From the NCBI GenBank assembly GCA_000310025.1, contig FN649736.1:5447659-5511658 (forward strand): 64,000 bases of DNA, written 5' to 3'. This document shows, one piece after another, positions 1-64,000 of the stretch; positions within the stretch are counted from its first letter, which is position 1; the number at the start of each line of letters is the position of its first letter. The position numbers were made by a program, and so were the translations under genes. The DNA comes from Ectocarpus siliculosus. Its lineage: Eukaryota; Sar; Phaeophyceae; Ectocarpales; Ectocarpaceae. The notes under the pieces were generated by a model. That model ran no database searches. It was not told the origin of the DNA and saw only the letters and a program-made list of their open reading frames with translations.

Positions 1-218
1 CCAAGAGGCGTTCTCATGTAATTCAACTCAAAGACACGGGGATACGGGATGAGATACGGCAGGCGTTTTATTCTAGGCGAAGGGTTAAGTGGGAGAAACG
101 CAACAACTGTGTTTTTCATGTGCGCCATCACCGCCGTTTTGCATGCGCTGTTGCCGTGCTATTTAATGTTATATCCTTGGCAGGTGTTGATGTTGGTAGT
201 GTTTAAGGCTTGAGGTGA

Positions 219-6230
<6,012 letters not shown>

Positions 6231-9200
6231 GGATGACGTTACCGTTGTCTCGCGCCGAGGGCGAGTCTTGCTGAGGATCCGGCGACTCTGAAGCCGATCA
6301 GCGGGTGATTGGGTTTGGCGTCTCACTCGAGCCCGCCAGCGTGTCGGTTTGCGTGAGCGTGCTCGCCTTTGAAGGTTCTTAGCGGTACCGCTTTCCGACG
6401 AATCTGGTCATGTCGGGTCAAGCAATCTACCAAGAGATGCTTGCGAAGCGTCTGGCCACCTCAAGTCCACGATGTTTCCGAACAAGCTTCGGTTTCGGAT
6501 GATTCGATCGTAGCATAGTCTCATCAATCAGTTTTGGTTTGCGGCATGCCATCGTATTGTTTTTGTTCCTGTTGGGGTATGCTTTGGATTATCTGAAATA
6601 GACGCGTGTGAGGTGCCTCGCTTGGTGCCGGTGTGGTCAAGTAGATTTTGTGGAAGATCCCAATGGAACGCCGAACGAAGTTGCCAAGACAAGACCAACG
6701 GGGTGTTGGTGACGATGCCGATGCTATGAGGTGGTGCCCAACAAGACCTGCTCTGAAAGAAAGGCGTAGGCTTGGTTTTGTGCACCACGGGCTAATCAAC
6801 ACATACGAGGAATAGGAATACACAAGGCGATATCGGTGGCGTTTCTCTCGTGGTGCTTGTAGTGTGCGATCACTGCCTCTGAATGTGTCGGGTGTTGCTG
6901 TGAGGTCCAGTCTTGTCGTCTGGTGTTGCGAGTTTTCCCCCTCCCTTCCGTGTCATTGGCTGAGGTGGGTCTAGGTAGTTGGCGCAGGAGTCTACAGGAA
7001 GAACTCTACCGCACAAACTGTTTGGTTGTTGGTTCTTGTTGGGACCTAACCCTAGCCTTGTCCGGCGAGAGGATTGTGTTTGGTGTCGAGCCACGGGGGG
7101 GCAACGGTTGGTACAAGGGTTTTCAGGTTGGGGTTTCTATCTGTAGGTTTGCTTTCTTTTAGCGTGTGCGTGTTCTAGCGAGAGTGTGGTAACGGTAAGT
7201 AAGGTAGTAGAACGTTTATTATCGACGAGAAAAAGCCATCACTTCACTGCCACAGAACGAAGGTTCGTTACGTTACCTGGTAGGCTCGAAGCCTAGAGAG
7301 GTGTACATTTGCACCCACCTCAAGCAAGCTCACGGTAACGTTATCGGAGTTCGTTGCGCGCGGGCACTACACTAGGATGTAGCGTGAAACGTGCCAAGAT
7401 ACGTGTCCGCTAGAATTGTACTGGAACGGGGTTTAAGCCTGTAACCCTGAGGGCAATGGTGCTATATATAGCGATCAGCCTGAAAAATGAGTGAGGTTGG
7501 CCCGATTCCCTCCAACACTGTTTCGTGTACATTGAGTCGACACAACGATAGTCTGTGTCGCGTCCTGAAATAAACCTGCCTCCCGTTCGGAGAGGGCGAG
7601 GATGAACGCCTGCTTTTCTAGAGTCACGATGATCCCCATTCCCCGCACGGACCAGCTGTGAAAAAAGAAGCTTACGGGGGCCCTTCGCCTGCGAAGCTCT
7701 GGCGTTTCTCATTCACTTCCAAGCTTGATGTTGAGGGTGTCAGGCCAGCCAGTATCGCACGTTCACGCAAACGACATAAAAAGTCGCCGACGATTTGTGT
7801 CTCAAAACGTTATTTTGGTTGTTGGTACACACCCGAACACTCTACCCCCACCATGTTCGGTCAGAAAAACTATAATAGCCCCCTTCCGAAGACGTTTCCT
7901 CAATATTGACTCGACTGGAAGCACTCACTTCTGTCTCGTACGAAACGTTAACCTTGTGGCAGTGCTACTCCTACTCCGGCGACGACTCCCTCCCCCCCCT
8001 ATGGACACGCTGTTTTGGCACTGGACAGGGCAAATGCGCTAGGACAACACAAAAAAGGCAGTTAAACAAAACAGGTATGGACATCTTGAACGCGACGCAT
8101 GCATGTTACGCTGCTATCAGCACGCTTTGCTAGAGTCTAAGCTATCAGCACCGCATCGCTGCCGTTGCCCCATGGAGCTTTTGAGGAGTGTTTCTAGAGA
8201 AATCTCCTGCCTCCAAAACAACGCAAGGAGGGGCATAAAGCAACTCCACAACAGAGTGCTGCATAAAACACGCCACTACATCGAGACAACGTCTTAATCG
8301 AGCACACCACTCTTGACACTCCAACGTTTGCTCCGGTACAGCAGCGAGCGGCGGAACCAACAACACGACACAGCCTTTATCGTCATGTCCTTTCTCCAAC
8401 CCCACCTTGATGGGGCTACGTTTCCAGACGTTTCCAGACCTACCATGTCCCTTGCCTCGGCTACACCAAGGATCATACTGTCATCATGCACACACAGCAG
8501 TTGGTACATTCGTGCACTGCTGAAATTGTGACACCGCCGTGCGTACCATGAACAAAATACCCACCACCACGGCAGTTATAACGTCGGGCGGGGAAGATAT
8601 CGAACCGTACCCTTCGCACTCTGTGCCACTATCTATCACTGAGCTAGCCAAGCCAGCAACACACAGTGGACCTTGAGATACCAGGATATCCCGGAACAGT
8701 CAAAGCCATACTCGAAACTCCACACACACGTGTCTACAGACAGAACAACACCGACAGCTACACATCTAACCGTACTTTTAAGAACAGGCATATCGCAACA
8801 TCATGGGTTTCACATGTTTCGCCTTTTGTATGCATAGACTATCGCACTTGACTCGACATTCTTCGTGCGCATCTCTCTCGATGAGGAGAAAGCAGCAAGG
8901 GTCATTTTACGCTGCTGTCTCATCGGTACAACCCTAAAAATTTAAGGTATCTACGCGTACAGTAAGGATAGCGCCAATCACTGATGCTTGCGACTCTTGA
9001 GCCATCACAAAAGCGACGTCTTGACAGATAGATACCTCTTCGGGAGAGCAACAATCCACGACCGTACAGACATCTTTCCTTGCCGTCTAGCAACCGATAT
9101 ACAGCAAGGAAACAAGCCGTTACCGTGGTCCTTGTGTGTCTAGTAGCCTTCTTTCCCACCCCCATCTTGGCTTGACCAACACTGGGAACAGTCACGATAG

Positions 9201-9640
9201 GTATTGGGATCATTGGGATAAGGGCGGGTATATTTTTCCCGCGCCATCTCCCTTCTTCACCTTCACTGCAGTAAATGACATGAATAATACTCCTGAATTG
9301 GCCAACAGCACCATGTCCACACATACATATCTGCAGCCTCTTACTCCACCCCTGTCCCTCCCATGTCATGCCCCGTCCTTTGTCTTTTATATTTACTTTG
9401 GTCCGTCTCATCTTATGATCACATGCTCAATGCTCACCATAACCCCATCATCGTTACCCTCCTTATCCTTATCAACACCCCCTGCGTACTTCAGTGTTGT
9501 TTCCTGCGGCCACTTAGTTCCAAATGCGTTGTGCTGCATTGATAACTAGTGTCGCCAGTCCGCTCCCCTCTCCATCCACCCTTTTTGTGGTACTGGTAAT
9601 TTGGAAATACAATCTACACCGTCACCACCGACGGCCCATT

Positions 9641-9676
9641 CATTCAGGCATTCGGGCATTCAGGCATTCAGGCATG
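9641..9676 (+). repeat. 8-bp tandem repeat (CATTCAGG)
   Basis: Four to five near-perfect copies of CATTCAGG with one A-to-G variant. Confidence 0.85.
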
Positions 9677-9749
9677 GGTAATTCGACCACGGCACACGGC
9701 ACCGCACCAAAGTAAACTAGCCTAACCTAACCTCCACGTCCGTCGCTGC

Positions 9750-9775
9750 CATGCCATGCCATGCCATGCCACGCC
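9750..9775 (+). repeat. CATGC pentamer repeat
   Basis: Five units of CATGC, the last with one change. Confidence 0.85.
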
Positions 9776-10072
9776 ACTACAATGCGTTCGGTAGACGGCG
9801 GGGGGCTGAGGGGGCAACGCAGACAGGACAGTCCCCAAGCAAGAACTTCGCCCTGTCTTTCTGATACTGAACGAAGCACTTCCTGTGACGAATCACTTCG
9901 AAAACATCCGCCCATATCGAGTCGGTGCGGAAAACCTCAGCTACTACTGTATTTTACGAGGGAGCGACGACCGGTGCGCCGCAGGATACACCACTAGCAT
10001 TACGCATTATACTTACTTTCCTCTCTCTCGAGAGAAGATATACATCATCGGGTGGCCTTCGAGCTGCTGCCG

Positions 10073-13000
10073 TTAGTAATAGCGTCCTGCTTCAAGCGGC
10101 TGGTTGATGTTGTGAGGGCACTTCTTGGCGGGGTTGAAGCGCTTTCCCTGGTCATGACCACACAAGGGGTGTGCGAGAGAAGGCAACGAAGGAAGGGATG
10201 GTTCACGGACAAAGCTTAGCTTGACATGGCGTATACGCAACATGCATAGGATCACGTACACATTATAAACGATGGTAGGTTACGGTCTAGAAAGAACCGC
10301 ACTGCTGTTACAGTACAGGCAGAGAAGCGACTAGCAGGAAGGCGCAGCATCGTGCATGAAATAAACCAGACACATCCTCCTGCTGACATCGACTTCCAAC
10401 ATTCCGTAACGATTTTTCGGAACGAAACAAAACAATGTCAAGTTCCACCGCAGGTGAACGGCAAAAGTCTTTGACAGAGCAGCATGTCTGCGGCAACCAA
10501 GTGCCGAATCTTGAAAGGGGAGGCGGCGTCACTGCACCGATCGACAGAAAACGACAAAACGACCCTTGGTACACCCTCACGCGAGTCTCGCCGTGGAAAA
10601 GAGCGTTCTGCGTACAGTAGTGTATATATTCGCACTTGTACGCAAAAGACGTGGGTGCTCATGCGTGTGTCCAACAGGAGGCGCTCCGCGCCAGGGAACG
10701 AAGACAAAGATATGCATGCACCCCTCAATACCGTACTCTTTGTAGTTCCGGCTCGTTAGGGTTGGGAAAGGGGAAGGCTTGTCACGAGAGGGTGGTGGGT
10801 GCCCTCGCCAAGTTTTCATCCACGGAACCCCTTCCGGGCCCATCATTTCCACATTATGTTAGTCCGCGATGCGGCGGCACGTGCTTGCCTCAACTGCTAT
10901 CGTCGCCGTAAATCCTACCAGTAGGCATATCAAAATCAAGATCCTCAACGCGAACGTGCAAGAGGTAACTCATGCACTACAACAAGGTATTTTTTGTACT
11001 TTTGGAATCGCAGCATGGCACGAGATTTACATACATACGAAGGCGTCAAAATGCGGTTCATTTTCAACATCCCATGTTGGGCGTAAGCACGAATTGCTGC
11101 AACTATGGCTGTGTAGATGCATACAGCAATAATAGTTGTGTTGTAGAAGCACTATAATCACAACATCCCAACCGGATAGACTTCGGTGAACGCAACTCTC
11201 AGCAACTGACGCCTTTTACCCTTGACACACATGGCGGTACTTCACTACTTCGAACAACACAACAACCATGTACCACACTTCACTTACTTCCAACGGAAAG
11301 TGTCACCTAAGCTAGATGTGTACTTGTCTGTGTGGATTGGAACAACAACGAGCAAAGGGAGGATACATTTTGTGTACATACGTGTCTTCCACTTCAAATC
11401 AGCGCTCACAGCGCTTATATTGCCGTTTACTCCAGCCCGTGGTCACACAGAAGAGCCCCTCTCTACCTTCCCCTCCTGCGATACTTTGCCTTCGATTTTT
11501 AATGCTAGAAGAGTTCAGCACTCTTCCCTCTGTGTACATACGAACTAGCGCTATCCACTAGGCCAGGCGCGGAAGCGAGAGAAAAACTCGCTTTGCAAGA
11601 AAGGCTCGCTTGCGCCGGGATTCGAACCCCTGACCTGAACTCTAGAAGGTTTCGAGGATACCACCTAGACAACCGGGGCGACCGGCTTACAGCACAGTAC
11701 AAATTGCCTAATCCTGTCCTATCCGTGGTTCGGTCGTTGCGCCCCTCACAGCTCATTCCATGCAGGCCGTGCAAGTGAACGCAGTGTTCAGAAGTTTTCT
11801 CGAACGTCGAGGTTTCGGTCAGGCCAGACCTTCACTCCTTCCTTCGTGCCCACAGGCTAGACCACAGGCACCCCAAAAATGGATCGATACAGAAGTACCT
11901 GCATTCCGGAGTATCTTCAGTATACTTCTATCACATCTGTCTTACATGATCGAGGCACACTTTATCTATGCATATTCCATGTTTCGACGTACATACCTTC
12001 AGTTCCGATGCCGGTGCACCTCTGGATAGCCCCGAGAACATGGCGCTGTTCAAGGAAGCGATCTTTGCCGGCCGTTGGTTGCCGCTTGTTCCTTGTTGGA
12101 GAGCTGTGCTTGCATTGCACACAGCACCACACAACACACAGCAGACCAAACTCATCATCAGTTGACTATGCATTCAGAAAAATACATACATAAAACAGAA
12201 AGACTACCCATTCGAGATATTGTACCACAGTCGAACGGGATGTGGTAGGAAAGTCTTTACCCATAGAGTAGGCATATGGCACAGTTCATTGACAGGGACC
12301 AAGGTCGGCAAGAAATGCACCCCCCCATTGTTTAACTGCATTGTTTTGTCGAGAGCGCCGAGCAGTAGGCAGCAAGTAACGGAACGCCTCGCACCAGACG
12401 CACGGTGTGGCACCTCCTTACAATTAAAAAACATGCACCGGACACCCCCGTCATGCGCGAGGCGGCGCCGGGGGAATGGCAGCAGCAGCAGCAGCCGGCA
12501 CTCATGTGTCGGTCGTGCATTCCGGCAACCTTATCACGGACGAAACTTTCTGGCCAACAAGATTGGCGGCTGCGGTTGTAGACTTGCATTGACACATTCA
12601 TCTGCATCACACAAGGTGTATTTTCTAGCTGCATATCTGATGTGTGTCAAGAGCCAATCGCGATCACTCAGGACGAGTTCATTGACCACCTTTGGTCCAT
12701 GCGCGTGCTGCTACTGCTGCTGTCGCATCAAAGCTAGAGTACTGTACCTAAAACACCCCGCGGGAACACGGGGAAAAACATAGAGCAAAGTCGGAAGGCA
12801 TCTGCTGGGAGAGAGGGGACAGATCTTCCGTGCACTTGGGGAAAAGATATCCGCTGTTGAACAAGATGCGCTGCAAACAAAGGAACCCTCATCCTACCCT
12901 ACTCTACTCGCCCGATACACACACACGTGCGCGCGCCCGCCCGGGAGCGGGGGGGGGGGGGGGGGGGATAGCGCCAAAATCAGCAAAGTAGCGCCCTCGC

Positions 13001-13824
13001 TCGTGCCACGCGTGGCTCTTCCGGACACGAAAAGAGGATCTTTGAGCCTGTTTTTCCCGCCTTGCTTGTTTGCTCTCTCACCCGAAATCCGGGTTTGAAG
13101 CAGCGACCTCAGCTCCTCCTGGTGCTCGAGCGCTTCAAGCTCGGCCATCTCTCTGTTGAAATTCTCAGCAGCCGCTAGCTCTTCGTGGTCTGTATGGGCA
13201 GGAAGGAGTCGGGCAGGCAGGGCATGCGTCCCTTGAGCGACAGACAGCAAAATCGTTCGCGAGGCACGAAGAGGCAGCGCGCAAAATATTTTCGAGCATG
13301 TTGCCCTTGGGACGGAACATTTGAACTTTGCAACAAATATGCACAACACGCTGGTTTCGGCCGCCTTGCTTTCCTTGGGGAATAGAAACAGCTAGCTTAT
13401 CAGAGACAAGACGCGGTTCCCACCTGCCGCCGAGACAGGGTACACCGCCGGATTAAACCTGGAAAGGACGGCGAGAGAAGGAAAGGCAGGCAGCAGATAC
13501 GAGGTACAGCACACAGAGGAAAGAAGCCGGCAGTAAACATCAACCGAAGGCTGGGGGTACAATCTGTTGAGCTTTGGATCGGAGGAATTGCGCAATCCAT
13601 AACGACCGAAGCGCGGCCCCTACCCGGCGCTAGACCACTCACAGGTCCTCATCGGCCACTGCCTCGCGGTTGAAGGTGTTGATCAGGAACTCCGAGCGGT
13701 ACTCGTCGCTGTCCAGGATTAGCACACACGAAGGAACGCCCGAGTTGAAGATGGGTCGGACCATCTGCTGGTGAACTGGGTTGCTTGGCACGAAGCTCGG
13801 AGCGTTTGCGTTGAGGGTGAACAT
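10073..13824 (-). CDS. PAM2-motif protein of unknown family (multi-exon, one internal stretch unresolved)
   Basis: Exons read on the minus strand with agreeing phases: 13824-13643, 13458-13424, 13189-13082, 12091-11997, 10976-10919, then a terminal exon 10147-10073 (stop TAA). The ATG at 13824 opens MFTLNANAPSFVP, an exact match to the PAM2 consensus (xxLNxxAxxFxP) that binds the MLLE domain of poly(A)-binding protein. Residues about 75-105 are Glu/Ala-rich and probably helical (HEELAAAENF...). The piece ASELK joins CMSYLLHVRVEDLDFDMPT. The protein ends GKRFNPAKKCPHNINQ...GRYY. The 10976-10919 exon ends in phase 1 and the last begins in phase 0, so at least one exon between them is missing from my model. 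PAM2 at the extreme N-terminus recalls plant CID/ERD15 proteins, but nothing else matches them. Role in mRNA metabolism is inference. A SINE sits in the 12.0-11.0 kb intron. Confidence 0.7.
11385..11689 (-). mobile_element. tRNA-derived SINE, copy 1 (minus orientation)
   Basis: Reads on the minus strand from GCCGGTCGCCCCGGTTGTC through an RNA polymerase III B box GGTTCGAATCC to a tail TTTGAAGTGGAAGACA. It is alignable over its whole length with copies at 14358-14658 and 42989-43287. Lies in an intron of the PAM2-protein gene, in the same orientation as that gene. The A box is slightly mutated (TTGTCTAGGTGG). Target duplication not clear for this copy. Confidence 0.88.
12949..12967 (+). repeat. 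Poly-G run
   Basis: Nineteen consecutive G residues, in an intron of the minus-strand gene (C-run on that strand). Possible assembly-length uncertainty. Confidence 0.9.
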
Positions 13825-14232
13825 GGCGTATAGAGTGTTGCGCAATAGCCGTGGGTAAGAGAAGTGGACAAAGGAGGTCGGCAAGTGTTCGCGAGAGGGA
13901 GAGAGCGGGAGAGCGCGCGCAGATAGTTCGGTGATGTGATCGGAGAGAGCAGGGGGAGCTGGAACAAAAATGCACATGTTGAGTTTTGCATGTTTTCAGC
14001 GGGGGAAAGGGGATGAGACGGATTTTTTTTTTTGGTCCGGGAGGTCGGTCAGTCATGTACACGTTTCGGAACACTTCTGGACGCATGATGACCACAGCCG
14101 GGGATACACAACAGCAGTGTAGGCCACTAGAGGAGAAATATTGTCTTATCTGCTTTCCTTCTTCTGCGGTGCGTGCCTTGGTTTTTTATCGCGCCAAGGA
14201 TTCAGGCCGTCTTTTCTCTCATCGACAAGCTT

Positions 14233-14264
14233 GAAATAAATGAAATAAATGAAATAAATGAAAT
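14233..14264 (+). repeat. 9-bp tandem repeat (GAAATAAAT)
   Basis: Three full units plus a partial one, about 100 bases before SINE copy 2. Confidence 0.85.
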
Positions 14265-14357
14265 CGATCCTCCTCTTACAGTACACATTTTTTTTTGTCA
14301 TGCAGCGTGGTACAGATGGCGCCCGCACAGCCATCTGTACAGCAACATTCACATAAG

Positions 14358-14658
14358 CCGGTCGCCCCGGTGGTCTAGTTGGTGTCCTCGAAACCTTCTA
14401 GAGGTCAGGTCAGGGGTTCGAATCCCGGCGTAAGCGAGCTTTTCTTGCAAAGTGAGTTGTTCTCGCGCTTCCGCTCCTGGCGTAGTGGATAGAGCTAGTT
14501 CGTGTGTACACAGAGGGAAGAGAGTGCTGAACTCTTCTCGCATCGAAAATCGAAGGCAAAGTACCGCAGGAGGGAAGGGTAGAGAGGGGTTCTTCTGTCT
14601 GTGTGACAACGGGTCGGAGTAAACGGCACTAGTGCTGTGAGCGCTGATTTGAAGTGAA
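14358..14658 (+). mobile_element. tRNA-derived SINE, copy 2
   Basis: Head with A box TGGTCTAGTTGG and B box GGTTCGAATCC spaced as in a tRNA gene. Then a shared body that contains a second A-box-like TGGCGTAGTGG near 14478, and a tail TTTGAAGTGAAGACA. The only obvious head change against copy 3 is GTATCC to GTGTCC. Ends are set by comparison with copy 3, whose target duplication is exact. Confidence 0.9.
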
Positions 14659-16334
14659 GACAAAAAGAAACGAAAATTAACGCTCTCCACCCACCAATCA
14701 TTGATTGGGCAGATCGTGTGACTGCGCCGAGACTCCAAACGTCAAGGTTGTGAGGTTACCTACTGAACCAGCCACTGTTGTTGTGTGACCGTGATCGATG
14801 AATGGGTGAAAAACGAAAACATGGGAGCCTTTCGACATCTGACAATTTTGGTCGAAACGCGACAACCAACACTCGTAGTAGGTGGTATGATGGGTATTTT
14901 CGTCCCCTCTGACATGAAGTTTTTTCACGAGGTGCAAAGTTGCCGCCACCAACTACTGCTGTATGGTACGGGCCCGACAGCCAGGTTGGGTCTCTACTTC
15001 CTGGTCATTGCATTCCGTCGAGACTCGAGTTGACTTTATGCATGCGTGTGCGTCTGCAATAAAACAGATGATGGGTGAGTGCTCAATGAAGTCGGGTGAT
15101 GGCAGGGAAGCTTCAGCACGAATGAGCCTCCTGCTTGACCCAGGCTTCCGAGAGCGGGGGCAACACTTGCCTTTTCTTTTTGTTGGCCGCCCTTTGAAAC
15201 AAGAAGAAGATTGCAAGCAACCGGCGCGACAACGGTGATAAACCTTGGGATTGGGGGTTTACTAATGAACTGAGTTGCCGGTCACGTTGGAGACCCTTGT
15301 ACTTGAAGAAGTATACGTTTATCATCAGCGCTAACTCACAAAACTTGCGTGAAAACATCTAGGAGTCACGTTTCACCTCGCAGTCTATCCGTGAAGATAG
15401 TTCGCCTTCTAATGAAATAACCAAATTGAGACCACCCTTGGTCGGAAGATCCGACATCACAAAACAAAACATACCCATCTCCTCTTGCATACGTAGAAAG
15501 TCGTTTCCTCCTTGCCATCACTGGGTGAATACAATCGAAACGGACTCGGTCTCTATACGCTACTACACGCAGAATAGTGCTTCTGCGACAGCCAGTTGGT
15601 GACGTTGAATCCCCAGATCACCTGGGCGGGATGGGCGGCCATCAACAGCATGAGGGTAAATAAATGCTACAAGCGTGGAAAGATTTGGGACACACGTTTC
15701 AATTCCAACAAGAGCTGAGAGCGAGGCGTATTGGTGCATTCATCGGGCGATTCCCATCCCCTACATGAAGCGGATCGCTACGACAGGAAGGGCAAGGACC
15801 AGGGGGCTGGAGGGCAATACTGCGGGTATCTTGTGTCTACCGCGCCCGTCTACAAACATGTCCGTGCATTGATATTGGTGTAGGCTGCTGACGCTTGGAA
15901 ATCGCAGCACGAAAAATTCACCATTGGAGCAAACACCAGACAACCTGGCTGAAGTGCTAAGCTCTCCTGTGAAGCTGGCGTACCTCCCTCGTGTCCACAG
16001 CTCTCCATCAGAACGGCTGGTGCCCTTATGTTGCCTCACAGCAGTCCCTCGGGTGTCGTTGTCTTCGCCAACAGACACAAACCTCGCCGCAGCCGCGACT
16101 AGACGTACGTTGACGGTGGTCGCTGTTGCTTCGAAATCCATCTTGCACGAATCACGAAGTATCAATCCCGCTTGACACAGTGTAGTAGCTGGGGGCAGGG
16201 GATACCAGGCACGTGAAGCGAAAGGGGGAAACCGTACATGAACTTCAGGTGTGATCCCATGAATCTCTTGGCTAACCCTTCAGTTCCGAACATTGAGATT
16301 TCGAGCGCGGGAGACAAAAACTCTTGGAGTAACC
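14659..16334. other. Intergenic, no supported gene
   Basis: No recognised protein or RNA. The only coding-like scrap is on the minus strand at about 16144-16112, an ATG followed by 11 codons and a good donor (GTACGT), which could be a small first exon, but I found no partner exon. Confidence 0.4.
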
Positions 16335-16336
16335 TA

Positions 16337-17189
16337 CCGTAAGAGTCGGAGAGTTGGCACGGGCCGGAGAGATGGCACCGGTCGGAGAGATGTCACCGGG
16401 ATGCGATAAAATCCTGAGAAAAATGAAAAAATAATTCGATTTACGCACCGGGGTCGGAAAAACGCACCCAGTGCGATCTCTCCGACCCCCAAATCTAAGA
16501 ATAAACTCCTTTTCAGCTGCCGGAATGAGGTACATGTGCGTACCTTTTACACGTGGGGGCGGAGTCAGCGGAGCGCCACTCCTCTACGTATGATTGGATG
16601 GTCGCGGTTCACGCGGGATGACAGTTGTTTTCATATTTTTATTGGTTTGGAAGTTGCCAACCATACGCTCAACCAAACACACGACGTACAAGCCGCACCC
16701 TTACCCCACCTTACACAACCCGAAGCTTGTACTTCTGCGTACGTACTGGTATCCGTAGAAGAAGACCGAAACAAAAGCGGGAACCAATTGATAATGTGTG
16801 TACTGGTACCAACTCAGATGCGCTATTTCGCGGCTTTTTTCGGGGTATGTTGTATGTGTATTTCGCGGCCTTTTTTCCGGCTCATATATAGGCGTGTGTG
16901 TGCAGAAGACCGTGTGCGTGCGTGGGTACCTACACTGGTACCAATCAATACTGTGGCAACGGTCAGGGAGATGGCACCGGGGTGCGTGCATACAACACCT
17001 GCGTGCATTTCATCGGGGATCGCACCGGTCGGAGAGATCGCACCGGGGTGCCTTGAAAATTCTAAACGAAATGATTCAGTTGCACTTCCTCACCGGGGTC
17101 GGAGAGATGGCACCGGGGTGCGATAAAAACCCGAGGAAAAAACATTTAAAAAACGAGCGCACCCGGTGCCAACTCTCCGACTCTTACGG
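16337..17189 (+). mobile_element. Non-autonomous TIR element A (853 bp, TA target duplication)
   Basis: Bounded by TA at 16335-16336 and 17190-17191. Terminal inverted repeats start CCGTAAGAGTCGGAGAGTTG and match exactly over that length. Inside both ends are several copies of GTCGGAGAGATSGCACC in either orientation. A relative in inverse orientation lies at 62653-63574. No transposase is visible; the long frame across it is an artefact of the repeats. TA duplication and TIRs suggest a Tc1/mariner-type MITE; the superfamily is inference. Confidence 0.88.
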
Positions 17190-17191
17190 TA

Positions 17192-18593
17192 GTTGTTGAG
17201 CAGAACACCAGCACTCATGGATAGCGAAATCTACTGAAGGATGTGCAAGAGACCGCATTTTGCAGTAGGCGAGGACGCGAAGTTGCGTGGGGAGACGCTC
17301 ACATGATGCTCGATCCATCGCAGAAGGCTGCCAGAACGCATGGTCGCTGCAGTTGGTCACGACCTTCAGTGGCGCGGAAGTCTATTCGCAGGCGTTCTTC
17401 CGCTGCCGCCACGACGTCGCTGAATCTTCCGGATACGTCAAGCAACATCGACAAGCGAATCAGGGTACAGCAGTAGCGCCTAGGGTTCAAGAGAAGGTCC
17501 TGTCAAGGCAGCTGGAGCTGCCCTAAAATATTAAATTCGGCCTCCTCTTCAATCGTTTATGCACAGCTTCGACTACTTGTATACATCTCTCCCAGTTTTG
17601 ACAAGCCGCGTTTGCTCAAAGCCAATAGCTTTCAACGCACTCCAGAACAAGCAGCACGATTCAGCATCGCCCCCGGTGGTGGCCTGTGTTCACGATGCAT
17701 GAGCGTATCCCCTCCCGGCTTTCGACCTACAGTGTTTGGATGGGGGGTGGATATTGTTGGTAGCTACAACGTCTGTCCGGTTCCCCAGCTCGGGGCACGC
17801 TTTTGGTTGGTGCCCCACCTCAGCTATCGTGTCTTTCGTCGTTAGCTTCACCAACCTTCGCGTCGGAATGGTGCGTCCTGCGTTTACAGCGAACACGATC
17901 GTGGTTGATGCAGCTGGCAGCTCCACTGGGACGTCGCCAAGATCACCGTCGCGGTTGCAGTTGCGTTCTTCCCCAACAGTGGCAACTAGTCCGTGCGCTA
18001 TTTTTCCGCAGCATCTATTATTGCCTCCGGGTTCTGGTGGTACCCGCGGTGAGTCCTGCAGGGGCTGTCCATGGCTTGAGTCCCGACGACAGCAGACACA
18101 GGGAGGGAGATGTAGCAACGTCGATCGAACGTCGGTCCAGCCGCTCTTTCGCACGAGGTCCTGGTACACCTTTCGGACGGAGAGGCAAATGTCAGCTATA
18201 ATAGGGGACAACGAAGACGCTTGCTCGAGATCGTCCTTAAGCGGTTTCTTACGCAACAGTTTTCTGGCTGTTGGATTGGGGGGAGGGGGAGGGGGATCAT
18301 TTTCGTAGCCTGAAAAAATATTTGGACTTCTTACGCAGAGGAAAATGGCAAATTCCGAGAGCCCAAGTTCTCACAGCCCGAACATGTCCAAGGACTCCAG
18401 CTGGTGAGTAAGAAAATTGGCCCATTTTCTCACTGGATCGGCTGATGTTTTCCAGCTAGGAAAAGGGGGGGGGTCACACCCTAGTCGTGCCAGAACAGGA
18501 ACTACACGGTCTGCTGCCCAAACCGAGGCCACTATCGTTAGCTCATGCATAAACCCTCAGAAGGAATCTAAACTTCAGGGTGTTCTGCGACTA
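17192..18593. other. Gene-free stretch with overlapping long frames on both strands
   Basis: Frames of about 190 codons are open on both strands at 17690-18308, a sign of GC-biased composition rather than of two genes. Neither reading resembles a family I know. A decayed exon or transposon fragment is possible. Confidence 0.35.
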
Positions 18594-19100
18594 GTTGGCC
18601 GCACACGAGCCGAAAACGTCAACCCTGCCATGTTGCTTCGCTGACGTTCTTGCCTTTCGGCCAAAACGAGCCGTTTTTGTGCCTGCTGCATGTGTGACCA
18701 GTCCTCAACACATGCCAGAGGGACGCCTTAGGCCGACGACATTCACAACCTTGAGCCAATGGCGTGTGGTCATACACATACCATTTGCTCGAGTCCCAGA
18801 AACATGGCGTATTGTTCAGTTTTGATTGCACACGGCCTGCAAACGTGAACCGAAGTGTGTTTCGGTGTTGTTCTAGACTTTTTTCTTGTTCCGCCGCGTG
18901 TGTGCTCCGTGTGCCACTACCATTCAAAAACGATGCCAGAGGGACGCCTTAGGCCGACGACATCCACAAACTGCAGCCAACGACGTGCGGTCATACACAC
19001 GCCTGCAGGCGACCCAAAAACAGGGCGCTCTGTGTCTTGTTGGCCGCACACGAGCCGAAAACGTGAACTGAAGCATGTTGTGACCGCAAAACTTGAATCG
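18594..19100 (+). repeat. Degenerate 222-bp tandem repeat
   Basis: GCCAGAGGGACGCCTTAGGC starts just after 18712 and again just after 18933; TTGGCCGCACACGAGCC occurs at 18595 and 19040, two periods apart, with a degenerate middle copy (TTGCACACGGCC) between them. Period about 221-222 bp, two and a bit units. Confidence 0.85.
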
Positions 19101-19955
19101 GCCTTTCTTCCACTGGGGAAAAAATATGTCTCGAGGAGCCATGAGAAGGTCCCACGGTTCTGAAATATGTTTCCCTTGCAGGCCTCCGTGAGAGAGAACC
19201 TCCCCCCCCAAAGAAAACGGCACTCAAGAAACAGTCTTATGGGGTCGAAAATACGTCGTAATGGTGTGCACGTAATTTACAAGCTGCAAACCTATGTAGC
19301 TCTGATCCCCCCCTCCACGGCTACTAAATGTAGGACATTCAGCACATTCAGACGCCATGCACGCGGTGACACAACATATCACACCCCCTGGACCGATCTT
19401 CAAAGCTCGATTTCTCTGCAGCAGTAGAACAAATAGCGGCGCCGAAAATGACGGCGTTAGAATAGCCTCGTCGAGAGATATCTGAAAATGTGTTGTTTCA
19501 TTTGTGCATCCTCTTCCTCGTGAGCGTAATCTAGCTTTCAATGCGGCCCTGGGTGCCCTAATCCGCAGCAGCCGTCTGTCGTGCAAACGGTTGCAACAAA
19601 AAAAAACATGAACCTACCACGTGGAGCAGCATCGAGTCTTCCCAGTGACACAGTGATTCTCCCCGTGTGGCCATCTTGACTGCGTCACCCTTCCGCGTTG
19701 GAGCCCCCTCCCCTCTCCCCAGCCATACGAGAGCCGATAGAAGGTTGCACGTGCAGGAAATAGGAGACGCTGTGTGGTGCGTGATTTGTGATCTCCGAAA
19801 CTCGACGGTCAATTGTGCCGCGTTTCTCCGAAAAGGGGCGCCGATTGCCAGCAGACGCTCTGTCTCGGTCGGGCCCTGCACTGCTGATCTGAGACACCCG
19901 CGCGAGTGCAGACAGCTTCTCCGGCTGTCGAAGACGTTCGATTGTCGACGGCAGG
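19101..19955. other. Region upstream of the NIPA-like gene
   Basis: Should contain the promoter and 5' UTR of the gene starting at 19956; no TATA box or other element is convincing. A stretch near 19370-19440 resembles 58150-58220. Confidence 0.4.
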
Positions 19956-22900
19956 ATGCCGAAAGATCTGGAGGAGAAGGTGGTGGCCGCACTGGCTCGT
20001 TTTGACACTGCAGTCAGGCAAGCAAACCCAATCAGGCTGAATCAACAGCAGGAGGACCCCCGTGAAATCGACGTCCTTGAAAGGATTGCAGCAGAGGCGG
20101 ATGGAGCGAGGCCTCTAGCGGGTACGTGCTTCAGGACTAGGGGTGCATAAGAGCTTTGCTGTACACAGCTCGTACAGACACTTGTGTGGAATCACGGCTT
20201 TTCAACTCAATTGGATTGTGGTAGGTGCTCCGTCCCTCCCCCCGATCGATGCCGTGGTGCACGTCTCATCTCATCCAGAGACATACCGCTGTAGTACATA
20301 GGCAGACGAAGCAGCGGCCCCACCGCAGCATTTATTGCCGAGTTCCACCAAGTTCATCCTTCAGCCTCTGAGGAACTGCAGCGGTACAATAGTGCGCATA
20401 TTTTGTTCACCATACATATGACACACGAATAGACTACATACCATTTTTTGCCCGTTAACCTGTGCTGTAGTCCACGTAGGTACCGAACAGCATCTCCCTC
20501 GAGCGGGTGTTGTTTTGCCTGCACGCACACCACGGGTACAGCGTGGGGTGATACCGAAAGGTAGTGGTGCTGCACCTACCCATGCTAATCCTCTGGTGTT
20601 GGGTACCATCAATACACACGGCCTGCTTCGCGGTGCGACTCCCCGTCTGCAGACAAACCCACCTGCCGTCCGTGGGACTACGAGAGCTTCAAGGCCAGGC
20701 TGGCGACCTTCACACCTCTTAACTGGTTTTCCAAACCGGCCTTCGCGTCCCCAGCGGTATGCGCCCGCTACGGGTGGATCAACACTGGACGGGACACCCT
20801 TTCTTGCCAGTGGTGAGGGGAAAGCTGCCGGTGTTTTTTTGCTCGCGGTGTTTAACGGAAGGAGAAAACCGCCAAAGATGGGGACGGTGGCGCCCGTCTT
20901 TGGGGAAGGTTCTGGGGCTGTCCAGCAATGTCAGCAGCCAGACTGCTGGATCAACAAGAGTCTCTCACCAACTATCAGTGTAGACTGCTGTGCACAGAGT
21001 ACACACTCCGTAGGATTTAGGACACCGTTCATCCGACGGTGCTGTAGACATGAATTATGTCTATTGGCACCCCACTTGGTACAGACTTGGTATTCGTGTC
21101 TAGGATTCAAGACCACTTGAATTGAGGCACTTTGGCTGTCCGCCACTGTGGAACGAGCCTTGGCAACCCCAGCGTGGTGTGTGACAGAGCATCGATGTGT
21201 GTGCTGCTTTCAGGAGAGATTGAGTTTCTCACAGCCTCACTACATAGCAACTGCGATAGAGCACCTTCTGTCTTCTTCTGCCCACCGGAAGTGTGGCAAG
21301 CTCTCTCCTTGCAAACCAGACCCGTGGTCCCGGTCGAAACTGGGGGCCAAAAGTTGAGGTGTGTACGACTATAAGCAGCCGCGAGTGAGAAGAGGCAGTT
21401 CTGAAAGCGGGCCAATTTTCGGCTGCGGAAAGTAAGGCTTTTCACGCACCGTACTTGGCTGCAGAGCGTCATTACCGAAAATATGGCGGACAGCCAAAGT
21501 GCCTCAATTAAAGCGGTCTTAGACCCTACTCCGGAGGAGGCACTAACGTCAAGCCATCTGAGTGTGCGACCCCCGCGACATCGCAATTTATGCCATTTTT
21601 TTCCGAAGTTGCAGGTGGAAACCCGACTATTCAGGCATTTTCCACCCAGTACTGCGCGCACCTAAAGCCGTGGGTGTCTGTAGAGTAACCACGCAAGTTG
21701 AAGGCGTGTTACGTTTGGCTTCATAGCACTGCATGGCCAATTACCTCCCTACCCGCTTGCTGTGTGACGTTTTCACCACTTTGCTTGCTCCCTGCAGCTG
21801 CAGTGCCCAGCTGCGCTTTGCAGACCAAGCGGCCGGCAGCGACGGTAACGCTGCGAATGATGATGTTTGTGGCGGCGGTGGTGGAGATATCGTGGCCGTC
21901 GTCGAGCCCACGCCTTCGTCATCGTTTTCATCTCGGCTCCAGTCCCAGCACCACGACCTATGTCCATGGAATGGCAACGCTTGCCCCAGAGAGTTCCTAC
22001 AGCTTCCGCCCATGGCGGTCGAAGATCAGCTGGCAGGTAAGCAGGCATTCGTACCTGTCGTTCAACATGAGTTTTATTATCATGATTTCTAATCAGTCAG
22101 TATACGTGGTGCTTCTGGGGGCGACTGGTCCAAGGTGTGGGGTATGTTCACTCAGCTCGCGTTTGGGCCGCTGCTGGCCTGCTCGCATGAGGCTGAGGTC
22201 GTGCGGCAGGTTGGTTGGTACCGAAAATCGTGGTACCCAAAGTTCGTTTCTCGCGACTACATCACGGATATTTTGATCATGTGCGCCTCGTGCTTGCTCC
22301 TACACGTTGTGTTCACAATGGGTGGTACAGTTTGACAGCTCGTTTAGCTCTCGCCTGCATGCAGATGGTTTCGTGACGGCATCACAATGCTCTATGCTCG
22401 ATGTCCCTGCACAGTGGCTCATCCCCGAAGATATCGCCAGGGAAAATGATAGTGCGAGACTTACACAAGGCCCCAAAAACTTCCAGACCCTAAGAAGTCG
22501 CCCACCTTGCTCACTGTCTTAGACCGCTATTCCTGGCTGACCCTGATGTGCATGCGTGGTGGCGCTTCACACTCTGCGTGCCATGTAATGTTTCGCCGTG
22601 TCCACCCGCCCTCAAGACTTTCTGGCACGACTGGACAGTCTCTTGCCCGTGATGAGAGCTGCAGCCCTGCCCGAGGTGTCCCTGCCGAGCACCTTCGAAC
22701 AACACTGCCCGGGTGGGCTGTCGGCACTTGCCGCCAAGGTGAGGGCTCTCTGGACACAAGCACGATCACGTCCCGCCGATGCTACTGATGCTGGTACCAA
22801 GGCTATGCCGTCGGTCGTCGAAACCAGGGAGGAGACTTCGGAAAACCGCACAGCAGGGGCGCACAAAAGGCAGAGGAGTGGGAGCGGCAAGGCGGCCGGT

Positions 22901-24369
22901 TCTGCCGACAACCGGGAGATGTTGCGGTTTGGGGATGAGATGCTGGGCACCGCTGCAGCAATCGCCATGTTTGGGTGGCAATCCGCTCCGGCCACGGTGC
23001 CGGTAAGCGCGTGTGCTGCTGTGTCTCCGACAGAAGGCTCGTCGTCCAACGGATCGACCGTTGCTGTTGCCGATGGAGGTGCTAGAGCGACTGCGAAATC
23101 CCCAGCAAGGCTCAGCTGCGCCCTGTGCAAGCGCCGCCTGGTGACCGACAACTTCCTCACATTGGAAGCAGGGCCCAGCTCAGGGGTTGGCTGTACCGCC
23201 GCCGGTACTGGTGCGGAGGAATCGCCCGGAGTCCTTAGCAGCCCTGAGGGTCGGGGAGGGTCCGGTCGGAGCGGCAAGCGTAGACGCCTGTCGGGAGGTG
23301 GAACTCCTTTGAAGCCGATGGATCTCGCCGTGGAACATCGCTCGTTCTGCCCCTGGGCAGCCGTTCACCCGCCCGTGGCAGGTGTGCGCGCTTGCGAATT
23401 CTCGTCGGTTGTCTTACTCATTTTTGTCTAACATCATTATGCCTGATTGTTAGGGTATCGAGCGTTCTCCTGAAAGCCACTACCGTGTGGACACCCAAAG
23501 TCTACGGTGTGCTTGCTATTGTCGTCGACTCTCGCATGGTTTCGACCATTCACGGCTGTTTGAGGCACGAGTCCGTTCCGTCTCTTGACAACGTGCTTGT
23601 ACCTGGACGATCGATTCATTCTTCATGAACGTTGTGGTACGTGTAATGCAGGAGAAGAGGCGATCGAAGGCGCTGTGCCCGGGTGGCGGTTGCCGTTGGA
23701 GGCGGTCCTGGGCTGGCAAAACCCATCTAAGCAGGAGCAGGTGCTGTCGACACAGAAGGAGCGCGGCGGTTTCAGCGACGCCGCTAACGGCGAGGTGATG
23801 ATGTTCGATACGGTGTACCTGGTAAATTGCTTCAGGCGGTTGGTGTTGTGGTCGTGGATGCAGTTGTTTTTGTTTGTGTGCCTCGTTACTCCTGCTTGCT
23901 AGGAGGAGTCTTGTGACGCAGACCTGCCATGACTGTGTTCATTGTGTTTGCTTCGCATGCGGTTTGTTCGAACACTGCTGTGATGTTGTTGACACAACGG
24001 TTGAAGGATATGGCATGGTCAGCATGTCGATAGGCATGCTGTTGCGCCACACCCTTGCGCCGAGCTCATTCAGCACCGACAGGATTGGACCAGATTTCTT
24101 TTTGTGGTCCCAGCGGGTCGTCCCTTGGGCTGCTGTGAGCCCAATCTGCCCCATGAAATGGTTTTTCGAGCTGCTGCATGGTGTTCCAGACTTGTGAATT
24201 CCGCTTCCCAACGTAAGGAACGCGTGATTGCTTCACATACTCTTGACGAAGTGTAACCACTGTGCCACAATGGTTGCACCTATCGCTGCGTACGCCTCCC
24301 TCTCGCTGGCAGGTTGAAGGAGCGCTGCAGAAGGTGCAGAAGGTGCTGGGCGTCCTTATGCGATATTGA
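19956..24369 (+). CDS. NIPA/ZC3HC1-like C3HC zinc-finger protein
   Basis: Six exons with agreeing phases: 19956-20121, 20653-20812, 21798-22036, 22617-23381, 23652-23821, 24313-24369 (stop TGA). They total 1,557 nt and 518 residues, close to human ZC3HC1/NIPA (about 500). Finger 1: CRPW, then RLATFTPLNWFSKP, CARYGW, CxxC (CQCC) and HHDLCPW. Finger 2 (Rsm1/NIPA C-terminal domain): CALC in exon 4, then EHRSFCPW. Between CALC and EHRSFCPW is a Ser/Gly-rich insert with a basic GKRRR patch that could be a nuclear localisation signal. Family members act in the nucleus: mammalian NIPA is reported as an F-box-like SCF subunit and as a nuclear-basket protein binding TPR; fungal relatives are Rsm1 and Pml39. 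Which role applies here is unknown. The first finger is split by two introns, so single-frame translations miss it. The last, 19-codon exon is the weakest part. Confidence 0.92.
21100..21526. repeat. Imperfect inverted repeat in the NIPA-like gene's second intron
   Basis: TGGCGGACAGCCAAAGTGCC occurs on the minus strand ending at 21145 and on the plus strand starting at 21484. The match continues outward with increasing divergence for about 20-25 more bases and stops abruptly on the inner side. Spacer 338 bp. Could be a MITE or two element ends facing each other. Confidence 0.75.
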
Positions 24370-25117
24370 CGCATCTCTTCCTTCTTGCACGCTACAGGTG
24401 TGGCGGTCGTGAGCGCCATAAAATTGGTACGGTAGCAGGACGATCCGTCCTGTTTGCAGCGTTAGTCTTCTTAGCGGGGACGATTGACATCTCGCGGCTT
24501 GTGGACTATCTTGCGCTGTCGCTTCCCCACGTGCTTGCTCTGCTGGGGCGACTCCTAGGAGTAATGTTTGTGTTTCGTGCAAACTGCTGCAGTTGTTGCC
24601 ACCTTTACGGCGGTCGCCTTTGTGCTTGTTAAGGTCAACCACCCTGCTGTGCACCGTGCGTAGTGCACCAACAATAGCTAACCTTGTTGTAATGGACTAA
24701 GCAAGCTGATTTTTTGTGCAACGGATGTTGCATTGCTATTGGAACCCCGAGGTACGAAGAGTGCGGTAGAGCTCGCGTACCAGCCATTGGACTTTCGTGA
24801 GGAAGAACACCCACAGTAGTAGTAGTCTAGATGCCGTGGGACGGTACGCTTGAGAGCGCGAGGCAGGACGAAGGGCAGGAGGACTGCCCATTACACGCGG
24901 TCACAAACGTAGTGCATTTTCCCGCCCACCCACCTCTGTTCTTTCGAAGGTGGGAGAACGGAAAATGGCACGAAGTCCTTATTTCCTTTGGTTGGCTTGC
25001 AGCATTTCTAGGGTTTGGGTGTAGTAGGATGCTCGAGTGACTTGATCGCTTTGGACACCGGTGTAAAGTAGCAGTGGTCGGGATTCCTCGGCTGGATGCA
25101 GCTGACGTGTGAGCAGA

Positions 25118-25123
25118 AAGAGA

Positions 25124-25193
<70 letters not shown>

Positions 25194-25210
25194 CAGAAAG
25201 AGAGAGAGAG
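25118..25210 (+). repeat. (GA)n microsatellite
   Basis: About 90 bases of nearly pure GA with two short interruptions. Confidence 0.97.
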
Positions 25211-25481
25211 GTTTGAGGCGGACCCAGGCGCGAGGCTTGTGGGTTCGTAGCATTGATTTCCTACCTCTCGTATGCAATGTTTCCCTGGTAATCTACAAAC
25301 CGAAGTGATGCTGCGGTTACTGTCCGTTTCACTACTTCGTTTTAGTCGTTTCAGAGCTCTGTGATGTGGCCTTGTTGCAGGTCGAAGTTTTGAAGATTCA
25401 GGGGAAAAGTTGGAATGACGAGCGTCGGTGGCCTTGCGGTTTGATATTCTACCCGATCCTTAGTTCGGACCATACACGCGC

Positions 25482-25519
25482 GCACGCATGACCGTACGCG
25501 CACGCATGACCGTACGCGT
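25482..25519 (+). repeat. 18-bp tandem repeat
   Basis: Two exact units of GCACGCATGACCGTACGC in an alternating purine/pyrimidine-rich stretch. Confidence 0.8.
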
Positions 25520-26059
25520 CCCAAATCCCATCGATCGATTTCAAGTACTACTATGGTGCTCTTTGGCTTGCGTGCATTTGTAGCATACCATACCACAGAC
25601 GTTGAGTGAAAAACGCCTTGCTGTCGTGACAGTGGTCGAGAGAGCCTACTCATGCTTTGTCACATGTGATCGAGAGCCTCATCCACCGATGCACTGTACG
25701 GCGGGTTTTGCGCGTGCGTGGAAAGACTGATACATTCGTTCACAATTCGGTGGCACGGTTCCCTTGAGTGTACATTTGCATGGTGCATTTCTTGTGCCGT
25801 GCCACTGCGTGAAGCAGCAGCCGGCTTGTGCTACGCTTGGGAGCACCACTCCGCGCAACATGACAATCCACAGGATTTCTCCACAATGACGTGGGGCCTA
25901 GTCCTCACCAACAAATGCCAAAGTCTCGAAAGTGTGAGGCCTTTGCTGAGCATAGCAGAGAGAGAGCGAATGAGGGTTACACACACGCATTGTAGTCATT
26001 CGGCGTCAGCACCTTCAACACGAATGTCGTTCAAGGTAAAGACGCAACAAAACGCTCGT

Positions 26060-26091
26060 CGTACCTCCGTACCTCCGTACCTCCGTACCTC
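26060..26091 (+). repeat. 8-bp tandem repeat (CGTACCTC)
   Basis: Four perfect units. Confidence 0.95.
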
Positions 26092-26875
26092 ACCGTGGTA
26101 GTGCGAAAATCTCTCCGGGTACTGGTACAAGTACAACATTCTCACCCAAAAGAGAAAGTGCCGCTTGTGGCTTCCCTGACCATCGAAGTTCACTTGTCGA
26201 AGAGCTTCAACACTCGATCCCGTCCAATCATTCTTCACGTAAACAAATGCGATTTTTCGCTCGTTGTCGGGAGTCTACCGTCTCAAGCCCTCAATCGGCA
26301 TGATGCTATTGACACGTGATCCTGCGGCCCGTAAGGCCAAAAAACACATACACGAACACACGCAGGGGCATGGGCCCAGCGGGTACTGTAGGTCGCAATA
26401 GATGGGCCAATTCTCCCTCGTGATGACCATAAATAGACGTATCACCACCACCTACAAAATCCACCATGCGCAAACGGACGTTTGTCGCGCACACACGGAC
26501 AGAACGAAAATAACCGCGGCATCAACAGACATGATACAAGCACATAAACTGCACTCAAGAGGACTGCCTAAATTATCCCCCCGCCGAACCCGAATGCCCC
26601 CCCCCGGTGTTTGCCATCGGGAATGGTAAATCATCCTCGAGGCCGTTACACAGTGCTTATAACTGTCTCTGGAAGTGAAAGCACCAGAAAATAAATTAAA
26701 TCATACGCAGCTGTCATCCGTACGCAAGGAAGTAAGCACAAGATGCCGAACACCCTTAGCAGGATGCAGCGCACCCTTCATGCGACTCGCCGAACACCTC
26801 ACGGCGCTTCACGCTTGGTAATGTGAGAGCCTGGTCCGTTGAGAACCCGGCGTGCTCCGTCCCGGCTTTGTAGGG

Positions 26876-27190
26876 ATGCCAGGTCAATGGTCTAACGACT
26901 ACGGCATGCACGACTATGAGTACACCCCGAACCCGAATACTATTTACATGCCGTACAGGCCGCTCGAAGTGGAGAAAAAACGAACGAGTTCACAACCCCC
27001 GCCTCCGCCGTTATCTCAGGGCAAATGGACCACTCCCCCGGTGCAGCCCCATACGCGCTTCACTGCTGCAGCAATGGTGAAAACAGGCTCGCATTTCGGT
27101 ATGTCCAGACAAGCTTGCGATTTGAAAAAACGTTCGGAAAAAACGACATTGGCGCGTGAAAACAAACATCCTAAACCTCCTGAAAAATGA
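26876..27190 (+). CDS. Hypothetical 104-residue protein
   Basis: Single open frame from ATG (MPGQWSNDYGMHDYEYTP...) to TGA. The N-terminal third is Tyr/Asn/Asp-rich, then a PPPPP stretch and a Lys-rich C-terminus. I do not recognise it. No signal peptide or membrane segment. It could be an exon of an unmodelled gene or a chance frame. Confidence 0.25.
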   Translation: MPGQWSNDYGMHDYEYTPNPNTIYMPYRPLEVEKKRTSSQPPPPPLSQGKWTTPPVQPHTRFTAAAMVKTGSHFGMSRQACDLKKRSEKTTLARENKHPKPPEK

Positions 27191-27971
27191 AAAATCCATG
27201 TGCGCCTAAACCAGTAGCATAACTTCGTCCAAACATCATCGAATGCATCGGTGGTCATGCTTGTACAGTAGCGGGGCGTGAGAAAACGATTTTCTTCCAC
27301 AACGCAACACCCGACTACGCACAACTCGTCCAGCGGAACAGGAACAAAATTTTCATATGCGTAACAGCAAAATGTTAATATCAATACGTTGGTGAATCCG
27401 TGAGGCCTGCCAAGCAGCTATCGCTGCCCAGCTATCAACATAGACCTCCAACACTGACAAAAACAACAAATGCCGACCCAAGAGCGGCGAAAAAGGTTTT
27501 GAGTGTCGCTTCAACAGACTCTGGAAAAGGAGCTTTTGTGATTGGTGCAAGCGTTCCGGGCTGGCTTGCATTTAAAAGCAAACCTGGTGCCTTCACATCA
27601 TGCCCGACCTCCCGCCTGCGGGGGCCAAGCACGACGAACTTCAAAGGCAACGCCGACAGCGGCAGTACCGACTGTTCCGTTAGCACACCACGTGATCGTG
27701 CCCCAGCAGCCTGTCACACGTGCCGCGAATACCGAACGTGTAGACCCCCAAAGAACATCGCATAAGAACTAGGTCACCCTGTCTATGCTCAGCAGACCAA
27801 GCAATACGTTCGGTGTTGAGCCCAGTGCCGGAGACTGTGTAAGCAGGCATACCAAGGCAGTGTTGGTCCAGGTTAGAGTCCGACACGTTGCGAACAAGGC
27901 TACACGGCGCAGTGATGGGAGCAGTAGAGCCTCCAGTCCGGACAAAACTGCCTTGTCAACGAAAAGGAAGT

Positions 27972-30900
27972 CTAAACTACTCTATTTCCGGCGACGTACA
28001 CCCGCTCGATGTTCCTGTCGTCCCCCATGAAAATGAACTTCTCGAAGGCGGTCTGCATTCCCTGGCCCAGCTCGGGGAACAAGTCGAACGGCCCGTCGAT
28101 AGCAGTGTTCGGGACTTGCCTTCCTCCGATGCCGCCGTCTGCCTCTGTATCCTCCCCGGGAGAAGGGTTCACCACCAGGGCGTCGAACTGCGATAGTCGC
28201 GTTGTCCAGAGTCGTCAGGCCCATGCAAGACCAAGCCGACCGAACGTAGTAAGGGGGGGCAACAATACAGATGCAGGAGGACAACAGTCTCCGAAACACA
28301 CAAGAAGTGCAGCATCCAGACACATGTCGGACGCCGAAAGTAAAAGGACGGAGCTAATATAAATACACACACCGACACCACCAATCGAACGAGACCGGCC
28401 GACAAACCAGACATACAGAAAACGTCAGGTGGCAAAAAGGCGATCGAACAATCTGTAGCGCTGCCGGCAACAGCAGCGAACATAGGTACATCAACAACCC
28501 CCGGTAACGAAGCGATCCAACCGTTGAAGGTCACGACACAAGTGGAGCCTCAAGAGGTACTCACAGAAACTACGCCCCCTTCAACGGGGTACATGCACTA
28601 AAGCTCAAACGCGGGCTTTCAAAGACCGCAAACATGCGTTGTTCCTCGAACCTACGTGCGCGGCAAGTCCGTGAGATGTCAGCCGTCGACACGGATCTGA
28701 AAATCGTGGCTGGCAAAACCGCAACATGACTTGTCTGTGGGCGTGTGCGCTGCTATTTCTTACCGTAGACATATTTAAAAACGATTTGCCCTCCCCCCAT
28801 GGACTAGGGTAAACAGTCATCGATACGCAACATGCCACACCATGTATGTGTGTAAAGACACCTGAGAGCTCAAGTGTGTGGCTATATTGATGCATGAGGT
28901 ATGAGGGCACCTGTTTTCCGGGAACGAAGTTTCCCACCACCTTCTGCAGACCCAGGGCCTCTGCCCCGCCCACGGTAGCAAGGTGGAACGCCTCCTGGTA
29001 GCTGGAAAGTGACAATTATAACGGCATACACCCGACGAAGGTTCTTATCCCGTAGATCGTTGTTTGCACATTGTGAATGACCTAATGTCTACCAAGTTCG
29101 CGCAAAAAACAAAAAACGTGCCTGGAGGCTACATGCGCCGAAGTTAACGTGAGGCAGACCTAGTCGTACGGCGAAAGCAAAAACAACCAAAACACGCTAC
29201 CATAACAAGACGGACTGAACACAGTCATCCCGTGCACTAGGCCAACGACCAATGTTCTCTAGTGGAGAGGCTCTTGTTCCATTCCTCATTTCCAGGTGTT
29301 TCACACTCAACTTCAGACTCCTTTTATAGGGTATGTCACCTTAGTGTTGCCAAGGAGTCAATTCAAAGGAAGAGAACCCTCCATTCACATCCGTGCTACC
29401 GATATGTCTTCTGTGTATTTTCCCATAGTACACACGCAGCAGTACACACCTCAAAGGCTTCCATGTGACACCATCTTCATCTGGTTTCATCCCGCAAACG
29501 TTTGTAGCGATCATAGTCTGGCGGATGCAGTCCAGCATGGAAGCGCTGTAACCTCCCGCCACATCCGTCCCCAGACCCACCTGCAGTAGCCGAGAACTTA
29601 AATTTAAACTTTTCAAGCCCATGACGGCTGGTTTCGATGCTGTAAGGCAGCACGACACATAACCTTTCCCGCACATTTACAAGCCCCGAGCACCCAAAAC
29701 ACGCTGCGCTAGCTAGTGGTACCCACCGCGAGGTGTAGCCAGATCGCCGGCACTCTAAAGCTGAGCAAAGAGCTGACTCGTGTCATGAGGCCACACAGTG
29801 GTCAGGGCAATCGCGGAAGGCTAACACCCCCAAAGCACGATTTTTCATGGAATAGGACGCGTTTGATGCTAACTGCTGTGCTTTGTAGTGCTATACAGCT
29901 GTGCATGCGTTCGATTACTGGCTATTTGGTATCGGACTTACACATGCACGAAGTCAACTATTTACAAGGTTTCCAAGAAATGTTTGACCCGGCGCCCCAA
30001 AAAATTACCAGCCCATGGTCTGTGCAATCGAACTGCGAAGGAAATACTTGGCCCAAACCGTTGTTTTGCCAGCTGTGGTTCATTCCAATACTCCAACGTT
30101 TCAACACCACAGGAAGAAGAAACGGAAACTTCCACGACCGTGAACACCAAAGTACTGCTGCTGCACAGCCAACCCATGGTCTTGGAATAACTCAGAGAGA
30201 GCAAAACACCACAACTCTTCGTTGGTATACATGAAAAATGTGCTTCAGATAAGAGAAAATATCTCTGCAATGTCTTCAACTCAACCCAATCAAGTCCCAC
30301 CACCCGCCTTGCCGGGGTCAAAAAGATTACTCCCCTTTACCCGCCCCGAACCTTGCTTCGCTTTGCACGGGGAGTTTTGCCTCTAGCCCCCTGGCGGCAG
30401 AGAAGCTGGGGGGACGGGGCCTGTTGGGCGTACGTACTAATAACATATCAACAAAAAGTCCAGAGTTCCTCTTGTCTGACCTTGACGCCTTCATTCAGGT
30501 ACCTCCTCACGTTGGCGACGCCGCTCATGAGATTGAAGTTCGACGACGGACAGTGTATTACTGCGGCCTTCGCGAATCAGACAAGGCAAGGCGAGAAGGG
30601 TTGTGGCAGAGTTGTGGGAGCGAGGCAAAACACAGGCATCGCCACAAATGATACCCACGGGACACGCCGGTGCGACGGCGCCCAGCTCATATCACAACGG
30701 TCTACACCTTGCGGCTGTGATAACGCGAAGAAAGTATAAGAACAGTGCGGCGGCCCTGTAGCCAGTTTGACGAAGGGCCGCCAGGGCGACTCCGAGGAGT
30801 GGAGTTGTTCAAACATCGAGCTATTGAGGAACGGTCAAAATCTTGTGGAAAACCGTTTGTTGGGCCCGTGACCCTGCCATCACCCGCGTGCTTCACGAAC

Positions 30901-33900
30901 CGTAGGCAATTTCGACTTGTTCAATAACTCATGTGTGCCATCCCATTGATCGGACGTTGTGGAATGGTTTACTCGCGGCCACGTAAGATAAGCACACCAA
31001 ACTCGGCCATACATCGGCGGAGACGTTCCGTTTAGCCAGTCGTTTCACCAAGCGCCTTCGGTATGTTGTGCTTTAACGATTTCGTACAGCTCTTGTCACA
31101 TCAATGTTCACCTTGGTGTCGCGCATCATCACGCGCTCCTCCTCCGAGCAGTGGATGCAGTGTGCAAAGTACGATCGCTCGTGCATGAGTCCGTAGTGCT
31201 TGTACACGCCCGTGTAGGTTTCGATCCTGATGTGCCCATGATTTCATGGCGGTACGGCATGGTCGGGCGTGAGAAGGTGAGGCCAGGCATGCCAAGTCGA
31301 GTCAAGTCGAGTCAACAGGCATAAGGTCTGTGTGCCATACGAAACACGTCTCAAGCAGGGCGGGTTTCGAAGAACATTTGAATACTAATTGACACTGTCC
31401 ATGGGACACGCGTCGTCACCAACCTCTCGACTTCCCTTCCAAAAAACTACAACCATACGACGACAATGAGTTCTACCTCGAAGTAATTGGGGCAATCACA
31501 TTTGTATCCGGACGATCGTTGTGATTTCACGCAGAGTGGTACATCCCAAACACCGCGCCGATTGCGTGGGTGCCGAACTTCCATCAAGAAAACTACAACT
31601 ACAGTACCTCAGAACACCACCGACCCGCGCTGTCCTGCTTCCAAGTAGGTACACCAGAACCCTTTCAGAGATCTGGTCTAGTCTCGTGTCATCTCGAGCT
31701 TGACAACTCACTCTGGGTGCAGCTCCTTCACCCACGCGATCTCGGCCGGCGACTCGGACAAGTGAGACTGCACCGGCACGCCATACTTTCGCGACACCTC
31801 TCCTAGATGAGCCATGAGCTCCGATGTGCAGGAGGGCACGAAACGCGGCGTTACGACGGGCGTGATGAGCGGGTCGTCCAGCTCTTCCGAGCCGAACTTG
31901 ATAAACTCTTCTGCGTCTCGCATGGCGTCTTCCGTGGTCTCCCGGAGGTAGTCCGGCGAGTTTCTGTCCATGCTCACCTGCGCACGTGCACATTCTTGGC
32001 GTCGTGGGGCCGATTGCCGAGAGCGTCTATTTGGTGTAGCAGGTCGACCGACTTGTTTCATTCACGGCAGGTTGAAGCCTTGTTAGCCGAGGGTAACCCA
32101 GGGCGCAGCCAGCGCTTGTGGCGTACGGTGGTGGTTTGATTTTGTTCACGTTGACACAAGCAGGTGTAATCCACGTCCGGGTCGAATGCACCGGGAGCGA
32201 AGGCATGTGCGCCTCGCGTGCTGCTTTCAGCTGGAGACGACAATCGCACAAAAATGAGTGTATGTGTGTTGAAGATTTGAGGTACTAGCTGTGTTCCGTT
32301 CCGTCAACTAGGACCGGCCCGTGGACTTTTACCGGGGTTGAGTGTTGGGTACCCTGTAGTGCCACCCGCACATCCGAACAACACGTGGAATCACGAAAAT
32401 CGAAGACAAATACGGGAAATCACGAAAGACAAGGCAAGCAGGACAGTAAGCGCGGAGGCAAGGAGCGCCGATCAGACAACACGAGACAAAGCTAATCGGA
32501 GGCGCCACTGAGCTGTTGCGATAACACACAGGCACAGAACGATCACCACCGCGATACAATAGTCGCACAACCCAATCCCCCCCAAAACGAGAAGCTGTAA
32601 AGAAGCACCTTTCACAGGGGTTCACTCCGACGGGCACCAAGCGGAGTGGGGGTCACCATCGAGGCGCAAGAGGTGGCTGAAGCAAGGCACCGAATGAACA
32701 TATCTCGCTACACGTCACGATCAGGCAAAGCACTATCAAAGAAAAACGGCCCCAGTAGAGAGACGCAAGACCAACACACACCGACTCAAGATACTCAAGG
32801 TCCATGGGGTGAAATTGGACACACCTTCCCCACGTAGGCTCTCTGGCCTAGTCCCCTGATGACGTCTACGAGCACCTTGGTGCCCTCCAGGTGTAAGCTG
32901 GCGAAGTACGAGCATGTGGTCGTGCCGCATGTCAGGTGTCGCCGCACACATTTCTGGTACGCCTGTTGACACGCAACGAACACAGCAGGATACATCATGC
33001 AGGTTGTGCCGACACCGAAGCAAACGTGCCAAACAGGGTGCGAGTGTGATCTGCACGCTCAAGTTTATGGTGTAGAGAAACTACAGTACCCGGAATAATG
33101 CTGCTGGGGTATCTGGAAATGGGTTGCAGAAGCAAGATAAACTACAGTAATAAACATACTCAAGAACCCGTGTATTGGGCAGGGTTAGAGCTACTCGGGG
33201 TGTCGTGTGTTCCGAATTTCCGAGTCACTTGACTACTTACGCGTTGATCAGAAACAGCTCACCCACCCAGCCGAGTCGGCGAATCACCTCCTAGCAGGTC
33301 AAGGCCGAAAACAGTAAGCCGAACGGAAGATGCTATGGTAATTTGTCCGATCTGAAATCTGGGAATGGCGTGGGATTTGGTAGCAACCCGTCCCGGCCTA
33401 AAGGAATTCTGCAAAAGAGGTTTGAATTCAGCTTGAACCACGTTGGGACATGGTGCTCGCCCCACGGATACCTGATTGCAAGCAAATGGTCCACGTGTGC
33501 GAGGTTCTGGGAGCCAAGTTTGGCGAGCTAGAATGGGGCATTCGAAGAGAATGCATCCGATATAAAATTTCCAACGAGCTTCTTCCAACAATTCCGATTC
33601 GGAAGTTACTATTTAGTATATTGTTCCACGCGTGAAGGACGCGTGGTCTCCACCGTATCTCCCCAAACTCGGCTAAGAGAAGCTCGCAGCAGTGTAACAT
33701 ACAGCGTCGAATGTTTGAACGCAAACTGGTCCGTGCGAGAGAGACTTCGAGTGCCGATGTGAAGTGGAGTGTTTCCCAATGCCTTTCGGAAGAATTACCA
33801 CTTCCTAGCGGGGCTGTGAAACCTCCCATGGGCACCTCCGGCTTTCAAATCGAAAAAACAAAACCACCATAGTATCTGGCAAAACGATAAGTAAACATCT

Positions 33901-34889
33901 CTGCTGCCTCAAATTATAAAACGTAGTGACACGTCATTCCCGAGCGGTTGGTCGTTTCCCCACCAACTCACGACACAGCAGCGTGAATATCTAAAAATCT
34001 CAAACGTGCAATCTGAGGGACGCGATGCAACAAAAAGGCAACGGTCTTCCTTTCGAAAGAGGTTGAGTAAAAACGATCACCTTCTCCACCTCGCCCAATA
34101 TGCATGGTACAGGCAGCACCGGCATGTGTGCTTCTGCTATTTGCTCATTTGCCGCCCAAACAGCTCGACACCCTTACGCACCTTCCTTGCGAACGAGGGG
34201 TCTGCAAACCTTGCCTCCACCGGAAATGTGTGCGTCTCCAGCCACTGCAGCAGCGGTAGGTCCATCCCAGTCCCCCGATACACATACTGCGTTTATCACC
34301 ACGAGAGCCATGCACGCACCAACAGGCCAGTAGGGTACATGTTTGTCAACCTTAAAGAGGAGACGAAGGGCTGATTCGCTAAACATAGTCGCCGCAATAA
34401 CCTTTGAAACAGGGGAGAGAGTAGGCTACTGTCGTCATCCATGCGAACAAGATCATTCGGTAGATCCAGACATTGTGTGTCTTAAAATCATCGTCACAGC
34501 GGCGGTACCGGACAAGAGGAGGCACATGATGCCACGTCAAAAGCATTCCTACATTCCTACCCCCCAACGCGGTGCTTCGTGTCACGTGCATGCGTCATCC
34601 ATCTCATTCGCTGATAAAAAACATCTTTCCAACATCAGCGTCAAATCGTGACTCAAAGATCGACATCAAATTCACCAAGAACTGACACACCACCCTTCTT
34701 ATCCACCTGAGGCGCATGGGCGTGCCCGTCAATGAATCCCGGCATTATGAGCTTCCCTCGAAAGTCCGCCACTTCCACCCCTTGCGCCATGAGGTCGGCC
34801 ATGGTCTCCTCGGCACCGTCGTCTTTCATGTCGTGCACGGCACTGATCACACCGTCCTCGTTCACGACGATCGCCGCGTCCGTCAGCAT
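27972..34889 (-). CDS. GDA: Guanine deaminase (nine exons; N-terminal exon not found)
   Basis: Converts guanine to xanthine and ammonia in purine salvage and breakdown; Zn-dependent amidohydrolase of the cytosol. Exons, all phases agreeing: 34889-34707, 34286-34182, 32962-32825, 31977-31712, 31226-31112, 30567-30481, 29580-29450, 29001-28911, 28187-27972 (stop TAG); 443 residues against 454 in human GDA. Metal and catalytic residues are present: HxH in PGFIDGHAHAPQ, QSHLSE (His ligand and catalytic Glu), FAHCIH (His) and GLGTDVAGG (Asp). Also family-typical: DLPLLQWLE, TCGTTTCSYF, TPRF, HCPSSN, GDDRNI near the end. The first listed exon follows a good acceptor (CTTTGCAG) and begins at an ATG. 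The frame stays open upstream to an ATG at about 34922 (MKSNMIVNPLQ), whose NPLQMLTD also resembles the family. The usual FRGT-type N-terminus (about 25-30 residues) was not located. Confidence 0.97.
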
Positions 34890-37800
34890 CTGCAAAGGAT
34901 TCACGATCATATTCGATTTCATTCGACTCGATTGGTACAGACATACACACACACGCGACGGTCGGAATATTATGGCGTGCACCGCTGAGCAATTCCCTCG
35001 TGTGACCTGAGGTCGGAGCTCTTCAGTTTGAGAGAAACAAGGCCGTAGGGTAGTCAGTACTCACGCAATGCGCACGGCAGAAAATAATTGGATGTCGAAC
35101 AACACAAAGCACAAGAGGCCGAAGCAACCCTGTGTTTGTCTGAGACAAGTCGCCTACAAGTCGCCTACAACGGTCGTCTGCTTATATGTAGACGCTAAGG
35201 CGAGTTGCGAGGATAAAACTCGTCCAGCAAAGGTTGCACTGCGTGGAACTGATCGAGTGTGCACTAATGTCGAATCATTTCCGGGCAAGCGAGTTCTTTT
35301 ACTACGCCAGGTGGGCACGAAGCACAGGCGAACCGCGCAACCTACCCGTGCATCACAGAACCACAAACAGATGAGCATGAAGCACTTTCTATCTACGTAT
35401 CTTTCTCTCGGCATCTCTCTCTCTCTCCCCCGCCAGCCATTCGCACACCTCGCACAAATCCACTAAATACTGAGTATCCATCTCGTTCTCGGCGTTTTGT
35501 TACACCGCTCAACGCATGACGCTAGGAGTTTGCCCCAATTTTGCGTTATGTGTTTGCCTGCGAGGCGGAGGAGGCGCATCAATCAAAGCGCCAAGGTTTG
35601 CGAACTCGTGTGCACCCAAGACTCATGTTTGCATTGTTCGAGTTCGAGACTCAATACTTGTATTGAAGGCAGCAGCAAGCCAATCCAAACAAGATGCCAA
35701 CTTGCTGCGTATGAACCATACTGAATACCATGCGTTCCAAGAAGAGAGGGTGCCGTTCAGATATTCAACGGGAACAGGAGGGCTCTGCCCAGGACATGTG
35801 TGTTATAGGACGGAATGGCCGATAGGAACAGCAGTTTTGGTACCAGCAAACACCATCTTCGGGAGACCCAGAGGGGATGACTGCCGTCAGGGTTCTGATT
35901 CAATGACAAACTTTCCTATTACAGAGAGCGCCCGCGCTTCAAAACTTGTCAGAGAAGAAGTCGATATAGCCTCGAAAAACTCCAAAACTAAGAACTGGAG
36001 CACCATTTGTGAGCTCGGTTAAGACCCCCTACACTAAAACCTATACGGCGGCCATTCGTAGGATGACGTTCGGAACCAAGATCCCCAGCCTCGACCTAAA
36101 GGTTAAAGTCTACAAGTGCGGGCGCGTTCTGCATACGCAGTGACAACCACCCCCGCAGCACGGATACCAACAACTACAATTCCCTTGGGGTCAACCTCCT
36201 TTGAATACAGTATCAGGCAGGAGAGAACCCCCCCCCCCCTCCACCTCGCTCGCCCTTTCCCGAGCGCCCGATACCCCATGCCGTCCAGAGGACAAAAAAG
36301 GGGCGGCCTGTCAATGGTAGGTGTTTGGTCTAGCCCTAACTCTCAAGAAAGCTTCGCTCTACATGTCATGTGGACGTCGGTGCGTTGCTGTTGATCAGCT
36401 ACTTGTGGGTACACGTACATCAGGGTGTTCCTTCATTTGTCACATGTTGAATACAAATATGGGTGCGCTGGCGAGCTCGGTAACATTAGTCTCACATGCA
36501 AGCATGAAGAGCGCTGCAAACCGCAGAACTGCTGTAGAATCGAACCCACACCAAACAGATGCGCCACGCAAGGTGCAAGTGACCGGCACTCTTGTCCAAG
36601 ATTACAACAAGTCGCACAGAAACACTTACATCGTTACCGTGGCTTGCGTTGCACATACATACCGCGAAGCACACCGAGAGAAGCACCACTGCTGCGGTAC
36701 GTACGTAAAACATGTAATGACGGCCACATTTTCTGAACAGACCATGCAGTATTTCGTCATCTCGAGACTAGCTGTGAGCTGAGTTGACGTACGTTGTTGT
36801 TGTTGTTGTTGTTGTCTTCACATTAAACTCGTGTCAGTTGCTAATCCCAAAATCTAGCAAAGACGCGGTCCGTGGTCACAAAAATGCTAGAGCCATCAGA
36901 AGATCTAAAGAACACGCAAACTAGCAAGAAAAGGGTACACAAGCCCGAAGAGGTACACCTACATCCCTGCAGCACGTTTGCCCAAAAACTGAACTTCCCA
37001 TCCACACACTACATTCGACTACAGCAGCATCATCCCCCCTGTCCTACACTTTACCAAAACGAATGTCCACTACAGCGTACAGCTGTATGGAGTGCTGCCT
37101 GTACAATACACCATGGCAGGCATGGTACAAGTTCGGGGCGCGCAACTGCTGTCTGAATTGCTGTCAGGATGCGTCCGTGGACATGCAGCACAGTGAAAAA
37201 GAACAACCAACCAAAGCCATCATTGCAATTGACAATCACCGAATCTACTGATCATCTGTGTTGGACACAGCAGTGTAAATAATCGTTTGGTGAAACACAA
37301 CAAAAAAGTCCACAACAATACAGTAGCTACAACAGCAGGCCGGTGGTATCGTTTGATACACAACAGTAGTCCCTGGCAGCTCGCGAAATTATATCATGCG
37401 TAAGTTTATTGCAGCAAAACGGGCGCGTGACTTGCCTTGACCTTCCCAATGGCTACTGAGTGCACCATCGTGCCCCGATAGACACACGCGGACATGGCTG
37501 GATAGGTAGGGTGGCGCTGTCTCTCCTCTCTCCTCTCTCCGCTCCAGCAACGGCAACACACCGCCCGCCTTCCGCCGCCGCCGGCCAACGCAGTTGACGA
37601 TTGAGAAGTCCTCGCCGAAAAGGTTTCCTGCCTTCTTGGCTCCTACAACACCACCCAAAGCTCGGCGTCCAAACTGCTGTGTCTGGATGTATGTATGTAA
37701 GTCCAACCGACTGCCAGCCTACAAGAGAAGGATGTCGAATCGTCGCGCAAACCAAATAAATAGAGAGAGAACCAAAACTCGTGAAGGGGGCCCAACAGAC

Positions 37801-38944
37801 CGTACATTGCGTACGTATCTACGGAGATGGCACTCCGGATCCATATAGTTTATTAATATATAGGCGTAGGCGGTCCCCGGATCCACGGATGGATGAACCC
37901 TACCTGCACCCGAACGAACGGACGGGTATAGTCTTTCTGAGTTTGTTTGGATTTATATTTCCTAACTCTAATACCCCGGTCATCTATGTCCCACAGATCA
38001 CCTCGGGAGAAAACACACTCCGATCACAGGGGACATACCGCCTGCAATGATGTGCAACGCAATGAATCCCGCGTGCGTGCGTGCACCGCGCGACATATAT
38101 ATTTGTGGCGAGACCGACTGACACCTTTATTCACCTCATTTGATTGACAGCGGTATGTGTAGTCTTTCTGTGTGTGTGTTTTTTTTATTATTCCTTAATT
38201 AAGTATACAGCTAAAGAGCGGCCGAATCGGTTTTTTCACTACATGCATCATAAAGACACAGTGCATGCAATGCATGTATGTGTAGCATATATATATATGT
38301 ATGTCTCGCCGCCACCGATTCCGTCGCTCGCTGCGGAGGAGGCGGCCTGCGGAGAGCCTCTTTCTCCTGCGCCGTTTTGGCATCCTCCACTGCCCCCGCT
38401 GGCGCCGCCACGCTGTCGGCCGATGACTCAGCAGTATTGTCGCACCGTACTGTCGTCGCCGTGCCAGCGAGGGTGATCCGAAACTTGAAAGATAGTGCAG
38501 CCAACACCGTTCTTTTTTCGCACCCCGGTACCCCGGTGCCATAGACTAATAATATCTTAACAACATACCACATGAATAGTACAATAACCCCGAGGGGTGG
38601 GTGAGAAACCACCGCCATCAACAACGTAGTATGCATACCGGTGCGTTGGCCCGCACAATTTAGTGGACTTGGTTTCCACGTGCGGAGATAGATAGATAGA
38701 TAGATGTGGCTCAACGTGTTTTCATTTCATATATCATCGTTGGGTCCACACTAACCACCACCCTCTACTACATACATACCACCGTGGTGCCAGTATGCGC
38801 AAATTTGGCACCTCTCCCACGGCGGTGCATCGACCACGCACAAGTTAACCTGTGACCACGGGAATCGACCGCGTCGAGTGTTGGATCAGTACGGACATAC
38901 GAAGGTACTGGGTAGAGAGAGATCGGAACGGTTTTTAATGTGAA
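34890..38944. other. Region upstream of guanine deaminase
   Basis: Should hold the GDA first exon and promoter; neither could be fixed. Two minus-strand segments look coding-like: about 37665-37575 (FGRRALGGVVGAKKAGNLFG after a CAG) and about 38510-38310 (Ala/Glu/Lys-rich). They do not fit the missing GDA N-terminus and I cannot join them to anything. Confidence 0.35.
36792..36816 (+). repeat. (GTT)n microsatellite
   Basis: Eight units of a GTT trinucleotide. Confidence 0.9.
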
Positions 38945-38945
38945 G

Positions 38946-38994
<49 letters not shown>
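38945..38994 (+). repeat. (AAC)n microsatellite
   Basis: About 16 perfect AAC units. Confidence 0.97.
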
Positions 38995-38997
<3 letters not shown>

Positions 38998-39466
38998 ATC
39001 TACTCGGGCGGGGTATTAGGGCTCGAACCAGGATGGATGCAAACGGAGCGTGCGTGCGCAAAATCCAAATTTCGTCTCTGAGGGACATATTCATATGCAT
39101 GCATGCACACCACTTCATCTACCCGCCTCCTCCATGGTTATTCTAGACTAAAAATAGTCATTTTTCTGTCGATGTTTCTCGCTCCATTTATTTCTGAGAG
39201 CGGAGACCGGAACGGACGTGGTATATTTTTTAGTCGTGTGTGATGAAGAAGACAACATGTCATCAACGAGAAACAGATAGATAGATGGATGTTTGGATCA
39301 ATCGTCGTCTCTCACGCGCTTTCTTTCGTCCCTCGCGCTTGGTTGGTTGCCGCGCCATCAATGATGAAGAGCAGACCGAACCTGAAACTAACTTCCTATC
39401 AACACATCATCATCTCTTGTTTTTGCATGATACAGCAGTCCGCTAGTGTTCGCTGAGATATCACAT

Positions 39467-40057
39467 ATGGTAAGGAGTAACAATCAGTTAGTTGTTGGGT
39501 GCCCAGACGTAGTCTTCTTGCATAATTTCCCCAGAAAAAAATCTTGCAGGCCAATCTCGGATTTTCAATCAAAATATGCCGATGACAGTATGTATGTAGC
39601 TGTAGTGAAGGTGATTAATTTAGACGTTCGCTCGTTGCCCAGGGGCCACCCTTCCTTCCTGGTAGCGCAGGGAACGCACAACTGTGAACAAGTTGTTTCC
39701 GCCAACCATTTCTTGCTGGAAACAAATGTCGACTACGTATACTATTGCTTGCTCCGAGTACAGCAGCAGTACTTCGAAGTAAGAAAAAAAGGATCTGTGA
39801 CTGCGGACCAACTTGTAGACAGCTGGTGTAGACTCGGAACACCCGAACACCTCGCCGCGCAATCTGCCACACCCACACACATCACATTGGCCCACTCCTG
39901 TCTTTCACATTACATCGGCTCTTTGAACACTGCTGGATTTTCGGCTCATCTCAAAGGTAAGAGTCAGAGATTCTGCTTCAGGATCACGCCAACGCCATGC
40001 CATCGCCCGAAGCATATATTAGAAAATAGGCAGGTCTACGCTCCCTGCTCCCCATGA
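39467..40057 (+). CDS. Hypothetical 196-residue open frame
   Basis: Uninterrupted from an ATG (MVRSNNQLVVGCPDV...) to TGA. Composition is ordinary (Cys, His and Tyr common, few low-complexity runs). No domain, signal peptide or membrane segment that I recognise. The local base composition is like the surrounding non-coding DNA and no exon neighbours are evident, so a chance frame or a transposon remnant is as likely as a gene. Confidence 0.25.
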   Translation: MVRSNNQLVVGCPDVVFLHNFPRKKSCRPISDFQSKYADDSMYVAVVKVINLDVRSLPRGHPSFLVAQGTHNCEQVVSANHFLLETNVDYVYYCLLRVQQQYFEVRKKGSVTADQLVDSWCRLGTPEHLAAQSATPTHITLAHSCLSHYIGSLNTAGFSAHLKGKSQRFCFRITPTPCHRPKHILENRQVYAPCSP

Positions 40058-41290
40058 TAGGCGAGTTGGTAGCGAACCCCACCTACATCAAACTACCCCG
40101 TGTATTTTGCGAACCTACAACGTTGTTCAGTTTGTGGCGATCGTGAACCTCGATGGCCGCGGTGAATGTGGGCAGGCTTTCGAATGAGTCTATCGGGTGA
40201 TTCTTCAAGTCATTATGACAGTGTTGCAGAGTTGGGGTAAAACGCCACCTCTGGGGCGATCACACTACCAAGCGAACGACCAAGACCCTACTAGAATAGT
40301 ATTACTCCTCCAACCTCGAGTTGATCAAGAACACCGACGATCCAACAACCAGAGTGCGCTATTCGCAAACCGTGCACAGAAGGATGGTCTAGAAAGACAC
40401 AGACATCCCGAGATCCACTTTCACCCCTCTCTCTCTTCGCGCGTATGTTCCTATACTACATAGGGCACTTAGCGCCCCCGCCCGCCGTGAGGGCGGGTGG
40501 GCCCAAACAACATATGAAAATACGGGTGCAGAGTTGTACAGTGACGCACGTCATGTACTGAGCGATGGCTGCAGCCGTGAAGTACATGTACTACGCGTTT
40601 CGGATGTCACACCTCAGTGTTCGCGATAACATTCCCGTAGTGCCCGGCAGGTGTTCGAGCTTCAGATGATTCCGTTTATAGAGCGATAAAGCGGACATGA
40701 GGAACCTTTTGGTTCTGCGAAAGAGGATCGATCGTGCTCGAGTCCCCGCCTTGCCGGCCGCCGGAGAAATCAATCAAACTCTCCGTTCGTGGCCCCCCTG
40801 CGTGGTGCAAACGGCAAAGGCATTGAAATAAAAACAAAAATCCGGACATGCTAGGTAAACTCCCGCTCAAAATTAGAAAATGGGAAAGAACAGTGCTCAG
40901 GTTGAGGCAACTAGTAAGCAAGCGTCGAGCGTCACGTAAAATATGTCCCGTTTTTTACTGTGGGATTTGGACCCTTCGACCAAGACACCATCCTGGGTAC
41001 CATCCTGGGTGGTATACCTGTAGTAATATCCCGACCACCTGCCCAGATTCCTGGTATCCCGACATTACAAATTCGCAGGCAAGGGTACAATGGTTATTTA
41101 TGTAGAAGCCGCAGCAAGCGATGTGCAAGCATTAGCATTTCCTCTAGCTCAGTGTTGCCTGGTAGTTAGCGATAGCGAGTGATTGAGAAAGAAAGGAAGG
41201 ATAACGGAGAGATCAGACTGAATAAGGGAAGCGGCACGAACGTTCACGCCGCAGTGGTTGGACTAGCTCCCTTGACTGCAATCTCGTAAA
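40058..41290. other. Gene-free stretch
   Basis: No recognised gene. Contains a short internally repetitive stretch near 40985-41015 (ACCATCCTGGGT repeated) and nothing else I can support. Confidence 0.5.
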
Positions 41291-41292
41291 TA

Positions 41293-42092
41293 GGGTCGTT
41301 CTTAACGAAGAAATCAGATCTCGAAATCACATTTCGATATAAGAATAAAAGAGTCGGATCTACCCAAATCCGGACAGAACTGGCCTGTGTGTCTAAACGG
41401 GAGATCTGCCAAATGGAAACGAATATCTGATGTCCACCACGAACAACCCGAGAGGTCCGCCGCTTGCCAACTGCCAGATTGCTGTTGTGACGTACTGTCA
41501 TGACGTGGCCACACCACATGGGGAGCTATGGCTCCCGAGAAGCACACACCAAACGCGTAAATGGCCTCTGTGCGGTACTGGCACGATGTCTATGCATGCA
41601 TGTGAGAGTTTGAATCGACCCTCGTCCGACGGAAAGCTGCCAATTTGTATGTGCATTTGAAGTTCGGTAACCCACGGGAGATTGCCCCACAGACCAACAC
41701 ATCCCGCACACGTTTTTTTCGGCATCAGTCACGTGCAACAACGATGCGCAGTCACCCTCCCTTTGGGTTGGCTTTTTGTGCTCTTTCTTTCCTCTGTGCT
41801 CGGCGGTGGATGGAGTTCGTGTGGATGGGGGTAGGTGGGCACGCGCCGTGTATGCGAGTAGACCGTGGTCCCGCAACTATGGACGCTGTTCACCCAAATC
41901 GGGATCCGACTAAATGATTTCACCTTTTTTCAAATCCCGATTTGGGTTTGGGTCGTCCTGTTTTAAGTCCTAAATATTCGACGGGTTCCATAACATTTCA
42001 GCCAATCAATGAAAGAGTTCTGTGGATCTTCCGGTCTTATAACCAAATCTGAATGTGATTTCGAGATCTGATTTCTTCGTTAAGACCGGCCC
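41293..42092. mobile_element. 800-bp TIR element with TA target duplication
   Basis: Flanked by TA (41291-41292 and 42093-42094). The inverted ends begin GGGTCGTTC on the left and GGGCCGGTC on the right arm. They share TCTTAACGAAGAAATCAGAT and continue to about 50 bases with one insertion. No transposase frame. Unrelated in sequence to the 853/922 bp family, but the same TA duplication. Confidence 0.85.
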
Positions 42093-42539
42093 TAAGTGGT
42101 TGCGCAGTCTGTGTAATAACGACGGCATTCAACAGTGCTTCCGTTCCCGAGCAAAGCCCGCAAATCAAAATCTTCCACCGATCCTTCCGGACACTACACC
42201 TGTTCATTGTGTAGGGTTGTTCACAGAGAGCCTTTTTCTACGGAGGGGACGGCTTGAACAGCTCCGCTCCGCCCTTTGAATTTTTTCAAAGAAACAGAAC
42301 CGCTCTGTTCCGCTCCGTAACATGAGACAAGAAAACGCGCTACTCCGGGATAATATTGTCCTCGGATTAACCGCTCTGCGTGAGATTCCCCAACAATTCG
42401 TGCAAGCGTATTTCTCACGGAGCGGTTTGAGTGTCTGCGTTACATAACCCGCGGTTAACACCGCAAAATCCACTGTTGAAACCGCAATAGAGCCTCGATT
42501 TTTCAACGAGTCACGGGTTTTGCACGACGCTTGTCTTGC

Positions 42540-44690
42540 ACAAGACACGATGTGTGTGTACGGGCTTCTGCATACTCAATACACCCACATATACCATACA
42601 CCACAGTTCCACGGAACGAGGAACAGTTAAGCGCGCCCGCGCGGCCTCAGGAACTCAAAAGCGAAATAAACCAACCATTAAATGCCACAAAAAGACGGGT
42701 GGGGGGTAGAAGAAGGATTGGTTAAGTAGGTTTCAAGGCAAACTGTTGACGAGCGCTCATGAACACGTCCTAGGTATCGGCTTGAACAGGTGGTGCTCGT
42801 CATGCGATCCACACGCTCAAGGGTGCTGGAAGACATATTTTTTGAATAGTGCTTATCAGCAGCTAGACGTTTCTCCGACACTTTCCGTTCCCCCGCAAGC
42901 GGCTACATGAGCATTCGCATCCGATTTTTTGCATGCGAGACACCGATGACGGGGTAATGACCACACGGCTTGAACTGGTAGCATGCAGGTGACCGGTCGC
43001 CCCGGTGGTCTAGTTGGTATCCTCGAAACCTTCTAGAGGTCAGGTCAGGGGTTCGAATCACGGCGTAAGCGAGCTTTTCTTGCAAAGCGAGTTTTTCTCT
43101 CGCTTCCGCTCATGGCCTAGTAGATAGCGTTAGTTCGTGTGTACACAGAGGGAAGAGAGTGCTGAACCCTTCTCTCATTAGGAATCGAAGGCAAAGCACC
43201 GCAGGAGGGGAGGAGAGAGGGGCTCTTCTGTGTGACCACGGGTTGAGTAAACGGCACTAGCGCTGTGAGCGCAGAAGTTTGAAGTGAATGCAGCACCTGT
43301 TGTAGCCACATGCCCGAGATTGATCACACACATCCCACCACCTCCAGAATTGCCACCGAAGAGACCGTGTTCCACGTTTCCCATGGTCTGTTTGCCGATT
43401 ATAATACCCTCCCCGGGGTATTGAAATTATTGTGCGGCGTTTATCTGCCTCAAATGTGTCAACTCTTGTTTCCGGGAAGGTCATGTTGTGAAGCTTGCCG
43501 ATCAGGGCTATTATTCATGCAATGGAAAATTCACGCATTTTTTCACGGAACAGTGAAAACAAGACCCGAATATTTTCCGCTCGTTCTACTCGTGATGTCA
43601 TCGCAAAACGTACGTTTCCTTCCCTGAAAGCACGCTTTGCTCGGCACACAACAGGTTGACTTGGTTTTGCTCGCCATAGAGCAGCGGTAAAAGCGCAATG
43701 AGCCGCGCCCGACACAAACAACAGCCCACTTACAAAGGTCCCGTCCACCCGGCCCGCTGTTTTCAGTTTTCAGCAACAAAAGACGCAGGGCAGAGTGGCG
43801 CCACCTGGCTGTTGCTTCCGATTTCTTCAGTTTGCCGGCTCATTTTTCAGGGTTGCGACTCCTTTCTTTGACACCTGCCCAAAGGTACAGACGAGCTCAA
43901 CAATCATAGGGCGGCAGCGGGGCTGACGGCCAGCATCATATAGATGGCCAATCCGAAAGAATTGGCGTGTCGGAGTCCCTGTTGCGCTACTGCTGCGTTG
44001 TGCCGTGGATTGAAGTTGATGTGCCCTACCAAAAACGCATCATCTCGCCGCACTTTTTCCAACGGCGTTTTGGTGAGGCGGGACACGTCTGTCACACACC
44101 TTCTAGACCAGCACCCAAGCCCCCAATACCCACGAAGCAGCACAGCGCCGGGCGTTAGTATCATATAGACAGCCGAACCGGAGGAATCAGCGCGTTGGAG
44201 GTCTTGGTGCTGCTGCTGTACTCGTTCTACTGTTTCCGTGTTGGCCATGTGTGGTTGAAAAACATTCTCCAGTACCGACAGCAGCAGTTGAAGGCGAGAG
44301 CACCACGCAATATCTCATATGAACCAAGAACAAGCTGGACGCGGCTTCTGCCGCCTGTCCGTCCCCTCGACAGACCTGGATGTGAGTCTAGCAGGTCTTA
44401 CGAGCGTTCTCAGTGACGTTACAGCGCCCGCGGGGGGCCTGCCCGACCCTTGTGTCAAATTCCCCGGATCCGTGAAAGCAGCAAGCCCCGAAAAAAATAC
44501 TCGCTGCTCTGTTTGTCGGATCGGGGGAAAAATGCCTTCATGTTTATTTGCAAGAAAGCACGCGTCCGTGCATTTTTTCGTTTTTTTGTGGTCGTTAATA
44601 AAAGGCCTCAGACAGCAATCCGAGGTCTTGTTCCCTATTCCCTGTCCAAAAGGGTGCAGTTAAGACACGCCCTCAACTGCTGCTGTTTAG
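42540..44690 (+). mobile_element. Repeat family K, copy 1 (with nested SINE)
   Basis: Alignable with 50474-52374 from about 42580 onward, with the same order of segments, and over 43504-44604 with the minus strand of 52494-53591. The right end (near 44640-44685, CCCTGTCC...GACACGCCC) matches the right inverted repeat of copy 2; the left inverted repeat is missing or too decayed. The 43507-44601 part is bounded by TCA on both sides. A SINE is inserted at 42989. No enzyme recognised; a decayed frame on the minus strand (44248-43904) is shared with the 52.5 kb copy. Confidence 0.75.
42989..43287 (+). mobile_element. tRNA-derived SINE, copy 3, with exact target duplication
   Basis: Flanked by ATGCAG at 42983-42988 and 43288-43293. 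The related repeat at about 50895-50925 has the same flanks joined with only one ATGCAG, a paralogous empty site that fixes both ends (299 bp). A box TGGTCTAGTTGG, B box GGTTCGAATCA (last base mutated), second A-box-like TGGCCTAGTAG, tail GTTTGAAGTGA. Sequence-proven retroposition-type insertion. Confidence 0.95.
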
Positions 44691-45443
44691 AACGTGCCGC
44701 AGGAACGAGTAGGTCAAGGAGGTATCTTTACACGGGCAATGGCCCTTCACCCGACTGCAACCAACAATTTAACTGCTCGTTCGTGTGTCGTGTGGGGTGT
44801 TCGGCAGCGAGTGTGCGTTCTGTGTCACGGGCGACCTCCATACACAAGTCCCCGCCATGAAAAAATATCAATTTTGTATGTATCAAACCCACCGTGTTGC
44901 TCGAAATCGCAATTACTCCGTCAATAAAAACGCATACTTGAACCCAAATGATTTTGGTGTTTTTTTCTCACGCGTCAAAGTCGCCAAGGTCCCGGTTCCG
45001 CGCGGTTCACGCACGGAGGAAACCAAGCCGCTCTGCAAAAAAAACGTGCTAAGGGAACACCGTTCCGCTTCGTGGCATCAAAACCCAAAACCGCGCCACA
45101 TCGTGAGACCTTCCCCCTCGAATGAACCCCTCCTATCGGCTCCGTGACCAATACAAAAGGCCAAATACCGGTCATCGAAAACTTCGACAAGAAAAAACTG
45201 CTCCTCGGAGCGGTTCTTCTCAGAGTTCAAACGGTGGTACTACGTGGTATCTTCACGGCTGTAACATTACCCAGTAAACCCTTGGGAAATCTCACCACAA
45301 CACTAAACAAGAGCATTTCATTGTCGTGCGCTAATTAATTAATCATTCAATAGCTTACCGGAAGAAGATTGTTCTAACCCAAATCGTTTCGTCCCCGCGC
45401 TGATCTCGTCGAACACAGAATAATTTAAACGGACGACAGCAAG
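44691..45443. other. Gene-free stretch before the secreted-protein gene
   Basis: No gene recognised. An AT-rich ATTAATTAATCATTCAAT stretch near 45335-45352, about 95 bases before the ATG at 45444, could be promoter DNA (inference). Confidence 0.4.
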
Positions 45444-45791
45444 ATGTTCGGCAAAGTCTGGGCCCTGCCGCTGTGCACACTGATGGTGGCAATTTTCAGC
45501 GCATCATCCGCCTTCGGCCAGGGGTCTTGCTCATGTGGTGGACCGACTTCTGGCTCGGTTAGCACTGCCACAATTTCCAACCTAATCGATCCCCTGGAGT
45601 GCGGCGACGATGGTACTGCCTCGTGCGACTCCGACTACGCGTGCGTTTGCGACTTCGGGATTGAGATTAATGTTGACACCAGCGGCCTTGTCGCCGGCAC
45701 TGCTACGGAGCCCACCGTCACGTGGTACTGCAAACACGACGGCGGCGACGGCCAGTGCACACGTGAGGATTTGTATCTGGAACAATGTTGA
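45444..45791 (+). CDS. Small secreted cysteine-rich protein (115 residues)
   Basis: ATG-to-TGA frame. Residues 1-25 form a clear signal peptide (MFGKVW, hydrophobic LPLCTLMVAIFSASSAFG, likely cut after FGQG). The mature part has nine Cys in about 90 residues, including CSCGG, YACVC and a C-terminal EQC, with a Gly/Thr/Asp-rich body. This pattern suggests an extracellular disulphide-stabilised protein; family and function unknown. Base composition is richer in G+C than its flanks, typical of coding DNA here. Caution: CACAC|GTGAGG at about 45761-45766 is a good splice donor in frame, so the last residues may be replaced by a further exon downstream. Confidence 0.6.
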   Translation: MFGKVWALPLCTLMVAIFSASSAFGQGSCSCGGPTSGSVSTATISNLIDPLECGDDGTASCDSDYACVCDFGIEINVDTSGLVAGTATEPTVTWYCKHDGGDGQCTREDLYLEQC

Positions 45792-47523
45792 CACCCACAT
45801 TTGCGAAAGTTCTTTGATGAATGCCCGAGCGGTTGTTGTAAGAATCGTTCGCTATTATTGTGAACATATTTTCCGTGTTCTATTTCTCTCTTTAGACTTG
45901 CCTTCTGTTTTGGGTTCTACTTTCGGTCTCTACGCGTACAGTGTGCATTATAGACTCTACAATGCCATGATACCGTTTATGAAATCCGTTGTCCGGAGGC
46001 TGGCCTCTGCACGTTTCCCGACCGTTTCAGCGACACTTGCGTTGAGAACATCTTTGATAACATCATAAGCTTGGACGTTGAAATTCACACGAAAGGCGAT
46101 GAACGAGTTTGTTGTAACCTATCCCACGATGGCGCGCCATAAGAAAATCGACTGAAGGAATGGCAGTTTCGAAATCTTAGACCATGTGACGCCTCCCGGG
46201 AATTAACTTTTGAATGTGAACGTATCGACTTATCGCACGCAGTGATCGAAGACATCGCCTAAAGCCTCGTGGACACCGAGTCCGCCGCAGCCCACGTCCA
46301 CGCCTAGGTCTTCCGTCGGCCGAATTCTTGGGGATTGGGTCACATCGAGCATCCCACATTTGATGACGTTGACCGATACTGCTAGGTTTTTTGACCAACC
46401 GTTCCAGGGAAGGAGGAGTTACGTGCACCGCTAGGCGTCGTGGCGCAGCTGGCGGTCGCTCCATTTGGATCGGTGCTTTGATATATTGCGGCTACATTTT
46501 CTGTGATTGCTCATATATAGTATTCCGCGGTCCGCTTGCGAATGTTGGAGTGGGGTGAGCTTCTTTTATTGTTGTAATAGTCACGCCGACGTTCGCGTTT
46601 TCTCTACGTCCAGACCCCGTTGTTACCCCGTTTGACTCTCGCTGGCTCCGTCGTCAGCGATGTGGTTCTCAGCAGTCATCACTGCTGTGTGGTGTGGGAT
46701 CTCTCCGATACTAGTTGGTTTGTTTGTGCTTTGTACGGAAAGTCGCATTTTCGATATATTTGACGGTAAGCGTTGGGTTGAAGACTAAGTATCTGCATCC
46801 TAACTTTCCAGGGCGGGCTTACGTAATGTAGCAACTAGTGTTTGAGCGCTGTATTTGCGTTGTTTTTAGCGCTTACTTGTATTTTGAATTTTCGATGGAA
46901 ATGGATGTTTGACATCTTTTGGGATTTGAAGTAAGTAGCTTGAAGAATCAGAATCTCAGCCTCGCTTCCGCACTATCCGATTGAATGCCGAGCGGACCTG
47001 GTCCAAGAACGCTAAAACAACAACCGAGTGCCCGAAGTGGGGAGCAACAAAACTTGCTCCCCTCCCTTTAATTCTGTGTTCCTCCTTAAGACATACATGT
47101 ATTGGAGTAAGTCTACCCCCTTTGTACATACATGACTTCCGTGCTTTTTCTCTTTCTCACCTTCATGCAACAGCGCTATCAATGCTCGATCTACGTTTGT
47201 TTGCCCATGTCGTCATCAACTGCACGCAACAGCGTTGTGATAGCACTTCCCCCTCATTTTTTACGTAAAACGGGCGTAATGCGAGATCGGGACCCCTTCA
47301 TTGCAAGGTTGGATTAAAGCATGCCTGCCTGCCTAGCTAGTTGCTTGCTGGAGGTAAAACTGTATTGATGCTTCTGCATCCGAAGGCTTTTGATGAAAAG
47401 GGGAAGGAGAACCAACAATAATAATAGTTATACAAGGGCCTTGCCAGCATAATAATTCGTTTTGGCTCTCGTGCAATAAATGCGGTCACGGTCTCACATC
47501 TACTATTTGGCCATCGCTCCTGT
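45792..47523. other. AT-richer gene-free stretch left of the recombinase remnant
   Basis: No gene recognised. Possibly the decayed 5' part of the recombinase-bearing element or a 3' exon region of the secreted-protein gene; I cannot support either. Confidence 0.4.
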
Positions 47524-48506
47524 GTGACCCTGGATGGTTGTAGTTGTACAAAAAAAAAACTTGGGAGTGTACGGTACTCTTTCGTCACAAAACTCAAGAG
47601 AGCCATGGTCGAGGTATTGGGAAAGTCTGGTCCGTGGGACGAGAGGGAGAAGCGAGGTAATGCGGCCGATAGCGCGGCCGTTCGTCGGTACCTCTTGTAC
47701 GCCCAGATCGAGCAGCGCCGGGCGGGAGTTACCGTGAAACAAGCTAGGCCCATGTTGGCCCCGCTACTTCTGCGGCTCGTACGGCACATGCGTAACACAG
47801 CAGACCAGCTACAAACCGTGGGGCAGCGAGTGGCTCGCAGTAGAGACGTTGCGGCGTTTGTAGTCGCCTTCCACACGATGCAGCGGGGATTTCGATTTGG
47901 CATGCGCATGAGCAGCACAGGTGTTGCGCCTCCCCGAAGGCCAAGGGATGATTTTCAACTTTCACTTTGGCAAGACGCTTCGCCGTTCCTCACACCCACT
48001 CGTTGCTACAAGGGATAAGAAGTGTAACGAACTGTGTCCAGTCCGGGCGGTACAAGAATTTTTCATCGTCGCGAAGTCCGTGGGTTGGAATATGCGTGAG
48101 GGGTACTTGTTTCCCGAGATCCAGGGAGATGGCTCGAGGGGGACATCGCAGTGGACCGCCGCTCGCATGACAGCGGCTCTGCAGTGTCATATGCGGGACG
48201 GCCGGTTGAACGACCACCACGGCCTGTATGCTATGCACTCCTTTAGGGTAGGAGGAGCCGTCAGCCAGTCAGTCTCTCGCGGGGACGGCAGTGGAAGCCC
48301 TTATGGAGTTAGTGGGGTGGAAAACGAGAAGGGTAGCCCAGCGATACGTAGGCTCCATGATACACGGGGGGGGCTCACCCGCTAAGCGTCCGCGAGATCC
48401 GGATCGGAGGGAGCAGGAGGAGCAACGGAACATCCAAGCAGTGGATTTGCCACTGCAAGAAGGCTTCGCGGAAACGTTTGCGTTCGGGATATATAGACTA
48501 GTTTGA
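47524..48506 (+). pseudogene. Tyrosine recombinase (integrase-like) of a mobile element, frameshifted
   Basis: Three overlapping frames together make one protein. 47524-48018 gives the N-terminal DNA-binding helices and a motif (FHTMQRG) placed like the first catalytic Arg. 47921-48385 gives the core with the box-II motif HSFRVGGA (HxxR). 48266-48506 gives GTAVEALMELVGWKTRRVAQRYVGS, split here as GTAVEALMELVGW and KTRRVAQRYVGS, with the Trp/His-position and nucleophile Tyr. At least two frameshifts (about 47,920-47,950 and 48,255-48,275, the latter in a GTCAGCCAGTCAGTCT repeat) disable it. HxxR..W..Y places it in the tyrosine recombinase superfamily; Crypton- or DIRS/Ngaro-type transposons are the usual eukaryotic carriers. 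I see no reverse transcriptase nearby, which favours Crypton (inference). No splice sites at the shifts. Confidence 0.82.
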
Positions 48507-48584
48507 AGTTTGGGATAAAATAACAGACATCAGGCACCGACACAGCATGAATAGCTGAAAGGCAAAGTATGGGTGGATCCCGTG

Positions 48585-48997
48585 CCGTAGCCGGAGGCCT
48601 CATTTCATCCCAAACTCTACATCGTTGACAACTACCTGGTATCCCGCAGTAAAATAATGTCGAAATCATGGAACCGCGAAAGGGGTTTTGCAGATGAGAA
48701 CAGACTGACTGCAGAGAAGCTTGGACAGAGCACCTACTCGTGACAAGCCTTAGCCTTATTCCCAACCCTAACGGAGAGGGAGAGTACGGTAGGAAGAACA
48801 GCCGTCCCCGCCCACCCAACTGCGCTAAATAGTTATTTGATTTGACTGGGTTTAGTATTCTGAGCGACTGCCGCGTTGACGACACGGAGGGCGTCAACGC
48901 GGGGGTAGTAACCCTGGGTGGAGTCTCCGGGCTTTCGTAGCCGGAGGCCTCATTTCATCCCAAACTCTACATCGTTGACAACTATCCCGCAGTAAAC
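48585..48997 (+). repeat. Direct repeat pair, period 350 bp, next to the recombinase remnant
   Basis: CGTAGCCGGAGGCCTCATTT and the following 35 bases occur at about 48586 and 48936; the second copy lacks a short CTACCTGG stretch. AGTTTGGGATRAAAT also occurs inverted at about 48509, just after the recombinase stop. Confidence 0.85.
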
Positions 48998-49566
48998 TGG
49001 AACTACACTGGAACACGTGTAGCATACATGTCACCACGAAAAATGGGGGGACTGTTACCACAATAATATTCTGGACGAGAAACACACGCCATCCTGTGTC
49101 ATCACTTTGCTTCACAAACCAAACGCGTTTCATTTTATAGTCTCTTTGATTTGCTTGCTGAAACTGGCCGCCAGGAGGTATGCGTTGATTCGGACCGGGG
49201 TGCTTCGGACGTACGTTCGAACGATCGGACCTGTATGTCTTGTCTTGATATCTTGGTCCGGTTTTCTGGGCGATCGAGTGAGCCCAGAACCAGCCGAAGG
49301 AAGGATGGCAGGGTCAACTTTCCAGGGCGCACTGATTGGTCGAGATCAACATTCCAGCCAGATGAATGAGAGAAGGCGTGTTCTCTTCCCTCTGTTGTTC
49401 TGCTCCCGTAGTTTAAGTCCACAGGCGACAGGGAAGTTTAACTTTACCAGAGCAACCAACCCGTAGAAAATAGCCTGAAGGGAACCTTTCCCCACACATT
49501 GTTATTGTTCGGTATTGGTGTGCCGTTGGTGGGTTCACAGCAGTCCGTCTCTCACACAATCTCGCT

Positions 49567-49671
49567 CGTCGCGAGGTACAAGAAAAATAGTTGTTGTGGC
49601 CTCTTTACGTTAGACTATACCGTCGCGAGGTACAAGAATAATATAGTCGTGGCCGCTTCACGTTATACATG
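49567..49671 (+). repeat. 54-bp tandem repeat, two units
   Basis: CGTCGCGAGGTACAAGAA begins at 49567 and 49621; the units are about 80 percent alike. Confidence 0.85.
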
Positions 49672-49889
49672 ATGTACATAGCCTTGGATAGATCCTCGCA
49701 CTGCTACAATACTTCTCCTTCCGATCTCTCGGCGAGTCGGGTTGCGGTGGGGTTAGAGGTTGCTTCTCTAGAGCAGTACTCTGATACTCTGATGCGGAGA
49801 TGCCGCACCCGCACGGTGCCGAACGGCAACACTTTTCATCGACAACCCGTCGCATTGTTCACTGCTATGCGCCGCCGCATCACACATGG

Positions 49890-50150
49890 ATTGGCTACAC
49901 CCGTAGTAGCAGCAGCCGCAGCGACAGCCGCAGCAGCGGTGGCACGGGGAGAGAGAAGGAGAGAGAAAACCGGGAGAAGAAACTACACCAGAATGAGCGG
50001 GTGAGCGTCTCTGTCTCAGCACTTAGGTATGCATCGGTGCGCTGGTGTGGAACGCGCATGTCTGTAGGAGGATGATATCACTCGACAGCTTGACAGGCAT
50101 CCCTGCACCGCGCAGAAAGTGTAACAGACTGTTCGTACGAGGTGCCATGG
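49890..50150 (+). repeat. Block-repeat segment Y, copy 1
   Basis: Matches 55800-56580 in order: a CAGC-rich stretch, a GAGAGAGA stretch, GCTGGTGTG, then CGCGCAGAAAG and TGTTCGTA. The second copy is several hundred bases longer. Confidence 0.6.
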
Positions 50151-50382
50151 GATGTTAGCTCACTTTGGGTTACAATATCGAGCCTTGTGTATGATCGGTG
50201 TCTCGTGCCACGTTTCGGGGGACCTGTGGGCAAGATAACACCCCCCTGTGATTTATTTCGTAATGCCCGCCTCCCCGGTCCCGATAAGTGCTAATTTGGG
50301 TATTCTACTGTAGGCTGCAATCGCTGCCCCGCCAGCCCATAACATATTTGGGAGCGTGTTCAGAAAATGTCAGCCTCTGTGA

Positions 50383-50473
50383 GTTTTTGCAAGTTTTACA
50401 TGCGCAATTTCCATAGCGATTTGACCCTGATGCGGCCCAAAGTGTACCGTATGCATTACAGGCGTGTAAAGGG
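50383..50473 (+). repeat. Block-repeat segment A, copy 1
   Basis: TTTTTGCAAG...CATAGCGATTTGACCC matches 60972-61050; its right end is interrupted by the 50474-52374 insertion. Confidence 0.8.
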
Positions 50474-52374
50474 CATGTACTAACGTCCCTTTGCTGGACA
50501 GGGAACACGGTGCGTGTCGTTGTGTCCTAACATACACCGCATTTCCAGGAACGCGGAATATTTCAGAGCGCGTGTGCGGCCCGCGGGTACTCAAAGGCAA
50601 CAAATACAACTGTTGGATGCAGCAGAAGCACGTGTGGGTGGTGTAGGTATTGAGGGAAGCTGTTGACGAGCGCACATCAAACACATGCGCTAGGTATCGG
50701 CTAGAACAGGCGGTGGTCGTCATGCAATCCGCACCCTCGACAGCGCTCTTGACGGCTTGCTGTTTGAGTTGTGGTGATCGGCAGCTTGCCATTTCTTCGA
50801 CAATTTCTGTTCCCCCATACAACGGCTACACGAGCATCCGCCGCCGCTTTTTGGCATGCAAGAAACCTGATGATCGTGGCGATGCCTTGAACTGGTAGCA
50901 TGCAGCACCCGTGGCAGCCACATGCCCGAGAGTGATCACACACACCACCACCACGCCCTCAACTGCCGCCGAACAGCCTGTGTTCCACGTTACCTTTTGT
51001 CTGTTGGTTAATTTTAGTACCCGCGAGTATTAACATTATGGTACGACATAACTACCTCAAAGAGGGAACGTGTGTGTCAATTCTTGTTTCCCGGAAAGTT
51101 TTTTCTTGTGGCTGACCAAAGATAGGATAGCTGTTGCTACAACGAGCGACAGCTGATAGTTTTAACTCTCGTCAGAAGTGTGCGTCCACGGGCGGAAGTA
51201 CGTGTCACGGAGAGGCTTATTCCTACGTATCGACACCCCAAATACCCGAATCGGTGAATGAATTCCCCGATCGGTCAATTGGATCGGTCCACAAAAAATC
51301 GGCGCAAAAAAACGTTTCCTGCATCGCTGAATGCACGCCTTGCTTGACACACAACAGGCCAAACTGGCTTTGCTCACCAAAGAGCGGTGGTACAAGCACA
51401 AAAATGAGCACCGACACAGAGGACAGCACACTTGAAAAGACCCTGTCCACCCGTCCTGCTGTTTTCAGCACTGGGGGCAGGGAGCAGTGTCGCAAACTGG
51501 GTGTCACGGTGTCGCCTGCGATTTCCTCAAGTCCTTCCACTCTTTTTTCCCGTGGTGACCCAAGTGTGACCCGCTCCCTGTCGAAAGGTTGACGAACTCA
51601 ACAATCATAGAGAGGCAGCGGCGCTGACGGTCAGTATCATATACATGACCAATCCGAAAGAATTAGCGTGTCGGAGGCCCTATTGCTCTACTGCTGCGTA
51701 GTGCCGTTGGTTTGTGGGGCTGTCTACGACCCAAAACAGGCCATCTCACGGCATTTTTTCAAACGGCAGTTTGGCGAGGTGGTACACATCTCTCACACAC
51801 GTTCTAGAGCAGCACCCAAGCCCCCAACACCCATGAAGCAGCACAGCGCCGGGCGTTAGGATCACATAGACAACCGAACAGAAGGAACAGCGCGTTGGAG
51901 GTCTTGGGGCTGCTGCTGTCCTCATTCTACTGTTTCCGTGCTTATCATGTATATGTGGTACAATAAATCCCCGCGTGTCAACAGCAGCAGTCGAGGGCAC
52001 CATGGGATGTCTCGGTTTGGACAAACAATGACTGACCTGAACGCGTCTTTTACCGCGATTCTATCCGCTGTGCCCGCTGGGCGTGTGTTGTCTGCTTTGT
52101 GTGTGTGCCTGTGCGTGTGTGCAGCTGCAATCTGCTGCGTGCTCCGAAAAAAAAGAAGAAATGCTGACCCATTCTATAATCAAGTGATGTAGTCGAAAAC
52201 CTAGAAAAAGCGGGTACATACACGCAAGGTTTTTTGTTTTTCAGCGAGCCCTTGCAATTCGGGGGGCCGGCAGTCTAGATTAGAAATCTCGCTTCGCTCG
52301 AATCAGACAATAATGATGAGTTACCTATTCCGTGTTCCCTGTCCAGTAAAGGGACGTTAGTACACGCCCTATGT
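50474..52374 (+). mobile_element. Repeat family K, copy 2 (about 1.9 kb with terminal inverted repeats)
   Basis: The ends are inverted: GTACTAACGTCCCTTT...GGACAGGGAAC at 50480-50510 and its reverse complement at 52337-52374. The uninterrupted flank exists at about 61,050, an empty site. The body aligns with copy 1 (42.6-44.7 kb) but has no SINE. No transposase identified. The right end could be a few bases off. Confidence 0.82.
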
Positions 52375-52493
52375 CATCCTCATCTCCCTGCATAACAACC
52401 AAACTTTGTAGAAGCGTGCGAATGATCCGGGTTTCCAAACGGGTCTGGAGGCCATCCCATCATTTCTCGACTTTTTGAGTTGTTATTTGCTTA

Positions 52494-53591
52494 GGGTGCT
52501 TCTTATCGACCAATAAAACACGAAAAGAAAAACGAAACCGTGTTTTCTTGTACACATATGGAGGCGTTTTTCCCCGAAAGCGTGAAAAGAAGGAGCCGGG
52601 TTTTTTTGGGGCTTGCTACTTAAACGAATTCGTGTTTTTGACGGAAACATCGGACAAGCGCACCGCGGGCGCTGTAACATCACTGAGAACGCCAGAAAGA
52701 CCTGCCAGACTCACGTCCAGGTCTGTTGTGGAGATGGACAAGCGGCAGAAGCGGCGTTCCGTCCGTTCTTGGCCCAAAACTAGGCATTGCGTGGTGCTCT
52801 CGTCTTCAACTGCTGCTGTTGGTGCTTGGGGATTTTTTTCAATCACACATAGCAAACACGGAAACAGTAGAACGAGTACAGCAGCAGCAGCACCTCCAAC
52901 GCGCTGATTCCTTCGGTTCGGCTGTCTATATGATACCATCTCCCGGCGCCGTGCTGCTTCGTGGGTATTGGGTGCTTGGGTGCTGCTCAATAAAGTGTGT
53001 TAGAGACGTGTGCCACCTCACCAAAATGCCGTTGGAAAAAATGCGGCGAGATGATGCGTTTTTGGTCGGACGCATCAACATCAATCCACGGCACCACGCA
53101 GCAGTAGAGCAACAGGGCCTCCGACACGCTAATTCTTTCGGATTGGCCATCTATATGATGCTGGCCGTCAGCGCGGCTGCCGCCCTATAATTGTTGAGCT
53201 CGTCTACCTTTGGGCAGGTGGTGGTCAAAGATGGGAGTCGCAACCGTGAAAAATGAGCTGGCAAACTGAAGAAATCGCAAGCAACACCCAGGTGGCGACA
53301 CTCTGCCCTGAGCCTGTTGTTGCTGAAAACTGAAAACAGCAGGCCAGGTGGACGGGATCTTTCTAAGTGTGTTGTCCTCTGTGTCGGGTGCTGCTCATTG
53401 CGCTTTCACCGCTGCTCTATGGTGAGCAATACCATGTCAACCTGTTGTGTGTCGAGCAAAACGTGTATTCAGGGAAGGAAACGTGCGTTTCGCGATGACA
53501 TCACGATTAGAACAAGCGAAAAATAATCGGATCTTCTTTTCACCGTTCCGTGGAAAAAAGCGTTTTTTTTTCGTTGCGTTAACAATAACCC
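52494..53591 (-). mobile_element. 1.1-kb TIR element, PIF/Harbinger-like, minus orientation
   Basis: Flanked by TTA (52491-52493 and 53592-53594), with ends GGGT...ACCC. The flanks joined without it are seen at about 61,160 (paralogous empty site). The minus strand aligns with 43507-44601, itself flanked by TCA. A three-base TNA duplication and G-rich ends fit PIF/Harbinger elements (family knowledge; assignment is inference). No DDE transposase is visible. A plus-strand frame ending at 53190 is shared with copy 1. Confidence 0.8.
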
Positions 53592-53595
53592 TTAG

Positions 53596-53710
53596 TCTTG
53601 CGGCATGGTACACATGGGCGTATCCGTCGGAAGGACATTTTTTTAGGAACGTCGTGCAACTTGGCATAAGGGTGTGTCACGCGGATGTTAACCCTTATGT
53701 GACCACAATG
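53596..53710 (+). repeat. Block-repeat segment C, copy 1
   Basis: TACACATGGGCGTATCCGTC and the next 70 bases match 61176-61262. Confidence 0.8.
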
Positions 53711-54299
53711 CACGATAGCAGGACGCAACTTTGCGTGCCGAAAGGTCGCTGGCGTGCTTCGCCTAAGAGAAAAAACATGCGCCGTAAAGGCCAGCAGAGG
53801 GACCAAGAGGCAGCCCACCACACAAGCACGCACATGAGCAATTTACGCAGGGGTACACGCAGTACTACAATTTGTACAGCAGTAGTGTCTCTGATGTGGG
53901 GCAGATGTGCCATTTATTTCCAGATCCAATCTACTGTCTACTGCTGTAAGATCCAAACGGAAATACCCCGGGAGGGTACATACAGCACCCTCAACACGTG
54001 ATCAACCCGGGGTCCCGCTTGCGCGATGTAGAGCAGAGATAACGCACACCTGAGCCGATGCTATCGTACTGCCTCGGTGCCTGATGTTGTCATGACTGTT
54101 GCGTGTGTGGTCCAGAATTTTGGGAGTGAAAGGAGGTTTGTGTGCTGCGTGCAATTTTCGCTCAAGGGAAAGGGTTTTCGGGACTACATGCATGATAGAA
54201 TGCACGAATTGTAAATTTGCCGTGAGTTTTATCCATTTTTTGAGATACCGTGGGGTCAATTTGCTGAGTGAGCCGGAAAAAAAAGTCAAATCAACCCAG

Positions 54300-54970
54300 T
54301 CACGTAAAGAAAAAACGTGTTTCTACAAACAGAACGAATAATATTGAAGGACTTGGTGTGTACGGTGATGATAACTTTTTTTTTTTATGGCCCACCTAAA
54401 GGGGTGGCAGCTTTGCTTTAAGAGACACCCGGAAAATTCAGGAAGGCGTACGAACGAGCAATTGATAATCCCAGGTCGTGTTTTTGCGCGGGGCGTGTCT
54501 GTACGTACATGCGTCTAGGAGAGCCCAGGGGCTGGGGCCCATTGCACCAACTAGCCACCAAATCACAACAACCCAACATTTGTGCCCGACAAGTAGCTTA
54601 TTTTCCCTGCGGTCACAGCTGCTTCCCGCTCAATCCGTGCTCGATGCCTCAATATACAAGGGCATCTGTGCGGCACTTGTGTCGGGAAGCAAGCGTCCCC
54701 GCCAAAACCGACGCAGGCGTGATTGTTTTGGTGATCGCTGCTGCTGCTGCTGCTTTTTTTTTTTTCTATAGGTAAGCTCACGGCGAGGGAAAGAGAGACA
54801 CAAGAGAGACACAGCTAGACATGCCTAAGGATAGCGCGAATACTGCTGCTGTTAGCTACATATGAACACACGTTGGGTCGGCTGTTGTTGTTGTTGCCGC
54901 CTTTTCACGCTAGATGAGAGCAAGGGAACAAGTGGAGAGCAACGGCCAAAATGTGTCACTGAGAGACACA
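54300..54970 (+). repeat. Block-repeat segments D and E, copy 1
   Basis: Aligns in order with 61260-62050: ACGAATAATATTGAAG, AAAGGGGTGGCAGCTTTG, CGTACATGCGTCTA, GGGCCCATTGCACCAACTAG, AAGCGTCCCCGCCAA. A (TGC)n tract near 54741-54753 and the T-run right after it are unique to this copy. Confidence 0.85.
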
Positions 54971-55799
54971 GAGATAGGCGTTTGCACTAGCTCGTCAGGC
55001 TGGCCAACAGGAGATACTGGTGTAGATGAGAGACACTGGCAATTCTTTGTCTTTTGTGTTTTTTTTATGCGTACGGAGACTGGCTGTGTTTGTACGTATG
55101 TTGCGAGGACGCCCAGCAGAGACAGGATAACAGCTTTGTCCTTTTGTGAGGCGAGAGGAGACAACAAGATTACGAGAGCGAGGCACAACATATACACAAC
55201 GTACACACCCGGCGCTGCTACACACCACCGTTGGTGTACTGCTGTACACCTCTGTTGCGTGTACTGCCACACTACCACTGCCGTACACCTCTCTACAGTT
55301 GTGCGCGAGGGTACATAATGAGCGATATGTGCTTTCCGTGGTAGTCTCGCCCCCTATCACACGCTTTTCAGTTGCCTTGTGAACGACGAACGAACTGCTT
55401 GAGACCGGGCCAAGATTTTTTCTTTTAGCTTGCTGTTGTTGGCCAACACCCCCTCTGTAAATCACCTTGCCCCAGAGCTCAACCTTGTAGCCAACGGCAC
55501 GTACATACCTTTTTCAGGCAAGAACGGAAAAGTTATACAGTATCAACCTCCCTCTAGTCTATGTCATTTTTCATCCACGGGCACCTTTTCCACTTGGTCC
55601 TGCTCACGTCTGTGCTAACGGCCCGATAAGCATGAATCGACCTTGTTTGGTTTTCCATTGGTTTCCCGTCGAAAAAAACTTTTAAAAAAGTGATTCGAGC
55701 GCAAAAAATTTTCCTCGCCACGCCCCACCTTGCCAATAAACATCGATTCGTCTTTTCCGAGCAGCAGAAGCCGCAGCCGGAGCCGCACCCGCGTCAGGA
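54971..55799. other. Gene-free stretch between block repeats
   Basis: No gene recognised on either strand; overlapping frames here are short and low in information. Confidence 0.45.
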
Positions 55800-56580
55800 G
55801 CATCAGCATCAGCATCAGCGACAGCAACAACAGCGGTGGCAGTAGCACGGGGGGGAGAGAGCGAGAGAGAGAACGGGAAGCGGAATCCCCACCAGGGTAA
55901 GCGTTCTCGGTGATATGCGTCTGCAGACAGCAGACAGTGTGCAGGGTGCTCAGGTATCTCCATAGGCTGGTGTGCAGAATATAAGCAGCGGTAACACTAG
56001 AGTGCCGTAGCAGGTAGCAGCCCGGTTTGTCTCGGAACGAAGAGATTACAATAATGTCCGTGTACTCACTGGCTCCGGGCCCATTTTCGATTTGATGATG
56101 ATCAAAGGGATGTAGCACACGGGGCAGGTGCGCGCTTGTGCTCAGCTCAGAACCAGACAACATTCCTAACAATAACCCTTGAACCTGACCCCATAGATAT
56201 CCGTCTTGGCCGCCGACGAAATAATATCTCAACGGGCCATGCTGGAAGTCCCGCGTGCGTATCCTACATATATCCTTACGTTTGTATATTTAGGCTACTA
56301 CGGCCAGCTTGCCGACTTTGTTGAGCTAATGCTTCGTAAATTGTACCATTGGGTGTCACCGTAGGCTGTAGGCGTTGTTGCTGCTACCCATATATTGCGT
56401 TGTTTTTGACAGAGAAAATACAGGGGTACATGCAAGCGTCACCTACTTCCTCCTATACTGCATACCACACCACGAGGCATGCGCATGTAAAAATGAACAA
56501 AGCTCTGTTCACCATACAGGCATAGCCGCAACGCGCAGAAAGATCTGTTCGTATGGACGCCATGCTTAACACGACCAGTA
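55800..56580 (+). repeat. Block-repeat segment Y, copy 2
   Basis: See 49890-50150: same landmarks in the same order. Contains extra sequence between 55,980 and 56,510. Confidence 0.6.
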
Positions 56581-57800
56581 GTGTAAAAAAATGCACACAG
56601 AGCTGTGCAGCATCGTCAATGAAGTATTATTACGCTCAAAACAAAGTTCCACATCTGGGTTGATTGACATACAAACGACCGTGTTTGTGTATCGAATATA
56701 GGGTATCCACTATGGATTGACGCGGAATTTTGACCTTTGAGGATTGACGCCAACATCAAGTAACGGTTGAGGGTTTTGACGGGAAAAAATTCGCACCGCG
56801 TGTGCCCGTTGGCACGTGGGAGGAAAAAAAAATGGTGGAGTAGAGTCGCCGGTCATGTTCACGACCCCGGGTTGGTTCGGGCTGCCACCCAGGGTCGACA
56901 TGCTGAAGCTAAGACTCACACTCCCAGGCTCCCAGGAGACTAGGTGTACCCCTCCGCCTCATCCCGCCGACCTTCTCTCTTTCGCCGCGGCGACTTCCCA
57001 GGCGTCAAACTGCCGTTGCTGATGAGTGAGGCAGCTGCTCGCTGTACTGCTGTGTACTGCTGTGTACCGATGTCACTGCGGCAGCAGAGCACCGAACCCC
57101 GTGAGGGGGCGGGCGAAATGCACCTACTGACTGGCCAAGTCCGTGTACCCTCCCTTAATCCTCTATATGTGCTCCCTCCGAGGGCGGGACTCCCCCGAGT
57201 ACTGCCTATGCCCCTTTTTGCTGCTGAAAGCCCGTGCGCAATCGCGATGGCTCATCTACCGAACGCGCGCGCCGAACACGCGAGTCCGGCCACTGGGCCG
57301 CCGTGAGAACTGCCGAGACGTGTGTGTGCAGGACCGCTCAAGAGCAATCAGTAGGCATGGCCAATGTGTTCGCTGCTGACCGCGCTCCTTTCGTGATTTG
57401 GTGATGGTAACAGAGCACAGAGCAAGCGTGTGTGAGCCACAGCAGTCTGGCGATATTTGAAGTGTCAATCTTTTCGCGTCGGTTTAAGTTTTGACGCTTT
57501 TTCACAAAAATTTCGCCGTCAGAGTTTGCCTCCAAAAAAGCGGCGTAACCTCGTCACGTCAAAACTTCCTGAAATGTCAATATTTCACGTCATTTCAACA
57601 ACACGTGGATTCCCTCTAATGTACGACACCGAATATTGATTAAATGCACGACACCACTCCTACGACGTTGATGTGCATCCCGGATGTTCTGGGTTTCAAT
57701 CCACATGCCGCATGTTTTAAGCTGCATGCATGTGTACCAACGTACGAAGACTCCCACCTCGACCTCCACGGTCTGGGCGGTCTGCATTGCCAAACCTCAG

Positions 57801-57888
57801 GATAGAAGATGATGATGATGAGGAGGAGGACAATGGCGAAGAAGAACAACAACAAGATCCTTCTAATCCTGCCCCGGACCTGTCGCCG
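57801..57888 (+). CDS. Isolated acidic exon candidate
   Basis: Between a clean acceptor (AAACCTCAG) and donor (CCG|GTGAGT) lie 88 bases whose only open frame reads IEDDDDEEEDNGEEEQQQDP then SNPAPDLSP (phase 2 in, phase 0 out). Very acidic, then Pro-rich. No partner exons recognised, so gene identity is unknown; could belong to a host gene or a retroelement. Confidence 0.3.
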
Positions 57889-60800
57889 GTGAGTTAGTCA
57901 AGCATTAGCGGCCAAGAGAGTGAATGCTTAGGTAACTTAACAGTGCGAACTGGCGGGGTAATGAGCAACGGGCTAGCCCACCCAATACCTTGCAGTAGTC
58001 GATGTATCTGCGATTCTTTTTGCGGTGGCGAGTGCAAGTCGATCATTTTCAATTCTGAATCGAGTCAACAACAAAATATTCTGAAAAAGAATTCTCCCGC
58101 AAACGAATGGCCGTTGGGATTCGTGTGCATACGGTACCGTAGGTGACTCAAGATACCACACCCTGGACCAATTTTCAAAGCTTGGTTGCTCTACACCAAA
58201 AAGAGTGGCAGTGCCGAAACTGGTGGTGTGGGAACCGTTTCCTTCTCGTCCACGGCTTTCCAACAACGTCTCGCTGGGTTTGCGTATCCTCTCCGTCGTG
58301 GAGATTTTGGCTTTTAAAAATAGGTACAGGGTTTGTGGTATCTTATGTCACCTGCGGTAGACCTGTGTGCACAAGTTATATATTTTCATGCGTTCCCCTA
58401 CCGATTCATGTTTTTGGTGGTTTCTTTGCACAGAGTGACGCAGCGGCATTTATAAAGCTATTCCCCGCGAGCTGTGTGTATGCAACGTCTTGTGTGGTGA
58501 TTAAGACCGACCGGGTGGCTGTAGGACGCTCAGACGTTCCGAGGTCGAGAGTCTGGCACAGCCTGAAAAAAATACGCCGCGTCTGCTGGAATCAGTTTCT
58601 TTGGATTTTTGTTGCCCCAGGCGCAGGTTCGGTTCGCCGATGATCCCTCCCCACACACCGAAGCAACAGCAATGACAATGACAATGGCATCCTCCACGAG
58701 CTGTGTGTATGGTTCCCTTCCCTCGCCAGTCCCTCCCAGCGGTGTTGCGTGGTGAGCTGAGTCCTTCCCCTGTTTCTCCTGGTTTGAACCAAGCAACTAC
58801 GTGTGTGTGTGTGGGAGATCTCCGATGTTTTGGTCCTGCACTACCTCTGCACAACTCCCCGGGGAAAGGGGTAAAAATTTCCTATGATTTTGGGGACAAA
58901 TGTCTGTCAAGCACGGTATCTGTTGCAGGAGCACGACGAAACCGGTGTGACGAAGAGCGCCCTAATTTTCTTCCTCCTCACAAGCCAGCAGATCGTAAAT
59001 CGGTGCTCTATAGACCTCGTTCTGGTCGAACAAAGGCGATGGTTTTCGGACGGTCCATTATTAGGCGGAAAATGCAGAACGGCCCCGACATCGCGTTGGT
59101 TGGAAGAACCCGATATATAGAGCTTTCTTTTCCCTCCTGGAATGAAGAGAAAACGTGTTTGGGAGAGACAAGAAAGCCTGAGCGCGCGTCGGCCTCCTCG
59201 ACGAACTTAGCCGCGACGCCAAGCGGGGTAAGACTCCGCCAGTAGGGCGGTCTTCACAACATAACCTCTGGAGGAAACACAAGAGTGAGTGGCCGCTAAC
59301 GACCCTTCTTCCAAGGCCCAGTCGCAAGAGGTCAACTATGGAGATGGCGAGGCCAACCAAGCGCGGGGCGGTGGCCTAGGGGCCCCATCTTCTAGGTCTA
59401 GCTTCGGCTCTATCGAAGAGGATACCGACGGAGACAGCGACGCAGCCAGAGGATCTCCGCCACGAGGGGATGCCCAGTGGCGCCCTTGGAGGAGGGTCAA
59501 TACGGCTAGGAACAAATCTGAGGGGCTTCAAGCGACGGTGAAGTCGGTAGTAGAGTAGAGTGAGCGCAAGCAGAGGCACTGTAAGGCACCGACCCGGAGG
59601 TCATGACAGTAGTTGTTGTCGTGTACACGGCAGCGACTCTGGTGGACACGGCATGGAGACAGGCAGGACAGGCACCATGTCCCCTAGCGACCGGGGGGTG
59701 GAGGGTGGAGGTATTCAGAGGGGGTATAGATCGCGGGGGCGAGGTGAGGATGACTAGCGAGACACTGCTGGTCGGCGGTGGGGATGGCCTCAACCATAAT
59801 GACACCATGGACCGAGGCAGCGAGACTGGAGGTAGACGTAGTACGAGGGGCGGAAGCAGTGCGAGTGAAGGTAGAACTAGTGGCCGGCGTCGATTTGGGC
59901 TCGCAAGGCCGGAGGAAACGGGTTCAGGGTCAGCCGCTGGAACCAGCTTTGTACGTGTTCCCAGGGTCAGTTTGGAATCCCAAAGTATGATGAGGCTGCA
60001 TGGACGGGGCCTCCATGTCACCGCGGCGAACGTAAGGTCTCCGTTCAAAGCAGACATTATCCGCAAGATGGCTCGAACAGTGGCCCCACGGGGGAAGAAC
60101 GATTTTGGCGTACGGGACTGACGTGGTCGGCTAAGCCTGATGGTGGCAAGGGGAGGACACGACCAGGCGGCAACGCCGTATATGGGAGTGCGTGGGAAAG
60201 GTCTGTTTTGCAAGAGTAGTGTAAGAGCGTTCAAATGTCCAAACTGTCACCTCTTTTGATTCGCTCTCTGTTCACGAACACTGGAAAGATTCATGGAGAC
60301 TTGGGCTCTTATTCCATGGTCTTCTCTCACTCATCTTGATGTCTCTTGACCTGGCGTCGGGAAATCACGTCCGTCGCCTGGCGTGATTAGAGCCGGGCCA
60401 ACATCCCCTGGCGGTTGAAGCCCATCAGCAGCTCTACGCCTTTGTTGATAACATATCTGGTTGTGTTGTGAGTGTCGGGGAGTTGGGTTCGGCACGGCGT
60501 GCGTGTGCCACCTATAGGCCGTGCTCGTGTTCTTGTTTGCGTGGAATTTAAAGTTGTAGCTAGTCGCACATAATCCTGATGGCCTTGTCGTCTAGGTGCA
60601 GGCGACCCGTGCCTTGTTTCACGGTCCCACCAGCGAGATTTCGTCCCCACCCAGAGCGTGCTTCGTCCCTCCGTACCCATGCTTCAGTCTGGGTAACACC
60701 CCCCGGAAGCTGGCAAGTAGCAGGTACAACCTCTGGTGACGTTGCAGTCCGTTTGGTTGTTGGGATTTAGGGTCGTGGGTAAGTGACAGTGTGAGCGTGC

Positions 60801-60969
60801 CTTGTCACCGCTGTTGCTGTTTTTGTTTGCGCTCATGCTGAAGTTTTGGTGATCGGCGGTGCTCTGGTGCGGTGGCGGACGAGACTTTGTTGGTCACCTG
60901 TCGATGATTGGCTGAGGGGAAATCGCCTCTGGAAGGCTGCACGGCATGCCTGAGCACCACGCGGTTGTG
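57889..60969. other. GC-rich region without a supported gene
   Basis: 59280-60240 is open for long stretches in several frames of both strands (up to 242 codons, minus), which reflects composition. The plus-strand frame 59292-59558 (AANDPSSKAQSQ...) is coding-like but lacks an ATG. No family recognised. 58150-58220 resembles 19370-19440. Confidence 0.4.
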
Positions 60970-61262
60970 ATATTTTTGCAAGTGGTACATATGCAACTTC
61001 CATAGCGGTTTGACCCTAACGCGGAAAAGGTATGCATTCAGGCGTGCAAGTCCTCCTTAACTCAACGCAGAGCAAGCGTGCGACTGATCCATACAACAGA
61101 ATCCAAAAGGGTCTAGGCGCCATCCGATCATTTTACGACATTTTGGGTGGCTATGTAGTCTTGCAGCATTGGTATTTACACATGGGTGTATCCGTCCGTA
61201 GGACATTTTTGGAGGAATGTCCTGCAACTTGGCACACGGGTGTGTCACGCTCATGTTAACGT
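60970..61262 (+). repeat. Block-repeat segments A-B-C, uninterrupted copy 2
   Basis: Continuous A (60972-61050), B (61050-61170) and C (61176-61262). In the other copy these are split by the 1.9-kb and 1.1-kb insertions, so this copy is the natural empty site for both. Confidence 0.82.
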
Positions 61263-62050
61263 GTTCCCACAAAGAAACGAACAATATCGAAGCACTTGGT
61301 GCCTGTGTACGGTGATACTTCCATGAGATTTTGCTTCTTTAGACCCGCCGAAAGGGGTGGCAGCTTTGTTTTTTGCAACAAGAATCTACTGGTTAGAGAC
61401 ACCCCGAAAAATTCAGGTACGCGTGTGAACAAACAACTGATACTCCCGGGTCGTGCTGTTTTGCACGGGGTGTATCGTACGTACATGCGTCTATAAATCC
61501 CGGGGTGCAACACATTAGGTAACCTCGTAGTACGGGATCTATTACGCTGAGAGTGCAAGGGCGACCGGTGCGCGAGAGGCCCTCCGCTGGCTTTGCAGCA
61601 GCGGGACCTCAACACCTTCACCCCATGCACGAGGGGAACCTCTGCATTGGGGAACCTCACCCCCACCAACGCCGGGGAACGCTGCATAAGGGAACCTCAA
61701 TGGGGCCCATTGCACCAACTAGCCAACAATTCACAAGCCAACACTTGTGCCTAACAAGTAGTCTATTCTCCCTGCTGTCACAACGGCTTCCTGTTCAAAC
61801 CGTGATCGGTGCCTCGATATACCAGGGCATCTGTGCCGAACTTAGGTTGGGGAGCAAGCGTCCCCGCCAATAACCGACGCTAGCTCACGGCGAGACAAAG
61901 AGACTCAAGAGGGACACTCATTGATATGCTTACGGACAGTGCGAATACTTCTGTTGTTAGCTATACATGAACACACGTTGGGTCGATTGTTGTTGTGTCG
62001 CCTTTTCATGCCAGAAGAGAGAAAGGGAGCAAGTGGAGGGCAACGACCAA
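61263..62050 (+). repeat. Block-repeat segments D and E, copy 2
   Basis: Aligned with 54300-54970. Between D and E this copy carries extra bases (61,500-61,700) with GGGGAACCTC repeated several times. Confidence 0.85.
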
Positions 62051-62652
62051 AACCCGTCACTGGGAGACACGCACAGGGTTAGGTTGTTGTTTCTTAAACT
62101 TTTGGGGCATCCGGCGATCAGGAAAAAGTAGGTAGAGCAGTAGGTGTGTGCGGAAAACACGACAGAAACAGCTACCGAAGGCGTTAGCGTCAGCTGGTGC
62201 TGGGCGTTCGTTTTCTGGCTGAACCCTGCGCAGTCGATACGAGGCCTTGTACTTCGGATTTGTGAACGTGTCGGCGGAACCACGTCGCCCGCCCTGTCCT
62301 GTCGGGTAGATTTAGACGGGAGACGCAGCAAAGTCTAATTTTTCTTGTTGTGCGCGATTTTTCGTTTTTATGTTCAGAGTTACTTGCGGGTGGTGTGTTT
62401 TGCTTTCGTTTGGTGGGCCTTGGCTGAAGCGGCATGCCTGTCTGTCTCGCGGATCTGTAATCGCTGCAGCAGCTGTGTGAAAGCCTCGGAATTATCGCTA
62501 AAGATGAAATCAGGGACTCTGACTGATGGTCGCGCGATGGATCATCGCTTTGTAACCCAGGCTCTCCTCCCGTTCCTTCCTTTGAACTAACTGTCAAGGA
62601 TCTTGATGGCAACGCGATCGACGTGTCGGTGCAGCGGGACGCGCAGGAGTTA

Positions 62653-63574
62653 CCGTATGTATATAAAAGTCGGAGAGTTGGTGCGATCGTTTTTTTAAAT
62701 GTTTTTTCTTCGTTTTTTTTTTCGCACCCCGGTGCCATCTCTCCGACCGTTGCCATCTCTCCGGCCCCGGTGCGGAAATGCGATGAAATAATGTCGTTTA
62801 GAACTTTCAAGGCACCCCGGTGCGATCTCTCCGACCGGTGCGATCCTCGATGAAATACATACAGGTACAGGTGTTGTATGCACGCACCCCGCTGCCGTCG
62901 CCAGTGTAGGTACCCACGCACGCACACGGTCTTCTGCACACATACGCATATCTGCGCCGGAACAAGGCAGCGAAATACACATACGTACCAGATACGTACC
63001 CCGAAAAAAGCGGCGAAATAGCGCAAACAAAAAAAATCTAGACGGTGCCAGTCAGTGCGAGCGCACACACACAGCCATTGATTGTGCCATGTCAGAGGTT
63101 GTAGGTACTGCTTCCTCACAGACCAGTGGCAGTACTATTGGTGCTGGTGCTGGTGCTGCTGATGCTGCTTCAGCAGCTCCTTCAGCTTCGCAGCAGTACA
63201 ATAGTTTCGGGTTGAGTAAGGTTGGGTAGGGTGCGGCATGTACGTTGTGTGTTTGGTTGAGTGTACGGTTGGCAACTTCCATATCAATTATAAAATGAAA
63301 ACAACTGGCATCCCGCGTGAACCGCGACCATCCAATCGTACGTAAAGGAGTGGCGCTCCGCTGACACCGTCCCCACGTGTAAAAGGTACGCACATGTACC
63401 TCATTCCGGCAGCTGAAAAGGAGCTCAATCTTGGATTTGGGGGTCGGAGAGATCGCACCCGGAGCGATCTCACCGACCCCGGTGCGTAAATCGAATTACA
63501 TGTTTTTTTATCGGGTTTTTTATTACACCGCGGTGCCATCCCTCCGGCCGGTGCCAACTCTCCGACTATTACGG
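62653..63574 (-). mobile_element. Non-autonomous TIR element B (922 bp, TA target duplication)
   Basis: Inverse-oriented relative of element A (16337-17189), flanked by TA at 62651-62652 and 63575-63576. Ends CCGTA...AGTCGGAGAGTTG on both sides, the left end carrying a short insertion. Subterminal GTCGGAGAGATSGCACC copies and the internal TGTACCTCATTCCGGCAGC (minus strand ACGTGGGGAC) region are shared with element A. Contains a CTG/CAGC-rich stretch near 63140-63190 that A lacks. The long minus-strand frame through it has no recognisable protein. Confidence 0.87.
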
Positions 63575-63576
63575 TA

Positions 63577-64000
63577 TTGCTACAGTAGATCTCACCGACA
63601 AGATGGAGGTGCGTATCGCATGTCGTATGGTCAGTCGTGTAAGTAGTAAGCGGCTTGCTTGCAGCGGTACGTAGGCTGGGCGTTCAAGCCGGCTTGTTGG
63701 CTCAAGACAGCAGCAGGAACGTTAATTGTGTGTGCTACCAGCCATCGACGCACGAGAAGGCGTCAAGGAATGTCTATACACGGTGCAGTGTTGATGTGAC
63801 CGACAGAAACATTATGGCGCAACCCCTAACCCCCGCTTTAAGACTCTTCTCGCATCTCGTGCCCCCGTTTTTTTTCTTTTGCCGGTCTCGCCGCAGGGGG
63901 AGTCTAAGGAACACCCCGCCGTTCTCCTACGCGTCAACCTTTGAGGGGATGTAGGTCAAGCAGCTCATCTGCCCGAAGCCTGCGACCGCCGCCGCCACCT
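63577..64000. other. Right edge of window
   Basis: No gene that can be defended. On the minus strand the last 60 bases read GFGQMSCLTYIPSKVDA then stop, which could be the C-terminus of a gene entering from the right. Confidence 0.3.

What the first reader, a model, noticed from the sequence alone, without database searches (positions are those of the whole stretch)
42983..43293. tRNA-derived SINE family with a proven insertion
Three copies (11385-11689 minus, 14358-14658 plus, 42989-43287 plus) share a pol III A/B-box head, a common body and a TTTGAAGTGRAGACA-type tail. The 43-kb copy is flanked by ATGCAG duplicates, and the related repeat at about 50.9 kb has the same flanks joined without it. 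Tail lacks poly(A), implying recognition by a specific LINE 3' end.
Basis: partly seen in the sequence, partly recalled or inferred. Interest (0 to 1): 0.75.

Follow-up and report, generated by a model that had tools for sequence, protein, structure and literature searches.

The report
Brown-algal SINE with structured RNA core
The repeat is a genuine short retroposon (SINE) of an Ectocarpus-type brown alga that most likely copies itself with the help of a longer element, and it belongs to a wider group of such repeats that share one folded RNA core but end in different tails.

Summary
The observation largely holds. Three copies, about 89% alike, lie in the window. The 43-kb copy is a clean insertion with a 6-bp duplication (ATGCAG); a related repeat at 50.9 kb is the empty site. 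The genome has 783 sites within 3 mismatches of the head 27-mer (reversed control 0). Sixty-five full-length copies show no detectable flank similarity; the youngest are 0.3% from consensus. One premise is wrong: 60 of 65 copies have an A-run at the 3' end. The inference survives: the tail resembles the 3' end of an EN+RT LINE (GTGACCACGG, hairpin, GTGAAGACA), a signature also seen on a second LINE-like family and on a ~0.5-kb non-autonomous element. One SINE copy sits inside that LINE's 3' end, again with a 6-bp duplication. Beyond the finding, other SINE families here (II, III, V) share a two-hairpin RNA core with the window family; a model built from family II alone finds the rest, and covariation exceeds 500 of 500 shuffles. 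Their tails differ from the window family's. This is a new SINE superfamily with a central domain, a kind known from animals. Six literature searches found no tRNA-derived SINE described in brown algae. Puzzle: T5 runs follow the head.

The parts
42983..42988 (+). left target-site duplication ATGCAG
   Evidence: empty site
42989..43287 (+). SINE family I copy, 299 bp (first 4 bases GTGA are extra to the usual start)
   Evidence: 5.3% substitutions from the 65-copy consensus
43006..43016 (+). A box TGGTCTAGTTG
43050..43060 (+). B box GGTTCGAATCa (10 of 11 consensus letters)
43092..43096 (+). TTTTT run after the head, like a pol III terminator
   Evidence: sequence; family counts
43147..43244 (+). 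conserved two-hairpin core
   Evidence: match to model R1 built from another SINE family (20.3 bits, E 0.0043)
43232..43287 (+). LINE-like 3' tail (GTGACCACGG, hairpin, TTTGAAGTGA), cut short in this copy
43288..43293 (+). right target-site duplication ATGCAG
50900..50905 (+). ATGCAG of the empty site in the related repeat
14358..14660 (+). SINE family I copy, 3.6% from consensus; no clear duplication
11385..11689 (-). SINE family I copy, 6.9% from consensus; no clear duplication
38832..38994 (+). 5'-truncated copy of the LINE's 3' end with (ACA)n tail; TGCATC at 38826-38831 and 38995-39000, and 10 extra bases at its 5' end
   Evidence: 99% to L059 over 125 bases, coordinates
36793..37285 (-). 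non-autonomous ~0.5-kb element with the same 3' signature and (ACA)n tail

Best explanation
The repeat is family I of a tRNA-headed SINE superfamily in an Ectocarpus-type brown alga. Inferred: RNA made from the internal A/B-box promoter is taken up by an EN+RT LINE whose protein recognises the 3' signature GTGACCACGG, hairpin, GTGAAGACA. The LINE nicks the target and reverse-transcribes the RNA there, leaving short duplications (about 4-9 bp), an A-rich tail, 5'-truncated copies and a few extra 5' bases. Shown: copy number, dispersal, duplications above shuffles, two empty sites, the shared 3' signature, an open EN+RT frame in the LINE, and a folded core shared with other SINE families. Not shown: transcription by pol III, and trans-mobilisation by this LINE.
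For: Dispersal: 783 head sites and 454 tail sites; among 65 full-length copies, 0 similar left-flank and 0 similar right-flank pairs at E 1e-4. Duplications: mean score above all 200 reshuffled pairings (2.88 against 2.08, highest shuffle 2.55). Empty sites: 43 kb/50.9 kb, and copy L004 inside the LINE 3' end, duplication AACACT plus 10 extra bases. Partner: 18 of 26 RT loci L039-L064 and 11 of 20 further RT-downstream pieces hold both tail motifs close together. The SINE tail aligns to the LINE end better than to any of 5000 random window stretches with known copies masked (18.6 against a best of 12.2). Pattern GTGACCACGGN{46,75}GTGAAGACA: 261 sites, control 0. Two SINE copies (L007, L116) carry CAA repeats like the LINE's in their A-rich tails. 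LINE protein: RVT_1 E 3e-34; the EN match, 21.7 bits, is below Pfam's cut-off of 24.5. Recent activity: divergence from 0.3%, median 2.3%, in a sample biased towards intact, tail-bearing copies.
Against: The LINE ends in (ACA)n while the SINE ends mostly in A(n). The match is two short blocks, not a long identity. Runs of 5 or more T follow the head in 55 of 65 copies, and 13 of 20 host tRNA genes fetched have T5 or longer in their last 11 fetched bases, so full-length pol III RNA may be disfavoured. Rfam's tRNA model does not report the head at E up to 10. Only 11 of 65 copies have a duplication score of 5 or more, against 4.8% of reshuffled pairings. Seven of the 20 RT-downstream pieces held neither motif.
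Confidence: 0.8

Rival explanations
1. The SINE is mobilised in the relaxed way, by a LINE that recognises only the A-rich tail; the LINE-like block is an old relic.
For: A-run of 5 or more in 60 of 65 copies, against (ACA)n on the LINE. The tail windows are kept about as well as the rest of the element (96.5-98.2% against 93-99%), so conservation does not single the tail out.
Against: A LINE family, a second LINE-like family and a non-autonomous element share the signature. Hairpin arms persist in most of the 20 distinct SINE strings while the loop varies. PMC3747384 (passages read) notes that stringent LINEs can also end in poly(A).
Confidence: 0.2
2. Copies spread as segmental duplications or as cargo of a DNA transposon.
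For: Related group III (L167-L173) does share flanks and sits inside a larger repeat.
Against: 0 similar flank pairs among 65 family I copies; two empty sites with 6-bp duplications; A-rich 3' ends.
Confidence: 0.03
3. The RNA is made mainly by pol II read-through from host genes; the tRNA-like head is a relic or serves another role such as RNA processing.
For: T5 or longer runs after the head in 55 of 65 copies; relatives have T7 (L174), T5 (L175) and T9 or longer (L167, L168) after the head.
Against: 47 of 65 copies align from base 1 of the query and the other 18 from bases 2-8, though the filter allowed up to 15, so copies begin near one point. The boxes keep tRNA spacing and the head is kept across families I-III.
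Confidence: 0.15

Closest known systems
SINE superfamilies with a conserved central domain (CORE-, V-, Deu-, Ceph-SINEs; HaSE1/HaSE2 of Helicoverpa armigera, PMC3272025, passages read)
   Same: tRNA-like head, shared central domain, different tails; HaSE1 has an RTE LINE-type tail and 5'-truncated copies.
   Different: Brown alga rather than animal; the shared core shows covarying hairpins. No sequence comparison with the animal domains was made.
RTEX-N1_Ec32 and other LINE-dependent families of Ectocarpus sp. 7 (PMC12477816, section 5 part 1 and passages read)
   Same: Short non-autonomous element whose 3' end follows an autonomous LINE; probably the same or a very close species.
   Different: That paper could not determine the origin of the 5' region and names no pol III promoter for it; RTEX-N1 is ~600 bp with over 6000 copies. 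The window element at 36.8 kb fits that description better than the SINE does.
Stringent-type SINE/LINE pairs sharing a 3' stem-loop (PMC3747384, passages read)
   Same: SINE and LINE share a 3' hairpin and flanking motif.
   Different: Here the shared letters are two blocks around different predicted hairpins, with no covariation shown for the tail hairpin.

Membership tests
SINE (tRNA-derived) | internal pol III A and B boxes at tRNA spacing | tested here: met
   consensus A box at 14, perfect B box at 58, 44 bp apart
SINE (tRNA-derived) | head related to a host tRNA | tested here: inconclusive
   Above shuffles for tRNA-Pro (24.5 against maxima 15-16) and tRNA-Val (22 against 12.5-14) among the tRNA genes fetched, which lack Glu, Asp and others; no Rfam tRNA hit
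SINE (tRNA-derived) | dispersed copies with target-site duplications and unrelated flanks | tested here: met
   duplications are weak in most single copies
SINE (tRNA-derived) | no protein of its own | not tested
   about 300 bp; no coding test was run on the SINE
SINE (tRNA-derived) | transcribed by pol III | not testable with these tools
   no RNA data; T5 or longer runs in 55 of 65 copies speak against simple full-length transcription
SINE with LINE-derived 3' end | 3' end shared with a LINE of the same genome | tested here: met
   (two blocks, not continuous)
SINE superfamily with conserved central domain | same central domain in families with different tails | tested here: met
   model from family II finds families I, III and V. 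I against II/III: core 0.72/0.70 identity (shuffle maxima 0.53/0.54), tail 0.51/0.49 (maxima 0.57/0.55). II and III share a tail, 0.87
RTE / RTE-X LINE (partner) | clade by RT phylogeny | not tested
   Only the architecture was seen; PDB relatives are L1 ORF2p and R2. The RTE label comes from PMC12477816 and recall

The most novel reading that the evidence does not exclude
Brown algae evolved their own SINE superfamily around a folded RNA core of two hairpins plus conserved single strands. The core works as a portable RNA module, for example a protein-binding or LINE-engaging domain, kept while tails were exchanged to follow different LINEs.
Probability: 0.4. Interest if true: 0.68.

Novelty: new member of a known kind. 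Interest (0 to 1): 0.52.

Why it matters
The four central domains listed in PMC3272025 (CORE, V, Deu, Ceph; passages read) are from animals, and what such domains do is unsettled as far as I know (recall). A separate case in a brown alga, with a covarying fold and one tail type that fits an identifiable LINE, gives a comparison for what these domains do. It also bears on a gap in the 2025 Ectocarpus repeat survey, where the most abundant LINE-dependent short element had a 5' region of undetermined origin.

Tried and rejected
Considered and rejected: segmental duplication. A tRNA gene or known ncRNA: ARAGORN finds none in the window or the consensus, and Rfam gives nothing near a gathering score on the window, on one young family I copy (L095), or on members of II, III and IV; family V was not given to Rfam. 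Viral carriage: a 27-mer of the head and a 31-mer of the tail have 0 exact matches in viral contigs. A second A-box-like site (consensus 121) was first read as a second tRNA unit; it has no B box, and its best tRNA alignment (14.5) did not beat its shuffle maximum (18), so it is not claimed. Covariation inside the tail hairpin: stems nearly invariant, so no support either way. The first tail-to-LINE background was not masked and drew the window's own SINE copies (best 50, z 5.1 and 4.0); it was repeated with known copies masked. A first structural count included two antisense false matches; it was repeated at a stricter cut-off, which also dropped one true window copy.

Led nowhere: pattern GCAGGAGGN{10,40}CCTGTGTGA for further families did not complete. 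No LINE with the family II/III tail was seen among the RT loci held; the one ATGGGAGAA there lies well inside L049.

Full report
What was checked. The three window copies, the ATGCAG duplication and the empty site at 50.9 kb are real. The left flank of the 43-kb copy aligns to 50528-50905 and the right flank to 50900-51099, so the overlap is the duplicated 6 bp. The host repeat itself recurs between 50.5 and 53.6 kb with 70-88% identity.

Where it is. The genome is 189 Mb in 492 contigs. Window ORF 22589-23431 matches an Ectocarpus siliculosus C3HC protein. The 89% identity over 269 positions includes a 21-residue gap that looks like an intron; outside that gap and the ragged ends the letters agree. 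So this is Ectocarpus or something very near it (inference).

Copy number and age. The head 27-mer has 783 sites within 3 mismatches and the tail 15-mer 454 exact sites; the reversed controls give 0. Some of the 783 may belong to subfamilies. From 78 loci (L001-L038, L089-L128) plus the window I kept 65 distinct full-length copies; hits starting after query position 15 or ending before 285, and duplicates, were dropped. Consensus 305 nt; substitutions from it 0.3-6.9%, median 2.3%. The sample favours intact copies: most places came from a best-hits list or from the exact tail. Of the first 30 tail hits, 17 are full length at the hit and 13 are truncated at the 5' end, interrupted or rearranged (tallied).

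Retroposition. Flanks of the 65 copies: 0 similar pairs on either side at E 1e-4. A duplication search gave a mean score of 2.88 against 2.08 for 200 reshuffles (highest 2.55); 11 of 65 copies scored 5 or more against 4.8% in reshuffles. Most single duplications are therefore weak, and the two with empty sites carry the case. Copy L004 lies in a LINE 3' end: both flanks align to LINE L059 and overlap in AACACT, with 10 extra bases at the SINE's 5' end. The window's own LINE fragment (38832-38994) shows the same kind of scar: TGCATC on both sides and 10 extra 5' bases.

The tail. But 20 aligned LINE loci end in TGTGACCACGGG ... GTGAAGACA followed by ACA repeats; two of the 20 read GCGAAGACA, and two differ by one letter in the first motif. 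By exact motif 18 of the 26 RT loci L039-L064 hold both. The other 8 are the two one-letter variants and six others, of which L055, L057 and L062 belong to a different element group. Among 20 further RT-downstream pieces, 11 hold both motifs, two more hold the first with a changed second, and seven hold neither. The 65-base SINE tail scores 18.6 in global alignment with the LINE end; of 5000 random window stretches with known copies masked, the best reached 12.2. The element at 36.8 kb scores 14.8 against a random best of 13.8. The pattern GTGACCACGGN{46,75}GTGAAGACA has 261 sites, reversed control 0; 100 were listed, long ones cut at 80 letters. Of the 82 distinct strings that I used, my sorting rules put 20 as SINE, 18 as LINE-1-like, 23 as LINE-2-like and 21 as the small element. 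One LINE-2-like end (L135) lies downstream of an RT match that has two stops; its end reads GTGAAG and then departs. In most of the 20 SINE strings the hairpin arms GGCACTA/TAGTGCTG persist while the loop varies; stems hardly vary, so covariation is not testable there.

The partner LINE. L059 holds an open 1061-aa piece of a longer frame, with RVT_1 (E 3e-34) and an EN match below Pfam's cut-off; one search reports frames of 1245 aa without stops at three loci of this family (L045, L050, L059). Relatives in the protein search include unnamed Ectocarpus sp. CCAP 1310/34 proteins. Nearest solved structures are L1 ORF2p and R2. The RTE-X label is by architecture and PMC12477816 only.

The superfamily. 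A search for a tRNA-Glu-like A box led to other SINEs with the same head. Family II: 40 of 764 candidates were scored, all matching; all 18 fetched copies match, 12 of them with exact CAATGATGGGAGAA at the 3' end and six with variants. Group III (seven loci) has the family II type of core and tail, but lies inside a larger repeat with shared flanks. Locus L177 (called IV) resembles the core by eye only. Its search gave 9 places, 8 matching in part; the eight regions fetched include a low-copy, worn family V (L204-L211) with a tail ending ATGGGACGAAC or a variant; B-box-like GGTTCGATTC is seen in L207 and L208. Between family I and II/III the head (0.79/0.80) and core (0.72/0.70) exceed shuffles, but the spacer and tail do not.

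The core as RNA. A covariance model built from 18 family II copies only was run on 29 sources. At E up to 1 it gave 27 matches: 23 on the expected strand of families I, III and V at E up to 0.1, L210 at 0.3, and three antisense or chance matches. L177, L205, L207 and the tail-only locus L009 were not reported. Four LINE/other RT loci in the set (L039, L055, L059, L135) gave none. On the 24 matches with E up to 0.03 (six are copies used to build the model), 91.0% of cells pair, 20 of 31 pairs have a change on both sides (shuffled mean 7.1), and 0 of 500 shuffles reach any of the five measures; slid structures reach at most 9 such pairs. Caveats: 11 of those 20 pairs rest on a single sequence, some in rows such as L208 that look shifted; the alignment is fitted to the model; related rows count more than once. 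The strongest pair is G-C in 11 rows and A-U in 10, mostly along family lines.

How it probably works. Head as internal promoter (inferred), tail as entry signal for the LINE enzyme (inferred from the shared 3' signature), insertion by target-primed reverse transcription (inferred from duplications, A tails, truncation). The core's role is unknown. Since it is kept across families with different tails, I favour a step common to all of them, such as RNA stability, protein binding or delivery to the LINE machinery.

The puzzle. T4 and T5 runs sit between the head and the core: the longest T-run at positions 70-125 is 5 or more in 55 of 65 copies. Among 20 tRNA genes fetched (some perhaps organellar), 13 have T5 or longer in their last 11 fetched bases. 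Either termination at T5 is leaky, or pol III is not the main source.

Literature. Searches covered the open-access library only. In PMC12477816 (section 5 part 1 and passages) the whole words SINE and SINEs occur about once each and tRNA not at all; its supplements could not be read. PMC6418280 (passages) reports 0.0024% SINE in Nemacystus by RepeatMasker. PMC3272025 and PMC3747384 were read in passages. So 'not described before' holds only for these searches. CORE, V, Deu and Ceph domains were not compared by sequence.

Noticed in passing
36793-37285 (-): About 0.5-kb non-autonomous element with the LINE-type 3' signature and (ACA)n tail; its 3' end aligns with all seven further loci fetched by that signature. 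It fits the published description of RTEX-N1_Ec32, but the sequences were not compared.
   Followed up: partly
42592-44601, 50528-52028, 52500-53592: A repeat of about 2 kb in both orientations (70-88% identical), host of the 43-kb SINE insertion; not identified.
   Followed up: no
L042, last ~50 bases: A LINE 3' end runs into CCCTAA-type, telomere-like repeats followed directly by the SINE head.
   Followed up: no
L167-L173: A SINE of the same superfamily held inside a larger repeat with shared flanks.
   Followed up: partly
43092-43096: TTTTT run inside the SINE, like the ends of host tRNA genes.
   Followed up: partly
L186 and L175, minus strand: The core model also matches its own antisense weakly (E about 0.04), probably because the hairpins are near-palindromic.
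   Followed up: yes
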